From contig CANPWZ010000004.1 of NCBI GenBank assembly GCA_947585425.1, positions 1-64,000 of the forward strand: 64,000 nt of DNA, written 5' to 3'. A program made the position numbers and the translations under genes. Source of the DNA: an uncultured Oscillospiraceae bacterium. GTDB lineage: Bacteria; Bacillota; Clostridia; Oscillospirales; Oscillospiraceae. The notes beneath the pieces are model-generated. The model did no database searches and had not been told where the DNA came from. It saw only the letters and a list, made by a program, of their open reading frames with translations. Shown piece after piece: positions 1-64,000 of this stretch; the stretch's first letter is position 1; each line of letters begins with the position of its first letter.

Positions 1-2451
<2,451 letters not shown>

Positions 2452-2476
2452 CATCCTCACGACAGGAGGCGGTCTT

Positions 2477-2962
2477 TTGGATATTTTACAGTGGCTGACC
2501 CAGACGAAAGTGGGCGAGTTCGTCTTCACTATGCTGGTGTCCATGATCCCGGTGGTGGAGCTGCGGGGGGGCATCCCCTTCGGGGTGACGGCGGGGCTGC
2601 CCGTGTGGGCGGCCTGGCTGGCCGCCATCACCGGCAACCTGATCCCCGTGCCTTTTATCATCGTCTATATCCGGCGGATCTTCCAGTGGATGCGCCGGCG
2701 CTTCCCCAAGCTCAACAGCACGGTGGACGCCCTGGAGCGGAAGGCCCACCTGAAGGGCCAGAAGGTGAGCAGGTACAAGTATCTGGGCCTGGCCATCTTT
2801 GTGGCCATCCCCCTGCCGGGGACGGGGGCCTGGACGGGCGCCCTGGCGGCGGCCTTCCTGGATATGCCCCTGCGGCGGGCCATCCCCTCCATCGTGGCGG
2901 GGGTGCTGGTGGCGGGGACCGTCATCAGTCTGCTGGCCTACGGCGTGGTCAGCCTGTTTTGA
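2477..2962 (+). CDS. Small multi-drug export family membrane protein (COG2426)
   Basis: 161-residue integral membrane protein. The pattern MIPVVELRGGIPFG near the N-terminus, a hydrophobic segment AWLAAITGNLIPVPFIIVYI, a basic loop (RRRFPK, RKAHLKGQ) and the late PLPGTGAWTGALAAAF motif match the family annotated as putative small multi-drug export proteins. The substrate is not known for most members and drug export should not be assumed. The start is a TTG placed 7 bp behind AGGAGGC (2463-2469); no better ATG exists in frame. It sits between uvrA and the phosphatase gene with short spacers and is probably co-transcribed. Confidence 0.8.
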   Translation: MDILQWLTQTKVGEFVFTMLVSMIPVVELRGGIPFGVTAGLPVWAAWLAAITGNLIPVPFIIVYIRRIFQWMRRRFPKLNSTVDALERKAHLKGQKVSRYKYLGLAIFVAIPLPGTGAWTGALAAAFLDMPLRRAIPSIVAGVLVAGTVISLLAYGVVSLF

Positions 2963-2974
2963 GGGGAGGAGCGT

Positions 2975-3568
2975 ATGTATCTGTACCTGGTGCGCCACGG
3001 CCAGTCCGTGGGCAATGTGCGGGGGGTGTTTTACGGCTGGTCCGACCATCCCCTCACCGAGCTGGGCCGGGAGCAGGCCAGGCAGGCGGCGGAGGCGCTG
3101 AGAGAGGTTTCTTTTACCCGCTGCCTGTCCAGCGACATGAGCCGCGCCTGGGACACCGCCCTTATCTGCGCCGAGGGGAGAGGGGTGACGGTGGAGGCCG
3201 AGCCCCGTCTCCGAGAGCAGGACATGGGGGAGATGGAGGATATGCCCTTCGAGGAGGGCTTCGCCCGCTGGGGGGACGACTTCCCCCGCATGCTGGGGGA
3301 CTGGGTCAACGTGCCCCCGCCGGGGGGCGAGCCGGTGGCCCACATGAAGGAGCGGGTGGGCGCCGTGGTGGACGAGCTGGTGGACCGGGGGGAGGACGCC
3401 CTCATCGTGGCCCACAACGGCTCCCTGTCCCTGATTTTGAGCCACTTTGGCCTGGTCAAAGAGAGCGAGCTGATGAACCACGAATACGGCTGGTTCTTCC
3501 AGCACGGCACCTACTCCGCCATCGAGGTGACGGGGGACGGCGCCCGCCTGGCGGTATTCAACCGATGA
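2975..3568 (+). CDS. Histidine phosphatase family protein (phosphoglycerate-mutase-like)
   Basis: 197-residue cytoplasmic phosphatase of the RHG superfamily. The catalytic motif RHGQS is at residues 7-11, a second conserved His lies in IVAHNGSLS near residue 145, and RCLSSDMSRAWDTA carries the usual second arginine. The acidic catalytic region is REQDMGEMEDM. Substrate cannot be told from sequence; members include phosphosugar, alpha-ribazole phosphate and cofactor-dependent mutase activities. The ATG lies 6 bp after GAGGGGAGGAG and 12 bp after the previous stop, so it belongs to the same short transcription unit as the upstream membrane protein. Confidence 0.88.
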   Translation: MYLYLVRHGQSVGNVRGVFYGWSDHPLTELGREQARQAAEALREVSFTRCLSSDMSRAWDTALICAEGRGVTVEAEPRLREQDMGEMEDMPFEEGFARWGDDFPRMLGDWVNVPPPGGEPVAHMKERVGAVVDELVDRGEDALIVAHNGSLSLILSHFGLVKESELMNHEYGWFFQHGTYSAIEVTGDGARLAVFNR

Positions 3569-3748
3569 ACAAAACCGCCCCTTTGCCCATAAAATGGGCT
3601 GGAGGTGGCGGAAATGACGCTGTTTTGGGATTGTTTGATGGCTCTGCTGGCGGCCTTCGGGCTGATCTGTATCGCGTGGCCGCCCCTCCTTTGGGAGAAG
3701 CTGGATCGGTACCGCCGGGAAAAACACAAGAGAAACGAGGAGAGACCC

Positions 3749-5245
3749 ATGGAACTGAACGAGGCGCTGGAAAAGCTGGACGCGCTGCAAAAGAAGAGCT
3801 ACGCCTACGAGGCGGGGCTGTCCGCCCTGTACCTGGACGGGGACACCGTGGCCCCGCCCGACACCGAGGAGGGCCGCGCCCTGGCGGTGAGCGTCCTGGC
3901 GGGGGAGTGGCATGAGAAATTCACCGCCCCGGAGACGGGCGCGCTGCTGGACTACCTGACGGAGCACAGGGAGGAGCTGGACCGGGTCCGGCGGCGGCAG
4001 GTGGAGGAGCTGAAGCGGGACTACGATAAGGACCGCCGCATCCCGGCGGACGAGTATATGGAATTCGAGCGGCTCACCAGCGAGGCCAACGCCGTGTGGA
4101 AGCGGGCCAAGGCGGGGAACGACTTTGGGCTGTTCCTGCCGTACCTGGAGAAGATCGTGGCCATAAACCGAAAGTTCGCGGGCTACTACGACCCCGGCAA
4201 GGCCCCCTACGACGCCCTGCTGGACGAGTACGAGCGGGGGACCTCCATGGCCTTTTACGACCCCTTCTTCGCCGCCCTGCGGGAGCGCATCGTGCCCTTG
4301 ATCCGGGCCGTGGGAGAAAAGGAGCAGCCCGACGACTCCTTCCTCCACCGGCATTACCCGGCGGAGGCCCAGCGCAGATTCTCCGACTATCTGATGGAGG
4401 TCATGGGGCTGGACCGGGCCCACTGCACCATCGGGGAGACGGAGCACCCCTTCACCCTCAGCTTCAACAACCGGGACGCCCGCATCACCACCCACTACTA
4501 TGAGGACGACCTGGCCTCCTCCATGTACTCGGTCATCCACGAGGGGGGCCACGCCAAGTACGATATGGGGGTGGCCGACGACCTCCAGTACACCCGTCTG
4601 GCCGGCGGCGTGTCCATGGGCCTCCACGAGAGCCAGTCCAGGTTCTATGAGAACCTGATCGGACGGTCCCTGCCCTTTATCGAGGCCATCTTTCCGAAGA
4701 TGCGGGAGCTTTTCCCGGAGCAGCTGGCCGGCGTGACGCCGGAACAGTTCTGGCGGGCGGTGAATAAGGCACAGCCATCCCTCATCCGCACCGAGGCCGA
4801 CGAGCTGACCTATCCCCTCCACATCATGGTCCGTTACGAGATCGAGAAGCGGCTGATCGACGGCGCCCTGGAGGCCAGGGATGTGCCCGGGGAGTGGGAC
4901 CGGCTCTACAGGGAGTATCTGGGGGTGGATGTACCGGACGACGCCCACGGCTGCCTCCAGGACTCCCACTGGGCCGGCGGGTCTATGGGCTACTTCCCTA
5001 CCTACGCCCTTGGCAGCGCCTACGGCGCCCAGATGCTGAAAAACATGGAGGCGGAGATCGACGTTTGGAGCCCGGTGGGCCGGGGCGACCTGTCCCAGGT
5101 GACCGCCTGGCTGAGGGAGAAGGTCCATCGGTTCGGCGGCCTGCTGGAGCCCGCCGACGTGGTGAAGAACGCCTGCGGGCAGTTCGATCCCGCCGTTTAC
5201 GCCGACTATTTGACGAAAAAATACAGCGAATTGTATCATCTGTGA
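3749..5245 (+). CDS. Carboxypeptidase M32 (thermostable carboxypeptidase family)
   Basis: Zinc metallocarboxypeptidase of family M32, which removes C-terminal amino acids from peptides in the cytoplasm. The zinc motif HEGGH is at about residues 264-268 and is followed by the family signatures GLHESQSRFYEN (about 291-302) and IRTEADELTYPLHIM. The 498-residue length fits the family when the ATG at 3749 is used; it has the ribosome-binding site GAGGAGA at 3735-3741. The frame stays open further upstream to an ATG at 3614, also preceded by GGAGG (3601-3605), which would add a 45-residue N-terminus with one membrane segment and a basic tail. M32 enzymes are normally soluble, so I take 3749 as the main start, but a longer membrane-anchored form is possible. 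Confidence 0.9.
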   Translation: MELNEALEKLDALQKKSYAYEAGLSALYLDGDTVAPPDTEEGRALAVSVLAGEWHEKFTAPETGALLDYLTEHREELDRVRRRQVEELKRDYDKDRRIPADEYMEFERLTSEANAVWKRAKAGNDFGLFLPYLEKIVAINRKFAGYYDPGKAPYDALLDEYERGTSMAFYDPFFAALRERIVPLIRAVGEKEQPDDSFLHRHYPAEAQRRFSDYLMEVMGLDRAHCTIGETEHPFTLSFNNRDARITTHYYEDDLASSMYSVIHEGGHAKYDMGVADDLQYTRLAGGVSMGLHESQSRFYENLIGRSLPFIEAIFPKMRELFPEQLAGVTPEQFWRAVNKAQPSLIRTEADELTYPLHIMVRYEIEKRLIDGALEARDVPGEWDRLYREYLGVDVPDDAHGCLQDSHWAGGSMGYFPTYALGSAYGAQMLKNMEAEIDVWSPVGRGDLSQVTAWLREKVHRFGGLLEPADVVKNACGQFDPAVYADYLTKKYSELYHL

Positions 5246-5250
5246 GCGCA

Positions 5251-5287
5251 AAAGGGCGCCCTCTCCGCCGCGGAGAGGGCGCCTTTT
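5251..5287. terminator. Bidirectional intrinsic terminator
   Basis: A perfect GC-rich hairpin, GGGCGCCCTCTCC paired with GGAGAGGGCGCC, flanked by AAA on the left and TTTTT on the right. It lies between the convergent carboxypeptidase and OFA transporter genes and can end transcription from both sides. Confidence 0.9.
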
Positions 5288-5308
5288 TGCGTGTTTTGAG
5301 GGGGAAAA

Positions 5309-6535
5309 TCAGGGCTTGCGGATGAGCAGATTCAGCACCAGGGCCGCCACGGACAGGCACAGCAGCAGGATGAAGGGGGCGATGTACCCGCCGGAGGAGG
5401 TGAGCAGGGCGCTGGAGGCGGTGGCCATGAAGGAGGCGCCCATCAGGTTGAAGTTCATGATGGAGAAGTTGGTGGGGAAGTACTTGGTGCCGTAGAACGC
5501 GGAGGTGAACGCGGAGGTGACGGTGGGGCAGGAGCCGTAGGACAGGCCGGTGAGGCACAGGCCCACGATGCAGAGGGGCAGGGAGTGGATCAGCACGGCG
5601 ACCAGGGTGATGCCCGCCGCGGCGATGGTGAGGATGTTGGCGGCAAGCATGGTCTTACGGCGGCCCAGGGAGTCGAAAAACGCGCCGGTGAGGATGCGGC
5701 CCAGGCCGTTGCACACGGAGAGGACGCCCACCAGCAGGGTGGCCAGCTCCAGCGTGGCCCCCACGGACTGGGACAGCTGGCTTGCGAAGCTGATGACCGA
5801 GTTGCCCACGGCGGCCAGGAAGATGATGCACACGAAGGCCATCCAGAAGGAGGGACGGCGGATCATCTCCAGGGTGGTGAAGTCCCGGGGCTCGAAGCTC
5901 TCGCCGCCGGCCGCGGCCTTGGCCTTGGGCTGGGGGAACTGGGCGCCCTCGGGGGGCTTGCGGAGGACCAGGCCGGCGATGACCAGCACCACCCCCAGGG
6001 AGATACCCAAAAAGCGGAAGGCGAACCGCCAGCCGACGGCCTCGTTGCGGATGAAAGAGCCGGCCAGATTGCCCAGCACCAGGGCGGAGGCGCCGAAGCC
6101 CATGAGCAGCACGCCGGAGCAGAGGCCCTTCTTGTCGGGGAACCAGGCGCTGACGGTGGAGAGGATCACGTTGTAGGCAAAGCCGATGCCGGTGCCCGCC
6201 ATGACGCCGTAGAAGATGTAGAGCAGCACCACGCTGGAGCCGGACAGGGTGGAGGTCAGCACCAGGCTGGCGGCGGCGATGAGGCCGGCCACGATGATGG
6301 ACACGGCCACGCCCAGGCGCTTGCTCAAAATGCCGGCCAGAAAGGCGCCGATGCAGAAGAAGCACATGGTCAGGGTGAAGTTCAGGGCCATGTTGTTGGC
6401 GGCCCAGCCGAACTCGGCCTCCAGGGGGGCGCGGAGGATGGACCAGGCGTAGATGATGCCGGCGAACAGCATGGCGGCCGTGCCGATGACCAGATAGAGC
6501 CAGCGGATGGACAGTTTTTGGGCGGAGTTGTTCAT
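5309..6535 (-). CDS. OFA-family major facilitator transporter (oxalate/formate antiporter-like)
   Basis: 408-residue, 12-segment MFS protein. The N-terminal pattern (RWLYLVIGTAAMLFAGIIYAW, then SILRAPLEAEFGW) and the DRxGRR-like loop DSLGRRKTM in the middle are typical of the OFA family, whose characterised members exchange small carboxylates such as oxalate, formate, lactate or pyruvate. The ATG at 6535 is chosen because GAGGTG lies 7 bp upstream; a GTG at 6544 overlaps that site. It is the last gene of the catabolic operon that begins with the cupin at 11952, and with the AEC protein next to it probably supplies the operon's carboxylate substrate. Substrate unknown. Confidence 0.88.
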   Translation of the reverse strand: MNNSAQKLSIRWLYLVIGTAAMLFAGIIYAWSILRAPLEAEFGWAANNMALNFTLTMCFFCIGAFLAGILSKRLGVAVSIIVAGLIAAASLVLTSTLSGSSVVLLYIFYGVMAGTGIGFAYNVILSTVSAWFPDKKGLCSGVLLMGFGASALVLGNLAGSFIRNEAVGWRFAFRFLGISLGVVLVIAGLVLRKPPEGAQFPQPKAKAAAGGESFEPRDFTTLEMIRRPSFWMAFVCIIFLAAVGNSVISFASQLSQSVGATLELATLLVGVLSVCNGLGRILTGAFFDSLGRRKTMLAANILTIAAAGITLVAVLIHSLPLCIVGLCLTGLSYGSCPTVTSAFTSAFYGTKYFPTNFSIMNFNLMGASFMATASSALLTSSGGYIAPFILLLCLSVAALVLNLLIRKP

Positions 6536-6600
6536 AAAAAGCACCTCGTTGTTTGATTTGTCTATGTAAAGGAACGAACGTCCGAATTTCCAGGGTCAGA

Positions 6601-7557
6601 TCACGGGATCAGATGGGCCAGCGCCACCGCCCAGACGGGGATGGTCACCGCCGAGAACAGGGTGGACAGCAGCACCGTGGCCGCCGCCTGGAACTGGCTC
6701 TCCCGGTCGGGGTCGTACTGGATGGTGAAGGCCGCCAGCAGGGAGGGCACCGGCAGGGCGGCGAACATCACCGCCACATGGGCAAGCTCCGGGTCCAGCC
6801 GGGTCAGCAGGCACAGCCCCAGGGTCAGGGCGGGGAGGGCCAGGTTGCGCACCAGAGGGATGAGGAGATATTTGGGCCGCAGCAGCTTTTTGAACTCATA
6901 CCGGCTGAGGGAGATGCCGCAGAGCACCATCCCCAGCGGGGAGGCGCAGCCGCCCAGGGAGTTGATCACGCCGGACACCGGCGCGGGCAGGGGCAGCTGG
7001 GTCACATACAGGATCAGGCCGATGAACACGGCGATGACCGGCGCGGAGAACCAGCCCTTGATCTGCTCCGCCAGGGTCTTTTTCCGGCGCTCCGCCCCCG
7101 GCGGGGAGAGGAAGGGCTCGGCGGAGCTGTAATAGATCATCCGATAGGGCACCAGGAACACCACGAAGTAGAACACGCCCTGGTCGCCGTAGAGGGCCTC
7201 CATCACGGGGATGCCCACAAAGGTGAAGTTGGTGTACATGCAGCTGAAGCGCATCTGCCGGGCGGAGGTGGTCCTGCCCATGGCCAGGTATAGCCCCTGG
7301 CCCACGGCGAAGGTGACGGCCCACAGGATCAGCGCCAGGATCACCAGCCGGCCGCAGTTGATGAGCTCCTCCCAGGAGAAGTCCCCCAGCATGGAGCGGA
7401 CGATCATGCAGGGCAGGCACAGCTTCATCAGAAAGGAGGTCAGCGGTTTGTCGAAGTCGGCGGAGACGATCTTCAGGCGGACGGCCAGGATGCCGGCCCC
7501 CACCATGAGGATCAGCTGGATGGCCAGGGAGATGGATTGCTGCGCGGCGGCGGACAT
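6601..7557 (-). CDS. AEC-family transporter (auxin efflux carrier-like permease)
   Basis: 318-residue membrane protein with about ten hydrophobic segments in the AEC arrangement, an N-terminal half with MLCLPCMIVRSML-like segment (KLCLPCMIVRSMLGDFSW) and a C-terminal half ending in VLLSTLFSAVTIPVW. Bacterial AEC proteins move organic acids such as malate or malonate. It follows the zinc-ribbon gene after 97 bp that contain a strong hairpin, and precedes the OFA transporter by 65 bp. Two unrelated carboxylate-type carriers at the end of one catabolic operon suggest import of one substrate and export of a product, which is inference. Confidence 0.88.
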   Translation of the reverse strand: MSAAAQQSISLAIQLILMVGAGILAVRLKIVSADFDKPLTSFLMKLCLPCMIVRSMLGDFSWEELINCGRLVILALILWAVTFAVGQGLYLAMGRTTSARQMRFSCMYTNFTFVGIPVMEALYGDQGVFYFVVFLVPYRMIYYSSAEPFLSPPGAERRKKTLAEQIKGWFSAPVIAVFIGLILYVTQLPLPAPVSGVINSLGGCASPLGMVLCGISLSRYEFKKLLRPKYLLIPLVRNLALPALTLGLCLLTRLDPELAHVAVMFAALPVPSLLAAFTIQYDPDRESQFQAAATVLLSTLFSAVTIPVWAVALAHLIP

Positions 7558-7596
7558 GGAAAAACCCCTTTCGGGTCAGAGTGAACGGTACGGACA

Positions 7597-7626
7597 GCCG
7601 GGCGGAAAGAAGCCTTCCCGCCCGGC
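7597..7626 (-). other. Intercistronic hairpin between zinc-ribbon and AEC genes
   Basis: Inverted repeat GCCGGGCGG / CCGCCCGGC with a 12-nt loop region, not followed by a T-run on the minus strand. It therefore looks like an mRNA-processing or 3'-protecting stem inside the operon and not a full terminator; it may lower expression of the two transporters relative to the enzymes. Confidence 0.55.
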
Positions 7627-7654
7627 AGTCCCGTATCCAACGAAAGCCAAATGT

Positions 7655-7846
7655 TCAGTCCTCGACTTCCTCGTATTCGAAGTCGTCCAGGGTGCGGGCG
7701 CCGTTTTTCTCAAAGACACCTTCGGCCCCGCAGGCGGGGCACCGGCCGAACTGGTCCTGGAAGTACGGGATGAGATCCTCCGCGTACTTGAACTTTTTGC
7801 CGCAGTTCGGACAGTGGTAGTACATCAGGTTGACGCCCCAGCTCAT
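7655..7846 (-). CDS. Small zinc-ribbon protein
   Basis: 63-residue protein with two CxxC pairs, CPNCGKKFKY (about residues 11-20) and CPACGAEG (about 36-43), spaced as in a rubredoxin-like or transcription-factor zinc ribbon, and an acidic tail (LDDFEYEEVED). No further domain. It starts 4 bp after the stop of the BKACE gene, so it is translationally linked to it. Such stand-alone ribbons occur as accessory subunits that bind enzymes, or as nucleic-acid binders; function here is unknown. Its position inside an enzyme operon favours an accessory role. Confidence 0.75.
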   Translation of the reverse strand: MSWGVNLMYYHCPNCGKKFKYAEDLIPYFQDQFGRCPACGAEGVFEKNGARTLDDFEYEEVED

Positions 7847-7850
7847 GAAA

Positions 7851-8699
7851 TCACTTCAGGCCCAGGATCTGGCGGGCCTCGTCGGGAGTGGCGGGCTGGC
7901 GGCCGTATTCCTTGATGACCCGGACGGCGCGCTCCACGAACTGGGTGTTGCTGTCGGCCAGGACGCCCTTGGAGTACATCACGTTGTCCTCCATGCCCAC
8001 GCGGATGTGGCCGCCCAGGGCCACGGCGCCGTAGAGCATCTCCATGGCGGAGTGGCCCACGCCGAAGCAGCTCCAGGTGGAGCCCGGGCACAGCTGATCC
8101 ATGGTCTCCTTCATGAAGATCAGGTTCTTCATGCTGCCGGGGATGCCGTTGGCGCAGCCCATGCAGAACTGGAAGTGCAGGGGGGCTTTCAGCACGCCCT
8201 TCTTCAGATAGTAGGCGGCGTTGGCGATCATGCCGGGGTCAAAGGCCTCGATCTCGGGCTTGACGCCCCACTCCTGCATATTTTTGCCCAGTTCCTCCAG
8301 GAACTTGGGGGGGTTGAGGAACAGGCTGGTGTGCAGCCAGTTCATGGAGCCGCAGTCATAGGAGCCCATCTCGGGGCGCAGCTCCTTCAAGTGGATCTGA
8401 CGGGTCTCCTCGGTGGCGTTCAGGTCGCCGGAGGTGGTCATGTTCAGGATGATGTCGCAGTCGGGATGGTTGGTCTCCAGCAGCCGCTTGGTCTCGGCAA
8501 ACTTGTTCTTATCCATGGTGCCGTTGCCGTTGTCGTCCCGCATATGGATGTGGGCGACGGCCGCGCCGGCCTTCCAGCAGGAATAGATGTCCTCGGAGAT
8601 CTCGGCGGGGGTCATGGGGACGTTGGGGTTGTTCTCCTTCTTGGGCCACGCGCCGGTGGTGGCCACGGTGATGATGCATTTATTCTTCAGATCAGCCAT
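7851..8699 (-). CDS. BKACE-family beta-keto acid cleavage enzyme (Kce-like)
   Basis: 282-residue TIM-barrel enzyme of the BKACE (DUF849) family, which condenses a beta-keto acid with acetyl-CoA and splits the product into acetoacetate and a new acyl-CoA. The metal-binding pair HIH is at residues 50-52 followed by MRD, the TVATTGAW strand near the N-terminus holds the conserved first loop, and GGHIRVGMEDN near the C-terminus carries the late glutamate. The family's substrates range from 3-keto-5-aminohexanoate (lysine fermentation) to dehydrocarnitine; specificity cannot be read from these motifs. No lysine-fermentation gene is adjacent, so Kce itself is unlikely. Ribosome-binding site AAAGGA lies upstream of the ATG. 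Confidence 0.88.
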   Translation of the reverse strand: MADLKNKCIITVATTGAWPKKENNPNVPMTPAEISEDIYSCWKAGAAVAHIHMRDDNGNGTMDKNKFAETKRLLETNHPDCDIILNMTTSGDLNATEETRQIHLKELRPEMGSYDCGSMNWLHTSLFLNPPKFLEELGKNMQEWGVKPEIEAFDPGMIANAAYYLKKGVLKAPLHFQFCMGCANGIPGSMKNLIFMKETMDQLCPGSTWSCFGVGHSAMEMLYGAVALGGHIRVGMEDNVMYSKGVLADSNTQFVERAVRVIKEYGRQPATPDEARQILGLK

Positions 8700-8728
8700 G
8701 GGAAACAGTCCTTTCTGTCAAGTTTCAT

Positions 8729-8762
8729 GGAAGTGCGGGCGCCGAAAAGCGCCCGCACTTCC
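8729..8762 (-). other. Strong intercistronic hairpin between cyclase and BKACE genes
   Basis: Perfect 14-bp inverted repeat GGAAGTGCGGGCGC / GCGCCCGCACTTCC with a 6-nt loop, starting 15 bp after the cyclase stop. There is no T-run on the minus strand, so it is more likely an RNA-stability or processing element than a terminator. Confidence 0.6.
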
Positions 8763-8776
8763 GTGTGGTCAGACGA

Positions 8777-9790
8777 TCACTTGTTGCGGTTAAACAGCTT
8801 CTGGATGTACTCCAGGCAGGAGTCGCCGTTGCCGTCGGCGGTGCCATAGCCGGTGCCGCCGTACTTGTAGGTGCGGGTGGGGACGCCGGGGACCAGCAAG
8901 TCCTCGTCGATCTCGGCGGAGCAGCGGGCCATGGAGCCGTCGCCCATGTACCAGCGGAGGGGGAAGCAGTTGAAGCGGAACCACACGCCGGCGGGGATCT
9001 TGTCCAGATCGCCGCCCAGGTTCTCCACGCCCACGATGCCGTGGCCCAGCATCTCCTTGTGGCAGGGCTCCCAGGTGCCCCAGACGCCGATGTTCTCCAG
9101 GTCGCCGTACAGCTTGTCATAGGCCTCCTGGCCGAAGATGCGGATGTACTCGAACTTGTCGAACTTGGCATAGGCCTCCTCGCCAAACAGCTCCTTGTAC
9201 TCCTCGGTGATGGGCTTGCCGGTGGCGCCCAGCAGGTTCATGCGGGTCATGCCGTTGTTGCCCATGGCGGTGTGCAGGGGGTGATCCAGCGCCTGGCTGT
9301 CCATGGCCACGCACTTGACCTTGTTCTTCACGAACCACTTGCCGGCCTCCACGCCGGTACCGGCGGAGTAGTGATAGTAGGCCTTGGAGTCGTCGAACAG
9401 GCGGTGCATGCCGGTGTTCAGGCAGAGGACCTTGCCCTCCAGGTCGGCCTGGTTCACGCCGTACTTGGCGCAGGCGGCGTCCAGGTGCTTGTCGGTGATG
9501 AGGCCCCAGGGCTCGATGTCGATCTTCAGCACGATGGCGGTGCCGGTGTAGGCGTCGATGGGCATCTCGTCGCTATAACGGGCGCGGCGGCCGTCGAACT
9601 CATACTCCATCACGTGACGGGGGGCGTCGCAGTGGGTGCCGGTGTGCATGGTGCACTTGATGCTCTGGGTCAGCACGCCGCCCTTGGCCATGGAGTGGGC
9701 GCCCACGATCTCGGGCTTGTCAAAATAGGGCCAGCGGGGGATCTCGGCGCCGAAGGGGTGGGTCAGGTCAACAAAAACAGTCTTGCCCAT
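8777..9790 (-). CDS. Cyclase-family metal-dependent hydrolase (kynurenine formamidase/isatin hydrolase-like)
   Basis: 337-residue enzyme of the PF04199 cyclase family. The metal signature HTGTHCDAPRH is at residues 49-59 and LTHPFGAEIPRWP at 9-21 is the usual N-terminal strand. Family members hydrolyse amides or lactams (N-formylkynurenine, isatin) or carry out dehydrations. At 337 residues it is clearly longer than KynB (about 210) or isatin hydrolase (about 260), with an extra C-terminal part. In this operon it could open a cyclic substrate or hydrolyse an amide before oxidation and BKACE cleavage; that order is inference. It follows the dehydrogenase gene by 36 bp. Confidence 0.82.
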   Translation of the reverse strand: MGKTVFVDLTHPFGAEIPRWPYFDKPEIVGAHSMAKGGVLTQSIKCTMHTGTHCDAPRHVMEYEFDGRRARYSDEMPIDAYTGTAIVLKIDIEPWGLITDKHLDAACAKYGVNQADLEGKVLCLNTGMHRLFDDSKAYYHYSAGTGVEAGKWFVKNKVKCVAMDSQALDHPLHTAMGNNGMTRMNLLGATGKPITEEYKELFGEEAYAKFDKFEYIRIFGQEAYDKLYGDLENIGVWGTWEPCHKEMLGHGIVGVENLGGDLDKIPAGVWFRFNCFPLRWYMGDGSMARCSAEIDEDLLVPGVPTRTYKYGGTGYGTADGNGDSCLEYIQKLFNRNK

Positions 9791-9826
9791 GGTAATCGTT
9801 CCTCCTAAAAATGTTTTTTGTGTGTC

Positions 9827-10753
9827 TTACTTGCCGTAGAGCATCCTGATGAGATACTCGTTCAGGTCGGCGTTCTCCTTGGCGATCTGCTCGGGGGTCC
9901 ACTTCATGAAGCCCTCGCCGGACTTGAAGCCCAGCTTGCCCTCGTCCAGCATCTGCTTGAGCAGGGGGGACGGCTCGTGGGAGTCCTCCAGATCCTTCAG
10001 GATGTAGTCGTGGATGTTGTAAGTGAGCTGAGTGCCCACCATGTCGCTGTTGGTCAGCGGGCCCAGCTGGGGCAGGCGCAGACCGAAGGCGTACCGCACG
10101 GCCTTGTCCACCGTCTCGGGATCGGCGATGCCCCGCTCCACGATGGAGATGGCCTCGCGCCACAGGGCGTGCTGCATCCGGTTGGCGATGAAGCCGGGGA
10201 CGTCCTTCTTGCACAGCACGGGCTCCTTGCCCACGCTGGCCAGCACGTCCATGACGGTCTGGGCCACCTCGTCGGAGGAGGCGTCGGACTTGACCACCTC
10301 CACCAGGGGGATCAGATGGCCGGGGTTCCAGAAGTGGGTGCCCACAAAGCGCTCCCGGTGCTTCAGCTCGGCGCTGATCTCGCTGGGGCTCATGACGGAG
10401 GAGTTGGTGCAGAAGATGGTGTCGGGCCGGCAGCGGGCCTCCAGCTTGGCGAAGGTCTCCCGTTTGATCTGCATGTCCTCGAACACGGCCTCGATGACGA
10501 AGTCGGCGGAGGAGACCAGGGGGGAGTCGATGTCGGTGGTGAACTGGATGCGGCTGAGGCGGTCCTCCACGTCGGCCTCGGTGAGGACGCCGTGGTCCAC
10601 CAGCTGTTTGGTGTTGGTGCGGATGCCGCCGTACACGTCGGTCTGGTACAGGTCATAGACCGCGATCTGATAGGCGGGGTTGGAGGCGAACACGAAGGCG
10701 ATGTTCTTGCCCATCATGCCGCCGCCGCAGATCAATACGTTTTTGATCTCCAT
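9827..10753 (-). CDS. 3-hydroxyacyl-CoA dehydrogenase-family NAD-dependent dehydrogenase
   Basis: 308-residue oxidoreductase with the Rossmann motif CGGGMMG at residues 9-15, the family motif HFWNPGHLIPLVEVV in the middle and the domain junction PGFIANRMQHALWREA opening the C-terminal 3HCDH domain. The size and single C-terminal domain resemble hydroxy-acid-acting members such as L-carnitine dehydrogenase and lambda-crystallin/L-gulonate dehydrogenase as well as Hbd. Together with BKACE it probably oxidises a beta-hydroxy acid to the beta-keto acid that BKACE cleaves. It is 15 bp downstream of the SDR gene. Whether the substrate is free or CoA-linked cannot be told. Confidence 0.85.
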   Translation of the reverse strand: MEIKNVLICGGGMMGKNIAFVFASNPAYQIAVYDLYQTDVYGGIRTNTKQLVDHGVLTEADVEDRLSRIQFTTDIDSPLVSSADFVIEAVFEDMQIKRETFAKLEARCRPDTIFCTNSSVMSPSEISAELKHRERFVGTHFWNPGHLIPLVEVVKSDASSDEVAQTVMDVLASVGKEPVLCKKDVPGFIANRMQHALWREAISIVERGIADPETVDKAVRYAFGLRLPQLGPLTNSDMVGTQLTYNIHDYILKDLEDSHEPSPLLKQMLDEGKLGFKSGEGFMKWTPEQIAKENADLNEYLIRMLYGK

Positions 10754-10768
10754 GAAGGGCCTCCCGGA

Positions 10769-11563
10769 TCACACCACCAGGTAGCCGCCGGAGCAGTCGG
10801 CGTTGCTGCCGGTGATGAAGTCGGAGGCGGCGGAGGACAGGAACAGCGCATAGCCCACGAAGTCGGCGGGCTCGCCCAGACGGCCGATGGGCTCCCGGTT
10901 CAGGAAGTTCTTGTACACGGCGGAGTCGGGGTCGAACATCCACTCGGTCAGGTCGGAGCGGAACACGGTGGGGCAGATGGAGTTGACGTTGATGCCGTAC
11001 TTGGCGGTCAGGTCGCAGGCCAGGCAGGAGACCATCAGGTCGGCGCCGCCCTTGGAGGTGCAGTAGCCGGTGTAGCCCGCCATGCCGCGCTTGGAGCGCT
11101 GGGAGGTGACCACCACCATCTTGCCGCCCTTGCCCTGGGCCACCATCTGGTGGGCCACATACTTGGTGACGATGTAGACGCTCTTGCAATCGGCGTCCAT
11201 GATGTACTGCCAGTCGGCCACGGACTGCTCCAGCACGTTCTGGGGCTTGTTGAAGCCGTGGGCCACGGCCAGGATGTTGATCTCGCCGTACTTGGCTACG
11301 CAGGCCTTGATGAGGGCGTCGACGTCCTCCTCCTTGGCGGGGTCGGCCACGAAATAGCCGCAGTCGATGCCCTCGGCCTTGAACTCGTCCTCCAGGGCCT
11401 TCAGCTTCTTGTCGTTCCGGCCGGTCATAAAGACCTTGGCGCCGGCGTAGCCGTAGGCCTTGGCCAGCACGCAGCCCAGAGCGCCGGTGGCGCCGGTGAC
11501 CAGGGCGACCTTGCCCTCGACGGAGAACATATTTTGAACAAAACTCTTTTCCACGGGAACCAT
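10769..11563 (-). CDS. Short-chain dehydrogenase/reductase
   Basis: 264-residue classical SDR. The cofactor motif TGATGALG lies at about residues 23-30, the catalytic Ser/Tyr/Lys region reads [21 protein letters not shown], giving YCTSK, and [11 protein letters not shown] follows. Substrates of this group are alcohols, sugars or ketoacids. The mature enzyme starts at the ATG at 11563, 38 bp after the cupin stop, behind AAAGGAGGA. It provides a second NAD(P)-dependent redox step in the operon; whether it acts before or after the HCDH-type enzyme is unknown. Confidence 0.87.
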
Positions 11564-11601
11564 GGGAAATTCCTCCTTTATAAATTAGTTGAGCGGGCGG
11601 C

Positions 11602-11952
11602 TCACGCGTCGGGATAGTTGATGATGACCAGCATCTTGGCGGGCTTGCCGGACTCGTTCTTCAGGCCGCGGCCCTCGTTGGGGGGGAAGGAGATGGACTC
11701 GTTGGCGTGGATGACATAGACGTTGCCGTCCTTGTCGGTGACGGTCATCTCGCCCTCCAGGACGTAGTAGACCTTCTCCAGCGGGTTGTCCTCATAGGCC
11801 CAGTCGGCGCCGCCGCCCGGCTCGAACTCGGACACGCCGATCCAGAACTTGGTGGCGCCGGTCTCATCCTTGCCGTGATAGCGCTTGCAGGTCACGCCGA
11901 AATGTCCGGGGGGAAAGTAGGGCTGGAGCTCCTGATAGGTACGCTTGATCAT
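11602..11952 (-). CDS. Cupin-domain protein
   Basis: 116-residue single-domain cupin, first gene of the catabolic operon. The beta-barrel motifs are visible around VYYVLEGEMTVTDKDGNVYVIHANESISFPP-type strands (residues about 62-95), but the classical metal ligands are reduced: the first motif lacks the HxH pair. It may bind or isomerise the substrate, or act as a sensor. The frame is open upstream to 12204, but the ATG at 11952 has the ribosome-binding site AGGAAAGGA and the upstream part is AT-rich non-coding DNA that contains the promoter. Confidence 0.8.
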   Translation of the reverse strand: MIKRTYQELQPYFPPGHFGVTCKRYHGKDETGATKFWIGVSEFEPGGGADWAYEDNPLEKVYYVLEGEMTVTDKDGNVYVIHANESISFPPNEGRGLKNESGKPAKMLVIINYPDA

Positions 11953-12014
11953 AGGGGATCTTCCTTTCCTGTATTGGATTTTGGGTGTGCGAGGGTTACA
12001 ACTCTTATGATGAT

Positions 12015-12043
12015 ATGATAAATTTTTTTGGGCAAATTTGCAA
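12015..12043 (-). promoter_or_regulatory. Sigma-A promoter of the catabolic operon
   Basis: TTGCAA (12038-12043), 17-bp spacer, TATCAT (12015-12020) on the minus strand; predicted start near 12008, 56 nt before the cupin ATG. The 11953-12299 gap is AT-rich and otherwise holds only a palindrome, CCGGG-AAAT-CCCGG at 12129-12142, which could bind a regulator upstream of the -35. Confidence 0.65.
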
Positions 12044-12299
12044 GACCTATTGTGGGCTTTCAAGGGGAACACCGCCGGACGGCCATTTCTGAATTTGGAA
12101 TAGTTTTTTGCAAAAATTCGGGTATTTGCCGGGAAATCCCGGACTATTTCACTGAAATTGTGCAAACAACACAAAAAAGCCCCGTGATTTTCTGTACAAT
12201 TCACGATGCGCGTTTTTTAAGCAAATCTTAATCGTATCCCGCCGCCCAACTTAAATCCCGCCTGCTACCATGGCGCTATCTTCCCTGAGGAGGTGCGCC

Positions 12300-13493
12300 A
12301 TGACCGTTTTTCGCCTGATCTGCCTGATCCTGATGGCCGCGCTCAAGCTGTTCGGCGTCTATTTCACGGCGGCGGCCCTGTTCACCGTGCTGCCCCGCCG
12401 GGAGTTCCTCCCCGCCCCCTATCGGACCCGGTTCGCGGTGCTCGCCGCCGCCCGGAACGAGGAGGGGGTCATCGCCGGGTTCGTGGAGAGCGTCAGGGCC
12501 CAGAACTATCCCGCGGAGCTCTTCGACGTGTTCGTCGTCCCCAACAACTGCACCGACGGCACCGAGGGTGCCGCTCTGGCCGCCGGGGCGGAGATTATCC
12601 GCTGCCGGGGACTCGTGGCCGGCAAGGGGGAGGCGCTGCATCAGGCCTTTGAACAGCTGATGGGCCGGGGGTACGACGCCTTTGTGGTGCTGGACGCGGA
12701 CAACACCCTGGCCCCGGACTATCTGGCGAGGCTCAACGACGCGTTCGCCGCCGGCGCGCGGGTGTGCAAGAGCCGCATGAGGACGGCCAACCCTCTGGCC
12801 TCCCCGGTGGCGGGGTGCTACGCCCTGTTCAACTCCTCCGTGGACCTGGTGTGGAACCGGCCCAGGGCCGCCCTGGGGCTGTCCGCCAAGCTGGTGGGCA
12901 CCGGCTTCGCCGTGAGGCGGGAGGTGCTGGAGGAGCTGGGGGGCTGGAACACCTCCACCATCGCCGAGGACTGCGAGTTCGCCTCCCGGCTGGCCCAGGC
13001 GGGGATCCGGGTGACCTGGGTGCCCGGGGCGGTGAATTACGACGAGGCCCCCACGGACTTCCTGGTCTCCCTCCGCCAGCGGAAGCGCTGGATCAGCGGC
13101 ATCATGCAGGTGGGAAAGCTCCGCCTGGGGGAGCTGCTGCGGGCGGACTGCCCCGCGCCCAAACTTCGTTTCGACATGGTCATGTTCCTGCTGCTGCCCT
13201 TCTCCCAGGGGATCGGCGCCCTGCTGGGGGCCGCCCTGCTGCTGACGGGCGGACCTGCCGCCCTGCCGGCGTTCCTGATCGGGCTGCCCTTGGCGTACCT
13301 GGGGGGCGTGGGCGCGGGGGCGGCGCTGGCCCTCTGCGGCGGGTACGATCTGGCCGGGATGGTCCCCGCCATCCTGTTTTTCCCCATCTTCACCGCCTCC
13401 TGGGCGCCTGTCCAGGTCCTCTCCCTGTTCCGGGACACCCGGCGCTGGGTCCCCATCGCCCACCGGGGGGCCGTCCCCGCGGCGGTGAAATAA
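12300..13493 (+). CDS. Membrane glycosyltransferase, family 2
   Basis: 397-residue processive-type GT2 enzyme. One N-terminal hydrophobic segment (residues 4-28), then the GT-A domain with AARNEE, the DxD-type motif VLDADN near residue 130, the acceptor-side ED in IAEDCEF near 225 and QRKRW near 262 (the QxxRW motif), followed by three C-terminal membrane segments. This is the layout of cellulose/hyaluronan-synthase-like or N-acetylglucosaminyl transferases. The ATG at 12300 is preceded by GAGGAGG; an earlier in-frame ATG at 12270 lacks one. Product polysaccharide unknown; no other polysaccharide gene is adjacent. Confidence 0.87.
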   Translation: MTVFRLICLILMAALKLFGVYFTAAALFTVLPRREFLPAPYRTRFAVLAAARNEEGVIAGFVESVRAQNYPAELFDVFVVPNNCTDGTEGAALAAGAEIIRCRGLVAGKGEALHQAFEQLMGRGYDAFVVLDADNTLAPDYLARLNDAFAAGARVCKSRMRTANPLASPVAGCYALFNSSVDLVWNRPRAALGLSAKLVGTGFAVRREVLEELGGWNTSTIAEDCEFASRLAQAGIRVTWVPGAVNYDEAPTDFLVSLRQRKRWISGIMQVGKLRLGELLRADCPAPKLRFDMVMFLLLPFSQGIGALLGAALLLTGGPAALPAFLIGLPLAYLGGVGAGAALALCGGYDLAGMVPAILFFPIFTASWAPVQVLSLFRDTRRWVPIAHRGAVPAAVK

Positions 13494-13597
13494 CGGAAAA
13501 ATTTTCCCCGCACCGTTGCCCGCTCCCGTGCATATACTGACCTGTAAGAGGGGAGTGTTTATCCCGAAACAGAAAGCGAACGGAACAGGAGCGGACC

Positions 13598-13693
13598 ATG
13601 AGACGATTTTTCCACATGATCCCGGACCCCGCGCCCCAGGACGTGGACGACCTGATCTTCGGTCAGGACGGCCCCAGGGTGAGCGAGCGGTGA
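13598..13693 (+). CDS. Possible 31-residue small protein
   Basis: Short ORF starting MRRFFHMIPDPAPQDVDDL with AGGAG 7 bp upstream of the ATG and a terminator hairpin 10 bp after the stop. The basic hydrophobic start and acidic middle are unlike a random reading of this GC-rich DNA, but no homology can be claimed. It lies alone between the glycosyltransferase and prfB; the remainder of the 13494-13817 gap holds a terminator and the prfB promoter. Confidence 0.35.
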   Translation: MRRFFHMIPDPAPQDVDDLIFGQDGPRVSER

Positions 13694-13703
13694 GCGGGAG
13701 ATG

Positions 13704-13731
13704 AAAGGAGCTGCGAAAGCGGCTCCTTTTT
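13704..13731 (+). terminator. Intrinsic terminator upstream of prfB
   Basis: Stem AAAGGAGC / GCTCCTTT with a GAAA tetraloop region and a five-T run; it ends transcription from the glycosyltransferase/small-ORF side before the prfB promoter. Confidence 0.85.
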
Positions 13732-13753
13732 GACTGTCCCGGCAACTTTCTCC

Positions 13754-13782
13754 TTTACAACCGGCCGCCGGTTCTATATAAT
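13754..13782 (+). promoter_or_regulatory. Sigma-A promoter of prfB
   Basis: TTTACA (13754-13759), 17-bp spacer, TATAAT (13777-13782). The predicted start near 13789 lies downstream of the ATG at 13785, which excludes that codon and fixes the prfB start at 13818. Confidence 0.85.
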
Positions 13783-13817
13783 ATATGGGACAAATCAAGC
13801 CAAATGAGGGAAAATCT

Positions 13818-14942
13818 ATGATAGTCCAATTTGAGGAGTACAAGACCAGGCTGAACGCCCTGAAGCCCGAGCTGGAGCTGCTGGGCCAGTCGCTGGATCT
13901 GGAGGGGGCCGAGCGGGAGCTGGACGAGCTGCGGGCCCAGTCCGCCTCCGACGGGTTCTGGAACGACGTGGAGAAGGCCAAAAAGGTCCAGCAGCGGATC
14001 AGCCGCCTGGAGGACAAGATCGCCTCCCAGCAGAAGCGGCTGGGCCAGCTGGACGACCTGCTCACCCTGTGCGAGATGGGCCAGGAGGAGGAGGACGAGT
14101 CCCTGGTGCCCGAGGTGGAGGAGGGCTTTGCCAAGCTGGAGAACGAGATCGCCTCCGCCCGGCTGGACACCCTGCTGTCCGGGGAGTACGACAACTCCCC
14201 CGCCATCGTGTCCCTCCAGGCGGGGGCCGGCGGCACCGAGGCCCAGGATTGGGCCCAGATGCTCTATCGGATGTACACCCGCTGGGCGGAGCGCCACGGC
14301 TACACCTACACCATCCTGGACTACCAGGACGGGGACGAGGCGGGCATCAAGTCCGCCGCCATCCGCATCGAGGGGGACAACGCCTACGGCCATCTGAAGA
14401 GCGAGCACGGCGTACACCGGCTGGTGCGCATCTCCCCCTTCGACGCCAACGCCAGAAGGCAGACCTCCTTCGCCGCGGTGGAGGTCACCCCCGAGCTGGA
14501 CGACAGCGTGGAGGTGGAGATCCGGGACGAGGACCTGACCCGCCAGGTGTACCGTTCCTCCGGCGCCGGCGGCCAGCACATCAACAAGACTTCCTCCGCC
14601 GTGCGCCTCATCCACAACCCCACCGGCATCGTGGTGTCCTGCCAGACGGAGCGCTCCCAGTTCCAGAACGAAGCCACTTGTATGCGGATGCTCCGCTCCA
14701 AGCTCATGCAGATCAAGGAGCAGGAACATCTGGACAAGATCTCCGACATCAAGGGCACCCAGCTGAAGATCGAGTGGGGCAGCCAGATCCGCTCCTATGT
14801 GTTCATGCCCTACCAGCTCGTCAAGGACAACCGCACCGCCTATGAGACCTCCAACGTCAACGGCGTCATGGACGGGGACCTGGATGGGTTCATCAACGCC
14901 TATCTCACCGCCGCGGCCACGGGGACCTGGGCCAGCAAGTAA
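13818..14942 (+). CDS. prfB: Peptide chain release factor 2
   Basis: RF2 reads UGA and UAA stop codons on the ribosome. The codon-recognition tripeptide SPF (in [15 protein letters not shown]) identifies RF2 and not RF1; the catalytic GGQ is in [15 protein letters not shown]. 374 residues is full length. The programmed +1 frameshift found near codon 26 of most prfB genes is absent: the equivalent place (13893-13901) reads CTG GAT CTG, with no in-frame TGA and no Shine-Dalgarno-like stimulator just before it, and the frame is uninterrupted. Start at ATG 13818 with GAGGG upstream. Autoregulation by UGA readthrough is thus not available here. Confidence 0.97.
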
Positions 14943-14959
14943 ATACCGGCAAAAAAAGG

Positions 14960-14986
14960 ACGGCCCTCCCGGTTCGGGAGGGCCGT
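14960..14986. terminator. Intrinsic terminator between prfB and gtrA-like gene
   Basis: Stem ACGGCCCTCCC / GGGAGGGCCGT with loop GGTTC, preceded by seven A (T-run for the minus-strand gene) and followed by a short TT; it separates convergent genes. Confidence 0.85.
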
Positions 14987-14992
14987 TTCGCG

Positions 14993-15448
14993 CTATCGTT
15001 GGGTGTCCCCGCTCTGTTGAGAGCCGTCCTCCCCGCCCTCCCGGCGGAAGGCAAAGAAGCGCTGGCCGAAGTAATTGAGCCCGGTGTAGAGGCACATGCC
15101 CACCAGCATGGCGGCGTTGTCCTGCACCTTCACGCCGAAGCCGCTCAGCGCCCAGCGCACCAGCGGCTTGGCCACGCCGTAGGCGATGACGGCGCACACC
15201 GCCACCGTGAGGACGAACCGGGCCACCTGGGCCCAGGAGCGCTCCCTGTTTTGGAAGGTGAAGTACTTGTTGAGAAAGTAGCTCACCACGCCGCCCGTCA
15301 CATAGTTGGCGCACACGGACAGCCAGTAGGGGGTGCCCGCCAGATTGTACAGGAGGAACATGATCCCCGAGCCCACCAGCGTGTTCAGCACCCCCACCAG
15401 CAGAAACTTCAGCATGGAGGCGTCAAACAGCCCGCGCAGTTTTTTCAT
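14993..15448 (-). CDS. GtrA-family membrane protein
   Basis: 151-residue protein with four membrane segments and the GtrA pattern FLLVGVLNTLVGSGIMFLL, YVTGGVVSYFLNKYFTF. GtrA-like proteins are thought to help move polyprenyl-linked sugars across the membrane for cell-surface glycosylation. The ATG at 15448 begins MKKLRGLFDAS. It lies 44 bp downstream of the LCP gene on the same strand, so it is probably part of a wall-glycopolymer operon. The tail after the last segment is polar and carries no motif. Confidence 0.87.
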   Translation of the reverse strand: MKKLRGLFDASMLKFLLVGVLNTLVGSGIMFLLYNLAGTPYWLSVCANYVTGGVVSYFLNKYFTFQNRERSWAQVARFVLTVAVCAVIAYGVAKPLVRWALSGFGVKVQDNAAMLVGMCLYTGLNYFGQRFFAFRREGGEDGSQQSGDTQR

Positions 15449-15492
15449 GGCATACACCACACTTCTCCGTGATGATCCCGCCCGATCTGACC

Positions 15493-16560
15493 TTACGGAT
15501 GGCAGATATTCAGGACCTCGGGGGGCACGTCCTCCTGATAAAGGCCCAGACTGTTCACCAGCTCCAGCACCTTCTGGTCGTCCAGCTCGTAGTAGGGGCT
15601 GACCCACTCCCCGTCCAGCACGGCGGTGGCGAGGGCGGTGTCCAGATCCATCCCCACGGCCTGGGTGGCGAACCAGACCATCTGGTTCAGTTCCATGTCG
15701 GTCTTCACGTAGGAGGAGAGGATGTTGATGAGGTCGGGCACCTTGTCCACGTTGGACAGGGTGACCGTCTGCTTGGCCAGGGCGGTGAGGAACTTCCGCT
15801 GGGTCTGGGTGCGGCCGATGTCGGCGTTGGCGTAGCAGCTGCGGCACCGCATGACCCCAAGGGCCTGATTGCCGTTCAGCTTCTGGTAGCCCTTTTTGAT
15901 GTGGATGTGGAGGTCCTGATAGGGATCGTCATAGTCCATGTTCACGGGCACGTCGAAATAAACCCCGCCGATCTTGTCCACGATGGACTTAAAGGCCCTG
16001 GTGTTCACCTCGACATAGTAGTCCACCGGCACCGCCAGCATATCGGAGACGGTGTCCATCAGCAGCTGGGTGCCGCCCAGGGACTCCATGGTGTTGAGCT
16101 TTCGGTACTTGCCCTGCACCCGCACCACCGTGTCCCGGGGAAGGGACACCAGAGAGGCGGTCTTGCCCTTGGTGTCGAACACGCCCAGCATCATGGTGTC
16201 GGTGCCGCCCATGTCCGCCGAGCCGATGAGCAGGCAGGTGTATACCCCCTCCCGCCGGTGGAGGACGAGCTCCTCCGGCTCCTGGGTGGGCTGGGCGGTG
16301 GGCTCAGCGGAGGGCTGAACGCTGGGCTGGGCGCCGGGGGTCGCGGCGGGGCCCGCGTTGGGGTCGCCGGGCCCCTCGTCGGAGGTGGGGTGGAACACCA
16401 CCTGGTCGTCCACGTCCGGGGCGGGCGCCCAGAGGCGGAAGGCCACATAGCCCACCACGATGACCAGCGAAAAGGCGAACACGGTGATATACAGGCCCCG
16501 GAAAAAGCGGAAAAGCCCGGAGCCGCTCTTTTCCCGGCGTTTTTGTTCTCTCTTTGCCAT
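15493..16560 (-). CDS. LytR-CpsA-Psr (LCP) family wall-polymer ligase
   Basis: 355-residue membrane-anchored protein: basic N-terminus, one membrane segment (residues about 21-45), a Pro/Ser/Thr/Gln-rich linker (about 60-95) and an extracellular LCP domain. Conserved residues are visible in DTMMLGVFD, SLPRDTVV and RCRSCYANADIGRTQTQRKFL, the last holding the paired arginines. LCP enzymes attach undecaprenyl-linked teichoic acids or capsules to peptidoglycan. A minus-strand promoter with a good -10 lies upstream at 16625-16653, and the GtrA gene follows in the same direction. Confidence 0.93.
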   Translation of the reverse strand: MAKREQKRREKSGSGLFRFFRGLYITVFAFSLVIVVGYVAFRLWAPAPDVDDQVVFHPTSDEGPGDPNAGPAATPGAQPSVQPSAEPTAQPTQEPEELVLHRREGVYTCLLIGSADMGGTDTMMLGVFDTKGKTASLVSLPRDTVVRVQGKYRKLNTMESLGGTQLLMDTVSDMLAVPVDYYVEVNTRAFKSIVDKIGGVYFDVPVNMDYDDPYQDLHIHIKKGYQKLNGNQALGVMRCRSCYANADIGRTQTQRKFLTALAKQTVTLSNVDKVPDLINILSSYVKTDMELNQMVWFATQAVGMDLDTALATAVLDGEWVSPYYELDDQKVLELVNSLGLYQEDVPPEVLNICHP

Positions 16561-16624
16561 GGTTGGTTCCTCTCTCTTGACCGGGCGGGAGCGCCGCCCG
16601 GATTATGTCAACTTTGACCCACAC

Positions 16625-16653
16625 AGTATACAGGGCCCGGCGTGGAAATGCAA
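16625..16653 (-). promoter_or_regulatory. Sigma-A promoter of the LCP gene
   Basis: TTGCAT (16648-16653), 17-bp spacer, TATACT (16625-16630) on the minus strand; start near 16618. It is divergent from the Crp/Fnr promoter 37 bp away. Confidence 0.7.
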
Positions 16654-16689
16654 GTACAAAGTGTAAATAATTTTGGGCACACTTCCATA

Positions 16690-16717
16690 TTGACAGCGGG
16701 GAAAATGACGCTATAAT
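16690..16717 (+). promoter_or_regulatory. Sigma-A promoter of the Crp/Fnr-type regulator and ABC operon
   Basis: Consensus TTGACA (16690-16695), 16-bp spacer, consensus TATAAT (16712-16717). It covers the ATG at 16716, so translation must start at 16749, which has GGAGGG in front. Confidence 0.85.
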
Positions 16718-16718
16718 G

Positions 16719-16742
16719 AAAGTGTATCAAATGATACACTTT
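16719..16742 (+). promoter_or_regulatory. Palindromic operator over the regulator's transcription start
   Basis: Perfect 11-bp arms, AAAGTGTATCA and TGATACACTTT, separated by AA. The site begins 2 bp after the -10 and covers the predicted start, the expected position for repression. Two-fold symmetry and size suit a Crp/Fnr dimer, although the half-site is not the classic TGTGA or TTGAT. In RNA it would also form a hairpin just before the ribosome-binding site. Confidence 0.7.
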
Positions 16743-16748
16743 GGAGGG

Positions 16749-17411
16749 ATGCCTGTGGAGCCGGATCGGACTGCGGAACACCCCCTGTTCGCGGGCGTGG
16801 ACGGAGCGCTGCTCCGGGCGGCGCTGGCCTCCGCCGAGGAGCTGTCCCATCGGAAGGGGGAGACTATCTACACCCAGGGACGGTTCCGCCGGTGCCTGGG
16901 GGTGCTGCTGGAGGGCAGGGTGCGGGTGGACAAGGGCGCTCTGGCCATGTCCACGCTGAACGCCGGCGACCTGTTCGGGGCGGCCGCGTTGTTCTCCGAC
17001 GGGGCGGACTACCCCACCACCCTCACCGCCCAGACCGACTGCCGCATCCTGCTCATCCCCCAGGAGGGGGTGCGGCGGCTCATTCGGGAGGACGGCGGCT
17101 TTGCCGAGCGGTATGTGACCTATCTGTCCGGCCGCATCCGATTCCTCACCGGGCGGCTGGGGGCGCTGTCCGCCGTCTCCGCGGAGGGCAGGCTGGCCCA
17201 GTACCTGCTCACCGCCTGCGGGGAGGACGGGGCCCTCACCCTGTCCGCCGCCCAGCTCTGCCGGCGCATCGGCGTGGGCCGGGCCACCCTGTACCGCTCC
17301 TTTGAGGAGCTGGAGGGGGCCGGAGCCATCGCCCGGGAGGGCAAGACCATCCGCGTGACCGACCGGGAGCGGCTCAAGGCCGCTCTGGCCGGCCGCCCAT
17401 CCCACCACTGA
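16749..17411 (+). CDS. Crp/Fnr-family transcriptional regulator
   Basis: 220-residue regulator: N-terminal cyclic-nucleotide-binding-type beta-roll (residues about 10-120; GDLFGAAALFSD is the phosphate-cassette region but the cAMP-binding Arg/Ser pattern is not intact) and a C-terminal helix-turn-helix (LSAAQLCRRIGVGRATLYRSFEELE, read as two helices around GVGRATLY). No N-terminal cysteine cluster is present, so it is not an oxygen-sensing Fe-S Fnr. It lies 20 bp upstream of the ABC substrate-binding gene, co-directional, and its promoter carries a perfect palindrome, so local control of the transporter and autorepression are likely. Effector unknown. Confidence 0.88.
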   Translation: MPVEPDRTAEHPLFAGVDGALLRAALASAEELSHRKGETIYTQGRFRRCLGVLLEGRVRVDKGALAMSTLNAGDLFGAAALFSDGADYPTTLTAQTDCRILLIPQEGVRRLIREDGGFAERYVTYLSGRIRFLTGRLGALSAVSAEGRLAQYLLTACGEDGALTLSAAQLCRRIGVGRATLYRSFEELEGAGAIAREGKTIRVTDRERLKAALAGRPSHH

Positions 17412-17431
17412 AACGGAAAGGAACGATCGAC

Positions 17432-18517
17432 ATGAACCTGAAGAAGCTCACCGCCCTGCTGCTGGCCCTGGCGCTGGCATTCGCCCTGGCCGCCTGCGGC
17501 AAGCCCGCCGCGGGCTCCAGCGAGGCCCCGTCCGAACTCCCCAGCGAGGCCCCGTCCGAGGCCCCCTCCGAGGTCCCGTCGGAGGAGCCCTCCGCCGCGC
17601 CCAGCGAGGACATCCATGTGGAGCATGCCATCACGCGGCTGGCGGTGCTGTCCGGCCCCACCGGCATCGGCGCGGCCAAGCTGCTGTCCGTCCCCGGGGA
17701 GAACGCCCAGGGCTACGAGTATACCATCGAGGCGGACAACTCCGCCCTGGTGGCCGGCCTCACCGGCCCCGAGCCCATCTATGACATCGCCACCATGGCC
17801 TCCAACATGGCGGTGAACCTCTACAACAAGACCGACGGCGGGGTGAAGATCATCGCCCTGGGCACCCTGGGGGTCCTCCACATCATGGAGAGCGGCGGCG
17901 GCGCCTCCATCAACTCCATCGCCGACCTGGCGGGGAAGACCATCTGGTCCGCCGGCCAGGGAGCCAACCCGGAGTATATCCTCCGCCACCTGCTGGAGGA
18001 GAGCGGCGTGGCCGATCAGGTGACCGTCCAGTTCGCCGAGGCCGCTGAGATCCAGGCCAAGCTGCTCTCCGGCGAGATCGAGTGCGCCATGCTGCCGGTG
18101 CCCGCCGCCACCGCCGCCATCGCCAAGAGCGAGGGCTCCGTGCGGGACGCCATCGACGTGACCGAGGCCTGGAGCGAGGCCGAGCCCGTGGGCCAGCTGG
18201 TGATGACCGCCGTGGTGGTCCGCACCGCGTTCCTGGAGACCTATCCAGACGCGGTGGCCGCCTTCCTGAAGGACTATGAGGCCTCCATCGACTATGTGAC
18301 CGGCAATGTGGACGAGGCCGCCCAGATGGTGGCCGACCTGGGGATCACCCCCTCCGCCGGCATCGCCAAGGCCGCCATCCCCCAGTGTCACCTGACCTTT
18401 ATCGCGGGGGCGGACATGCAGCCCGCCGTCTCCGACTACTTCCGGGTGCTGTGGGAGCTGGACCCCGCCTCTATCGGCGGCTTCATCCCCGACGACGGCA
18501 TCTACTATGTGGGCTGA
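17432..18517 (+). CDS. ABC transporter substrate-binding lipoprotein (NMT1/SsuA type)
   Basis: 361-residue lipoprotein: signal peptide with lipobox ALAAC, Cys22, then a low-complexity linker of repeated Pro-Ser-Glu units (residues about 27-57) and a periplasmic-binding domain of the NMT1/TauA/SsuA kind (LAGKTIWSAGQGANPEYIL, LLSGEIECAMLPVPAA). Such proteins deliver pyrimidine thiamine precursors, nitrate, sulfonates or other small organics. It is translationally linked to the permease (11-bp overlap) and the ATPase. The linker DNA is internally repetitive and explains the repeat-like look of 17520-17600. Substrate unknown. Confidence 0.88.
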   Translation: MNLKKLTALLLALALAFALAACGKPAAGSSEAPSELPSEAPSEAPSEVPSEEPSAAPSEDIHVEHAITRLAVLSGPTGIGAAKLLSVPGENAQGYEYTIEADNSALVAGLTGPEPIYDIATMASNMAVNLYNKTDGGVKIIALGTLGVLHIMESGGGASINSIADLAGKTIWSAGQGANPEYILRHLLEESGVADQVTVQFAEAAEIQAKLLSGEIECAMLPVPAATAAIAKSEGSVRDAIDVTEAWSEAEPVGQLVMTAVVVRTAFLETYPDAVAAFLKDYEASIDYVTGNVDEAAQMVADLGITPSAGIAKAAIPQCHLTFIAGADMQPAVSDYFRVLWELDPASIGGFIPDDGIYYVG

Positions 18518-19256
18518 GCGCCTGAAAAACTGCATGAGGATCGCCATACCCCCGGTCTTTTGGCTGGGGGTATGGCAGCTTGCGGCCTTTTTTGTGGGGC
18601 GGGAGCTGCTGCTCCCCGGCCCGCTGGCGGTGGCGAAGGCCCTCTGCGTCCTGGCGGGGACGGGAGACTTCTGGCTGTCCGCCCTGATGACCCTGGTCCG
18701 GGTATTTCTGGGCCTTGCCTGGGGGACGGCGGCGGGGGCCGCCCTGGCCTTCCTGACCCATTTCAGCCGGTGGGCGTCGGCCCTGCTGTCCCCGGCTGTG
18801 AAGGTGGTCCGGGCCACCCCGGTGGTGTCCTTCATCCTGCTGGTGTACCTGTGGGTGGTCCGGGCGGCCATTCCCGCCGTCATCGCGGGGCTGATGGTCC
18901 TGCCGGTGATCTGGGGGAGCGTGACCGCCGGCCTCGCCGCTGTGGACCCTCAGCTGCTGGAGATGGCCGGGGCATACCGCTTCTCCCGGCTCAGGACCCT
19001 GCGGCTCATCTATCTGCCCTCCCTCCGGGGGCACTTCACCTCCGGGCTGCTCACCGCCTTTGGCCTGGCCTGGAAGTCCGGGGTGGCGGCGGAGGTCATC
19101 TGCCCGCCCGTCCGGGCCATCGGCTCCCGGCTCCAGGCGGCCCGGCTGGCCCTGGAGACCCCGGAGCTGTTCGCCTGGACGCTGGTGATCATCGCCCTGT
19201 CCCTGCTGCTGGAGCGGTTGCTGCGGCGGCTGTTGGAGAGGGGGGAGCGGGCATGA
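18507..19256 (+). CDS. ABC transporter permease (SsuC/TauC/ThiX type)
   Basis: 249-residue membrane protein with about six segments. The cytoplasmic coupling motif region reads [22 protein letters not shown], matching the EAA loop of importer permeases. Starts inside the 3' end of the substrate-binding gene and overlaps the ATPase start as ATGA, so the three are one translationally coupled unit. Together they form a small-molecule importer of the nitrate/sulfonate/thiamine-precursor class. Confidence 0.9.
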
Positions 19257-19834
19257 TCCAGATCCGGGATCTGACCCTCCGCTACGGGGACAAGACGGTG
19301 TTGGACCGCCTCTCCCTGGACCTGCCGGATGAGGGGATCACCGCGCTGTCCGGGCCCTCGGGCTGCGGCAAGACCACCCTGCTGCGGGTTTTGGCGGGGC
19401 TCACCCCGTCGGAGAGCGGCGCGGTGTCCGGCGTGGACCCCGGGCGGACTGCCTTCCTGTTCCAGGAGGACCGGCTGCTGCCCTGGCGGACGGTGGGGCA
19501 GCACATCGTCGACGTGCTGCCCAAGGCCCGCCGGGGAGAGGTCCCTTCCTGGCTGGCCTTCGCGGAGCTGGAGGGAGAGGGGGGCGCCTATCCCGCCGCC
19601 CTGTCCGGCGGCATGGCCCGGCGGCTGGCCCTGGCCCGGTGCGCCGCCCTGGGGGGAGACCTCCTGCTGCTGGACGAGCCCTTCGCCGGGGTGGACGAGG
19701 AGCGGGCCGGGCGGATGCTGGAACGGCTCCGGGCGCTGGACGCGCCGGTGATCCTCACCTCCCACCAGACCGCCGTGCTGGAGCGGTGCGATGCCGTTTT
19801 CCGGCTGGACGGCCCCCCTCTGCGCCTCGTTTGA
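19253..19834 (+). CDS. ABC transporter ATP-binding protein (short)
   Basis: 193-residue ATPase with Walker [10 protein letters not shown] (about residues 35-43), Q-loop [10 protein letters not shown], signature [14 protein letters not shown], Walker [13 protein letters not shown] and the switch histidine in LTSHQ. It is 50-60 residues shorter than usual SsuB/TauB proteins; the missing part is the helical region and the C-terminal tail, all catalytic motifs being present. Coupled to the permease by ATGA. Confidence 0.9.
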
Positions 19835-19840
19835 ACGCGA

Positions 19841-19875
19841 AAAAGCGCTCCCTCATACGTCGAGGGAGCGCTTTT
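19841..19875. terminator. Bidirectional intrinsic terminator
   Basis: Stem AAAAGCGCTCCCTC / GAGGGAGCGCTTTT with a 7-nt loop, between the convergent ABC ATPase and P-ATPase-like genes; A-run and T-run serve both strands. Confidence 0.9.
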
Positions 19876-19882
19876 GGTGTGT

Positions 19883-22042
19883 TCAGAACCGATCGGCCCA
19901 GTTGGCGATGACCAGCTCGGGCACCAGCCAGGCCGCCATGAAGATGAGGAAATTCACCGTGGTCAGGGAGGCGAAGGCGGCGATAGAGGTCAGGTAGAAG
20001 GTGATCACCAGCCCCGACACGGCCCCCAGTATCGCAAAGATGAGCCCCCACCGGGCGGCCAGCCGCAGCCGGCGGCCCCCCAGCACCGCGTCGCAGTAGG
20101 CGGATATGCCCTCCCGGGCCAGCACCGCCACGGCGGTGGGGTCGTGATCCTGGTCCTTGTCGGACAGCTCCATCCGCCGCTCCACCGAGGGGAACTCCAG
20201 CTTGTCCACCGGCAGGCGGAACCTCTGCTCCAGCATGGCGGGGACGATCACCGGGTCCCGGGTGGCCAGCACCGGGGACACGTTTTCCCGGATGAGGGCG
20301 GAGAGACTTGGGCTCACCGCGGCGTTGAGGTTGTACCGCAGGGGGAACAGGCCGGCCAGCTGCCCGTCGATGGCGCAGCAGACCGCCCCCCGGACGCTGT
20401 GGCCCGGTTTCAGCTCCACGTCCATCATCCGCATGAAATCGGCGGTGCCTACCAACACCTCCTGGTTGCGGATGATGCCGGACACGCCGCCCTCGTGGGC
20501 CACCACCCCGGACACCTCCCGGTAGATGGCCCCCTGGGCCCGAAGCAGGTCGTGGAAGGGCCGGGTGAGGCCGCAGTCCAGGGCCCGGAGCAGGGTGGCG
20601 GTGTAGGCCACCACCTTCTCGGTGGCCGCCCCGCCGAACACGTTTACCTGGCTCACCGTCACGGAGCCGGTGGGGAACAGGTCGCCGTCGGTCATGATGA
20701 TGCCGGCGGGGCCGCAGCGGAGCACCCCCGGCCATCCCGCCAGGGCCGCCCCCAGCTTGTCCAGCCGGTCCGCCAGCCTGCGGTAGGGCAGGCCGTACAC
20801 CAGCAGGGCGGACCAGGCCGCGGCAGCGGTGAAGCAGCAGGAGGCCGCCCAGGGGAACCGCCCCGGCGTCCCCCGGCCGAAGGAGGCCAGCAGGGCGCAC
20901 AGCAGGGCCCCCAGCGTCAGCAGGGGGGCGGCCACGCGGTAGGCCCGGTCCGGGCCGGTGTCCGCCTGGAGCTGGCTGCCGAAGCCGGTGGGAAAGTCGG
21001 ACCGCTTGGCGTAGGCGGGCTTGGAGTTCCACTTGTTTTCGTCCAGAGTGACCACGTAGGGGGTGCGGGCCTGGGCCGCCGCCTTGGCGGAAACGCGGCC
21101 CGCCGTCTGCTGGGCGTGGATCCCCCACAGGCCGCACACCAGCCCGATGGCGGTGACGGCGGCGCAGGGGAGGCAGCTCCCCCGGTCCTCCAGCCGGCCG
21201 GCGGTGAGCCCGTCGATGAGGGTGAACAGCCAGGACAGGGCGGCGATCATCTCCGGGCAGGGCTTCCGGGCCAGGAGCTTGCGGATGGCGTTCGCCGGGA
21301 CCTCATAGCACAGCGCCCCCTCCACCGCCAGCAGGATGGTCAGGAGCAGGGAACGGAGCTGGAGGGCGGGCAGCGCCCCGCCGGAGATGGCCCCGGCCCA
21401 CGCCTCCCAGGGGAGGAAGGGCAGATCCAGCGACATCAGCAGGATGACGAGGGCCAGCGCGCCGCCGATGACGACCCGCCGCCCCTGGCTCACCAGGCCC
21501 TTCCGCCAGCGGGCGGCAAGGTCGGTGGGGGAGACGTCGGGGGGCAGCTCCTCCGGCCTGGGGGCGGGGCGCTTTTTCACCCGGCGGGGGGCGTCCTCGG
21601 GAGGCTCCTCCTCCCGGTCCACCCCGGGCATGTATTTTTCGGCCTTTTTGACCTCCTCGCTGGGCTCCGCCTCGTCGTACATATGGTCGGCAAAGTGGTC
21701 CGCCCTCCGCATGAGGGCGGACAGCCTTGCCCCGATGGTACGCCGGAGCCCCTGGGGGACGATCTCCGGCATGGGCTCCTCTGCCTCCGGCTTTGGAGGC
21801 GTCTGGATGGGGGTGGGCGGTTTGGGGAGGCCGCTCTCCTCCTCCGGCCCGGGGGCCTCCTCCTCTGCGGGGGGCAGGCCGGAGGGGCCGGGCAGATCGA
21901 TCTCCTTTTTGGGCCTGGGTCTCGCGGCGGCCTGCTCGGGGAACTCCACCACCTTGGGCTTGTCCTGATATTTGCCGGAGCCGTACTCCGCCAATATCTC
22001 GTCCACCGAGTAGCCGGGGCGCTCGTCTCTGCCGTCAGCCAT
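19883..22042 (-). CDS. P-type-ATPase-like membrane protein lacking catalytic motifs
   Basis: 719-residue protein. Residues 1-200 are Pro/Glu-rich and cytoplasmic; membrane segments follow (about 228-300, 320-345, 415-460) and a pair at the C-terminus. The middle looks like the N and P domains of P-type ATPases: EKVVAYTATLLRALDCGLTRPFHDLL, then GVVAHEGGVSGIIRNQEVLVG matches the nucleotide-binding domain and IDGQLAGLFPL the P domain. However the phosphorylation motif DKTGT is replaced by TDGDLFPTG, TGD by TRD and GDGxND is gone. It should not pump. Role unknown. It is 20 bp downstream of rlmB; start ATG 22042 follows GGGAGG. Confidence 0.72.
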   Translation of the reverse strand: MADGRDERPGYSVDEILAEYGSGKYQDKPKVVEFPEQAAARPRPKKEIDLPGPSGLPPAEEEAPGPEEESGLPKPPTPIQTPPKPEAEEPMPEIVPQGLRRTIGARLSALMRRADHFADHMYDEAEPSEEVKKAEKYMPGVDREEEPPEDAPRRVKKRPAPRPEELPPDVSPTDLAARWRKGLVSQGRRVVIGGALALVILLMSLDLPFLPWEAWAGAISGGALPALQLRSLLLTILLAVEGALCYEVPANAIRKLLARKPCPEMIAALSWLFTLIDGLTAGRLEDRGSCLPCAAVTAIGLVCGLWGIHAQQTAGRVSAKAAAQARTPYVVTLDENKWNSKPAYAKRSDFPTGFGSQLQADTGPDRAYRVAAPLLTLGALLCALLASFGRGTPGRFPWAASCCFTAAAAWSALLVYGLPYRRLADRLDKLGAALAGWPGVLRCGPAGIIMTDGDLFPTGSVTVSQVNVFGGAATEKVVAYTATLLRALDCGLTRPFHDLLRAQGAIYREVSGVVAHEGGVSGIIRNQEVLVGTADFMRMMDVELKPGHSVRGAVCCAIDGQLAGLFPLRYNLNAAVSPSLSALIRENVSPVLATRDPVIVPAMLEQRFRLPVDKLEFPSVERRMELSDKDQDHDPTAVAVLAREGISAYCDAVLGGRRLRLAARWGLIFAILGAVSGLVITFYLTSIAAFASLTTVNFLIFMAAWLVPELVIANWADRF

Positions 22043-22062
22043 GGGATGCCTCCCTTCCCGCG

Positions 22063-22836
22063 TCAGCCCCGCTGCCGCACCGCCTCGTACAGCACGATGG
22101 CGGCGGCGGCCGAGGCGTTCAGCGAATTGATCTTCCCCTTCATGGGGATGGACACCAGGAAATCGCACTGCTCCCGGACCAGCCTGCCCATGCCGTCCCC
22201 CTCGCTGCCGATGACGATGGCGGCAGGGCCCTTCAGATCGGCCTCGTACAGGGAAACGGATCCGTCGGCGGCGGTGCCGAACACCCACAGGCCCCGCGCC
22301 TTCAGCTCCTTCAGGCAGGCGGTGAGGTTAGCTACCCTTGCCACCGGCAGGTAGCTCACCGCGCCGGCGGAGGTCTTGGCCACGATGGCGGTGAGGCCGG
22401 CGGAGCGCCGCTTGGGGATGATGACCCCGTGGGCCCCGGCGCACTCGGCGGTGCGGATGACCGCCCCCAGGTTGTGGGGGTCGGAAAGCTCGTCGCACAC
22501 CATGATCAGGGGGGGCTCGCCCTTCGCCCCGGCGGCGGCCAGGATGTCCTCCACCGGCACGTATTCCCGCACCGCGGCCACGGCGATGACCCCCTGGTGG
22601 GCGTGGGTGCGGCTCATGCCGTCCAGCTTGCGCCGGTCAGCCTCGGCGACCACGATGCCCCTGTCCCGGGCGGTGGAGGCGATGTGGCCCAGGGTGGCGT
22701 CGGTCTCCCCCCGGGCGATATAGATCTTGTCGATGGCCGTCCCGACCCGCAGGGCCTCGATGACGGCGTTGCGCCCCTCGATGAGGCCGTCGGCCTCCGC
22801 CTCCTGGGGGCGGGCGGGGCGTTTTTCATCTCGCAT
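22063..22836 (-). CDS. rlmB: 23S rRNA (guanosine-2'-O)-methyltransferase, TrmH/SpoU family
   Basis: 257-residue SPOUT methyltransferase. N-terminal substrate-binding domain (IEGRNAVIEALR, residues about 18-29) and C-terminal trefoil knot with the three family motifs: DPHNLGAVIRTAECAGAHGVI, VIGSEGDGMGRLV and IPMKGKINSLNASAAAAIVLYE. RlmB methylates G2251 of 23S rRNA; closely related paralogues exist, so the exact target base is inferred. ATG at 22836 chosen because the frame upstream (to 22905) has no ribosome-binding site. Divergent from ftsH. Confidence 0.85.
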   Translation of the reverse strand: MRDEKRPARPQEAEADGLIEGRNAVIEALRVGTAIDKIYIARGETDATLGHIASTARDRGIVVAEADRRKLDGMSRTHAHQGVIAVAAVREYVPVEDILAAAGAKGEPPLIMVCDELSDPHNLGAVIRTAECAGAHGVIIPKRRSAGLTAIVAKTSAGAVSYLPVARVANLTACLKELKARGLWVFGTAADGSVSLYEADLKGPAAIVIGSEGDGMGRLVREQCDFLVSIPMKGKINSLNASAAAAIVLYEAVRQRG

Positions 22837-22988
22837 GGGGAAAACTCCTTCCCGATCTGCTGCGCTCAGAGCGCACAACTTGTGTATACATAAACAGTCT
22901 ACCACAAAATAGCGCCGCTGGAAAGAGGAAAAACCGGCCCCGGACCGATTTTGTCATAGAAAATTCACACCCCGTCCACGAACATTTC

Positions 22989-23017
22989 TTGTTTTTATGA
23001 AAAAGGTGTGTTATACT
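22989..23017 (+). promoter_or_regulatory. Sigma-A promoter of ftsH
   Basis: TTGTTT (22989-22994), 17-bp spacer, TATACT (23012-23017); start near 23024. The 5' leader (about 83 nt) contains a stem TCCGGGGGA / TCCTCCCGGA just before the AAAGGAGG ribosome-binding site at 23089-23097. Confidence 0.65.
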
Positions 23018-23106
23018 ACGCATGCTGGCGGGGTGCGCCCGCCGGCCTCTTTCATGATCTTATCCTTCCGGGGGAGTTCCTCCCGGATGAAAGGAGGCAT
23101 TTCTCC

Positions 23107-25317
23107 ATGCCCAATCTCAACGGACCGGGCGGAAACAATAACAACCGCAACAACCGAAACGGCGGCGACGACCGCAAGCGCTCCCCGTGGGGGTTCCTCT
23201 CCATCGTGCTGTGGGCCCTGCTGCTGGTGATGCTGCTGAACACCTGCAGCAACAGCCTGCTCCAGAACGGCAATGTGCAGGAGGTGTCCATCGACGACTT
23301 CTGCGCCTGGGTGGAGGCCGGCTATGTGGACAGGGTGGAGATCCAGAACACCGCCTACTACTTCACCCTCTACCAGGACGCCCCGCCCCTCCAGGAGTAC
23401 CTGGACCAGCAGGGCGGCTCCATGGGCCACCTGTTCGGCGGCGGCCTTATGGGCGGCGGCGCCGGGGAGCTCAGCTTCGTGGTGCCCGCCTTTTCCAACC
23501 CCGACCTGGTGGGCTGGCTCCGAGAGAACGGCGCCCACCCGGACGCGGAGCTGGTCACCGCGGAGCAGCAGATGCTCTCCGCTCTGGTGAGCTATGTGCT
23601 GCCCCTGGTCATCATGGTGGTGGCCATGATCTTCGTCTACCGCTACATCTTCTCCAAGATGGGCAGCGGCGGCGGGATCGGCGGCATCGGCGGCGTGGGC
23701 AAGGCCAACGCCAAGGTATACGTGGAGAAAAAGACCGGCGTCACCTTCCGGGACGTGGCCGGCCAGGACGAGGCCAAGGAGTCTTTGGAGGAGATCATCG
23801 ACTTCCTCCACAACCCCGGCAAGTACACCGCCATCGGCGCCCGCCTGCCCAAGGGCGCGCTGCTGGTGGGGCCCCCCGGCACCGGCAAGACCCTGCTGGC
23901 CAAGGCCGTGGCCGGCGAGGCCAACGTGCCCTTCTTCTCCATCAGCGGCTCCGACTTCGTGGAGATGTTCGTGGGCGTGGGCGCCTCCCGTGTCCGCGAC
24001 CTGTTCAAGGAGGCCAGCAAGATGGCCCCCTGCATCATCTTCATCGACGAGATCGACACCATCGGCAAGTCCCGGGACAACCGCATGGGCGGCAACGACG
24101 AGCGGGAGCAGACCCTGAACCAGCTGCTGGCCGAGCTGGACGGCTTCGACCCCGGCAAGGGCGTCATCGTCCTGGGGGCCACCAACCGGCCCGAGGTGCT
24201 GGACAAGGCCCTGCTCCGCCCCGGCCGGTTCGACCGGCGCATCACCATCGACCGGCCCAACCTGGCGGGCCGTCTGGCCACCCTCCAGGTCCACACCCGG
24301 AAGATCCGGCTGGCGGAGGACGTGGACCTGAAGAAGATCGCCCTGGCCACCGCCGGCTGCGTGGGGGCCGACCTTGCCAACCTGGTGAACGAGGCCGCCC
24401 TGCGGGCCGTCCGGCAGGGCCGCAAGGCGGTGAACCAGCAGGACCTGCTGGCCTCCTTCGAGTTCGTCATCGCCGGCAGCGAGAAGAAGAACTCGGTGCT
24501 CACCGAGTTCGAGAAGAAGCTGGTGGCCTATCACGAGGTGGGCCACGCCATGGTGGCCTACAAGCAGAAGAACGCCGAGCCGGTGCAGAAGATCACCATC
24601 GTCCCCCACACCGAGGGTTCCCTGGGCTACACCCTGCTGATGCCCGAGGAGGACAAGACCAACCTGCGCACCCGGGACGAGCTGATGGCCAAGATCACCG
24701 TGTCCATGGGCGGCCGGGCCGCCGAGGAGGTGGTCATGGACACCATGACCAACGGGGCCTCCCAGGACATCCAGGAGGCCACCAACATCGCCCGGAACAT
24801 GGTGGCCATGTTCGGCATGAGCGAGGAGTTCGGCATGATGGCCCTGGGCTCTGTGCGGAACCAGTATCTGGACGGCGGCTACGGCCTGGACTGCGCCCAG
24901 GACACCGCCGCCGCCATGGACAAGGCGGTGAAGGCCATCCTGGACGTGTGCTACGCCGACGCGGTGGAGATCCTGAAGAACAGCCGGGAGGACATGGACA
25001 AGGTGGTGGCCTACCTGCTGGAGAAGGAGACCATCACCGGCGGCGAGATGGTGGCCATCATCGAGGGCCGGGACCCCGCCCTGGTGGAGGACGCCTACGC
25101 CTCCACCCGCTCCAAGCCCAAGCTCACCGGGGATGTGGAGCCCCCCGCCCGGAACATCCACATCGTCAGCCAGCCCATCCCCATGCCGCCCCCGGCGGAC
25201 GGCGGGGAGGGCACGCCCGGAGAGGACGCCCCCAACAAGCCGGAGGACGCCCCGCCCGCTCCTCCCGCGGAGGACCCCAACGACCCCTCCACCTGGACGG
25301 GGGACAAGACCGAATAA
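23107..25317 (+). CDS. ftsH: ATP-dependent zinc metalloprotease FtsH
   Basis: 736-residue AAA+ membrane protease degrading membrane and regulatory proteins. Asn/Gly-rich N-terminus (residues 3-22), first membrane segment about 28-46, extracytoplasmic domain, second segment about 155-178, AAA domain with Walker A GPPGTGKT at 255-262, Walker [13 protein letters not shown] region [18 protein letters not shown], and the zinc motif HEVGH at about 476-480 with the third ligand in [14 protein letters not shown]. The C-terminal 60 residues are Pro/Glu/Asp-rich and specific to this lineage. Start ATG 23107 behind GGAGG; the frame upstream is leader. Confidence 0.97.
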
Positions 25318-25322
25318 GCGTG

Positions 25323-25355
25323 AAAAACCCCTCTGCCGCGCGGCAGAGGGGTTTT
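25323..25355. terminator. Bidirectional intrinsic terminator after ftsH
   Basis: Stem AACCCCTCTGCCGC / GCGGCAGAGGGGTT flanked by A- and T-runs, between convergent ftsH and the lipoprotein gene. Confidence 0.92.
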
Positions 25356-25362
25356 CCTATGC

Positions 25363-25860
25363 TCAGTGTAAGTTGTCCACGGCCTCGGCCACGCCGCCGG
25401 GATCGCCCACCGCCAGCAGGACGGTGCTGCCCGCCCGGCGGATGACGGCGGCCTCCAGATGGGGGATGGCGGCGGGGGCGTAGTTCTCAAGGGACTCGAT
25501 CTGGTCCTCCACCCGCTGCCGGAACCCCGCCTCCCCGCTGGCGGCGGCGGCCTCGTCGCTGAATACGATGACGGTGATCTCATCGGCGCTCTCGCCGGTG
25601 TTGGTGGCCTGATAACTGACGCACTCACGGATGGCGTTCTCATCCACATGGTATAGCATGGAGATGATATAGGTGTCGTCGATCTTCCCCATGTCCGCGC
25701 TGAACAGGCCCGTGTCCAGGAGCGTCTGGGCGTCGTCCAGGGTATAGGGGGCGGCGGCCGGCTCTTTGGGCCCGCAGGAGGTCATCAGGACGATCACCAC
25801 GACGCAGATCAGGACCACAACGACCATCACAGCGCAGGCGATCCATCTTTTTGCGTTCAT
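25363..25860 (-). CDS. DUF4358-type lipoprotein
   Basis: 165-residue protein with a long hydrophobic N-terminus (residues 7-26) ending in MTSC, a lipobox-like site with Cys29, followed by a small alpha/beta domain (LLDTGLFSADMGKIDDTYIISMLYHVD, ECVSYQATNTGESADEITVIVF). This matches the DUF4358 proteins common in Clostridia, which have no known function. Its ATG overlaps the stop of the SGNH-hydrolase gene (ATGA at 25857-25860), so the two lipoproteins are produced together. Confidence 0.75.
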   Translation of the reverse strand: MNAKRWIACAVMVVVVLICVVVIVLMTSCGPKEPAAAPYTLDDAQTLLDTGLFSADMGKIDDTYIISMLYHVDENAIRECVSYQATNTGESADEITVIVFSDEAAAASGEAGFRQRVEDQIESLENYAPAAIPHLEAAVIRRAGSTVLLAVGDPGGVAEAVDNLH

Positions 25861-26693
25861 TGCGCTCCCTCCCGGCTGGCGAAGTACCAGTCCCTGTCGA
25901 TGATGTGGGTGCGGAGGTAGTCCGCCCAGTAGGGGTACGCGTCGGCCTTGAAGTGGACCCCGTCCCCGCTGGCGTACTCCTCCTTCAGCTGGCCGTCCCC
26001 GCCCCGATAGACCTCGGCCACGTCCAGCAGGGCGATGTGCTTCTCCGCCGCCACCCGGGCGTTGATCTCGTTGAAGGCGTCCACATTGGCGTTGGTGTGC
26101 CAGCTCTGCTTGGTCATGGATTCGTTCACCGGGGGCATCAGCTCCAGGTAGATGACGGCGTTGGGCTGGGCGGCGATCACGTCGTCCAGGAAGACGCGCA
26201 GCTGCTTTTCATACGCGGACGCCGCGTAGCCCAGCTCGTTGAGCCCCAGCATGATATACACCTTGTTGTACTGTTTGGCCCGCAGAGCGGCCATCAGGGT
26301 GAGTTTTTTGCCGCCCACCTCCACGGTGTAGCCGCTGTCGTCCGCGTGGAACACGCTCATGCTGGTCTTGCAGAGGTAGTCCCCGGCGTGGAGGCCGCCG
26401 TAGAGCCGGAGCCCGTCGGTGCGGGAGTCTCCCACAAAGGCGGCGTCCTCAAAATAGCTGTCGTCGGCCAGAGGGCCGCTCTCCGCCACCGGCGTGCCGA
26501 ACTGGTAGAGGGGCTCCGGGGTGGGAGTGGGCTCCGGCGTGGGCTCCGGGGTGGTGTCCGCCGGCGTGTCCGGGGTGGGTTCCACCGGCTGGGAGGCCGG
26601 GGGGACGCTGGAGGCGGCGGGCTGCTTGGGCCCGCAGGCGCACAGCGGGAGGGCCAGACACAGCGCCAGGAGCAGCAGAATGGATCTTCGCAC
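25857..26693 (-). CDS. SGNH/GDSL-type hydrolase lipoprotein
   Basis: 278-residue lipoprotein starting at GTG 26693: MRRSILLLLALCLALPLCAC is a signal peptide with Cys20, then a Pro/Thr/Glu linker (about 30-60) and an SGNH domain with block I FVGDSRTDGLR, block III YIMLGLNELG and block V DGVHFKADAY. Such surface enzymes remove acetyl or acyl groups from polysaccharides. An upstream ATG at 26738 lies inside the -10 of the promoter and is ruled out. The DUF4358 lipoprotein gene follows with a 4-bp overlap; a shared role at the cell surface is likely. Confidence 0.83.
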   Translation of the reverse strand: MRRSILLLLALCLALPLCACGPKQPAASSVPPASQPVEPTPDTPADTTPEPTPEPTPTPEPLYQFGTPVAESGPLADDSYFEDAAFVGDSRTDGLRLYGGLHAGDYLCKTSMSVFHADDSGYTVEVGGKKLTLMAALRAKQYNKVYIMLGLNELGYAASAYEKQLRVFLDDVIAAQPNAVIYLELMPPVNESMTKQSWHTNANVDAFNEINARVAAEKHIALLDVAEVYRGGDGQLKEEYASGDGVHFKADAYPYWADYLRTHIIDRDWYFASREGAQ

Positions 26694-26736
26694 AGGCAAA
26701 CCCTTCTTTTCTATATGTTGTGCCACATTCTCAACC

Positions 26737-26765
26737 ATGCTACCACCAACTGTTACCACTGTCAA
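26737..26765 (-). promoter_or_regulatory. Sigma-A promoter of the SGNH/DUF4358 lipoprotein operon
   Basis: Consensus TTGACA (26760-26765), 17-bp spacer, TAGCAT (26737-26742) on the minus strand; start near 26730. Just upstream is a short palindrome TTACA-N4-TGTAA (about 26776-26790) that could be an operator. Confidence 0.65.
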
Positions 26766-26795
26766 GAAACAAATGGTTACAGTTATGTAAACTGA

Positions 26796-27488
26796 TCATC
26801 CCAGCAGCAGGGCGCAGATCCCGTCGTAGGAGGCGGCGGTGAAGGTGGGGACGGCGGGGCCGGAGAGGGGCTTGCCGGCGGGATCGTACCAGATCGAGTC
26901 GATCCCCGCCCGGTTGGCCCCCAGGATGTCGGTCTCCAGGCCGTCCCCCACCATGACGACGGTGGAGCGGTCGGAGACCCCCAAGGCGGCCAGCGCCCGG
27001 TCGAAGAACTCCTTTTGGGGCTTTTGGGCCCCCAGCTCCACCGACACCAGCAGATGGGGGACCACCCGGTCCAGCCCGGTGCCCCGGTAGCGGCCCCACT
27101 GGGCGGCGGGCAGGCCGTTGGTGGCGATGGCCAGCTCCAGTCCCCCGTCCCGGAGCCTTTGGCAGAACTCCAAGGCGCCGGGGAGGAGGTGGCCCTCCCG
27201 GCCCAGGCCCTGCTCGTACTCCCGGTTGAGGACCTCCGGGTCCTCGGAGCTGCCCAGGAGCTTTACCAGCCGGGCGAACCGCTCCACCACCAGGGCGGAC
27301 TGGGTGGTCTCCCCCCGGGCCATGGCCTTCCACAGGCCGTCGTTGATCTCCGAGTAGGCCGCGATCACCCCGCCGCCGCAGGGCAGGCCGTGGGCGGCCA
27401 GCACCTTGGAGAGGGCCTCCCGCTCCGAGCGGTGGAAGTCCAGCAGGGTCATGTCGGCGTCCAGCAGGACGACTTTGTACTGATTCAT
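26796..27488 (-). CDS. YjjG-type noncanonical pyrimidine nucleotidase (HAD hydrolase)
   Basis: 230-residue HAD phosphatase. Motif I DADMTLLDFHRSE (residues 9-21), motif II IATNG, the lysine in LGAQKPQKEFF and motif IV VMVGDGLETDI are all present, with a helical cap in between. The YjjG group dephosphorylates nucleotides such as dUMP or halogenated pyrimidine monophosphates. The ATG (27488) overlaps the stop of the ThrE gene by 4 bp, so the pair is translationally coupled; no functional link is obvious. Confidence 0.85.
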   Translation of the reverse strand: MNQYKVVLLDADMTLLDFHRSEREALSKVLAAHGLPCGGGVIAAYSEINDGLWKAMARGETTQSALVVERFARLVKLLGSSEDPEVLNREYEQGLGREGHLLPGALEFCQRLRDGGLELAIATNGLPAAQWGRYRGTGLDRVVPHLLVSVELGAQKPQKEFFDRALAALGVSDRSTVVMVGDGLETDILGANRAGIDSIWYDPAGKPLSGPAVPTFTAASYDGICALLLG

Positions 27489-28720
27489 GGCGCCCTCCTG
27501 ACCCGCCAGTGGTGGATCACCCGCACGGCGGTGGACACCAGCAGCAGCCCGATGGCCAGGCACCCCGCGATACCGAAGGTGCGGAAAAAGGTGTCCCAGA
27601 ACAGCCCGGTCTCCCCCCGAATGCCGTAGTCCATGGCCTGGTAGATGGTGAGGCCGGGGACCAGCGGGAACATGGAGATGACCAGATAGGAGGTGGCGGG
27701 ACACCTGCGTACCCGGGCCATGATCTGGGCGTAGACCGCTACGACCACGGCGGCCAGCAGGCTGGACAGGAACACGTTGCCCATCCAGGCCTGGGCCAGC
27801 AGGTAGACCATCCAGCCCAGCGCGCCGCCCACGCAGCAGAGCGCCGCCGCCCAGGTGCGCACATTGTACGCCGGGCAGAAGCCCAGGCAGGCGATGAAGG
27901 CGAACAGGCAGTACAGCGGGGGGGCGTATCCCACCGCCTGCCCCCCGTGTTCGGATACATTCCACAGGGCGCGGCACAGCAGCACCGCCATGCCGGTGCC
28001 CAGGGCGATGGCCACCGCCGTCAGCACCGCCCGCACGAAGGTGGACAGCCCCGCGATGATGTCCCCGGTGAGGAGATTGCTCATAAAGTTGGTGAACACC
28101 AGGCCCGGCACCAGCACCATGATGGCCCCGGCCACCGCGCTGTCGATATTCACCGGCAGCCCCGCCGCCAGCGGCAGCCAGGCCGTCAGGGCCAAAACAA
28201 AGCCGGACACCATGGTGGAGATGAAGAAATTGGCCCTCAGGCGGGCCATGAGGATGACGCACACCCCGGCGGCCAGCCCCGCGAAGCCGCCGGCCAGCGC
28301 CTCCAGAGGCCCGCCGGAGAAGAACAGGGCGAAGAAGGCCGCCCCATAGCAGTATCCGAACAGCTGGGCGCCCAGGGGGAAGGGCTTGACCGCGTCCCGG
28401 GCCCCGCGGCAGCGCTCCAATATCTCGCCGGGGTCGGCGGGGGGATCGGCACACAGCTGCCGGGACAGGGCGTTGAACCGCTCGATGCCGTCCACGTCGA
28501 TGGAGGACAGGGGCACCCGGCGCATCCGGGTGTGCGCCTTCCCCTCCGGGTCCACGATGCTGACGATCAGGCAGTTGGGGATGGCGAACACCTCCCCCTC
28601 CAGGCCATAGGCGGCCAGCAGGCGGTGGATGGTGTCCTCCGCCCGGTGGATCTCCGCCCCGTACCGAAGCAGCTGCACGCCCATCTCGCAGCAGCCCTCC
28701 AGCAGCACGTCATAGTCCAT
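27485..28720 (-). CDS. Threonine/serine exporter family protein (ThrE type, both domains)
   Basis: 411-residue membrane protein. The N-terminal domain (residues about 5-250) has the ThrE pattern GVQLLRYGAEIHRAEDTIHRL and a five-segment membrane part (VSGFVLALTAWLPL, AGAIMVLVPGLVFTNFM), and the C-terminal domain (about 270-400) has PAYNVRTWAAALCCVGG and SYLVISMFPLVPGLTIYQ. In many Firmicutes these two domains are separate genes; here they are fused. Start ATG 28720 with AGGAGG. It probably exports threonine, serine or related compounds. No promoter could be recognised in the 221-bp gap upstream. Confidence 0.88.
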   Translation of the reverse strand: MDYDVLLEGCCEMGVQLLRYGAEIHRAEDTIHRLLAAYGLEGEVFAIPNCLIVSIVDPEGKAHTRMRRVPLSSIDVDGIERFNALSRQLCADPPADPGEILERCRGARDAVKPFPLGAQLFGYCYGAAFFALFFSGGPLEALAGGFAGLAAGVCVILMARLRANFFISTMVSGFVLALTAWLPLAAGLPVNIDSAVAGAIMVLVPGLVFTNFMSNLLTGDIIAGLSTFVRAVLTAVAIALGTGMAVLLCRALWNVSEHGGQAVGYAPPLYCLFAFIACLGFCPAYNVRTWAAALCCVGGALGWMVYLLAQAWMGNVFLSSLLAAVVVAVYAQIMARVRRCPATSYLVISMFPLVPGLTIYQAMDYGIRGETGLFWDTFFRTFGIAGCLAIGLLLVSTAVRVIHHWRVRRAP

Positions 28721-28782
28721 GAGCCGACCTCCTGAAAAAATTTGCGGGGAGACAGGATCCGACGCCGTTCCCGCCGCCGCCG

Positions 28783-28900
28783 TGGTATAGTGAACCTGCG
28801 GCCCGGCCGCGGCATGGGGCGATCCCCATGCGGTCATTCCATTCTCCCGCGCAACAGACCCTTTGGCTCTTTTCCGACTCAGGAAAAGAGCCGCTTTTTT
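28783..28900 (+). ncRNA. Candidate small RNA with extended -10 promoter and terminator
   Basis: On the plus strand, opposite the ThrE leader, TGG-TATAGT (28783-28791) forms an extended -10; a start near 28798 would give a ~103-nt RNA with a hairpin CATGGGG/CCCCATG (28813-28830) and a classic terminator GGCTCTTTTCC/GGAAAAGAGCC plus six T (28865-28900). No ORF with a ribosome-binding site is visible in it and no plus-strand gene precedes the terminator. There is no good -35. Confidence 0.4.
28865..28900 (+). terminator. Plus-strand terminator with no upstream gene
   Basis: Perfect 11-bp stem GGCTCTTTTCC / GGAAAAGAGCC, 6-nt loop, GC then TTTTTT. It is directional (plus) and needs a plus-strand transcript, see the candidate small RNA. 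Confidence 0.85.
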
Positions 28901-28906
28901 GTCCGC

Positions 28907-28935
28907 AAAAAGAGGGATGCCAAGGCATCCCTCTT
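28907..28935 (-). terminator. Terminator of the yabP-yabQ-divIC-yabR operon
   Basis: 12-bp stem AAGAGGGATGCC / GGCATCCCTCTT with a two-base loop, followed on the minus strand by a T-run (28907-28911), 7 bp after the yabR stop. Confidence 0.88.
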
Positions 28936-28941
28936 GTATGA

Positions 28942-29409
28942 TCATTTCCGGCCGCCTCTGCGGCTGCTCCGCCGCTCGTTCATGTGCAGCTCGGACAGCT
29001 TGCTGTCGGAGGAGGCCATGAACTGCTTGAGCTGATCCTCAAAGCTGGCGGAGCCCCTGGGCATGGGGGGGTCGGGCACGAAGTCCGCCCCGGGCGGAAC
29101 GCGGCGCTCCCGATTGCTCTCGGCGCGGGGCTGGGCGCTCCTGGCCGGCGGACGGCGCTCGGGGCGGGGCGGCGGCGGAGCCGCCTGCTTGATGGACAGA
29201 TTGATGCGGTTGCTTGCGTCGATGCCGATGATCTTCACCGTCACCGTCTGCCCCTCGGACAGATGCTCATGCACGTCGCTCACGTAGGTATACGCGATCT
29301 CGGAGATGTGCACCAGGCCGGAGCGGTTGCCGGGCAGCGACACGAACGCGCCGAATTTGGTGATGCCGGTCACCTTGCCCTCTAAAATCTCGCCAACTTC
29401 TAACGCCAT
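28942..29409 (-). CDS. yabR: S1 RNA-binding domain protein, YabR-like
   Basis: 155-residue protein with one S1 domain (residues 1-75: VGEILEGKVTGITKFGAFVSL, SGLVHISEIA, INLSIKQA) and a basic, Pro/Arg-rich disordered tail. The gene order yabP-yabQ-divIC-yabR is that of Bacillus subtilis, which supports the YabR assignment over the paralogous general stress protein YugI. It probably binds RNA or ribosomes; precise role unknown. It lies 38 bp after divIC and ends the operon. Confidence 0.85.
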   Translation of the reverse strand: MALEVGEILEGKVTGITKFGAFVSLPGNRSGLVHISEIAYTYVSDVHEHLSEGQTVTVKIIGIDASNRINLSIKQAAPPPPRPERRPPARSAQPRAESNRERRVPPGADFVPDPPMPRGSASFEDQLKQFMASSDSKLSELHMNERRSSRRGGRK

Positions 29410-29447
29410 AGATCTCTTGTTTCCCTCTCCCTCAGAAATATGTATGC

Positions 29448-29726
29448 CTATTTGGACGGATCGGCAAACACGATCTCGTCCGGCTCCAGCAGGCCCAGCT
29501 TATCTCTGGCGATGGACTCCAGGTACTCCTCGTCGCCGCTGTGGGCGATCTCGTCGGCCAGGGCGGCGTTTGCCTCCTGCTGGGCCTGTACCTGCCGCGC
29601 CAGCGCCTCCCGGTCCGCCTGGGCCGCGTCCAGACGGGTCTTGACCGACAGCAGCGCGGCCACCGCCGCGGCCAGCAGCACGAGGATGAGGATCTTTGCG
29701 CCTGCGCCCGCCCGTTTGAACTTCAT
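29448..29726 (-). CDS. divIC: Septum formation initiator DivIC/FtsL-type protein
   Basis: 92-residue bitopic membrane protein: short basic cytoplasmic start (MKFKRAGAGAK), one membrane segment (residues 12-28), then a heptad-rich coiled coil (LDAAQADREALARQVQAQQ) and the DivIC-type end YLESIARDKLGLLEPDEIVF. DivIC works with FtsL and DivIB in the division septum. The gene context (after yabQ, before yabR) is the conserved Firmicute one. ATG at 29726 with GGGAGAG upstream. It is overlapped for 227 bp by the uninterrupted yabQ frame. Confidence 0.9.
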   Translation of the reverse strand: MKFKRAGAGAKILILVLLAAAVAALLSVKTRLDAAQADREALARQVQAQQEANAALADEIAHSGDEEYLESIARDKLGLLEPDEIVFADPSK

Positions 29727-30198
29727 GGCCGGTCTCTCCCTTCTGGTGAAAACTGGAAAAACGGTATACTACGTTCATTTTATACCATTCCAGCCAATTT
29801 TGGAAGAGTTTTTTTTGATTTTTCAAAAATTTTTTTGCGCCGCGCCCCAGCCGGCGAAATGGGGCGGTCAAAAAACGCCAGATTTTTTTCAACCCGCCCA
29901 GGATCCGAAGGAACAGAGGCAGCGTCAGGCGGCTCAGGGAGAGAAAATAGATCCCGCCCCCCAGAAGGATGGCCGCCCCGTGGAAGATGCGCACCTCCCC
30001 CGTGTCCCGGAGGATGGCCAGCAGGAACAGGGAGACCGCCGTCCCCAGCCAGAAGAGCAGATCCAGCAGGACGGCCAGCCATTTCAGCGGCAGGCTCCGC
30101 CGGAGGGCGCGCATGCCGTCGTATACCAGGCCCAGCGCCGCCCCCAGCAGAAGGCCCTGGCCGAACACCGCGGCCTGGGCCGCCACGTCCCCGGGCAT
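29500..30198 (-). CDS. yabQ: Spore cortex biosynthesis protein YabQ
   Basis: The first ~150 residues form the YabQ membrane protein: GLLLGAALGLVYDGMRALRR, then hydrophobic segments through SLFLLAILRDTGEVR and GGIYFLSLSRLTLPLFL, and a basic tail KKFLKNQKKLFQNW. YabQ sits in the forespore outer membrane and is needed for cortex formation. The frame has no stop until 29500, inside divIC, so the last ~75 residues (Gly/Arg/Pro-rich) are probably an accidental reading of divIC DNA or a real but unusual extension. A run of eight A just before the end of the conserved part would, with one base fewer, put a TGA 36 nt later. Start ATG 30198, one base after the yabP stop. Confidence 0.82.
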   Translation of the reverse strand: MPGDVAAQAAVFGQGLLLGAALGLVYDGMRALRRSLPLKWLAVLLDLLFWLGTAVSLFLLAILRDTGEVRIFHGAAILLGGGIYFLSLSRLTLPLFLRILGGLKKIWRFLTAPFRRLGRGAKKFLKNQKKLFQNWLEWYKMNVVYRFSSFHQKGETGHEVQTGGRRRKDPHPRAAGRGGGRAAVGQDPSGRGPGGPGGAGAAGTGPAGGKRRPGRRDRPQRRRGVPGVHRQR

Positions 30199-30199
30199 C

Positions 30200-30481
30200 T
30201 CAGCGCAGCAGCCGGGAGAAGAAGCCGCCCCTGGCCGGCCCCGCGTCCTCCTCGTAGGACACCGAGTCGATGTCCCCCTCCACCTTCAGGTCGCCCCCGT
30301 CCAGGGACAGCTTTTCGATGTGGAGGTTTTCCCCAGACACCACCATGGCCCCCCTGGAGGTGGACAGGACGATGGTGTTCTCGTCGAACCGCTCCACGTC
30401 CTCCACCCCGGACACGGTGAGGCTTTTCCGCTCCTCGATCACCACATGGTGGGGCGCGCCCGTCCCGTTTTCATACGCCAC
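30200..30481 (-). CDS. yabP: Sporulation protein YabP
   Basis: 93-residue protein of the YabP/YqfC family, required for spore cortex formation with YabQ. Visible family features are the short beta-rich stretches HHVVIEERKSLTVSGVEDVERFD and TIVLSTSRGAMVVSGENLHIEKLSLDGGDLKVEGDI (read in parts), with the Gly-Asp turn before a basic C-terminus. I use the GTG at 30481, preceded by GGGAGATGG; an upstream TTG at 30496 has a poor ribosome-binding site. First gene of the four-gene cluster; expected to be under sporulation sigma control, though no such promoter was recognised. Confidence 0.87.
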   Translation of the reverse strand: MAYENGTGAPHHVVIEERKSLTVSGVEDVERFDENTIVLSTSRGAMVVSGENLHIEKLSLDGGDLKVEGDIDSVSYEEDAGPARGGFFSRLLR

Positions 30482-30541
30482 AAGACCATCTCCCAAACCT
30501 TGATGGTCCAGTATACGGGGTTTGTCCGGGAATTAGAACGC

Positions 30542-31420
30542 TCAGAACTTCGGATGGACGTCGTCGCCCCGGGCCCGCTCCAGATTGACCTGCTTCTTGC
30601 GGCCGGCGGCGATCTCCAGCATGGCGGCGAGCTTCTCCCGGTCCCCGGCCTCGATGGCCAGACGGTACTCCCGCATGCGGTTTTCCAGCTCGGTCACCAT
30701 TTTGGTCAGCGCCGGGGCGTTGAGGGTGAAGAGCTGGGTCCACATGGGCACGTCCAGGGAGGCCACTCTCGTGCAGTCCCGGAAGGAGCCCCCCTCGAAG
30801 CCCTGGCAGGAGAAGAAATCGGCCCCGTCGCACACCGACACGGCGATGACGTGCATGAGCTGGCTGGTATAGGCGATGAGCTCGTCGTGGCGCTCCGGGG
30901 TGGTGCGGGTCACGTCCCCGAAGCGGCAGTAGGCCGCCATGCGGTACAGCAGGGCGATGTGCTCCTCCGTGCTGTTTTCCCCGGGGGTGATGATGAAGTG
31001 GGTGTTGCGGAAGAGGGTGGCCTCGGCGTTGTCGATGCCGGAGACCTCCTTGCCCGCCATGGGGTGGCAGCCGATGAAGTCCACCCCCTCGGGCAGGCAT
31101 CTGGCCGCCTCCGCGATGGCGGTCTTGACGCCGCACACGTCCATGACCAGGGAGCCGGGCTTGAATCTGTCCCGGTTGTCCCGCAGGAAGGAGATGATCC
31201 CCGCCGGGTCCTGGCACAGGATGACCACGTCGGACTGCGGCAGCTCCTCCTCCGGGTGGAAGGTGAGCCGATCCGCCGCGCGGCGGTCCTTTGCCTTTTC
31301 ATAGGTCCGCTGGGAGCGGACGCCGCCCACCACCTCGCAGCCGTCGAACCCCTGCAGGGCCATGGCCAGCGAGCCGCCGATGAGCCCCAGGCCCACCACC
31401 AGGATGCGTTTTACCTCCAT
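30542..31420 (-). CDS. tyrA: Prephenate dehydrogenase
   Basis: 292-residue enzyme making 4-hydroxyphenylpyruvate, the tyrosine precursor. Rossmann motif VGLGLIGGSLA (residues 9-19), then conserved DVCGVKTAI, FIGCHPMAGKE with the catalytic His, and QLMHVIAVS. It ends at the catalytic domains and lacks a C-terminal ACT domain, so it has no built-in allosteric tyrosine sensor. It lies 15 bp downstream of aroF in one transcript, which begins with a tyrosine-rich leader peptide. Confidence 0.95.
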   Translation of the reverse strand: MEVKRILVVGLGLIGGSLAMALQGFDGCEVVGGVRSQRTYEKAKDRRAADRLTFHPEEELPQSDVVILCQDPAGIISFLRDNRDRFKPGSLVMDVCGVKTAIAEAARCLPEGVDFIGCHPMAGKEVSGIDNAEATLFRNTHFIITPGENSTEEHIALLYRMAAYCRFGDVTRTTPERHDELIAYTSQLMHVIAVSVCDGADFFSCQGFEGGSFRDCTRVASLDVPMWTQLFTLNAPALTKMVTELENRMREYRLAIEAGDREKLAAMLEIAAGRKKQVNLERARGDDVHPKF

Positions 31421-31435
31421 GAAGGGCGCCTCCTC

Positions 31436-32452
31436 TCAGAGTTCCCGGCCCACCGCCGGGGCCAGGACCCGGAGCTTGTCCATCAAAGCCGTGAACTGGT
31501 CCGGGGTGATGGACTGGGCCCCGTCGCACAGGGCGTGGGCGGGGTCGTTGTGGACCTCGATGAGCAGGCCGTCCGCTCCGGCGGCCACGGCGGCCAGGGC
31601 CATCCGCTCCACCATCCACGCCTTGCCGCAGGCGTGGGAGGGGTCCACCACCACCGGCAGGTGGCTCTGCCGCTTCACCGCCAGCACGGCGGACAGGTCC
31701 AGGGTGTTGCGGGTGTAGGTCTCGAAGGTGCGGATGCCCCGCTCGCAGAGGATCACGTTGGGGTTGCCCTCCGACATGATGTACTCCGCGCTCATGAGCC
31801 ACTCCTCGATGGTGTTGGAGAGGCCCCGCTTCAGCAGCACCGGCTTGTGGTAGCGCCCCACCTTTTTCAGCAGGTCGAAGTTCTGCATGTTCCGGGCGCC
31901 GATCTGGATCACATCCACCGTGTCCTCGAACATGGGGAGTTGGTCGGGGCTCATCAGTTCGGTGACCATGGGCAGGCCGGTGGCGGCCCGGGCCTTCTCC
32001 AGCAGGTGGATGCCGTCCACCCCCATGCCCTGGAAGGCGTAGGGAGAGGTGCGGGGCTTGTAGGCGCCCCCCCGGAGGGCGCGGGCCCCGGCGGATTTGA
32101 CCGCCTCGGCCACATCGGTGATCTGCTCCTCGCTCTCCACCGAGCATGGCCCCGCGATGACGGCCAGCTTTTTGCCCCCGATGCAAACCCCGCCGCCGAT
32201 GTCCACCACCGAGTCGTCGGGATGGTACTTGCGGTTGGCCTTTTTATAGGGCTCGGACACCCGCATGACCCGCTCCACGCCGGGGAGCTGGGCCAGCAGC
32301 TCCTGGTTGAGGTTCGCCGCGTTTCCCTCGGCCCCCAGGATGGTGGTCTCGGACCCCTTGGAGATCATGACCTTCACGCCGCCGGCCTCCATGGCCCGGA
32401 CGGCGTCCTCCAGTTGTTTGTGGGTGAACCCCTGCTTCATAATGACGACCAT
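31436..32452 (-). CDS. aroF: 3-deoxy-7-phosphoheptulonate (DAHP) synthase
   Basis: First enzyme of the shikimate pathway. 338 residues with an N-terminal ferredoxin/ACT-like regulatory domain (residues 1-70: MVVIMKQGFTHKQLEDAV, VMISKGSETTILGAEG) and the type I-beta catalytic barrel (VIAGPCSVES, LRGGAYKPRTSPYAFQG, IQIGARNMQNF, VDPSHACG). The layout matches the Thermotoga maritima enzyme, in which that N-terminal domain binds tyrosine as feedback inhibitor. Combined with the tyrosine leader peptide upstream, both activity and expression appear set by tyrosine. ATG 32452 follows AAAGGAG. Confidence 0.95.
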   Translation of the reverse strand: MVVIMKQGFTHKQLEDAVRAMEAGGVKVMISKGSETTILGAEGNAANLNQELLAQLPGVERVMRVSEPYKKANRKYHPDDSVVDIGGGVCIGGKKLAVIAGPCSVESEEQITDVAEAVKSAGARALRGGAYKPRTSPYAFQGMGVDGIHLLEKARAATGLPMVTELMSPDQLPMFEDTVDVIQIGARNMQNFDLLKKVGRYHKPVLLKRGLSNTIEEWLMSAEYIMSEGNPNVILCERGIRTFETYTRNTLDLSAVLAVKRQSHLPVVVDPSHACGKAWMVERMALAAVAAGADGLLIEVHNDPAHALCDGAQSITPDQFTALMDKLRVLAPAVGREL

Positions 32453-32492
32453 AACAGACGCGCTCCTTTGTGCAGATGTGATTCGGACATAC

Positions 32493-32521
32493 AAAAAGCG
32501 GCCACCCGTGAGGGTGACCGC
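32493..32521 (-). terminator. Attenuator terminator in the aroF-tyrA leader
   Basis: On the minus strand GCGGTCACCC / GGGTGGCCGC with loop TCAC, then TTTTT, 41 bp before the aroF ATG. The 5' arm is repeated exactly at 32534-32543, directly after the leader-peptide stop, so the 3' arm has two possible partners. Confidence 0.85.
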
Positions 32522-32543
32522 GCCGCAGGCCGCGGGTGACCGC

Positions 32544-32612
32544 TCAGGGGCACGACAAAACGCCGCTATCATAATAGCGGTAATAGCCGTACCCGTAGAG
32601 CCGGTTCGCCAT
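32544..32612 (-). CDS. Tyrosine-rich leader peptide of aroF-tyrA
   Basis: 22-codon ORF beginning MANRLYGYGYYRYYDSG: six tyrosine codons in ten positions (residues 6-14 hold Y6, Y8, Y10, Y11, Y13, Y14). It has a strong ribosome-binding site GGAAGGAGG 8 bp upstream, follows a sigma-A promoter by 24 nt, and is followed by a terminator hairpin. This is the standard architecture of transcription attenuation by ribosome stalling, here sensing charged tRNA-Tyr. A hairpin CCGCTAT/ATAGCGG lies within the tyrosine codons. Too short for automated gene calls. Confidence 0.85.
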   Translation of the reverse strand: MANRLYGYGYYRYYDSGVLSCP

Positions 32613-32642
32613 GCCCGTGGCCTCCTTCCTGTCGTTGACGGT

Positions 32643-32671
32643 ACTTTAGCACTTTTAGTGGTAAAAGTCAA
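32643..32671 (-). promoter_or_regulatory. Sigma-A promoter of the aroF-tyrA attenuator transcript
   Basis: TTGACT (32666-32671), 17-bp spacer, TAAAGT (32643-32648); start near 32636. A perfect inverted repeat, ACTTTTA-CCAC-TAAAAGT (32651-32668), fills the spacer and may be a repressor site. Confidence 0.75.
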
Positions 32672-32687
32672 GAGGAAATTTGCGGGG

Positions 32688-33527
32688 TCACTTCCGCATG
32701 AAGATGACCCCCAGGGTGTTGGGCCCGCAGTGGCAGGAGATGGTGCAGCCGGCGAAGGCCTCCGAGACCTCCCGGAAGCCGGCGGCGCGCACCTTTTCCA
32801 TCATGGCGGGGACGATGGCGGGGTCGTCGCACCGGGAGTGGACCACAAAGGCCCGGCTCAGATCCGCGTCCCCGTGGGAGAGTAGGTCGGCCACATAGTC
32901 GTCCAGAGCCTTTTCAAAGGTGCCCCGGTACTTTTTGCCCACGCCCATCCTGCCGTTTGCCAGGACGATGGAGGGCTTCAGCCGCAGCAGATTGGCCCCC
33001 ATGGCCACCAGAGAGGGCACCCGGCCCCCCTTCACCAGATAGTCCAGCTTATCCACCACGAAGGTGGTGTCCACCTTGTCCACCAGGCTTTCGATGCGCT
33101 TTACGATGTCCGGGGCGCTCATGCCCCGCTCCGCGGCCTGGGCGGCCTCCAGCACCAGCAGCCCCTGTCCTGCGGTGAGGTTCCGGGAGTCCGCCACGTA
33201 CACGTTGGGGAAGTCCTCGGCGGCCACCAGGGCGTTCTGGTAGCAGCAGGAGAACTCCGCCCCGATGGTGATGTGGATCACCGCGTCGTATTTGGGGGAG
33301 AGTTCGGCAAACAGCTTCTGGTAGTCGTCGATGTTCACGGCGGCGGTGGAGGGGAGCTGGCCGCCGCCCTCCACATGGCGGAAGATGTCCTCGGGGCCGG
33401 CGTCTACACCGTCCCGATAGGTATTGCCGCCGAAGGAGACGTACAGCGGGACGACGCCGATGTCGTACCGGGCCAGAAGCTCGGCGGGCAGATCGCAGGT
33501 GCTGGTGGCGGTGATCTTGATGGACAT
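32688..33527 (-). CDS. DegV family fatty-acid-binding protein
   Basis: 279-residue DegV-fold protein. N-terminal STCDLPAELLARYDI with the usual strand-loop, PSTAAVNIDDY with the fatty-acid-contacting Ser/Thr, and GRVPSLVAMGANLLRLKPSIVLANG in the C-terminal domain. Characterised members bind fatty acids and hand them to the FakA kinase. Monocistronic: own promoter upstream, and the aroF leader promoter begins downstream. Paralogues are usually several per Firmicute genome, so the exact partner cannot be told. Confidence 0.9.
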   Translation of the reverse strand: MSIKITATSTCDLPAELLARYDIGVVPLYVSFGGNTYRDGVDAGPEDIFRHVEGGGQLPSTAAVNIDDYQKLFAELSPKYDAVIHITIGAEFSCCYQNALVAAEDFPNVYVADSRNLTAGQGLLVLEAAQAAERGMSAPDIVKRIESLVDKVDTTFVVDKLDYLVKGGRVPSLVAMGANLLRLKPSIVLANGRMGVGKKYRGTFEKALDDYVADLLSHGDADLSRAFVVHSRCDDPAIVPAMMEKVRAAGFREVSEAFAGCTISCHCGPNTLGVIFMRK

Positions 33528-33563
33528 GGGGGATGCCTCCCTTCAATCGATTTAGCGTGCTAC

Positions 33564-33592
33564 ATTATATCAACCTCATTCCGCCGGGACAA
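33564..33592 (-). promoter_or_regulatory. Sigma-A promoter of degV-type gene
   Basis: TTGTCC (33587-33592), 17-bp spacer, TATAAT (33564-33569) on the minus strand; start near 33557, 30 nt from the ATG. Confidence 0.75.
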
Positions 33593-33675
33593 TAGGGTTT
33601 TTCGACGGAACTTGAGCACTTTTCCTCCTCATATTTGTGCCAGTTGCGGCATACCACTTACGGAGGTGATGGGAC

Positions 33676-34362
33676 ATGGTGGGTCAGATCGTCTGGCGGC
33701 GGGAGAAGGGGAGGGGCAGGCCGGAGTTCGTGGAGCAGGGCCGGCTCATGGTCCTCCGCTGGACCCTGTACGAGCCTCCCGGCCTCCCTCGGTGGCGGCT
33801 GGAGCGGCGGCTGCGCCGGGCGGAGGGGACCCTCCTCAAGGCGGGCGCGGGGCGGGTGCTGCTGCCGGAGGGCTTCCCCTATGCCGCCATGCTCCGCACC
33901 CTCAGGCCGGTGGATCCGCTGCCCTTCTGGCAGGCCGTCGCCGACCGACTGGTCCTCCGGGCCATGGAGCGGGCGGGGGTGAGGCCCCAAAAGGGGCGGG
34001 CGGCCCTGTCCGCCCCCCGGCTCAGTCCCGAGCTGCGGCAGACGGCGGAGCGGCTGTGCCCCCAGGTGAAGGGGCTGGTCATCGATGTGCCGGGGGTGGG
34101 GCAGGACTACGCCCGGTGGCTCCATCTGCGGTACGGCCTGCCGGTGTCGCCCCCCTCGGCGGGGGCGGAGGTGACGGTGGCCTTCGGCCCCGGCGGGGGA
34201 CGCTGGGGCACGGCGCTGGAGCTCTACGGGGAGCGGCCGGACCTGGCCGGGCTGACAGTGTCCGCCCCCGGCGTGGATCTGCCGGAGGACTGCGCCGGGC
34301 AGATGCTGGCCCTGCTGTGGGAGCAGGGGGCGGTGGACCGGGAGGGACTGGTCATCACGTAA
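33676..34362 (+). CDS. Uncharacterised protein
   Basis: 228-residue soluble protein with a basic N-terminal half (RRLRRAEGTLLKAGAGRVLLPEG) and a C-terminal alpha/beta part with a glycine-rich loop FGPGGGRWG and strands GLVIDVPG, LAGLTVSAPGVDLP. No signal peptide or membrane segment. I do not recognise the family. ATG 33676 follows GGAGGTG by 8 bp. It stands alone between degV and prfC and ends at a strong terminator. Codon use is like its neighbours, so it is not obviously acquired. Confidence 0.7.
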   Translation: MVGQIVWRREKGRGRPEFVEQGRLMVLRWTLYEPPGLPRWRLERRLRRAEGTLLKAGAGRVLLPEGFPYAAMLRTLRPVDPLPFWQAVADRLVLRAMERAGVRPQKGRAALSAPRLSPELRQTAERLCPQVKGLVIDVPGVGQDYARWLHLRYGLPVSPPSAGAEVTVAFGPGGGRWGTALELYGERPDLAGLTVSAPGVDLPEDCAGQMLALLWEQGAVDREGLVIT

Positions 34363-34390
34363 AAAGCGGCGGCCGGGAGGCCGCCGCTTT
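34362..34390. terminator. Bidirectional intrinsic terminator
   Basis: Stem AAAGCGGCGGCC / GGCCGCCGCTTT with a GGGA loop between convergent genes. Confidence 0.85.
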
Positions 34391-34396
34391 CGCGTA

Positions 34397-35998
<1,602 letters not shown>

Positions 35999-36044
35999 GG
36001 GGATGACCTCCTGTGATTTGACTTGTGGGATTGTCCGTCCTGTC

Positions 36045-36063
36045 TTACATGGGAGACCCTCCT
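36045..36063 (-). promoter_or_regulatory. Start-stop mini-ORF in the prfC leader
   Basis: Shine-Dalgarno AGGAGGG (36057-36063), six bases, ATG (36048-36050) directly followed by TAA (36045-36047), about 27 nt after the transcription start and 46 nt before the prfC start codon. Ribosomes would initiate and terminate with only initiator tRNA bound. Confidence 0.5.
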
Positions 36064-36083
36064 GATTTCAGTTTGCAGGCGCT

Positions 36084-36112
36084 ATTATAGCACGGGGAAA
36101 CGGAAAAAACAA
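36084..36112 (-). promoter_or_regulatory. Sigma-A promoter of prfC
   Basis: TTGTTT (36107-36112), 17-bp spacer, TATAAT (36084-36089) on the minus strand; start near 36077. Confidence 0.75.
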
Positions 36113-36128
36113 CCGGGAAAACCGGGAC

Positions 36129-36157
36129 TTTACATCTATTTCGGGCTGTGGTATAAT
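36129..36157 (+). promoter_or_regulatory. Sigma-A promoter of queT
   Basis: TTTACA (36129-36134), 17-bp spacer, consensus TATAAT (36152-36157); start near 36163, directly at the riboswitch. Confidence 0.85.
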
Positions 36158-36162
36158 CCTCC

Positions 36163-36285
36163 CGACCGACTCCACTTCGGTCCAACCGGCGGGCAGAGTG
36201 CCGCGGGCAGTCGATGCGTGAGACTGCCCGGAAGGGACGCCCGCCGCTGCGCCCCACGCAGGCGCTCTAAATATAATTGGAGGTT
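36163..36285 (+). promoter_or_regulatory. preQ1 riboswitch (class III likely) controlling queT
   Basis: A structured 120-nt leader between promoter and ribosome-binding site. Stems: GACCGA/TCGGTC (36164-36169 with 36177-36182), a long-range GGCGGGC/GCCCGCC (36188-36194 with 36239-36245) enclosing a perfect GGGCAGTC/GACTGCCC (36205-36212 with 36222-36229), then CTGCG/CGCAG (36247-36261). The GGAGG site at 36279-36283 is close by. queT genes are known preQ1-riboswitch targets, and class III was described mainly from Ruminococcaceae-type gut bacteria; the class assignment rests on context and layout, not on a computed match. Confidence 0.7.
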
Positions 36286-36290
36286 TTTTT

Positions 36291-36800
36291 ATGCGCAGAT
36301 CCACTGTCCGCGACCTGGCCTTTGCCGCAATCATCGCGGCCGTCTACGCCGTTCTGACCCTGGCACTGCCCATCCCCCAGTATCAGGGGGTGCAGCTCCG
36401 GGTGGCCGAGGCTCTCACCGTGCTGCCCTTCCTGTTCCCGGCGGCCACGCCGGGGCTGGTGGTGGGCTGCTTCCTGGCCAACTTCCTGGGCTCTCCCATG
36501 GCGGTGGACTGGATTTTCGGCACCCTGGCCACCCTCATCGCCTGCCTGCTGACCCAGCGGGCGCCCAACCGCTGGCTGGCCCCCCTGCCCCCGGTGATCT
36601 GCAACGCGGTCATCGTGGGGGCGGAAATCGCCTTCTTCTATCCTCTGGAGGGGATGGGCTTCTGGGCGGCCTACGCCCTCAACGCCTTCACCGTGGGGCT
36701 GGGGGAACTCATCGTCTGCTATGTGCTGGGCTCCCTGCTGCTGGCGGCGCTGCCCAGGGTGCCCGCCCTGCGGGCCTCGCTCAGGCAGGACGCGGGCTGA
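36291..36800 (+). CDS. queT: QueT-family queuosine precursor transporter
   Basis: 169-residue membrane protein with about five segments: LAFAAIIAAVYAVLTLAL, VRVAEALTVLPFLFP-type motif (LRVAEALTVLPFLFPAATPG), then GSPMAVDWIFGTLATLIACL and a C-terminal VGLGELIVCYVLGSLLL. It matches the QueT family (ECF substrate-specific component) for preQ0/preQ1 or related queuine precursors. It would use the shared ECF module encoded elsewhere. ATG 36291 follows GGAGG; the leader holds a preQ1-type riboswitch. The next gene (tcdA) is 36 bp downstream. Confidence 0.9.
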   Translation: MRRSTVRDLAFAAIIAAVYAVLTLALPIPQYQGVQLRVAEALTVLPFLFPAATPGLVVGCFLANFLGSPMAVDWIFGTLATLIACLLTQRAPNRWLAPLPPVICNAVIVGAEIAFFYPLEGMGFWAAYALNAFTVGLGELIVCYVLGSLLLAALPRVPALRASLRQDAG

Positions 36801-36836
36801 TCCCGCGAACAATTCATTGATTGGAGGGGGTCCGCC

Positions 36837-37580
36837 GTGGAGGACCAATATTCCCGCACCCGGCTGCTGCTGGGCCAGGCCGCCCTGGACAAGCTCCGCC
36901 GTTCCAGAGTGGCCGTGTTCGGCGTGGGCGGCGTGGGCGGCTACGCGGTGGAGGCCCTGGCCCGGAGCGGGGTGGGGCGGTTAGACCTCATCGACAGCGA
37001 TACGGTGTCCCTGTCCAACCTGAACCGGCAGATCATCGCTCTGCACAGCACCGTGGGGATGTACAAGGTGGACGCCGCCGCCGCCCGGGTGAAGGACATC
37101 GACCCCGCCATCGAGGTGCGGACGTATCGGGTGTTCTACATCCCCGAGACGGCGGAGCAGTTCGATTTTTCCCAATACGATTACGTGGTGGACGCCATCG
37201 ACACCGTCACCGGCAAGCTGGCCCTGGTGGAGCGGGCCAAACAGGCCGGAGTGCCTGTCATCAGCTGCATGGGGGCCGGGAACAAGCTGGACGCCGCCGC
37301 CTTCGAGGTGGCCGACATCGGCAAAACCGCCATGTGCCCCCTGGCCCGTGTTATGCGCAAGGAGCTGCGGAAGCGCGGCATTACTCATTTGAAGGTGGTC
37401 TACTCCCAGGAGGAGGCCCTGGCCCCCCTGGAGGAGATCGAAACGGAGGGCCAGCGGCGGCCGGTCCCCGGCAGCGCGGCCTTTGTGCCGGGGGCGGCGG
37501 GGCTCATCGCCGCCGGCGAGGTGGTCAAGGACCTGACCGCGGACCAGCGGGCCGCCGCCCGGAGGGAGGAGGAACCATGA
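36837..37580 (+). CDS. tcdA: tRNA threonylcarbamoyladenosine dehydratase
   Basis: 247-residue E1-like enzyme (MoeB/ThiF fold) that cyclises t6A at position 37 of tRNAs to ct6A. Nucleotide motif GVGGVGGYAVEALAR (residues 29-43), DSDTVSLSNLNRQ with the adenylation Arg, VDAIDTVTGK, and the catalytic Cys in ISCMGAGNKLDA. It starts at GTG 36837 with GGAGGGGG upstream. Downstream DUF1643 gene overlaps by 4 bp. Co-transcription with queT makes a small tRNA-modification unit (queuosine import and ct6A). Confidence 0.92.
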   Translation: MEDQYSRTRLLLGQAALDKLRRSRVAVFGVGGVGGYAVEALARSGVGRLDLIDSDTVSLSNLNRQIIALHSTVGMYKVDAAAARVKDIDPAIEVRTYRVFYIPETAEQFDFSQYDYVVDAIDTVTGKLALVERAKQAGVPVISCMGAGNKLDAAAFEVADIGKTAMCPLARVMRKELRKRGITHLKVVYSQEEALAPLEEIETEGQRRPVPGSAAFVPGAAGLIAAGEVVKDLTADQRAAARREEEP

Positions 37581-38200
37581 GGCACATCCCAAAGAGCGCC
37601 ACCGGGGTGCTGGAGATCGTCTCCTTTGAGGACGCGCTGAAAGAGGCCCTGGAGCCCTCCCCGGAGTACGATGTGGACAAATGGCTATACGTGCCCAACT
37701 CCTACGGCGAGTACCGGTATATCCTGGGCACACGGGGCGTGAAGCCCCTGATCTGCGTGGGGGTGAACCCCTCCACCGCCGCGCCGGACGCCCTGGACCG
37801 CACCCTCCAGTCCGTCCAGCGGGTGGCCAAATCCAACGGCTACGACAGCTTCATCATGTTCAATGTGTACGCCCAGCGGGCCACCGTGCCCAACGACATG
37901 GACCGGGAGCTGAATCCCGCCCTCCACGCCGAAAATATGCGGGCCTTTGACTATGTGCTGTCCCTGGACGAGGGCGGGCGCCCGGCGGTGTGGGCCGCCT
38001 GGGGGGCGGTCATCGAGAAGCGGGACTATCTGCCCCGGTGCGTGCGAGACATGATCGCGGTGGGGGAGAAGCGGGGCGCCCGGTGGTATTCCGCCGGAAA
38101 GCGCTCCAAAGCCGGGCACCCCCACCACCCCCTGTACTTAAAGAGCGACAGCCCCCTGGAGGACTTCGACGCAGGGGCGTACCTGGATTCCCTGGACTGA
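37577..38200 (+). CDS. DUF1643 domain protein
   Basis: 207-residue protein with the DUF1643 pattern: CVGVNPSTAAPDALDRTLQ, then FIMFNVYAQRAT, VWAAWGAVIEKRDYL and a C-terminal GHPHHPLYL. The function of the family is unknown; genes are often near tRNA or DNA-modification genes. Its ATG overlaps the tcdA stop (ATGA), so it is translated with tcdA. No membrane segment or signal. A short terminator follows. Confidence 0.85.
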   Translation: MRHIPKSATGVLEIVSFEDALKEALEPSPEYDVDKWLYVPNSYGEYRYILGTRGVKPLICVGVNPSTAAPDALDRTLQSVQRVAKSNGYDSFIMFNVYAQRATVPNDMDRELNPALHAENMRAFDYVLSLDEGGRPAVWAAWGAVIEKRDYLPRCVRDMIAVGEKRGARWYSAGKRSKAGHPHHPLYLKSDSPLEDFDAGAYLDSLD

Positions 38201-38207
38201 CGTGAGC

Positions 38208-38236
38208 GAGGGGCGGCCTTTGGCCGCCCCTCTTTT
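38208..38236. terminator. Bidirectional intrinsic terminator
   Basis: Stem GAGGGGCGGCC / GGCCGCCCCTC with a 3-nt loop, TTTT on the right, between convergent operons. Confidence 0.88.
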
Positions 38237-38237
38237 C

Positions 38238-38408
38238 TCAGCCGTCCCCCCGGGTGAGGTTCTCCGCGTAGTCCTTGAGACTCTCAAAGGAGTTTACCCC
38301 GGTGACCCGGGTGCTGATCTGGTCCCGCACGTACTGGGGGAGCTGATCGTAATACTGCCGGGCCTCGGGCTCGCTTCGGAGCAGGGCCTCCAAATCGGGA
38401 TATTTCAT
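38238..38408 (-). CDS. Small conserved-type protein (56 residues)
   Basis: ORF starting MKYPDLEALLRSEPEARQYY, acidic with one helix-turn-helix-like stretch: YDQLPQYVRDQI then VTGVNSFESLKDYAENL. The last part aligns with the same region of the 65-residue protein next door (TRGVKSREEMRQFVDRL), so the pair looks like a tandem duplication. ATG 38408 has a ribosome-binding site (GAGGTGATTTTG). Not found by a 60-residue length cut-off. Function unknown. Confidence 0.7.
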   Translation of the reverse strand: MKYPDLEALLRSEPEARQYYDQLPQYVRDQISTRVTGVNSFESLKDYAENLTRGDG

Positions 38409-38413
38409 CAAAA

Positions 38414-38611
38414 TCACCTCATACTGTTATACGTTTCCTGGGGCTGGGCCAGCCGGTCCACGAACTGGCGCATCTCCTCCCGGGACTTGACGCCGCGGGT
38501 CCGGCGGACCAGGGCGGACTTCTCCTCCGGGGACAGGGACTCAAAGTTTTTCATGGCGGGCTCGTTCATGGCCAGGGCCATGGCGAAGCCCAGGGGCAGC
38601 TCGCTGTCCAT
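38414..38611 (-). CDS. Small conserved-type protein (65 residues)
   Basis: Starts MDSELPLGFAMALAMNEPAMKNFES; the pattern LSPEEKSALVRRTRGVKSREEMRQFVDRL resembles a family of small Firmicute proteins related to the C-terminal helix pair of YdeI-like proteins, of unknown function. GAGGTG lies 7 bp before the ATG at 38611. It ends 5 bp upstream of the 56-residue gene, forming a two-gene unit; both share the motif (T/R)GVxSxEx(M/L). Confidence 0.72.
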   Translation of the reverse strand: MDSELPLGFAMALAMNEPAMKNFESLSPEEKSALVRRTRGVKSREEMRQFVDRLAQPQETYNSMR

Positions 38612-38670
38612 TGTGATCACCTCGCCCACAGTATTTGCGGGATGGCGGGCGGGTATGCGCGGGCGGACGG

Positions 38671-38703
38671 AAAGAGGCCCCGGCGCGCTGCGCCGGGGCC
38701 TTT
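38671..38703 (-). terminator. Terminator of the ECF sigma/anti-sigma operon
   Basis: 11-bp stem GGCCCCGGCGC / GCGCCGGGGCC with a 3-nt loop; on the minus strand it is followed by CTCTTT. Confidence 0.8.
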
Positions 38704-38718
38704 CGGTGAGTTGATCTG

Positions 38719-40029
38719 TTATCCGTTCGCGCTGCCCAGGGCATTGGCCATGACGCCGTTCAGCACCAGCCGGATGTCCCTGATGGAGTAGTACAGGGTA
38801 AGGTAGTCCCTGTTCATGACCACAAGGTCTTCCAAAGAGGCGTTGGGATATTCACGCATCATGTCGGCAAGCCACGGGTCGTCCGGCTCCCACTCTGTGG
38901 GTTCCAGCGTCTCCGGGTCCACGAATCCAAAGGGATACTCCACATCGCTGGTGAGGGTCATCACATAGGAGCCGCCCTCGGTGTGGGCCAGCTCGTAGCC
39001 GGGCACCATGGTCCACGATGCGTCATCATCATCCGCCCAGCTCACTGTGAACAGGAGACCCATGATGGGGAATTCGCCGGAGATTTCGTCAAATAAGTCC
39101 TCTACGAACAGATTTTCGGACACACAGTAGTCATAGACGGATTTGCAGAAGACGTTATACACGCCACGCTCGTCGTCGCGGACGACGGTGTATTTGTCCT
39201 TCCATTCGTCGGGCAAAATCAGAGAGATGCCGATGTCGTCCAGGTCGATGGTCTCGGGCCCGTCTTTGCCGTTCTGCCTCAGCGCGCCCACGATCTTGCC
39301 GTCCACCTCCAGCAGGATGTCGGCGATCTGTCCGTCCATCTCCTCGTATTCCTCGGTCTGCGCCACGTACTCCCGCACCTCCGGATCGTCCATGTTTATG
39401 GAGTTATAGTCGATGGGGGCCGCCAGATAGGTCCGCACGTCGCTGGGCTCGGTCAGGCCGTAGGTCCCGTCCTCTGTGGACAGCAGAAAAAAGGCGGGCC
39501 AGGGGGTACGGCGGTAAAACTCCTCTTTGGTCATGGGTTCGTCGAAGCAGCGATGCACGTAGAATAGCTGGCCCAGGATCGGGCCGTTCTCGTCATGGAA
39601 GCCCTCCCGGGCCATGCACCAGTCGTAGATGGATTTGACGTAGACCGTGCAGACCCCGTCTTTCATCTCTGCCACGTATTTGCCCTTCCACTCGTCGGGC
39701 AGGATCAGGGAGAAGCCGCCGTCCTCGATCTCGATGGTCTCCTGCTCCTTCGGCACCTCCACCACCCGCTCGGTGGAGAAGGCCAGCGCCCCCACCGCCA
39801 TGCTTGCCACGCACAGGGCCACCACCGCGGCGATGGCGGCCACCCGCGCCAGGGTAAAGATCTTCCGTTTCACCGGCTTTTTTTCCTTTTTCACAGTCTG
39901 CCCCGCGAAGTCCAGCCGGGCGTACACCTGCTCCAGCCGCTCGTCCAGACCGGGGGGCAGGGGGGTATCCTCCTGCCGGGCCATGTCCCGCAGAAGCTCG
40001 TCGAACTGTTCGTCGGTGCGTCTCATCAT
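38719..40029 (-). CDS. Anti-sigma-like membrane protein with duplicated extracytoplasmic domain
   Basis: 436-residue protein: N-terminal cytoplasmic region (residues 1-55, with DEQFDELLRDMARQ), one membrane segment (59-83), then two copies of a ~160-residue domain, each opening with I-x-LILPDEWK-x-KY (108-118 and 268-280) and a VKSIYDWC / CKSVYDYC strand (131-138 and 295-302). The gene starts at ATGATG overlapping the sigma-factor stop, the usual layout of an ECF sigma and its membrane-bound regulator. By analogy the N-terminus holds the sigma factor and the outside domains sense an unknown signal. Confidence 0.78.
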   Translation of the reverse strand: MMRRTDEQFDELLRDMARQEDTPLPPGLDERLEQVYARLDFAGQTVKKEKKPVKRKIFTLARVAAIAAVVALCVASMAVGALAFSTERVVEVPKEQETIEIEDGGFSLILPDEWKGKYVAEMKDGVCTVYVKSIYDWCMAREGFHDENGPILGQLFYVHRCFDEPMTKEEFYRRTPWPAFFLLSTEDGTYGLTEPSDVRTYLAAPIDYNSINMDDPEVREYVAQTEEYEEMDGQIADILLEVDGKIVGALRQNGKDGPETIDLDDIGISLILPDEWKDKYTVVRDDERGVYNVFCKSVYDYCVSENLFVEDLFDEISGEFPIMGLLFTVSWADDDDASWTMVPGYELAHTEGGSYVMTLTSDVEYPFGFVDPETLEPTEWEPDDPWLADMMREYPNASLEDLVVMNRDYLTLYYSIRDIRLVLNGVMANALGSANG

Positions 40030-40661
40030 TCATCCTCCTGTTCCAGCCGCATCCACAGCAGCACCCGCGCCCGGCTCAGCCGGGTCTTTACCGCCCCCGG
40101 CGTCAGCGCCAGGATGTCGGCGATCTCGCTGATGGGCAGTTCCTCATAGTAGAACAGCGTCACCGGGGCCCGGAGGCCGTCGGGCAGGGCCTTCACGTGG
40201 TCCCACAGGCCTATCTCGCCATCCATGTCCCGCCGGGGGGCGGCGGGCTCCCGGGTCAGTTCCTCCAGGGGGACGGTGTCCTGCCGCCGGTACAGGATGC
40301 GGTAGGACTCGTTGGCCGTGATCCGCATGAGCCAGCTCTTCACGCTGTTCTGTTTTCGCAGTCCGTCCAGATGGACAAAGGAGCGCAGCACCGCCTCGGA
40401 GACCGCGTCCTCCGCGTCGGCGTCGCTGCGGAGGATGCTCCGGGCCAGCCGGAACATGGCGGTCTTGTTGGCCTCGATCTGGGCGCAGAACCAGTCCCGC
40501 CGTGGGTCGGCGTCCTGTCCCGCCCGGCCCCGGACGGGGGCCTCCTCCCGGCTGCCGCCGGGGAACCGGCTGATGACCGCGGCCGCGCTCACCTGCCGCG
40601 CCGCCGCTGTTTGCAAAGGTCTCACACTTCCACCCGCTCTCGATTTGTTCTGTCCGGACAT
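40026..40661 (-). CDS. ECF-type RNA polymerase sigma factor
   Basis: Sigma factor of 211 residues. Region 2 covers MFRLARSILRSDADAEDAVSEAVLRSFVHLD, region 4 covers ALPDGLRAPVTLFYYEELPISEIADILALTPGAVKTRLSRARVLL (as successive motifs). About 57 residues precede the conserved start DWFCAQIEANK, which is long; a possible ECF promoter (TGTAACC on the minus strand, 40688-40694) would place transcription at or after the ATG 40661, so an internal GTG at 40625 may be the real start. Coupled to the anti-sigma gene; autoregulation is likely. Confidence 0.85.
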   Translation of the reverse strand: MSGQNKSRAGGSVRPLQTAAARQVSAAAVISRFPGGSREEAPVRGRAGQDADPRRDWFCAQIEANKTAMFRLARSILRSDADAEDAVSEAVLRSFVHLDGLRKQNSVKSWLMRITANESYRILYRRQDTVPLEELTREPAAPRRDMDGEIGLWDHVKALPDGLRAPVTLFYYEELPISEIADILALTPGAVKTRLSRARVLLWMRLEQEDE

Positions 40662-40687
40662 CCATAAGACCGGCGGGGAGGGGAAAA

Positions 40688-40694
40688 GGTTACA
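40688..40694 (-). promoter_or_regulatory. Candidate ECF-sigma -35 element
   Basis: TGTAACC on the minus strand with the AAC core typical of ECF -35 elements, between the rpsU terminator and the sigma gene. The -10 is not clear (CGGTC about 16 bp on). Confidence 0.35.
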
Positions 40695-40712
40695 GGAAAA
40701 AGAAAAATTTTC

Positions 40713-40747
40713 AAAAAAAGTCCGGCACAGTCTCCTGTGCCGGACTT
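40713..40747 (-). terminator. Terminator of rpsU
   Basis: Stem AAGTCCGGCACAG / CTGTGCCGGACTT with a 4-nt loop; on the minus strand it is followed by seven T. Confidence 0.92.
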
Positions 40748-40759
40748 CTCACGCTCGGA

Positions 40760-40942
40760 TCAATAGAACTTCTTGCGGTTCTTGCGGGCGGCCTCGCTCT
40801 TCTTGCGCCGCTTGACGCTGGGGCTGTCATAGAACTCGCGCTTGCGGACCTCGGCCAGCACGCCGGACTTGGCGCAGCTGCGCTTAAACCGCTTCAGAGC
40901 GTTCTCCAGGGACTCGCCCTCGCGGACATGAACTTCGGACAT
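40760..40942 (-). CDS. rpsU: 30S ribosomal protein S21
   Basis: 60-residue protein, complete. The S21 pattern is clear: [19 protein letters not shown], then [20 protein letters not shown] and a Lys/Arg-rich end. S21 helps anchor the 3' end of 16S rRNA during initiation. Own consensus promoter at 41022-41050 and own terminator; ATG 40942 behind GGAGGG. The ~73-nt leader can form GGCCA/TGGCC. Confidence 0.97.
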
Positions 40943-41021
40943 CTATGTTTTCCCTCCTTCCGAGGGCATCCGGCTCGATCCAGGATGCTTCCAGGCCACT
41001 GTACATGGCCCTAACAGCAGT

Positions 41022-41050
41022 ATTATATGAGAAAACTTCTCCGTTGTCAA
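41022..41050 (-). promoter_or_regulatory. Sigma-A promoter of rpsU
   Basis: Full consensus TTGACA (41045-41050), 17-bp spacer, TATAAT (41022-41027); start near 41015. One of the strongest promoters of the window. Confidence 0.9.
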
Positions 41051-41091
41051 CCGCAAAATATGGTAGTTTTTTTGAAGGGGGACAACAAGGG

Positions 41092-43521
41092 TCACTGCGG
41101 CTTGACGATCAGGTTGACCAGGCGGCCGGGCACCACGATGGACTTCACCAGGCCCATGCCGGCGGTGAACTTCTGCACCTTGGGGTCGGCCTGAGCGGCG
41201 GCGATGATGGCCGCGTTGTCCGCGCCGGCGGGGACAACGATGTTGGCCCGCACCTTGCCGTTGACCTGGACGGCCATCTGCACCGTGTCGGCCACGGTCT
41301 TGCTCGCGTCGTAGGCGGGCCAGGACTGCTGGCACACGAAGCCCTCGCCGCCCAGCGTCTCCCACAGCTCCTCGCAGATGTGGGGGGCGAAGGGGGAGAG
41401 GATGGTGAGCAGGGTCTTCATGTCGCCCCGGGAGCAGCCGTTTTTCTGAAAATCGCCCACTAAGGTCATCATGGCGGCGATGGCGGTGTTGAACTTCATC
41501 CCCTCGATGTCGTCCGCCACCTTCTTGATGGTCTTGTGGAGGCCGGCCTCATTGGCGGGGGTGTGGTCCGTGCTGGGGTCGCAGCTCTCGGCCAGGTTCC
41601 ACACCTTGTCCAGGAAACGCTTGCAGCCCTTCACCGCGTTGTCGCTCCACACGGCGGCCTGCTCAAAGTCGCCGATGAACATGATATACAGCCGCAGGGT
41701 GTCGGCGCCGTAGTTTTTCACCACGTCGTCGGGATTGACCACGTTCCCCCTGGACTTGGACATCTTCTCGCCGCCCTCGCCCAGGATCATGCCGTGGGAG
41801 GTCCGCTTCTGGTAGGGCTCCTTGGTGGGCACCACGCCGATGTCGTACAGGAACTTGTGCCAGAACCGGGAGTAGAGCAGGTGGAGGGTGGTGTGCTCCA
41901 TGCCGCCGTTGTACCAGTCCACCGGGGACCAGTAGTCCAGGGCCTCCTTGGAGGCCAGGGCCTTGTCGTTGCGGGGATCCATATAGCGGAGGAAGTACCA
42001 GCTGGAGCCCGCCCACTGGGGCATGGTGTCGGTCTCCCGCCGGGCGGATCCGCCGCAGCAGGGGCAGGTGGTGTTCACCCACTCGGTCATCTTGCTCAGC
42101 GGGGACTCCCCGTCATCGGTGGGCTCGTAGGACTCCACCTCGGGCAGCAGCAGGGGCAGTTCCGACTCGGGGATGGGCTGCCAGCCGCACTTGTCGCACC
42201 ACACCATGGGGATGGGCTCGCCCCAGTAGCGCTGGCGGGAGAACACCCAGTCCCGGAGCTTGTAGTTCACCTGGGCCTTGCCGATGCCCTCCTCCTCCAG
42301 CCACCTGGTGATGACGGGGATGGCCTGCTTCACGGTGAGGCCGTTCAAAAATTCGGAGTTCACCAGGATGCCGGTGTCGTCCTTGGCGGTGAAGGCGGCC
42401 TTCTGCACGTCCTCGCCGCCGGAGACCACCTCGATGATCTCGCAGCCGAACTTCTTGGCGAAGTCCCAGTCCCGGTCGTCGTGGGCGGGGACGGCCATGA
42501 TGGCGCCGGTGCCGTAGGTGGCCAGCACGTAGTCGGAGATGAAGATGGGGATCTCCCGGCCGTTCACGGGGTTGACGGCCTTCACACCGTCCAGACACAC
42601 GCCGGTCTTGTCCTTGTTCAGCTCGGTCCGCTCCAGATCGGACTTGGAGGCGGCGGCCTTCTGGTAGGCGGCCACCTCGTCCATGTTTTTCAGGACGGGG
42701 GCCCACTTTTTGATGAGGGCGTGCTCCGGGGAGAGGACCATATAGGTGGCGCCGAACAGGGTGTCGGGCCGGGTGGTGAAGACCACGATGTCGTCCCCGG
42801 TGGTGGCCTTGAAGGTGACCTCCGCGCCGGTGGACCGGCCGATCCAGTTGCGCTGCTGGATCTTCACCCGCTCGATGAAGTCCACGTCGTCCAGATCGTC
42901 GATGAGCCGCTGGGCGTACTCGGTGATCTTCAGCATCCACTGGGACTTCTCCTTGCGGATGACGGGGGCGCCGCACCGCTCGCACACGCCCTCCACCACT
43001 TCCTCATTGGCCAGCACGCACTTACAGGAGGTACACCAGTTCACCGGCATGGTGGTCTTGTAGGCCAGGCCGTGCTTGTAGAGCTGGAGGAAGATCCACT
43101 GGGTCCACTTGTAGTAATCGGGGTCGGTGGTGTCCACCACCCGGTCCCAGTCGAAGCCGTAGCCCAGCATTTTGAGCTGCCGGGTGAAGTTGGCGATGTT
43201 CTGCTTCGTCACGACGGCGGGGTGGACGTGGTTCTTGATGGCGTAGTTCTCGGTGGGCAGGCCGAAGGCGTCGAACCCGATGGGGAACAGCACGTTATAG
43301 CCGTCCATCCGCTTTTTCCGGGTGACGATGTCCATGGCGGTGAAGGGCCGGGGATGGCCCACGTGGAGCCCCTGGCCGGAGGGGTAGGGGAACTCGATGA
43401 GGCCGTAGAACTTGGGCTTATCGCTCTTGTCTGCCGCGGCGAAGACCTTGGCGTCCTCCCATTTCCTCTGCCACTTGGGCTCGATGGAGGCGAAATCGTA
43501 TTTCAAAGCGCACACTTCCAT
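41092..43521 (-). CDS. leuS: Leucyl-tRNA synthetase
   Basis: 809-residue class I synthetase. HIGH motif as [15 protein letters not shown] motif in [12 protein letters not shown]1 editing domain with [12 protein letters not shown] and [12 protein letters not shown], and zinc-type cysteines [13 protein letters not shown]. Translation may start at the ATG 43521 or at TTG 43506 ([12 protein letters not shown] is the conserved N-terminus and GGAAG precedes the TTG); the ATG lacks a clear ribosome-binding site. No T-box precedes it, the leader being under 50 nt. Confidence 0.97.
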
Positions 43522-43556
43522 TTCGGCGGATATGACCGCAGGATAATCAAGTTTGA

Positions 43557-43585
43557 ATTATAACCCGTCCTTTGGGCTTTTTCAA
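43557..43585 (-). promoter_or_regulatory. Sigma-A promoter of leuS
   Basis: TTGAAA (43580-43585), 17-bp spacer, TATAAT (43557-43562); start near 43550. Confidence 0.82.
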
Positions 43586-43629
43586 GAGGGACGCGGGAAT
43601 TTTTCCGGGAATTTGATGGGTTTACCCTC

Positions 43630-43658
43630 TTGCAAAAAAGAAAAAGGTGTAGTACAAT
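43630..43658 (+). promoter_or_regulatory. Sigma-A promoter of the aminotransferase gene
   Basis: TTGCAA (43630-43635), 17-bp spacer, TACAAT (43653-43658); start near 43665. Divergent from the leuS promoter. Confidence 0.75.
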
Positions 43659-43724
43659 GCACTCAACGCTTTTATGCTTTAATACATCGAACGAACGAAG
43701 CGAACCGGAAAGGTCGGGAGTCCT

Positions 43725-44927
43725 ATGGTTTCAGAGGCCATGCGCCAGCTGGGCGCCACCGGCAACCCCATGCGGGTGCTGTTTGAATACGGGAAGAAGC
43801 GGGCCGCCGTGGTGGGCGCGGAGAACGTGCTGGACCTGGCCCTGGGCAACCCCAGCGTCCCCCCGCCCCCTCAGGTGAACGACGTGATCCGGGAGGTGCT
43901 GTCCGGCCCCATGGCCGACTCGGTCCACGGCTACACCAGCGCCGTGGGCGATCTGGACGTCCGCTCCCGCATCGCCATCTCCCTGAACCGGCGGTTCAGC
44001 GCCGGCTGCCGGGCGGAGGACCTGTTCCTCACCTGCGGGGCGGCCCCGGCCCTCTGCGCCTGCTTCAAGGGACTGGCCTGCCCCGGCGACAGGTTTATGG
44101 TCATCACCCCCTACTTCACCGAGTACCGCATCTTCATCCAGGGCGCGGGGGCGGAGGTGGTGGAGGTCCCCGCCGACCGCAGGACCTTCCTGCTGGACAT
44201 CGACGCCGTCGAGGCCGCCCTGGACCCCTCCGTCAAGGGCGTGGTCATCAACTCCCCCAACAACCCCTCCGGGGTGGTGTACCCCCGGGAGAACCTGGAG
44301 GCCCTGGCAAATCTCCTCCGCCGGAAGAGCGCCGAGTACGGCGCCCCCATCTATCTCATCTCCGACGAGCCCTACCGGGAGATCGTGTACGACGGGGTGG
44401 AGGTCCCCTGGGTGCCCTCCGTGTATGAGAACACCCTGGTCTGCTACTCTTACAGCAAGGCCATCTCCCTTCCCGGCGAGCGCATCGGCTACGTGCTGGT
44501 GCCCCCCGCCATGGAGGACCACGACGCCGTGTTCCAGGCGGTGGCGGGGGCGGGCCGGTGTACCGGTCACATCAACGCCCCCTCCCTGTTCCAGCAGGTG
44601 GCCGCCGCCTGCGACGGCATGGTCAGCGACCTGACCTCCTACACCGTCAACCGCAACCGGCTGTATGACTCCCTCACCGCCATGGGCTTTGAGTGCGTCA
44701 AGCCCGACGGCACCTTCTATCTGCTGATGAAGTCCCCCGAGCCCGACGCCGCCGCCTTCTCCCGGAGGGCCATGGAGCTGGACCTGCTGTTCCCGGACAC
44801 CTCCTCCTTCTCCTGCCCCGGCTTCGTCCGCATCGCCTACTGCGTGCCGGTGGAGCGGGTGGAGAAGGCCATCCCCCGGTTCGCCAGGCTTGCCGAGCTG
44901 TACGGCCTGAAGGCCAGGACTGCCTGA
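43725..44927 (+). CDS. PLP-dependent aminotransferase, class I/II
   Basis: 400-residue fold-type I aminotransferase. Cofactor lysine in SYSKAISLPGERIGY (about residue 246), NSPNNPSGVVYP for the PLP-side Asn/Pro pattern, ISDEPYREIVYDG and a late Arg in CPGFVRIAYC. The subgroup acts on amino acids such as aspartate, alanine or aromatic ones; specificity cannot be set from sequence. It stands alone with its own promoter and terminator. Confidence 0.9.
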   Translation: MVSEAMRQLGATGNPMRVLFEYGKKRAAVVGAENVLDLALGNPSVPPPPQVNDVIREVLSGPMADSVHGYTSAVGDLDVRSRIAISLNRRFSAGCRAEDLFLTCGAAPALCACFKGLACPGDRFMVITPYFTEYRIFIQGAGAEVVEVPADRRTFLLDIDAVEAALDPSVKGVVINSPNNPSGVVYPRENLEALANLLRRKSAEYGAPIYLISDEPYREIVYDGVEVPWVPSVYENTLVCYSYSKAISLPGERIGYVLVPPAMEDHDAVFQAVAGAGRCTGHINAPSLFQQVAAACDGMVSDLTSYTVNRNRLYDSLTAMGFECVKPDGTFYLLMKSPEPDAAAFSRRAMELDLLFPDTSSFSCPGFVRIAYCVPVERVEKAIPRFARLAELYGLKARTA

Positions 44928-44939
44928 ATATGCCCCCAA

Positions 44940-44967
44940 AGAGCCGCCCGCGGGCGGCTCTTTTTTT
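44940..44967 (+). terminator. Terminator of the aminotransferase gene
   Basis: Self-complementary GAGCCGCCCGCGGGCGGCTC followed by seven T. Confidence 0.92.
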
Positions 44968-44999
44968 CGCTCTTAATTGTTTTTTAAGGAAATTCCCCC

Positions 45000-45028
45000 T
45001 TGCGGCTTAAGGGGCGGGCTGGTAGGAT
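45000..45028 (+). promoter_or_regulatory. Promoter of the two-component system
   Basis: TTGCGG (45000-45005), 17-bp spacer, TAGGAT (45023-45028). It occupies the upstream in-frame codons of the response regulator, so the GTG at 45057 is the start. Confidence 0.6.
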
Positions 45029-45056
45029 AAAAGGGACTATAAGGGGGGATCTGCCC

Positions 45057-45758
45057 GTGAATACCATCCTCATCTGCGACGACGACAGGGACATCGTCTC
45101 GGCGCTGAACATCTACCTCACCAGCGAGGGCTACCGCACCGTGGAGGCCTATAACGGGGAGGAGGCCCTGGCCGCCGTCCGGGCGGGAGGGATCGACTGC
45201 ATCCTCATGGACGTGATGATGCCCAGGCTGGACGGCATCCGGGCCACCGCCAGGCTCCGGGAGGAGGGGGGCAATATCCCCGTCATCCTGCTCACCGCCA
45301 AGAGCGAGGACACCGACAAGGTGCTGGGGCTCAACATCGGCGCCGACGACTATATCACCAAGCCCTTCAACCCGGTGGAGGTGATCGCCCGGGTCAAGAG
45401 CCAGCTCCGCCGCTACACTACGCTGGGGGGCAAGCCCCGGCCCGAGGCGGAGAGCGGCCTCATCGTCAACGGGGCCCTGGCCATGGACGACGACGCCAAG
45501 ACGGTCACCGTGGACGGGGAGCCGGTGTCCCTGACACCGCTGGAGTACAATATCCTCCGGCTGCTGATGAAGAACCCCGGCCGGGTGTTCTCCACCGGGC
45601 AGATCTACGAGCAGGTGTGGAACGACCCGGCCTACGGCTCGGAGAACACGGTGGCGGTCCACATCCGGCACCTGCGGGAGAAGATCGAGATCGACCCCGC
45701 AAACCCCCGGTACATCCGGGTGGTGTGGGGCCTGGGCTACAAGATGGAGAAGATGTGA
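45057..45758 (+). CDS. Two-component response regulator, OmpR/PhoB family
   Basis: 233 residues. Receiver domain with acidic pocket DDD (residues 7-9), phospho-acceptor Asp52 in CILMDVMMPRLDG, Thr in LLTAKSE and Lys in TKPFNP; winged-helix domain with LTPLEYNILRLLMKNPGRVFS and VHIRHLREKIE. Starts at GTG 45057 behind GGGGGG. The histidine kinase gene follows one base after the stop. Target genes unknown. Confidence 0.93.
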   Translation: MNTILICDDDRDIVSALNIYLTSEGYRTVEAYNGEEALAAVRAGGIDCILMDVMMPRLDGIRATARLREEGGNIPVILLTAKSEDTDKVLGLNIGADDYITKPFNPVEVIARVKSQLRRYTTLGGKPRPEAESGLIVNGALAMDDDAKTVTVDGEPVSLTPLEYNILRLLMKNPGRVFSTGQIYEQVWNDPAYGSENTVAVHIRHLREKIEIDPANPRYIRVVWGLGYKMEKM

Positions 45759-45759
45759 G

Positions 45760-47700
45760 ATGAAGCTGCGGGAAAATTTCGCGGTGAAAGCCGCCGCCTT
45801 CCTGCTGGCGGTGGCGGCTTTCGCCGGGGCGGCCATGCTGGGCTGGTATCAGACCGCCAACGCGGACCTTCTGTGGGGATACAGCGACGACGTCACCTCC
45901 TGTTACGAGATCCGCCATCAGCTCTATCAGGACGAGGACGGCGTGGAGATGATGCTGCGCCTGATGGGGACCGAGCGGAGCGGGGAGACCCTGTCCAACG
46001 CCGACGCCGCCCGGCTGGAGGCCCTTCAGGAGCGGTTCGACCCGGAAAACTCCAACCTCCGCTGGCGGCTGGTGGACGAGCATGAAAAGACCTTGGCTCA
46101 GAGTACTGAGGACAACCAGCGGCTGGACGGGGCCCGGTGGTTCGCCTATTACGACGGGAACTGGGTGAGCGGGGCTTACCATGGCGGGCTGTGGCTGTGG
46201 GTGGACGAGGCCGCCCCGGCGGCGGACGTGTACCAGCCGCTGGTCCAGAGGGCCCACGCCATGCGGTATAACTGGGAGGGGCCGGCGGCCTGGACCGCCG
46301 TCCTGCTTGTGGTGTTTCTGATTTTGGCTGTGTTCCTGTGCGCCGGCATGGGCCACAAGGCCGGGGCCCCCGGCATCCACCTCCACGGGTTCCACCGCCT
46401 GCCGGGGGATGTGCTGTTCCTCCTCCTGGGCCTGGGGCTGATCCTGTGCGGCGTGCCGGGGACCAGCTTCCTGTTTTACCTCGGGAGGGACGCGAGCGCG
46501 CCCATGGGCCTGATACTGTTGTTCGCGGGGGCTCTTGGGACGGCGGCGGGGGCGCTGGGGCTCACCGCCCTCACCACCTTCGCCGCCCGGTGCAAGGCCC
46601 GCACCCTGTTCAAAGACACCCTCATCTGGAAGGGGTGTGCCCTGCTGTGGCGGGGGGTCAAGGCCCTCGTCCGGGCCGTCCGGGCCGCCCTGGCCGCCGT
46701 GCCCCTGGCCTGGAGGACCGTGACGGCCTGTTTGGCCTACGGGCTGTTCACCCTTTGGATGTTCAGCCAATGGCACTATTCCAGCGGGGGCTTCCTCCTG
46801 CTGTGGATGGTGGTGACCGCCGCCGGGGCGTTGTATCTCATCGTCTGGGCGGCCCAGTGGAAGCGCATCCGCCGGGGGGCCCACGAGATCATCGGCGGCA
46901 ACCCCTATTACCAGATCGACACCCGCCAGATGCTGCCCGACCTGCGGGAGCACGCCGGGGAGCTGAACAACCTGGGCCACGCCATCTCCGCCGCCGCCGA
47001 GCGGCAGGTGAACAGCGAGCGGTTCAAGGCGGAGCTCATCACCAACGTGTCCCACGATCTGAAAACGCCGCTGACCTCCATCATCAACTACGTGGACCTG
47101 CTGAAAAAGCGGCCCATCGACGACCCCGAGGCCAAAGAGTATATCGAGGTGCTGGACCGAAAGAGCCAGCGGCTCAAAAAGCTCACCGAGGATCTGGTGG
47201 AGGCGTCGAAAGCGTCCACCGGCAACCTGGCGGTGGCCCTGGCTCCCCTGGACTACGGCCAGCTCATCGACCAGGCCCTGGCCGAGTGCGGCGAGCGGCT
47301 GGAGGCCGCCGGACTGACGGTGGTGCGCTCCCTCCCGGAGGAGCCGGTGTGGGTGATGGCCGACGGGCGGCACCTCTGGCGGGTGCTGGACAATCTGCTC
47401 ACCAACTGCGCCAAGTACGCCCTGGAGAACACTCGGGTCTATTTGGACCTTCGGGTAGGGAACGGCTGGGCGGAGCTGTGGGTGAAGAACATCTCCCGGG
47501 ACCCTCTGGACGTGCCCCCGGAGCGGCTCATGGAGCGGTTCGTCCGGGGGGACGAGTCCCGCACCAACCAGGGCAGCGGCCTGGGGCTGTCCATCGCCCA
47601 GTCCCTCACCGAACTGCAGCACGGGCACTTCTCCATCGACATCGACGGGGACCTGTTCAAGGCGGTGGCGGCCCTCCCCCTGGCGGAGCGGCCCCTGTGA
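45760..47700 (+). CDS. Sensor histidine kinase
   Basis: 646-residue kinase. First membrane segment 10-30, an extracytoplasmic sensor of ~150 residues (30-185), then an unusual block of about six more membrane segments (about 190-370), a HAMP-like linker and the kinase core: phospho-accepting His432 in NVSHDLKTPLTS, N box NLLTNCAKYA, G box GSGLGLSIAQSL. A D box (DPLDVPPER) replaces the usual DxGxG. Coupled to the response regulator. The many membrane segments suggest sensing of a membrane or envelope signal. Confidence 0.9.
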   Translation: MKLRENFAVKAAAFLLAVAAFAGAAMLGWYQTANADLLWGYSDDVTSCYEIRHQLYQDEDGVEMMLRLMGTERSGETLSNADAARLEALQERFDPENSNLRWRLVDEHEKTLAQSTEDNQRLDGARWFAYYDGNWVSGAYHGGLWLWVDEAAPAADVYQPLVQRAHAMRYNWEGPAAWTAVLLVVFLILAVFLCAGMGHKAGAPGIHLHGFHRLPGDVLFLLLGLGLILCGVPGTSFLFYLGRDASAPMGLILLFAGALGTAAGALGLTALTTFAARCKARTLFKDTLIWKGCALLWRGVKALVRAVRAALAAVPLAWRTVTACLAYGLFTLWMFSQWHYSSGGFLLLWMVVTAAGALYLIVWAAQWKRIRRGAHEIIGGNPYYQIDTRQMLPDLREHAGELNNLGHAISAAAERQVNSERFKAELITNVSHDLKTPLTSIINYVDLLKKRPIDDPEAKEYIEVLDRKSQRLKKLTEDLVEASKASTGNLAVALAPLDYGQLIDQALAECGERLEAAGLTVVRSLPEEPVWVMADGRHLWRVLDNLLTNCAKYALENTRVYLDLRVGNGWAELWVKNISRDPLDVPPERLMERFVRGDESRTNQGSGLGLSIAQSLTELQHGHFSIDIDGDLFKAVAALPLAERPL

Positions 47701-47711
47701 CGGGACAAAAC

Positions 47712-47740
47712 GAGAGCCGGCTGCGCGGCAGCCGGCTCTC
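47712..47740 (+). terminator. Terminator after the two-component system
   Basis: 13-bp stem GAGAGCCGGCTGC / GCAGCCGGCTCTC with a 3-nt loop; only a short TT follows. Confidence 0.75.
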
Positions 47741-47760
47741 TTCATGCGTATGTGGGGGAC

Positions 47761-48279
47761 TTACTCGTCCTTCTTGTCGTCCCCGCCGATGTTGGCGAAG
47801 GGGTCCTCGGGGATGTTGTGGAGGGCTTCCTTCATCTCCTCCACCTTTTCCTCCACCACGGCCTCGGCGGTCTCCACCGCGTCGCCCACCTTCTCCTTGG
47901 CCTCTTCCGCCATGTCCTCCAGATCGGGGCCGCCGGCGGCCTTCATGTCGGCGATGCGCTCGTTGTTATAGGCGATCTTGCCCATGGACTCGGTGATCTT
48001 CTGGCACAGATCGGCAAAGGCGGGGTCGGGCTCGGCGCCGTGGGCGGCGTAATACTGCTTGCCCAGCTCGGCGTAGGCCTTGCGGATGGCGTCCTGCTCC
48101 ACGGAGATCTGCACCTTCAGCTTGCTGATCTCGGTCAGCTCCTTGGCCTTGGCCTTGCCGGTCCCCGCCAGCTCCTTGGCTTTGGCGGCGCCGGTGCCGG
48201 CCAGCTCCTTGGCCTTGGCGGCCCCGGTCTGCACCGCGGCGATGACGCTGTCCTTCAAACTCTCAAAATCGATGGCCAT
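47761..48279 (-). CDS. Coiled-coil protein with Ala/Lys-rich repeats
   Basis: 172-residue soluble protein. After MAIDFESLKDSVIAAVQTG it has two copies of AAKAKELAGTG and one KAKAKELTE, then a helical region (SVEQDAIRKAYAELGKQYY) and an acidic C-terminus ending DDKKDE. Similar proteins are found in Clostridia as uncharacterised, possibly late-embryogenesis-like or membrane-associated, helical proteins. ATG 48279 behind GAGGAGG. Own promoter at 48351-48379. Confidence 0.75.
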   Translation of the reverse strand: MAIDFESLKDSVIAAVQTGAAKAKELAGTGAAKAKELAGTGKAKAKELTEISKLKVQISVEQDAIRKAYAELGKQYYAAHGAEPDPAFADLCQKITESMGKIAYNNERIADMKAAGGPDLEDMAEEAKEKVGDAVETAEAVVEEKVEEMKEALHNIPEDPFANIGGDDKKDE

Positions 48280-48350
48280 AGTTGAATCCTCCTCAATGAT
48301 TTTTATATGGTTTTTCAGGGCGCGGCCGCCCACAGGATACACTACCTGCT

Positions 48351-48379
48351 ATTGTATGCGTTTTTTTGGAAAAACGCAA
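48351..48379 (-). promoter_or_regulatory. Sigma-A promoter with palindromic spacer
   Basis: TTGCGT (48374-48379), 17-bp spacer, TACAAT (48351-48356) on the minus strand. An 8-bp inverted repeat GCGTTTTT/AAAAACGC (48358-48377) spans the spacer and part of the -35, as in the aroF promoter. Confidence 0.65.
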
Positions 48380-48422
48380 GTTATTTTCGCAAAAAATCGA
48401 CCGTCCGGGAAAGGGGAGAGGC

Positions 48423-49391
48423 TCAGCTCTCGCTGTCGTCCGTCAGCAGCTCCCGGATGAGGAACCGGGGCCGGCCCTTGGCCTCCAGGTAGATCTTGCC
48501 GATGTACTCCCCCACCACGCCCAGGGAGAGCAGGATCAGCCCGCCGATGAGCCACACCGAGCAGGACAGGGAGGCCCAGCCGGCCACCGTGTTGCCGGTG
48601 GCCCAGCGGACGATGTTGTACACGATCATCCCCAGGGAGATCAGGAATACCAGGAACCCCAGGGCGGTGATCATGCGGATGGGCTTCACCGACAGGGAGG
48701 TGACCCCCTCCATGGCGAAGGACAGCATCTTCTTCAGGGGGTACTTGCTCTCCCCGGCGAACCGCTCCCCCCGCTCGTACTCCACCGTGTCGGATCTGAA
48801 CCCCACCATGGGCACGATGCCCCGGAGGAACAGGTTGACCTCTTTGAATTCGGCAAGGCCCTCCAGGGCCCGCTTGGACATGAGCCGGTAGTCGGCGTGA
48901 TTGAACACCGTCTCCGCCCCCAGAGCGTCCATGAGCCGGTAGAAGCTCTCGGCGGTGAAGCGCTTGAAAAAGCTGTCCTTTTTTCGGGAGGAGCGCACCC
49001 CGTAGACCACATCGGCCCCGGCCATGTACTTCTCCACCATGGCGTCCACCGCCTCCACGTCGTCCTGGAGGTCGGCGTCCATGGAGATGACCAGGTCCGC
49101 CCGGTCCTTGGCGGTCATCAGCCCCGCCAGCAGGGCGTTCTGGTGGCCCCGGTTCCGGGACAGGTCCGCCCCGCAGAAGATGGGGTCCACCTGGTGCAGC
49201 CTGGAGACGATCTCCCAGGTGGCGTCCTTGGAGCCGTCGTTCACAAACAGGATCCGGCTCTTGGGGCTGACCGTCCCTGCCTTGACGAGGGCGCGGAGCT
49301 TGGCGCGGAGGCGTTTGGCGGTCTCGGGCAGGACGGCCTCCTCGTTGTAGCAGGGCACCACGATATAGAGGATATTGGGTCTGGGCGTCAT
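48423..49391 (-). CDS. Glycosyltransferase family 2, DPM1/GtrB-like with C-terminal membrane segments
   Basis: 322-residue enzyme: IVVPCYNEEAVLPE (N-terminal nucleotide site), ISMDADLQDDVEAVD with the DxD-type motif (about residues 100-115), GFRSDTVEYERGERFAGESKYPL (in parts), then two membrane segments (about 235-260 and 270-295). These enzymes load a sugar on undecaprenyl phosphate for surface glycosylation, and pair with GtrA proteins; one GtrA is encoded 33 kb away at 14993-15448. Promoter at 49415-49443. Confidence 0.9.
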   Translation of the reverse strand: MTPRPNILYIVVPCYNEEAVLPETAKRLRAKLRALVKAGTVSPKSRILFVNDGSKDATWEIVSRLHQVDPIFCGADLSRNRGHQNALLAGLMTAKDRADLVISMDADLQDDVEAVDAMVEKYMAGADVVYGVRSSRKKDSFFKRFTAESFYRLMDALGAETVFNHADYRLMSKRALEGLAEFKEVNLFLRGIVPMVGFRSDTVEYERGERFAGESKYPLKKMLSFAMEGVTSLSVKPIRMITALGFLVFLISLGMIVYNIVRWATGNTVAGWASLSCSVWLIGGLILLSLGVVGEYIGKIYLEAKGRPRFLIRELLTDDSES

Positions 49392-49414
49392 GCGCTCGCC
49401 CCTTTCTGATTGAT

Positions 49415-49443
49415 ACTATACAACATATAATATTGGATGTCAA
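49415..49443 (-). promoter_or_regulatory. Sigma-A promoter of the GT2 gene
   Basis: Consensus TTGACA (49438-49443), 17-bp spacer, TATAGT (49415-49420); start near 49408. Confidence 0.85.
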
Positions 49444-49512
49444 CGGAGGTCACAAAATGTTTACATCTTCCCTGTTTGACAAATTATTATAATACGCTTC
49501 GGCGCAAAAGTA

Positions 49513-49532
49513 AAGGCCCCGGAGGGGGCCTT
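49513..49532 (-). terminator. Terminator of the spoIIA operon
   Basis: Stem AAGGCCCC / GGGGCCTT with a 4-nt loop, followed on the minus strand by TACTTTT, 5 bp after the sigF stop. Confidence 0.8.
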
Positions 49533-49537
49533 ATCTG

Positions 49538-50251
49538 TCATTGGGTCAATGCCTCCCGCAGGCGCTGGACCGCCCGCCGCTCGATGCGGGACACCTGCAC
49601 CTGGCTGACCCCCAGTACCCGGGACACCCGGTCCTGGGTGAGGTTTTTGTAGTAGCGCAGGAAGATCACCATCCGCTCCCGCTCGGGCAGCTCGTCGATG
49701 GCCTGGCGCAGGGTGAGCCGCTCGATGAGCTGGTCCTCGATCCCGTCGTCCCCCAGCACGGTCTCCAGAGACAGGCCGTCCTCCCCCGTCTCCTCCTGGA
49801 GGGAGGCCACCGACAGCGCGGCGGTCTCGGCGGCGGCCACGTCCTCCACCTCCAGTCCCGCGGCGCCGGCCAGCTCGGACACGGTGGGCTCCCTCCCCAG
49901 CCGCTGGCACAGCTCCTGGCGCTTGAGCCGCAGGTCCAGGGCCCGCTCCTTCACCCCCCGGCTGATCTTCACCGCCCCGTCGTCCCGGAGGAACCGGCGG
50001 ATCTCCCCGGCGATCTTGGGCACTGCGTAGGTGGAGAACTGGGTGCCGTAGGCGGGGTCGAACCCCCGGACGGCCTTCAAAAAGCCCAGGCAGCCCAGCT
50101 GGTACAGGTCCTCCGGGTCCACCCCCCGGCCGTAGTACCGCCGGGCCACCGACCAGATGAGGCCGCTGTTGTCGATGAGCAGCCGCTCGCAGGCGTCGTT
50201 GTCCCCGGCCCGGGCGGCGTCCAGCAGGGCGGGGGCGTCCAGTCCCCGCAT
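49538..50251 (-). CDS. sigF: RNA polymerase sporulation sigma factor F
   Basis: 237-residue sigma factor, first forespore-specific regulator of sporulation. Region 2 with GRGVDPEDLYQLGCLGFLKAV and YAVPKIAGEIRRFLRDDG, region 3 with REPTVSELAGAAGLEVEDV, region 4 with RMVIFLRYYKNLTQDRVS and LGVSQVQVSRIERRAVQRL. Its ATG shares one base with the spoIIAB stop (TGATG). The gene order spoIIAA-spoIIAB-sigF identifies it as SigF and not SigG/SigB. Confidence 0.95.
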   Translation of the reverse strand: MRGLDAPALLDAARAGDNDACERLLIDNSGLIWSVARRYYGRGVDPEDLYQLGCLGFLKAVRGFDPAYGTQFSTYAVPKIAGEIRRFLRDDGAVKISRGVKERALDLRLKRQELCQRLGREPTVSELAGAAGLEVEDVAAAETAALSVASLQEETGEDGLSLETVLGDDGIEDQLIERLTLRQAIDELPERERMVIFLRYYKNLTQDRVSRVLGVSQVQVSRIERRAVQRLREALTQ

Positions 50252-50700
50252 CACCCCGCCGCCCCGGTCCGGCGTGAAAACCGCTTGCGCATGGTGACGG
50301 TGGTGCCCCTGCCTACCGCGGAGCGCACCTTCAGGCTGTCCATAAAGCTCTCCATGATGGTGAACCCCATGCCCGAGCGCTCCTCGTTCCCGGTGGTGTA
50401 GAGGGGCTCCCTGGCCTTCTCCACGTCGGGGATGCCCACGCCGGTGTCTTTGATCTGCACCTCCATCACGCCCCCGGCGTAGAGGCGCAGCCGCATGGAC
50501 ACCTTTCCCAGTCGGTCGGGGTAGGCGTGGACGATGGCGTTGGTCACCGCCTCGGACACGGCGGTCTTTACGTCGGCCAGCTCGTCCAGGGTGGGATCCA
50601 GCCGGGCGGCGAAGCAGGCGGCGGCGGCCCGGGCGAAGCCCTCGTTGGCCGAGCGGGACGAGAACACGATGGTGGTCTGGTCCAGCAGTTCCAGTTTCAT
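50251..50700 (-). CDS. spoIIAB: Anti-sigma F factor SpoIIAB
   Basis: 149-residue GHKL kinase that binds SigF and phosphorylates SpoIIAA. Motifs: DVKTAVSEAVTNAIVHAY (N box), VQIKDTGVGIPD (G1), RSGMGFTIMESFMDSL (G2). Lies 21 bp after spoIIAA and one base overlaps sigF. Full length. Confidence 0.95.
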   Translation of the reverse strand: MKLELLDQTTIVFSSRSANEGFARAAAACFAARLDPTLDELADVKTAVSEAVTNAIVHAYPDRLGKVSMRLRLYAGGVMEVQIKDTGVGIPDVEKAREPLYTTGNEERSGMGFTIMESFMDSLKVRSAVGRGTTVTMRKRFSRRTGAAG

Positions 50701-50721
50701 TATGTAAACCTCCTTTCCCGG

Positions 50722-51027
50722 TCAGTCCAATGTGATGAGGCGGCCCACGCCGGCGGCGTCCAATACCCGGCGGGCCTGGGTGGGGATGGCGGTCACCCGC
50801 AGGGAGCCGCCCAATCGGTCCATCTCCCGCAGGGCCCGCAGCAGCACGGCGATGCCCGAGCTGTCCATGAAGGTGACGCCGGACAGGTCCAGCACCAGGT
50901 GCCGGGGCAGGCGGGCGGCGATGAGCTCCCCCAGCTCGTTCATCACGGTCCTGGCGCCGTGGTGGTCGATCTCCCCGGACAGGGCAGCGGTGAGGGAGTT
51001 CCCCTGTTCCGTGACGGTGACAGGCAT
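50722..51027 (-). CDS. spoIIAA: Anti-anti-sigma factor SpoIIAA
   Basis: 101-residue STAS protein. The phosphorylated serine lies in LDLSGVTFMDSSGIAVLLR. Dephosphorylated SpoIIAA frees SigF in the forespore. First gene of the operon. Its ATG is only 21 bp downstream of the T-run of a strong hairpin, leaving no room for a separate promoter; see findings. Confidence 0.94.
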   Translation of the reverse strand: MPVTVTEQGNSLTAALSGEIDHHGARTVMNELGELIAARLPRHLVLDLSGVTFMDSSGIAVLLRALREMDRLGGSLRVTAIPTQARRVLDAAGVGRLITLD

Positions 51028-51048
51028 GCTTGTCCACTTCCTTCGGGT

Positions 51049-51092
51049 AAAAAAATAGGCGCGATATGGAAACTTGTTCCATATCGCGCCTA
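51049..51092 (-). terminator. Strong terminator between valS and spoIIAA
   Basis: 18-bp stem AATAGGCGCGATATGGAA with TTCCATATCGCGCCTATT (loop CAAGT), then seven T on the minus strand. It ends valS transcription just before the spoIIA operon. Confidence 0.9.
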
Positions 51093-51149
51093 TTATAGTA
51101 TTTCCGAGGGGTCAGATTTTGTTGAAGGGGAGGGGCAGGGGAAATTTTG

Positions 51150-53777
51150 TCATCCCATAGCGGCAAGCTGCTCCTGGATCTTGGCGATGAGGGTCTTCAG
51201 CTTTTCCGCCCGGTCTTTCTCGGCGGCCACCACCTCGGCGGGGGCCTTGTTCAGGAAGCCGGGGTTGGAGAGCTTTCCCTCCAGGCCCTTCAGCTCGCCC
51301 TGCTTTTTGCCCAGGTCCTTATTCAGCCGGGCCTTCTCCTTCTCGATGTCCACCAGCTCGGCCAGAGGCATATACACCTTGGCGTCGTGGGTCACGTCGG
51401 CCACCATGCCGGCGGTGGAGGCGGGCTCGTTTTCCCCGATTTCGATGGAGGAGGCGTAGGCCAGACGGGTCAGGAACCCTTTTCCGGCGGCGAACACGCT
51501 GGCCTTGGGGGTGACGATGGTGACGGCGGCCTTTTTGGAGGGGGGCACGTTCATCTCGGCCCGGCGGGCCCGGATGGCTTTGATGGCGTCCATGACCGAC
51601 TCCATGGACTCCTCGGCCTCTCGGAAGTTCAGGGCCTCGTCGTACTCCGGCCACCGCTGGAGCATGAGGAAGTCCCCCTCGTGGGGCAGGGCCTGCCAGA
51701 TCTCCTCGGTGATGAAGGGCATGAAGGGGTGCAGCAGCTTCAGCGTCTCGGTGAGGACGTACACCAGCACCCGGTGGGCGTTCTCCTTGGCGTGTTCGTC
51801 CTCCCCCTGAAGGCGGGCCTTGGTCAGCTCGATATACCAGTCGCAGAAGTCGCTCCAGATGAAGTCGTACATCTTGGCGGAGGCCACCCCCAGCTCGTAG
51901 GCCTCCATGTTCTCCGTCACCTCGCGGATGACCTCGCCCAGGCGGCACAGGATCCACTTGTCCTCCTGCTCCAGCGTCTCCGGCAGGCCCAGCTTGTCGG
52001 TGGTCAGGTTCATCATCACGAACCGGCTGGCGTTCCAGATCTTGTTGGCGAAGTTCCGCATGGCCTCGCACTTCTCCACGAAGAAGCGGGTGTCGTTGCC
52101 GGGGGCGTTGCCGGTGATCAGGTTGAAGCGCAGGGCGTCGGCGCCGTACCTGTCGGCCATCTCCAGGGGGTCGATGCCGTTGCCCAGGGACTTGGACATC
52201 TTGCGGCCCTTGTCGTCCCGCACCAGGCCGTGGATCAGCACCGTGTGGAAGGGGGGCTGCCCCGTGTGCTCGCAGGCGGAGAAGATCATCCGGGCCACCC
52301 AGAAGAAGATGATGTCGTACCCGGTGACCAGCACGTCGGTGGGGTAGAAGTAGCGCAGGTCCTCGGTCTCGTCCGGCCAGCCCAGGGTGGAGAAGGGCCA
52401 CAGGGCGGAGGAGAACCAGGTGTCCAGCACGTCCGGGTCCCGCTGGATGTGTTTGGAGCCGCACTTCTCACAGCAGGTCGCGTCCTGGCGGCTGACGGTC
52501 ATGTGGCCGCAGTCCGCGCAGTACCACACCGGGATCTGGTGGCCCCACCAGAGCTGCCGGGAGATGCACCAGTCGTGGACGTTCTCCATCCAGTTGGTGT
52601 AGGTCTTGGCGAACCGCTCGGGGACGAATTTGACCTCCCCGTCGTTGACCACCCGCAGGGCCTCTTTCGCCAGAGGCTCCATCTTCACGAACCACTGGGC
52701 GGAGATGATGGGCTCCACGTCCTTGTGGCAGCGGTAGCAGGTGCCCACGTTGTGGGAGTAGGGCTCCACCTTGACGAGATACCCCTGTTCCTCCAGGTCC
52801 TCCACGATGGCCTTCCGGGCCTCGTACCGATCCATGCCGGAGTACTTGCCGTAGCCGGGGACCACCACGCCGTTGTCGTCCAGCACCCGGATGGTCTCCA
52901 GGTGGTGGCGGAGGCCCACCTCAAAGTCGTTGGGGTCGTGGGCGGGGGTCATCTTCACGCAGCCGGTGCCGAAGTCCAGCTCCACATACTCGTCGGCCAC
53001 GATGGGCATCTCCCGGCCCACCAGGGGGAGGGTGCAGGTCTTGCCCACGATGTCCTTGTACCGCTCGTCGGCGGGGTTGACGGCCACGCCGGTGTCGCCC
53101 AGCATGGTCTCGGGCCGGGTGGTGGCCACCACCAGCTCGCCCGAGCCGTCGGTGAGGGGATAGCGGATGTGCCACAGATGGCCCGGCTTGTCCACGTACT
53201 CCACCTCGGCGTCAGAAAGGGCGGTGACGCAGTGGGGGCACCAGTTGACGATCCGGCTGCCCTTGTAGATCAGCCCCTTCTCGTAGAGGGACACGAACAC
53301 CTCCCGCACCGCCTTGGAGCAGCCCTCGTCCATGGTGAACCGGGAGCGATCCCAGTCGGCGGAGACGCCCAGCTTCTTCTGCTGGGCCACGATGCGGTCG
53401 CCAAACTTGTTCTTCCACTCCCACACCCGCTCCAGGAACTTCTCCCGGCCCAGGTCATGGCGGGTCTTGCCCTCGTTGACCCTCAGGTCCTCCTCCACCT
53501 TGATCTGGGTGGCGATGCCGGCGTGGTCGGTGCCGGGGAGGTAGAGGGCGGCATAGCCCTCCATCCGCTTGAAGCGGGTCAGGATGTCCTGGAGGGTGTC
53601 GTCCATGGCGTGGCCGATGTGGAGCTGGCCGGTGACGTTAGGGGGCGGCATGACGATGGTGAAGGGCTTTTTGTCCGGGTCCCGGTGGCCCCTAAAGCAG
53701 CCGTTCTTCTCCCACATCTCGTAGATCTGAGGCTCCACCTCCCGGGGATCGTACACTTTGGGCAGTTCTTTGCGCAT
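51150..53777 (-). CDS. valS: Valyl-tRNA synthetase
   Basis: 875-residue class I synthetase with HIGH as [17 protein letters not shown] in [10 protein letters not shown], an editing domain with [14 protein letters not shown] and [17 protein letters not shown], two Cys4-type zinc sites (CYRC, CADCGH...CEKCGS) and a C-terminal coiled coil ([21 protein letters not shown]). Start ATG 53777 behind AGGAGT. Controlled by a T-box leader with its own promoter. Confidence 0.97.
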
Positions 53778-53803
53778 GGAAAAATCTACTCCTTTCGGGG
53801 CGT

Positions 53804-54044
53804 AAAAAATCCGCCCCAAGTCTTGGACTCAGGGCGAATCGAACAATCCGCGGTACCACCTGAATTCCCCCCCGGAGAGGGGCCCTTCATTGCCTCTGTA
53901 ACGGGAGGGCCCGCCGCTCTCTACTTTCAGTTCAAGAGCGGGGCTCCGGGACGACTTCGCCGGGTCTCGCCGCGGCCTCGCACCGAACCGGCCGCTCTCT
54001 GAGACGAAACTTGCGGGTACTGCTTCCCTTCCAAGCCTTTTACG
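53804..54044 (-). promoter_or_regulatory. T-box leader of valS
   Basis: Leader of about 268 nt from the start near 54044. The T-box core GGTGGTACCGCGG is at 53848-53861, preceded by a long stem-loop (Stem I, with AGAGCGG/CCGCTCT and a GGTGCGAG distal element) and followed by an 11-bp terminator stem (53812-53822 with 53826-53836) and TTTTTT at 53804-53809. Uncharged tRNA-Val would favour the antiterminator; the Val specificity follows from the gene, the specifier codon was not fixed by me. Confidence 0.92.
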
Positions 54045-54050
54045 GCGCAT

Positions 54051-54079
54051 AGTATAAAGGAAAACAGGGGGTTTGTCAA
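54051..54079 (-). promoter_or_regulatory. Sigma-A promoter of valS
   Basis: Consensus TTGACA (54074-54079), 17-bp spacer, TATACT (54051-54056) on the minus strand; start near 54044. Confidence 0.88.
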
Positions 54080-54092
54080 GGAAAAAAGCCAT

Positions 54093-54119
54093 AAAAAGGC
54101 CGGCCCGCGCGCGGGCCGG
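54093..54119 (-). terminator. Terminator of htpG
   Basis: Stem CCGGCCCGCG / CGCGGGCCGG with T5 on the minus strand, 12 bp after the htpG stop. Confidence 0.85.
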
Positions 54120-54131
54120 ACTTTTCGCGCC

Positions 54132-56045
54132 TTATTCCATCAGCGAGCACACAAGCTCCGTGTACGCCGCCGCGTCCTCGATGGGCAGGCCGGCGATGAG
54201 CAGGGCCTGGTGGTACAGGATCTCCACGAACTTGGCGGCCTTGTCCTTATCCCCGGCGCCCAGGGCGTTTTTCAGGGCGGCGAAGGGGGCGGCGTTGGGG
54301 TTCAGCTCCAGCACCCGCTGGGCCTTCATGGGGCCCATCATGGGGTTGGACTCCACCCTGGAGAAGTACTTTTCCATCTCCAGGGTCATGGGGCCGTCGG
54401 CGGTCATGCAGACCGGGGCGGATTTCAGGATCTTGGACACCCGGGCCTCGTGGATGCGGTCCCCCAGGGTCTCCTTGACGAAGGCCAGCACCGGCTTGGC
54501 ATCCTCGGCCTGCTTCTCCTGGGCGGCCTTCTCCTCGTCGTTCTCGGGGAGGGCGTCGGGGTCGGCCACCGATTTCAGCTTCTTGCCGGACACCTCCGCC
54601 AGGGTGTTGACCACGAACTGGTCCTCTTCCCCGGTGAGGTAGAAGATCTCGTAGCCCTTGTCGGCCACCCGTTCCACCTGGGGCAGCCTGGCGGCCTGGG
54701 CCGCGTCGTCGGCGCAGACATAGTAGATGAACTCCTGGCCCTCCGGCATGCGCTCCACATATTCGGCAAGGGAGGTCAGTTTGCCCTCCTTGGAGGAGGT
54801 GAACAGCAGCAGGTCCTGGAGCAGGTCCTTCTTGGCGCCGTAGCCCTCCACCACGCTGTACTTGAGCTGGCGGCCGAAGGCGGCCCAGAATTTTTCGTAC
54901 TTCTCCCGGTCGTCCTTCATCAGCTTGACCAGCTCGTTCTTGATCTTCTTCTCCACCGCCCCGGCGATGACCTTCAGCTCCCGGGTGTGCTGGAGCATCT
55001 CCCGGGAGATGTTCAGGGAGAAGTCGGGGGAGTCCACCACGCCCCGGACGAAGCGGAAGCAGTCGGGCAGCAGGTCGGCGCACTTGTCCATGATGAGCAC
55101 GCCGCTGGAGTAGAGCTGGAGGCCCTTCTCGTACTCCCGGGTGTAGAAGTCGTAGGGGGTGGCGGAGGGGACGAACAGCAGGGATTTGAAGGTGACGGTG
55201 CCCTCGGAGGAGGTGGTGATGGTGGCCAGGGGGGCCTGCCAGTCGCCGAACTTCTCCTCATAGAACCGGTCGTACTCCTCCTGCTTCACCTTGGAGCGGG
55301 GCCGCTGCCACAGGGGGACCATGGAGTTGATGGTCTTTTCCTCCTGTACCGTCTCCCACTCGGGCTTGTAGTCGTCCCCGGCGCCGGCGGGCTTCTCCTT
55401 CTGCCGGTAGTCCTCCACCACCATGCGGATGGGGTGGCGGATATAGTCGGAGTACTTCTTGATGAGCTCCTGGAGCCGGTGGGTCTCCAGGTACTCGCCG
55501 TACTTCTCGTCGTCGGTGTCCGGCTTCAGGTGCATGATGACGTCGGTGCCGTCGCTGTCCTTTTCACAGTCCGTGATGGTATAGCCGTCGGCCCCCTCGG
55601 ACTGCCACATGTGGCCGGTCTCCTCCCCGTGGCGGCGGGTGATGACGGTGACCTTGTCGGCCACCATGAAGGCGGAGTAGAACCCCACGCCGAACTGGCC
55701 GATGATGTCGGAGGTGTCCCCCTTCTCCATCTCCTGCTTGAACTGGAGGGAGCCGCTGCGGGCGATGGTGCCCAGGTTCTGTTCCAGCTCGCCCGCGGTC
55801 ATGCCCACGCCGTTGTCGGACACGGTGAGGGTCCTGGCCTCCTTGTCCGGGGTGACGGTGATGCGGAAGTCCCCCCGCCTGGTCTTGACGGTGTCGTCGG
55901 TGAGGCCAAGGTAGGCCAGCTTGTCGATGGCGTCGCTGGCGTTGGAGATGATCTCCCGGAGAAAGATCTCCTTGTGGGTGTAGATGGAGTTGATCATCAG
56001 ATCCATCAGCCGCTTGGACTCCGCTTTGAACTGCTTTTTTGCCAT
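54132..56045 (-). CDS. htpG: Molecular chaperone HtpG (Hsp90)
   Basis: 637-residue Hsp90. N-terminal ATP site with SNASDAIDKL, DNGVGMTAGEL and GQFGVGFYSAFMVAD; middle domain with NISREMLQHTRELK; C-terminal dimer domain. ATG 56045 is the family start (MAKKQFKAE). A perfect CIRCE operator lies 45 bp upstream, so it is repressed by HrcA and heat-inducible, a control usually seen on dnaK and groESL. Confidence 0.96.
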   Translation of the reverse strand: MAKKQFKAESKRLMDLMINSIYTHKEIFLREIISNASDAIDKLAYLGLTDDTVKTRRGDFRITVTPDKEARTLTVSDNGVGMTAGELEQNLGTIARSGSLQFKQEMEKGDTSDIIGQFGVGFYSAFMVADKVTVITRRHGEETGHMWQSEGADGYTITDCEKDSDGTDVIMHLKPDTDDEKYGEYLETHRLQELIKKYSDYIRHPIRMVVEDYRQKEKPAGAGDDYKPEWETVQEEKTINSMVPLWQRPRSKVKQEEYDRFYEEKFGDWQAPLATITTSSEGTVTFKSLLFVPSATPYDFYTREYEKGLQLYSSGVLIMDKCADLLPDCFRFVRGVVDSPDFSLNISREMLQHTRELKVIAGAVEKKIKNELVKLMKDDREKYEKFWAAFGRQLKYSVVEGYGAKKDLLQDLLLFTSSKEGKLTSLAEYVERMPEGQEFIYYVCADDAAQAARLPQVERVADKGYEIFYLTGEEDQFVVNTLAEVSGKKLKSVADPDALPENDEEKAAQEKQAEDAKPVLAFVKETLGDRIHEARVSKILKSAPVCMTADGPMTLEMEKYFSRVESNPMMGPMKAQRVLELNPNAAPFAALKNALGAGDKDKAAKFVEILYHQALLIAGLPIEDAAAYTELVCSLME

Positions 56046-56089
56046 AGTCTGTCGCTCCTCTGTATGTGAAAAGTTTTTTGAAACAAGAT

Positions 56090-56116
56090 TTAGCACTCTA
56101 TAACTTTGAGTGCTAA
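56090..56116 (-). promoter_or_regulatory. CIRCE operator (HrcA binding site)
   Basis: Exact consensus TTAGCACTC-N9-GAGTGCTAA. It starts just after the -10 of the htpG promoter and covers the transcription start, so binding blocks transcription. Confidence 0.95.
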
Positions 56117-56119
56117 CCT

Positions 56120-56148
56120 ATGATAATACCATTTCTCCCCGATTGCAA
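56120..56148 (-). promoter_or_regulatory. Sigma-A promoter of htpG
   Basis: TTGCAA (56143-56148), 17-bp spacer, TATCAT (56120-56125); start near 56113, inside CIRCE. The 56046-56409 gap also holds the divergent murA promoter. Confidence 0.72.
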
Positions 56149-56275
56149 GCCCTTTCACGGAAAATTCACAATTTCCCTGTATGGGCGCGGCGAGGCACGG
56201 GCAGACTATAAATGCCATAAAATGGATATTAAGTGGAAAAACAGCAGAAATATGTGAAGTTTGGGAAACTTTAGG

Positions 56276-56304
56276 TTGCCTTTTCCCCCATGGGGTGCTA
56301 TAAT
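56276..56304 (+). promoter_or_regulatory. Sigma-A promoter of murA
   Basis: TTGCCT (56276-56281), 17-bp spacer, consensus TATAAT (56299-56304); start near 56311. The leader to the TTG start is about 100 nt. Confidence 0.8.
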
Positions 56305-56409
56305 ACTATCTGAGAATTGAGGGAGTATGCGCAGTCTCAGTTTTATGTCAACCTTTTTCGCCTGTTTGGGCGGTATCAAACCGGCTTGCCGGAGGTTCGA
56401 GGTGCAGCC

Positions 56410-57705
56410 TTGAAAAAGTATGTGATCCATGGCGGGCGGCCGCTCTACGGCCGGATTGAGATCAGCGGCGCGAAGAACGCCGCCGTGGCCATCATTCCCG
56501 CCGCCCTGATGGTGGACGGGGTCTGCCGGATCGAGAACATCCCCCAGATCAGCGACGTCGATCTGATCCTGAATATGCTCCAGTCCCTGGGCGCCAACAT
56601 CCGCACCTTCAACCGCACCACCATGGATGTGGACTGCACTCATATCGTCAACCGGCAGATCCCCTACGAGGACGGCCGGAAGATCCGGGCCAGTTACTAT
56701 CTCATCGGCGCCCTGCTGGGCCGGTACGGCTGGGCGGAGGTGCCCCTGCCCGGCGGGTGCGATCTGGGCGGACGGCCCATCGACCTGCACATCAAGGGCC
56801 TCACCGCCCTGGGGGCGGAGGTGGACACCCGCAACGGCTATGTGTACGCCAAAGTGCCAGACGGCGGCCGGCTGCGGGGGGCCCAGATCTACCTTGACAT
56901 CGCCTCCGTGGGGGCCACCATCAATATCATGCTGGCGGCTACCCTGGCCGAGGGCCTCACCGTCATCGAGAACGCCGCCAAGGAGCCCCACATCGTGGAT
57001 GTGGCCAACTTCCTCAACTCCATGGGGGCGGACATCGCCGGCGCCGGCACCGACGTGATCAAGATCCGGGGCGTGGAGAAGCTCCGAGGCGGGGAGTACT
57101 CCATCATCCCCGACCAGATCGAGGCGGGCACCTACATGGCCGCCGTGGCCGCCGCCGGCGGCGAGGTGCGGGTGTGCGGCATCATCCCCAAGCATATGGA
57201 GTGCATCACCGCCAAGCTCATGGAGATGGGCGTGGAGGTGGAGGAGGAGGGGGACAGCCTCATCGTCCGGCGCAGCGGCTCCCTCCAGCGCACCAATGTG
57301 AAGACTATGCCCTATCCCGGCTTCCCCACCGATATGCAGCCCCAGATCGCGGCGGTGCTGTCCATCGCCCAGGGCACCAGCGTCCTCACCGAGGGCGTGT
57401 GGGGCAACCGCTACCGCTATGTGGAGGAGTTCCGCAGGCTGGGCGCCAAGATCCAGGTGGAGGGCAAGATCGCCGTCATCGAGGGAGTGGATCACCTCAC
57501 CGGCGCGCCCATGGAGGCCTGCGATCTGCGGGCCGGCGCGGCCATGGTCATCGCGGGGCTGGCCGCCCGGGGGACCAGCGAGGTGACCAACATCAGCCAC
57601 ATCGAGCGGGGCTATGAGGACCTGATCGGCAAGCTCTCCGGCGTGGGCGCCGACATCCGTGTGGTGGAGGTCCCTGACCCGGAGCGGGCCGCGGCCACCG
57701 CGTAA
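56410..57705 (+). CDS. murA: UDP-N-acetylglucosamine 1-carboxyvinyltransferase
   Basis: First committed step of peptidoglycan synthesis. 431 residues with the active-site Cys at 117 in PGGCDLGGRPIDLH, so the enzyme should be fosfomycin-type sensitive. ISGAKNAAVAIIPAALM and GTYMAAVAAAGGEV are family motifs. The start is TTG 56410 (KKYVIHGGRPLYG is the usual N-terminus) behind GAGGTG; upstream codons in frame lie in the leader. A terminator follows at 57723-57747. Confidence 0.95.
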   Translation: MKKYVIHGGRPLYGRIEISGAKNAAVAIIPAALMVDGVCRIENIPQISDVDLILNMLQSLGANIRTFNRTTMDVDCTHIVNRQIPYEDGRKIRASYYLIGALLGRYGWAEVPLPGGCDLGGRPIDLHIKGLTALGAEVDTRNGYVYAKVPDGGRLRGAQIYLDIASVGATINIMLAATLAEGLTVIENAAKEPHIVDVANFLNSMGADIAGAGTDVIKIRGVEKLRGGEYSIIPDQIEAGTYMAAVAAAGGEVRVCGIIPKHMECITAKLMEMGVEVEEEGDSLIVRRSGSLQRTNVKTMPYPGFPTDMQPQIAAVLSIAQGTSVLTEGVWGNRYRYVEEFRRLGAKIQVEGKIAVIEGVDHLTGAPMEACDLRAGAAMVIAGLAARGTSEVTNISHIERGYEDLIGKLSGVGADIRVVEVPDPERAAATA

Positions 57706-57722
57706 ATCAGAGGATCAGCAAG

Positions 57723-57747
57723 GGGGGCGGCTCTGCCGCCCCCTTTT
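57723..57747 (+). terminator. Terminator of murA
   Basis: Stem GGGGGCGGC / GCCGCCCCC with a TCT loop and TTTT; the walJ gene begins 15 bp later, so readthrough is probably needed for walJ expression. Confidence 0.75.
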
Positions 57748-57762
57748 CATGGAGGGAACACT

Positions 57763-58551
57763 ATGCTTCGAGCGGCCACCCTGGCCAGCGGCTCCGGCGG
57801 CAACTGCGCCGTGGTGAGCGACGGGAAGGTACATATCCTCATCGACGCCGGCATCTCCGCCAGACGCATCGCCCTGGGCCTGCGCTCCCTGGGCCTGTCC
57901 CCGGCCCAGCTCTCCGGGGTGCTCATCACCCACGAGCACTCCGATCACATCAGCGGCCTGGACGTGCTCTGCCGCCAGACGGGGGCCGACCTCTACACCG
58001 CCGAGGGCACCGCGCGGCAGATCTGTTACCGCCGGGCGGGGATGGAGGGCCGCTTCCAGGTGTTCGAGCCGGGGGAGCGGTTCGCCATCGGCGGCCTGGT
58101 CATCCATCCCTTCGCCACCAGCCACGACGCCGCCTGTCCGGTGGGCTACTCCATCGAGGGGGGCGGGCGGAGGCTGTGCCTGTGTACCGACACCGGGTAC
58201 GTCACCCCGGAGGCGTGGGCGGCGGTGCCGGGCTGCCATCTGCTCATCTGCGAGAGCAACCACGACGTGGATATGCTCCGCTCCGGGCCCTATCCCGCCT
58301 ACCTGAAGGAGCGCATCCTGAGCGACCGGGGCCACCTGTCCAACGAGCTGGGGGCGGAGCTGGCGGCCAATGCCGCCCGGCACGGAGCCCGGCGCGTCGT
58401 CCTTGCCCACCTGTCCCAGGAGAACAACACTCCGGCCCTGGCCCTGGCGGCGTCGAAAAAGGCGCTGGAGGCCCTGGGCGCCAGGGTGGGGGAGGACGTG
58501 GCCCTCACCGCCGCCCCCCGGAGCGACTGCTCGGGCTGGATGGAGGTGTAG
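57763..58551 (+). CDS. walJ: MBL-fold metal-dependent hydrolase, WalJ/YycJ-like
   Basis: 262-residue metallo-beta-lactamase-fold protein: HEHSDH at about residues 57-62, FATSHDAACPVGYSI, LCTDTGY and a C-terminal VVLAHLSQENN. YycJ/WalJ acts as a 5'-3' DNA exonuclease linked to repair and, in B. subtilis, to the walRK operon. Here it is followed by rlmH 2 bp later, the same neighbour as in many Firmicutes (yycJ near rlmH). ATG 57763 with GGAGGG. Confidence 0.9.
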   Translation: MLRAATLASGSGGNCAVVSDGKVHILIDAGISARRIALGLRSLGLSPAQLSGVLITHEHSDHISGLDVLCRQTGADLYTAEGTARQICYRRAGMEGRFQVFEPGERFAIGGLVIHPFATSHDAACPVGYSIEGGGRRLCLCTDTGYVTPEAWAAVPGCHLLICESNHDVDMLRSGPYPAYLKERILSDRGHLSNELGAELAANAARHGARRVVLAHLSQENNTPALALAASKKALEALGARVGEDVALTAAPRSDCSGWMEV

Positions 58552-58553
58552 GG

Positions 58554-59036
58554 ATGCTGAATGTGACCCTCCTCTGCGTGGGCAGACTGAAAGAAAAATT
58601 CTACAAGGACGCGGTGGACGAGTACGCCAAGCGGCTGTCCGCCTACTGTAAGCTGAACATCCTGGAGCTGGCGGAGCAGAAGCTGCCCCAAAAGCCCACC
58701 CTGGGCCAGATCCAGGCCGCCCTGGACAGAGAGGCGGAGGCCATCCTTGCCAAACTGCCCCAGTCCGGCCGGACGGTGGCCCTCTGCGTGGAGGGCACGC
58801 CTCTCTCCAGCGAGGACCTGGCCCGGACCGTCGGGACCTGGACGGTGGGAGGGATGTCCTCCCTGACGCTGGTGATCGGGGGCTCCTATGGCCTGTCCCC
58901 GCTGGTGAAAAAACGGGCCGACCTGCGGCTGTCCATGTCGGAGATGACCTTTCCCCACCATTTGGCCCGGGTGATGACGCTGGAGCAGCTCTACCGGGCC
59001 TTCAAGATCCAGGAGGGCTCCGACTATCACAAGTGA
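58554..59036 (+). CDS. rlmH: 23S rRNA (pseudouridine1915-N3)-methyltransferase
   Basis: 160-residue SPOUT enzyme acting on helix 69 in 70S ribosomes. Family motifs: LVIGGSYGLSP (SAM site), LSMSEMTFPHHLARVMTLEQLYRAFKI (in parts) and the C-terminal SDYHK. ATG 58554 overlaps nothing; 2 bp after walJ. Full length. Confidence 0.95.
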   Translation: MLNVTLLCVGRLKEKFYKDAVDEYAKRLSAYCKLNILELAEQKLPQKPTLGQIQAALDREAEAILAKLPQSGRTVALCVEGTPLSSEDLARTVGTWTVGGMSSLTLVIGGSYGLSPLVKKRADLRLSMSEMTFPHHLARVMTLEQLYRAFKIQEGSDYHK

Positions 59037-59065
59037 TTGACAACCGCCCCCGGCTGATTTATCAT
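59037..59065 (+). promoter_or_regulatory. Sigma-A promoter of lysA
   Basis: TTGACA (59037-59042), 17-bp spacer, TATCAT (59060-59065), directly after the rlmH stop; start near 59072. Confidence 0.75.
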
Positions 59066-59096
59066 CTTAGCATATCCTCTGGAAGGAGACAGACAG

Positions 59097-60353
59097 ATGA
59101 AAAAGCCCTTCCTCACCCTGGCCCAGGCCCGGGAGATCAAAAAGACCTATCCCACCCCGTTCCACATCTACGACGAGGCGGGCATCCGCCGCACCGCGCG
59201 GGCGCTGAACGCCGCCTTTGCCTGGAACATGGGGTTCAGGGAGTATTTCGCCGTCAAGGCTACTCCCAACCCGGCCATCCTCAAGATCCTGCGGGAGGAG
59301 GGCTGCGGCGTGGACTGCTCCTCCCTCACCGAGCTGATGATGTCCGACCGCTGCGGCTTTTCCGGCCATGAGATCATGTTCTCCTCCAACGAGACCCCGG
59401 CGGAGGAGTTTGAGCTGGCGGATCGGTTGGGGGCCATCATCAACCTGGACGACCTGACCCATGTGGACTTCCTGTACAAGACCCTGGGCCATGTGCCCGA
59501 GACGGTGTGCTGCCGCTTCAACCCCGGCGGCACCTTCACCCTGGGGGAGAGCAAGGAGGGCTTCCAGGTGATGGACAACCCGGGCCAGGCCAAGTACGGC
59601 ATGACCCCGGACCAGCTCATCGAGGCGTTTCGGAAATTGAAAGCGCTGGGGGCCAAGCGGTTCGGCATCCATGCCTTCCTGGCCTCCAACACCCTGTCCA
59701 ACGACTACTATCCCGCCCTGGCCCGCATCCTGTTCCAGACGGCTGCGGACGCGGCGGAGCGGACCGGCTGTCAGATCGCCTTCATCAACCTGTCCGGCGG
59801 GGTGGGGGTGCCCTACCGCCCGGAGCAGCCCGCCAACGACATCGCCGCCATCGGCGAGGGGGTGCGGAGGGCCTTTGAGGAGGTCATGGTGCCCGTCGGC
59901 CTGGGGGAGACCGCCATCTTCACCGAGCTGGGCCGGTTCATGCTGGCCCCCAACGGCCACCTGGTCACCACCGCCGTCCATGAAAAACACATCTGGAAGG
60001 AGTACATCGGGGTGGACGCCTGCGCCGCCAACCTGATGCGCCCCGCCATTTACGGGGCCTATCACCATATCACGGTGCTGGGTAAGGAGGACGCCCCCTG
60101 CGACCACGTCTACGACGTGGTAGGCTCCCTCTGCGAGAACAGCGACAAGTTCGCCGTCGACAGGCCGCTCCCCAAAATCGACATGGGGGACGTCCTGGTC
60201 ATCCACGACGCCGGTGCCCACGGCTTTTCCATGGGCTACAATTACAACGGCAAGCTGCGCTCCGCCGAGCTGCTGCTGAAGGAGGACGGCTCGGTGGAGC
60301 TGATCCGCCGGGCGGAGACCCCCGACGATTACTTCGCCACCCTGATCTGGTGA
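59097..60353 (+). CDS. lysA: Diaminopimelate decarboxylase
   Basis: Last step of lysine synthesis, PLP fold type III. 418 residues; the cofactor Lys54 is in YFAVKATPNP, HAFLASNT, the glycine loop NLSGGVGVPY, the substrate-binding CENSDKFAVDRPLP and the late Tyr in GYNYNGKLR. ATG 59097 behind GGAGAC. Its length and KFAVDRPLP motif fit the Bacteroides/Clostridia-type enzyme; ornithine decarboxylase is less likely. Confidence 0.92.
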   Translation: MKKPFLTLAQAREIKKTYPTPFHIYDEAGIRRTARALNAAFAWNMGFREYFAVKATPNPAILKILREEGCGVDCSSLTELMMSDRCGFSGHEIMFSSNETPAEEFELADRLGAIINLDDLTHVDFLYKTLGHVPETVCCRFNPGGTFTLGESKEGFQVMDNPGQAKYGMTPDQLIEAFRKLKALGAKRFGIHAFLASNTLSNDYYPALARILFQTAADAAERTGCQIAFINLSGGVGVPYRPEQPANDIAAIGEGVRRAFEEVMVPVGLGETAIFTELGRFMLAPNGHLVTTAVHEKHIWKEYIGVDACAANLMRPAIYGAYHHITVLGKEDAPCDHVYDVVGSLCENSDKFAVDRPLPKIDMGDVLVIHDAGAHGFSMGYNYNGKLRSAELLLKEDGSVELIRRAETPDDYFATLIW

Positions 60354-60365
60354 GCGGACGAAACG

Positions 60366-60392
60366 CGCCCGGAGGCGTCATGCCTCCGGGCG
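60366..60392 (+). other. GC-rich hairpin after lysA
   Basis: Perfect stem CGCCCGGAGGC / GCCTCCGGGCG, 5-nt loop, without a T-run; may be an mRNA 3' end or RNA-stabilising stem between lysA and the tRNA region. Confidence 0.6.
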
Positions 60393-60404
60393 GGAAGTGA
60401 ATAC

Positions 60405-60440
60405 GCACCCGTGGTGAAATTGGTATACACGATGGATTTA
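60405..60440 (+). pseudogene. Broken tRNA-Leu, 5' part only
   Basis: Starts GCACCCGTGGTGAAATTGG and runs on through a good D arm (GTG/CAC) into the anticodon loop TTTAGGT (anticodon TAG). After the loop it departs: the anticodon stem does not close, and no variable or T arm follows. The block is preceded by GAATAC as the intact tRNA 99 bp downstream is. A small hairpin AACCT/AGGTT with TTTT follows (60450-60468). Confidence 0.7.
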
Positions 60441-60449
60441 GGTGCTGTA

Positions 60450-60468
60450 ACCTCAGTGAAGGTTTTTT
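60450..60468 (+). terminator. Weak terminator after the tRNA fragment
   Basis: Stem AACCT / AGGTT with a 6-nt loop and a run of T. Confidence 0.5.
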
Positions 60469-60495
60469 GAACAAACAGGGCATGGCCCGTAACAA
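60467..60495 (+). promoter_or_regulatory. Promoter of the intact tRNA-Leu
   Basis: TTGAAC (60467-60472), 17-bp spacer, TAACAA (60490-60495); start near 60502, immediately before the tRNA. Confidence 0.5.
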
Positions 60496-60503
60496 TTGAA
60501 TAC

Positions 60504-60587
60504 GCGGGCATGGTGTAATGGTAGCCACGGTGGTCTTAGGAGCCACTGGAGAAATCCGTGCAGGTTCGAATCCTGTTGCCCGCACCA
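60504..60587 (+). tRNA. tRNA-Leu (UAG anticodon)
   Basis: Cloverleaf: acceptor GCGGGCA/TGCCCGC, D arm GTG...CAC, anticodon stem GTGGT/GCCAC with loop CTTAGGA (anticodon TAG), class II variable arm GGA-GAAA-TCC, T arm GCAGG-TTCGAAT-CCTGT, discriminator A and encoded CCA. The TTCGAAT loop is canonical. It is preceded by a promoter and followed by a long inverted repeat. Confidence 0.92.
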
Positions 60588-60643
60588 AAAGCACCCACTC
60601 TCAGCAGGCGTTATTGCCAAACTGGGGGTGGGTGCCTTTGGTG
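60583..60643. repeat. Long inverted repeat at the 3' end of tRNA-Leu
   Basis: 20-bp arms (60583-60602 and 60624-60643), 19 of 20 paired (two wobbles), with a 21-nt loop. The left arm includes the tRNA 3' CACCA and the right arm ends at the stop codon of the next minus-strand gene. It can terminate transcription from both sides; it also marks the boundary to the AT-rich region. Confidence 0.75.
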
Positions 60644-60889
60644 TTAATTTGCTCGATAATAAGCGTCAATTTCACGGGAAAGAGTTTCTTTCAACGCCAC
60701 CAACTCCCACTTCATGGCCTGCTTATTTGCTGGGCTATATCTGCGATTATCGCTATTATCAATCAATTCCTCGCAGAGCTTATGAATGACATCATTTGCG
60801 TGCCGTACATCTTGATAAGGGCTGCCCATTACCATCCCGCATTGAATCGCAGCGGCATAGCTTTTCTTAAGATTATCAAGTTCAGTCAT
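60644..60889 (-). CDS. Uncharacterised small protein in the hsd region
   Basis: 81-residue protein starting MTELDNLKKSYAAAIQCG, AT-rich codon use unlike the core genes. One likely helical pair: NDVIHKLCEELIDNSDNRRY and KWELVALKETLSREIDAYY. No signal or membrane segment. It lies 86 bp downstream of the HEPN gene in the same direction and may be an antitoxin-like partner or a DNA-binding accessory, but nothing in the sequence proves it. ATG 60889; no family recognised. Confidence 0.6.
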   Translation of the reverse strand: MTELDNLKKSYAAAIQCGMVMGSPYQDVRHANDVIHKLCEELIDNSDNRRYSPANKQAMKWELVALKETLSREIDAYYRAN

Positions 60890-60975
60890 GTTTCTAACCC
60901 CACTTAATCTGCTCAAATGGTGATGGTAATTCTTTAACACTGCGAGCTATGGGAAAGGTACGCCCCATTGATAAC

Positions 60976-61527
60976 TCAAACTTCATCGTCCTCAATGTCC
61001 TCATCATCAATATAATCCAAAAATACATCTTTTTTAAAGTCGTGAAAAACAACTCGGAAATTGTCCTGAATTTCATCATATAGGTCATATATTTCATCAA
61101 AAAGGGGCTTAGCTTTTCTTAACCTTTTGGGTATGTTATCCAAGTTGCTTTTCCGCATCTCGTGTACAGTATTATTTCTGAGTTGGTTAAGCTGCTCAAC
61201 TTTTTTGATAAATTCTTCTTTGTGATTAAAACTAATAGAGGCATTCAGCATTTTAACATAGTCCCCGAACATTGTCTTACCCAACTTAGGAAAATGGATT
61301 GTTTCTGGATATATTGAAAGCTGAATCTGAAAGCGACAGTCCTCAATCAAGTGGTAACACATTGCCTCAACAATTTGGTGATACATAAGAAGTGCAGAAA
61401 GCATCCCAGGAAACGTATTTTCCTCATAATATTTGTTGGCCAATTCATTCAAGAGTTCAAGATTATCAGCAAAACCAATACAAGGCCATTTCTCACTATC
61501 CATAATTCGATCCAGTATCTCATCCAT
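60976..61527 (-). CDS. HEPN-domain-like protein in type I RM operon
   Basis: 183-residue, AT-rich gene. The protein is mostly helical; the motif LRNNTVH at residues 116-122 is an R-x4-H pattern (Arg117, His122) of the kind found in HEPN ribonucleases, preceded by a long helix (LSALLMYHQIVEAMCYHLIE). The C-terminus is acidic (DYIDDEDIEDDEV). It starts 9 bp after the hsdS stop, so it is part of the hsd operon. HEPN proteins there often act as RNA-cutting effectors or toxins. Assignment rests on this one motif and the fold layout. Confidence 0.6.
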   Translation of the reverse strand: MDEILDRIMDSEKWPCIGFADNLELLNELANKYYEENTFPGMLSALLMYHQIVEAMCYHLIEDCRFQIQLSIYPETIHFPKLGKTMFGDYVKMLNASISFNHKEEFIKKVEQLNQLRNNTVHEMRKSNLDNIPKRLRKAKPLFDEIYDLYDEIQDNFRVVFHDFKKDVFLDYIDDEDIEDDEV

Positions 61528-61536
61528 AGGTTTTCC

Positions 61537-63006
61537 TCACTTCAACCTCTCGCACACCGCCAGCAGCTCCTCCAGCCGGGTCACGATGCGTTTTTGCTCG
61601 GCGAGGGGTGGGAGAGGAATCATTATTCTTGAATAATGAGCATATCCGAAATTGGGTTGCATCCCCGACAATTGTTTCCTTAACTGCTCTTTGAAGAAAG
61701 GACTCTTACAAACATAATACAGGTAAGAGTTGTTTGCTAGGTCTCCAAAAAACCGCATTCTTAATGTGCTAGTATTAAGCATTATTATTTTATCAGAATC
61801 AAAAAATGCAATTTTCCCCCAACTACCACCTGAACAGGAAGTAACAATATCCCCTTTACATAGAGTTAAGTGCTTGTACTTTTCTTCATATTCCTGAGTA
61901 GAAATATACAGCTCCTTCTTTGACAAATCGACAGAATCCTCAAGAATATTAGTAACGCATAAAATCTGAGTACCTTCTGTACGATACTGCCACTTTCTTA
62001 TGCCAGCTCCTTCTTGAATGATTGATACATCGGATAGCTGCACCCATCTCCAAGTGCTAGGAATGCTATATTCATCAAGTTCTTCTTGATTATAGAACGG
62101 TTTTGTCTGAGACTTTTTATAAATCAGTGACTGTTCCAACAGTTCCTTTTTCTTCGCTTTTAATGCATCTACTAATGTTTCAGCGGTGCCCTCCTCGGGC
62201 CGCTGCTCCACCAGTTTCCCCTGAATGGCCAGTTGCAAAATGGACTTCTGCATATCGTCCGGGAACCGCCGGTTGAACGCCTCCAGGCGGCTCCACGCCT
62301 GCTCGTAGCGGTCAATGTAGGGCAGGAGTTCTTCGATTTTGGCGACGATGCGTTCCTGTTCGGCAAGAGGGGGGAGAGGAAAAACCAATTTATGAATGGC
62401 ATTAGAAGATAACCCTTGTATCGCAATCCCTTTCCCGCCAATCCATCCTGCATGTTTATAGAGGAAGAAAAGATAATAGAAATAAGTTATGTTGATTTCA
62501 TAATATGGCCGAAGGCGATGGATGTGGTTTTGTATCCGCATCTCAAAATCAAAGGGCCAAATTGCTGCTCGTCCAATATCTCCGCCCTCACAAACAAGCA
62601 AGTCTCCTTTCCGTACAGTACATTTTTGAATTTCATCTTCCGTAAAAAACATTTCCTTGAGATTATCTAATTCAAATCTCGCCCAATATAGATTCGATGT
62701 AGTGATGTATTTTAAGCTATTACCTGCCCTATTTGAGGAATTTAAGGCTTTCCCGGTATTGTGTTGGAAAAGCTCTCCAAGTCTAATCCACTTCCAACTT
62801 TCCGGGATCTCAAACGGCTTTTCTTCCTCCGTGATCTCCGGCAGGGGCTTTTCCTTTTTGATCTTCCCTGCCTTGATGAGCCGCTGCCTCTCCGCCTGGA
62901 TCTCCCGGTACAGCTCCTGGGCGGTACCCTCCTCGGGCCGCTGTTCCACCAGTTTCCCCTGGATGGCCAGCTGCAAAATGCTGTTTTTCAACTCCTGCGG
63001 GGTCAT
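61537..63006 (-). CDS. hsdS: Type I restriction-modification specificity subunit HsdS
   Basis: 489-residue DNA-recognition subunit with two target-recognition domains (residues about 60-240 and 300-470) separated and followed by conserved helical repeats. The repeats read SILQLAIQGKLVEQRPEEGT (residues 9-28 and again near 256) and PLPPLAEQ(E/K)RIV at the end of each half. The TRDs are AT-rich, the repeats GC-rich, as expected for horizontally shuffled TRDs. Its ATG overlaps the hsdM stop by 4 bp (ATGA). Target sequence unknown. Confidence 0.93.
   Translation of the reverse strand: MTPQELKNSILQLAIQGKLVEQRPEEGTAQELYREIQAERQRLIKAGKIKKEKPLPEITEEEKPFEIPESWKWIRLGELFQHNTGKALNSSNRAGNSLKYITTSNLYWARFELDNLKEMFFTEDEIQKCTVRKGDLLVCEGGDIGRAAIWPFDFEMRIQNHIHRLRPYYEINITYFYYLFFLYKHAGWIGGKGIAIQGLSSNAIHKLVFPLPPLAEQERIVAKIEELLPYIDRYEQAWSRLEAFNRRFPDDMQKSILQLAIQGKLVEQRPEEGTAETLVDALKAKKKELLEQSLIYKKSQTKPFYNQEELDEYSIPSTWRWVQLSDVSIIQEGAGIRKWQYRTEGTQILCVTNILEDSVDLSKKELYISTQEYEEKYKHLTLCKGDIVTSCSGGSWGKIAFFDSDKIIMLNTSTLRMRFFGDLANNSYLYYVCKSPFFKEQLRKQLSGMQPNFGYAHYSRIMIPLPPLAEQKRIVTRLEELLAVCERLK
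62183..62242 (-). repeat. Direct repeat copy A within hsdS
   Basis: 60-bp segment encoding the helical linker; 56 of 60 bases identical to copy B at 62921-62980. A substrate for recombination that would swap the first TRD. Confidence 0.85.
62921..62980 (-). repeat. Direct repeat copy B within hsdS
   Basis: 60-bp segment at the hsdS 5' end, 56 of 60 identical to copy A at 62183-62242. Spacing is 738 bp, the length of one TRD plus linker. Confidence 0.85.
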
Positions 63007-64000
63007 TGCGCCGTCCCTCCCAGCAGGGCGGTGATCTCCGCCAGCACCCGGTCGATCTCGGCATTCAGGGAGGCCCGCTCCTCCTCATACCGCTGGATCA
63101 GGTCCAGCGGGGCCAAAATCTCCTCCTCCTTGTGGGGGTAGCCGCACTGGTCCAGGTTGTAGCCCAGGTCCTCCGCCAGCTCCTTCGCCGTGAACTTCTT
63201 GGCCTTGTCGAAGCCGTCCTCGGACAACTCCCGCCGGTCACTCCACCACGCCACCGCCGGGGCGAAGTGTTCCAGCTTCATGGGCTTGGTCTTGCTGAAA
63301 TGCTTGTACCCCTCTGGCATATCCAGCCGGTAGAACCAAGTCTCCTTGGTGGGGCCGGTGCGGTCGAAGAACAGGATGTTGGTGGTGATGGAGGTGTAGG
63401 GAGAGAACACGCTGCCGGGCATACGGATGACCGTGTGCAGGTTGAACTCGGACAGCAGCTTCTTCTTGATGTTGATCTTGGCGTTGTCGGTGCCGAACAG
63501 GAAGCCGTCGGGCAGGATCACGGCGGCCCTGCCGCCTTCTTTCAGGCGGTACAGGATGACAGACATGAAAAGGTCGGCGGTCTCGCTGCTGGCAAGATCG
63601 TCGGGGAAGTGGTTTTTCACGTCGGCCTTCTCGCTGCCGCCGTAGGGGGGATTCATCAGGACCACGTTGAACTGGTCGTCCTCGGTGTAGTCCAGCACAT
63701 CCCGCAGCAGGGAGTTGTCGTGGTACACCTGGGGCACGTCCAGGTCATGGAGCAGCATATTGGTGATGCAGAGCATATAGGGGAACTGCTTTTTCTCCAC
63801 GCCGTAGACGGACTCGCCGCAGGCTTTCTCATCGTCGGTGGTCTTGACCTGTTTCCGCAGCTCCTTGAGCCAGCTGGTGAGGAACCCGCCGGTGCCGCAG
63901 GCGAAGTCCGCCATGCGCTCCCCGATGCGGGGCCGGATCATCTGGGCCATGAAGTCGGTGACGGCCCGGGGCGTGTAGAACTCGCCGGCGGACCCGGCGC
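63003..64000 (-). CDS. hsdM: Type I restriction-modification methyltransferase HsdM (5' end outside window)
   Basis: Adenine N6-methyltransferase subunit. The window holds the last 332 codons; the frame is open to base 64000. Visible: AGSAGEFYTPRAVTDFMA, the SAM motif DFACGTGGFL, catalytic NPPYGG in VVLMNPPYGGSEK, DGFLFG and ILFFDRTG. It is GC-rich like the core genome, in contrast to the hsdS TRDs and the genes downstream. hsdS is coupled by a 4-bp overlap. No hsdR is seen in the window. Confidence 0.95.
   Translation of the reverse strand, partial: AGSAGEFYTPRAVTDFMAQMIRPRIGERMADFACGTGGFLTSWLKELRKQVKTTDDEKACGESVYGVEKKQFPYMLCITNMLLHDLDVPQVYHDNSLLRDVLDYTEDDQFNVVLMNPPYGGSEKADVKNHFPDDLASSETADLFMSVILYRLKEGGRAAVILPDGFLFGTDNAKINIKKKLLSEFNLHTVIRMPGSVFSPYTSITTNILFFDRTGPTKETWFYRLDMPEGYKHFSKTKPMKLEHFAPAVAWWSDRRELSEDGFDKAKKFTAKELAEDLGYNLDQCGYPHKEEEILAPLDLIQRYEEERASLNAEIDRVLAEITALLGGTAQ

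Follow-up and report, generated by a model that had tools for sequence, protein, structure and literature searches.

Attenuators that rely on a translated leader are familiar from Escherichia coli, where the trpL, pheL and his leaders combine a leader peptide with 1:2, 2:3 and 3:4 pairings of the transcript; in known attenuators, the choice between folds is made during transcription. The T-box riboswitch, common in Firmicutes, senses tRNA charging by binding the tRNA directly without translation. The closest known systems to the locus described here, aroR of Corynebacterium glutamicum and uORFC-13-1 of Acholeplasma, are both of the Phe type. The original study of the C. glutamicum aroR-aroF attenuator is said to be that of Neshat et al. 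from 2014. The AroR leader carries Phe-Tyr-Phe and is reported to respond to Phe, not to Tyr (PMC11802643, PMC4046766), and uORFC-13-1 is a predicted upstream ORF with a terminator, present exclusively upstream of aroF and containing Phe codons (PMC8632094). The latter source relates that an attenuation-like control of E. coli aroF, whose 5' UTR is different, was hypothesized in 1980 (PMC8632094), and E. coli aroF is described as repressed by TyrR/TrpR. His leader peptides of Firmicutes are placed at histidine genes in a few lineages (PMC2965389, PMC9413887). Neither a tyrosine-specific leader-peptide attenuator nor an aroF leader-peptide attenuator in Clostridia is described among the open-access literature matches listed.

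The locus considered here lies in a 64,000-nucleotide stretch of DNA (the window) from an uncultured Oscillospiraceae bacterium with a 2.0 Mb assembly in 58 contigs. We propose, from sequence and comparison, that its aroF-tyrA operon is probably controlled by a ribosome-mediated transcription attenuator sensing charged tRNA-Tyr, a reading to which we assign a probability of about 85%. With C. glutamicum aroR it shares a leader with aromatic codons and, as proposed here, attenuation in front of a DAHP synthase gene; unlike this actinobacterial Phe-Tyr-Phe leader, it has a run of six Tyr codons, no Phe codon, and tyrA as its second gene. An upstream ORF and a terminator before aroF are likewise features of uORFC-13-1, which is set apart by its description: Acholeplasma and environmental sequences with Phe codons and no Tyr run are reported, whereas the window's leader lacks Phe. 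Leader-peptide attenuation in Firmicutes would be common to it and the His leaders, although theirs stand at histidine genes. The E. coli trpL, pheL and his leaders have the leader peptide, the 1:2 and 3:4 pairings and, as proposed here, the 2:3 pairing in common with it, but concern other amino acids and belong to Proteobacteria. As far as we have seen, the locus is a Tyr-type variant of a known mechanism and part of a wider, apparently undescribed Clostridia family with a predicted function.

Elements in front of aroF and tyrA

Reading along the minus strand, a promoter, an AGGAGG sequence, a 22-codon Tyr-rich ORF and a terminator precede aroF, which is followed by tyrA:

32643..32671, minus strand: promoter TTGACT-17-TAAAGT with extended -10 (TG), from a consensus scan and shuffles
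32621..32626, minus strand: Shine-Dalgarno sequence AGGAGG of the leader ORF, 8 nt before the ATG, from the sequence
32544..32612, minus strand: leader peptide ORF MANRLYGYGYYRYYDSGVLSCP, 22 codons, six Tyr, from the ORF scan and relatives
32571..32597, minus strand: run of Tyr codons (codons 6-14), the proposed stalling site, from the ORF scan and conserved columns
32548..32594, minus strand: leader hairpin (1:2), outer stem 32594-32586 / 32556-32548, from folding, covariation and the same-peptide null
32563..32580, minus strand: inner stem of the leader hairpin, CCGCTAT/ATAGCGG, 32580-32574 / 32569-32563, from folding
32510..32545, minus strand: proposed antiterminator (2:3), from the stop codon through the terminator's 5' arm, from folding and relatives
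32493..32521, minus strand: intrinsic terminator (3:4) with U-tract, from a scan and folding
31436..32452, minus strand: aroF, DAHP synthase with an N-terminal ferredoxin-like domain, from NCBIfam and Pfam
30542..31420, minus strand: tyrA, prephenate dehydrogenase, from Pfam and NCBIfam

An earlier analysis of the letters (the sequence-only reading) had named a Tyr-sensing attenuator here, and its promoter, leader ORF with AGGAGG, two copies of the terminator's 5'-arm repeat (GCGGTCACCC) and gene order were all recovered. TTGACT-17-TAAAGT is the sole promoter-like site in 32300-32800, where shuffles predict 0.1. The six Tyr residues, placed by that reading between residues 6 and 14, occupy positions 6, 8, 10, 11, 13 and 14, and the peptide contains neither Phe nor Trp. 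When short ORFs of 10-45 codons were counted from each start codon on both strands of the window (n=1663), the leader was the only one with at least 5 Tyr in 12 codons; the runner-up within these 64 kb had 4 Tyr in 12 codons and no Shine-Dalgarno sequence. The terminator was found as proposed, with a stem (32521-32498) of 10 pairs, eight of them GC, from which TTTTT runs to 32493; its U-run is separated from the aroF ATG at 32452 by 40 nt, not by the 41 originally given. Three terminator-like sites were detected in 32300-32800 against 0.5 expected, one of them the CCGCTAT/ATAGCGG hairpin (32580-32563). The domain matches agree with the gene names: aroF scores above the cut-off of the NCBIfam 3-deoxy-7-phosphoheptulonate synthase model and has Pfam DAHP_snth_FXD at residues 1-67, and tyrA matches Pfam PDH_N and PDH_C, with the NCBIfam prephenate dehydrogenase models matching below their cut-offs. 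By sequence and consensus scan, the window has a short ORF with a ribosome-binding site downstream of a promoter. A codon run for an amino acid that the operon makes (six Tyr; tyrA), a terminator between this ORF and the first gene, and a 1:2 hairpin in the coding region are further features by which attenuators are recognized.

No Pfam or NCBIfam model matches the window's leader peptide; neither the T-box family RF00230 nor any other Rfam family was found at the leader (32400-32720; gathering threshold or E-value 10). An Rfam scan of 20 whole relative loci returned one cobalamin riboswitch and one tRNA and left the leaders without a family match, and the leaders of the class sample described below gave no Rfam match either. 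Elements of this kind may therefore easily escape annotation. Elsewhere in the window, a T-box leader (RF00230, 123.9 bits) occupies positions 53827-54042 of the minus strand upstream of ORF 51150-53819, which is presumably valine-tRNA-synthetase-like.

Conservation among aroF relatives

We collected aroF relatives from two sources, 200 family genomes (a match in 160; 30 loci kept) and the contigs of named genomes (best 80 of 581 confirmed), which together yielded 94 distinct upstream regions. The closest named match among the best 80 of 581 stems from an uncultured Oscillospiraceae bacterium (L032; aroF 96% identical). For 67 of these distinct upstream regions, the window included, aroF is at least 66% identical. 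A Tyr-rich leader followed by a terminator is present in 55 of these 67, which supports the leader-peptide attenuation that had been read from the window. These 55 leaders contain 3 to 8 Tyr residues (mean 5.3 per 24.6 residues), and in their alignment A1, Tyr codons occupy columns 37, 58 and 64 in 50, 48 and 42 of 55 sequences. tyrA follows aroF in 53 of the 55 leader-bearing loci; of the other two, L034 has no downstream sequence and L082 shows no tyrA within 3000 bases. A covariance model of the leader, partly built from the same genomes, matched 32 places in 31 of the 200 family genomes under strict filters and with 21 candidates scored per genome, so that other sites may be missed; of the 32 places, 31 are found at most about 250 bases upstream of aroF, and the remaining one is at a contig edge.

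The sequence-only reading had named, as evidence against itself, relatives that keep the hairpin without the Tyr codons. A Tyr-rich leader and a terminator occur together in 55 of 67 upstream regions, an outcome that favours the attenuator, and among the 12 exceptions L022 alone goes the other way: it has a degenerate leader (-400 to -20 before aroF) with few Tyr codons, separated from the terminator by additional sequence, the promoter, an SGFFACP end and the terminator being retained. Five relatives (L007, L008, L010, L011 and L066) have a promoter close before aroF-tyrA with neither leader nor terminator between, and thus lack the attenuator altogether. No leader was found at L083, nor at L063, L069 and L074, in whose fetched flank no tyrA was detected either. 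In L065 (-395 to -190 before aroF) the usual leader peptide is encoded, but its frame has no stop codon before the terminator, which is unexpected under the proposed mechanism; this ORF exceeds 45 codons and was missed by the leader finder. In the upstream region shared by L031 and L062, the leader is normal except that its Tyr run is interrupted by an in-frame TAG, which may be an error, as the assembly has N there.

Pairings of the leader RNA

In the window, the long leader hairpin (1:2) begins in the first Tyr codons and extends to the stop region; its predicted energy is -25.4 kcal/mol. The CCGCTAT/ATAGCGG hairpin pointed out earlier among the Tyr codons is part of this competing leader hairpin. 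Native 1:2 partners pair better than swapped ones (N=55, p 1e-7), and the hairpin is paired in 75.2% of the cells of alignment A1, a share that drops to 32.5-41.1% when the strands are slid (helix 2 pairs in 53% of cells). With the structure for the covariation analysis drawn from one of the aligned sequences, both-side changes occur at 16 of 21 leader-hairpin pairs (shuffled mean 12.2), and the covariation score is reached by none of 500 shuffles; further pair types do not exceed shuffles (57/500). RNAalifold gave only 3 pairs on the 55-sequence A1, because codon-aligned rows misplace stems. Measured against recodings that leave the peptide the same, 44 of 55 leader hairpins fall into the strongest 5%, and none of 60 such recodings of the window's leader folds as well. 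L022 and L031 were omitted from the partner-swap and same-peptide tests.

The C-terminal residues of the peptide are conserved beyond the Tyr run, as one would expect if a nascent peptide with the SG..(S/A)CP end stalled the ribosome on a ligand. In five relatives (L026, L027, L043, L051 and L064), however, the ORF stops before the CP residues and the letters GCCC are kept in the RNA, which points to a constraint on the RNA; we consider such peptide arrest very improbable and continue with the attenuator that counts Tyr codons.

The alternative pairings suggested by the sequence-only reading could be computed as competing folds, with -19.8 kcal/mol for the terminator and -15.5 kcal/mol for the antiterminator hairpin (32545-32510). 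The window's own antiterminator does not exceed shuffled spacers in strength (z 0.03, with 52% of shuffles as strong; 47.5% in a second run). Once complete, the terminator gives the window's minimum-energy fold even in the stalled state; the switch would therefore have to be kinetic and decided during transcription. Across 72 loci, a dinucleotide-shuffle test of antiterminator strength (without L022, L031, L003, L009 and L099) gave a mean z of -0.79 with 13 loci at or below 5%; for the 55 close relatives the mean z was -1.04, and 14 of these as well as 6 of 19 distant relatives reached the 5% level.

Folding the first set with a ribosome on the Tyr codons predicts that the terminator's 5' arm pairs just after the leader stop codon, and in the window's clade hairpins are predicted that lead from the post-stop stretch into this arm. 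Pairing of the arm at 0 to +11 after the stop has a probability of 0.34 in close relatives (0.11 shuffled) and peaks at 0.44 in distant ones (0.06 shuffled); the arm is engaged better than in the median shuffle in 47 of 55 close relatives. The stretch from 0 to +11 is what a ribosome at the stop codon would cover. When 13 loci were folded from the stop codon, the arm's upstream pairing amounted to 0.39-0.79 with the strand free and to 0.01-0.55 with 12 nt masked, a decrease in 13 of 13 loci (0.75 to 0.49 in the window) that serves as an illustration and not as a test, since masking cuts some pairing in any sequence.

Swapping the partners of the 2:3 pairing gave a positive result in distant relatives (N=20, p 8e-5) and in a second set (N=51, p 8e-3), with a negative 2:4 control (p 0.68). 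In the 55 close relatives, native 2:3 pairs were not better than swapped ones (p 0.3), in a comparison with little power owing to the similar GC-rich arms. The second set overlaps the first (L129, L134, L140, L142 and L152 carry the peptides of L092, L086, L097, L091 and L111), and 51 of its 52 leaders have a terminator after them. Its arm pairing is not concentrated after the stop codon: the values there are 0.13-0.17 against 0.08, the stretch from -18 to -13 reaches 0.19 against 0.08, and sites far downstream reach 0.15-0.17. Taken as folding predictions, these mixed results support, but do not prove, an antiterminator whose strand is the stretch right after the leader stop codon.

Sequence and comparison supply the parts, the conserved Tyr codons, a covarying leader hairpin, the terminators and leader codons that fit the operon; from them we infer stalling, a ribosome footprint, a kinetic preference for the antiterminator and a response to tyrosine. 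A ribosome would translate the 22-codon leader behind RNA polymerase. With ample Tyr-tRNA, it would reach the stop codon and cover about the first dozen nucleotides after it; with this post-stop strand covered, the antiterminator (32545-32510) would be blocked, the terminator (32521-32493) would fold, and transcription would stop before aroF. With scarce Tyr-tRNA, the ribosome would stall in the Tyr codons and open the long leader hairpin, the free post-stop strand could pair with the terminator's 5' arm, and polymerase would enter aroF-tyrA. On a leader without a ribosome, the leader hairpin could extend into the post-stop strand and the terminator would form.

Promoter element and leader codons across the Clostridia

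The promoter overlaps an imperfect palindrome, ACTTTTA-N4-TAAAAGT, a possible operator, and the promoter element CTTGACTTT...AAAAGTGCTAAAGT is strongly conserved across the upstream regions, part of this conservation being promoter consensus. In 62 of the 94 upstream regions, the best promoter site agrees with the consensus at 14 or more of 20 positions, a few distant loci perhaps by chance. In one study, a HisR motif, cacTTTA-N6-TAAAgtg, is ascribed to TrpR-family YerC regulators, and HisR paralogs are reported to adjoin tyrosine genes (PMC9413887). The aroF promoter element resembles this HisR (YerC) operator by sequence, a hypothesis that we offer as a lead. One could accordingly suppose that the terminator and the ORF are unregulated and that control is exerted solely by a repressor at the promoter, as the element ACTTT-N8-AAAGTG (window 32650-32671, minus strand) is kept close before aroF in the five leaderless relatives and resembles the HisR motif. 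The Tyr leader in 55 of 67 upstream regions, the same-peptide null and the reverse-strand and shuffle controls speak against this supposition, to which we give hardly any credence; besides, a repressor and the proposed attenuator can coexist.

Attempts to define the operator further gave mixed results. A reading of the conserved promoter as a 26-bp palindrome was rejected: its pattern (at most 3 mismatches) matched the source genome at aroF only, but the backward control was commoner (2 and 2 against 1 and 1). At no more than 2 mismatches, the palindrome pattern had 43 matches in the 200 family genomes, partly at other genes, the listed control counts being zero. A looser pattern fits aroF with 0 mismatches and two places in the source genome with 1 mismatch, one of the two some 75 bp ahead of a yerC match; at 2 mismatches, matches genome-wide equal the control (7 vs 7). 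A site that precedes a YerC-like gene (L163) pointed to the TrpR family; its spacing is the one published for HisR, and the conserved GTG doubles as an extended -10. About 75 bp before one of the two yerC-like genes of the source genome lies the palindrome ACTTTCGCATGCGAAAGT (L214, G000:C12:47375-47396), where autoregulation by the same type of site is possible. In L155, L161 and L177, the aroF-type promoter pattern lies ~200-310 bp before an ORF that we take to be AMP-binding CoA-ligase-like, with a long leader resembling a T-box by eye.

To the sequence-only reading, T-boxes were among the main modes of control of aromatic genes in Firmicutes. A class sample comprised 60 aroF regions, each from a different genome among the 86 of 118 that had a match. 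In it, leader peptides are commoner before aroF than T-boxes, which replace them in 2 of 60: an ORF with a Shine-Dalgarno sequence and at least 5 aromatic residues in 12 was present in 26 of 60 regions, whereas the reverse strand gave 0 of 60 and shuffles 1.0%. As many as 7 aromatic residues in 12 were attained by 22 of 60 regions and by none in either control. An alternative leader rule is passed by 25 of 60 regions; L260, L266 and L267 have aromatic ORFs that fail the Shine-Dalgarno rule. The other two sets gave 52 of 94 regions against 2 of 94 on the reverse strand, and 27 of 40 against 3 of 40.

As judged from sequence, the codons of these leaders vary with the operon: aroF-tyrA goes with Tyr, aroF-aroB mostly with Phe, and combined operons with a mixture. 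Tyr makes up 0.73 of the aromatic residues in aroF-tyrA leaders (45 distinct), 0.27 in leaders of aroF-aroB operons without tyrA (24; mean 4.7 Phe, 2.0 Tyr and 0.7 Trp) and 0.45 in those of combined operons (15). The differences between operon types have p values of 1e-9, 6e-6 and 2e-3 in statistics that ignore relatedness. Operons were classed by the genes detected in fetched flanks of 1500 to 3000 bases, and an aroB farther away would be missed; L022, L031, L034, L063, L069, L074, L082 and L083 were omitted from the tyrA class, and L116, which has no downstream sequence, was put into the aroB class. In some genomes, the leader is of the Tyr type at one aroF paralog and of the Phe/Trp/Tyr type at the second (G089: L005, L129; G078: L019, L119). 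At the second aroF of the source genome (L112, G000:C10:20571-21581), which is followed by aroB and aroA, an aromatic leader was not found; the corresponding paralog has a Phe/Trp/Tyr-rich leader in many relatives. The promoter region of L112 contains, by eye, an inverted repeat ATTTTGCCG...CGGCAAAAT.

An attenuator of this kind might instead sense aromatic amino acids generally, or slow translation, rather than tyrosine specifically. Distant relatives have mixed Phe/Tyr leaders, several close ones have Phe or Trp beside Tyr, and AroR of C. glutamicum is reported to answer Phe and not Tyr in spite of its Phe-Tyr-Phe sequence (PMC11802643). We nevertheless regard this as unlikely for the window, whose leader contains six Tyr but neither Phe nor Trp, given that the Tyr share varies by operon type, and retain the sensing of charged tRNA-Tyr as the preferred reading.

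More tentatively, and with less than even confidence, one may picture the DAHP synthase operons of Clostridia as possessing one widespread leader-attenuator family in which duplication of aroF was followed by re-tuning of the sensing codons, to Tyr in aroF-tyrA and to Phe with Trp and Tyr in aroF-aroB-aroA, undivided operons having a mixture, with an Oscillospiraceae Tyr branch joined to a TrpR-family (HisR/YerC-like) promoter repressor; this branch would recreate the repressor-plus-attenuator logic of E. coli trp with unrelated parts. If the proposed attenuation holds true, many gut bacteria would use a count of aromatic codons to adjust the first step of aromatic synthesis. The paralogous operons would then represent a natural re-coding of the sensor, and the rule that leader codons follow the operon's product could be compared across genomes.
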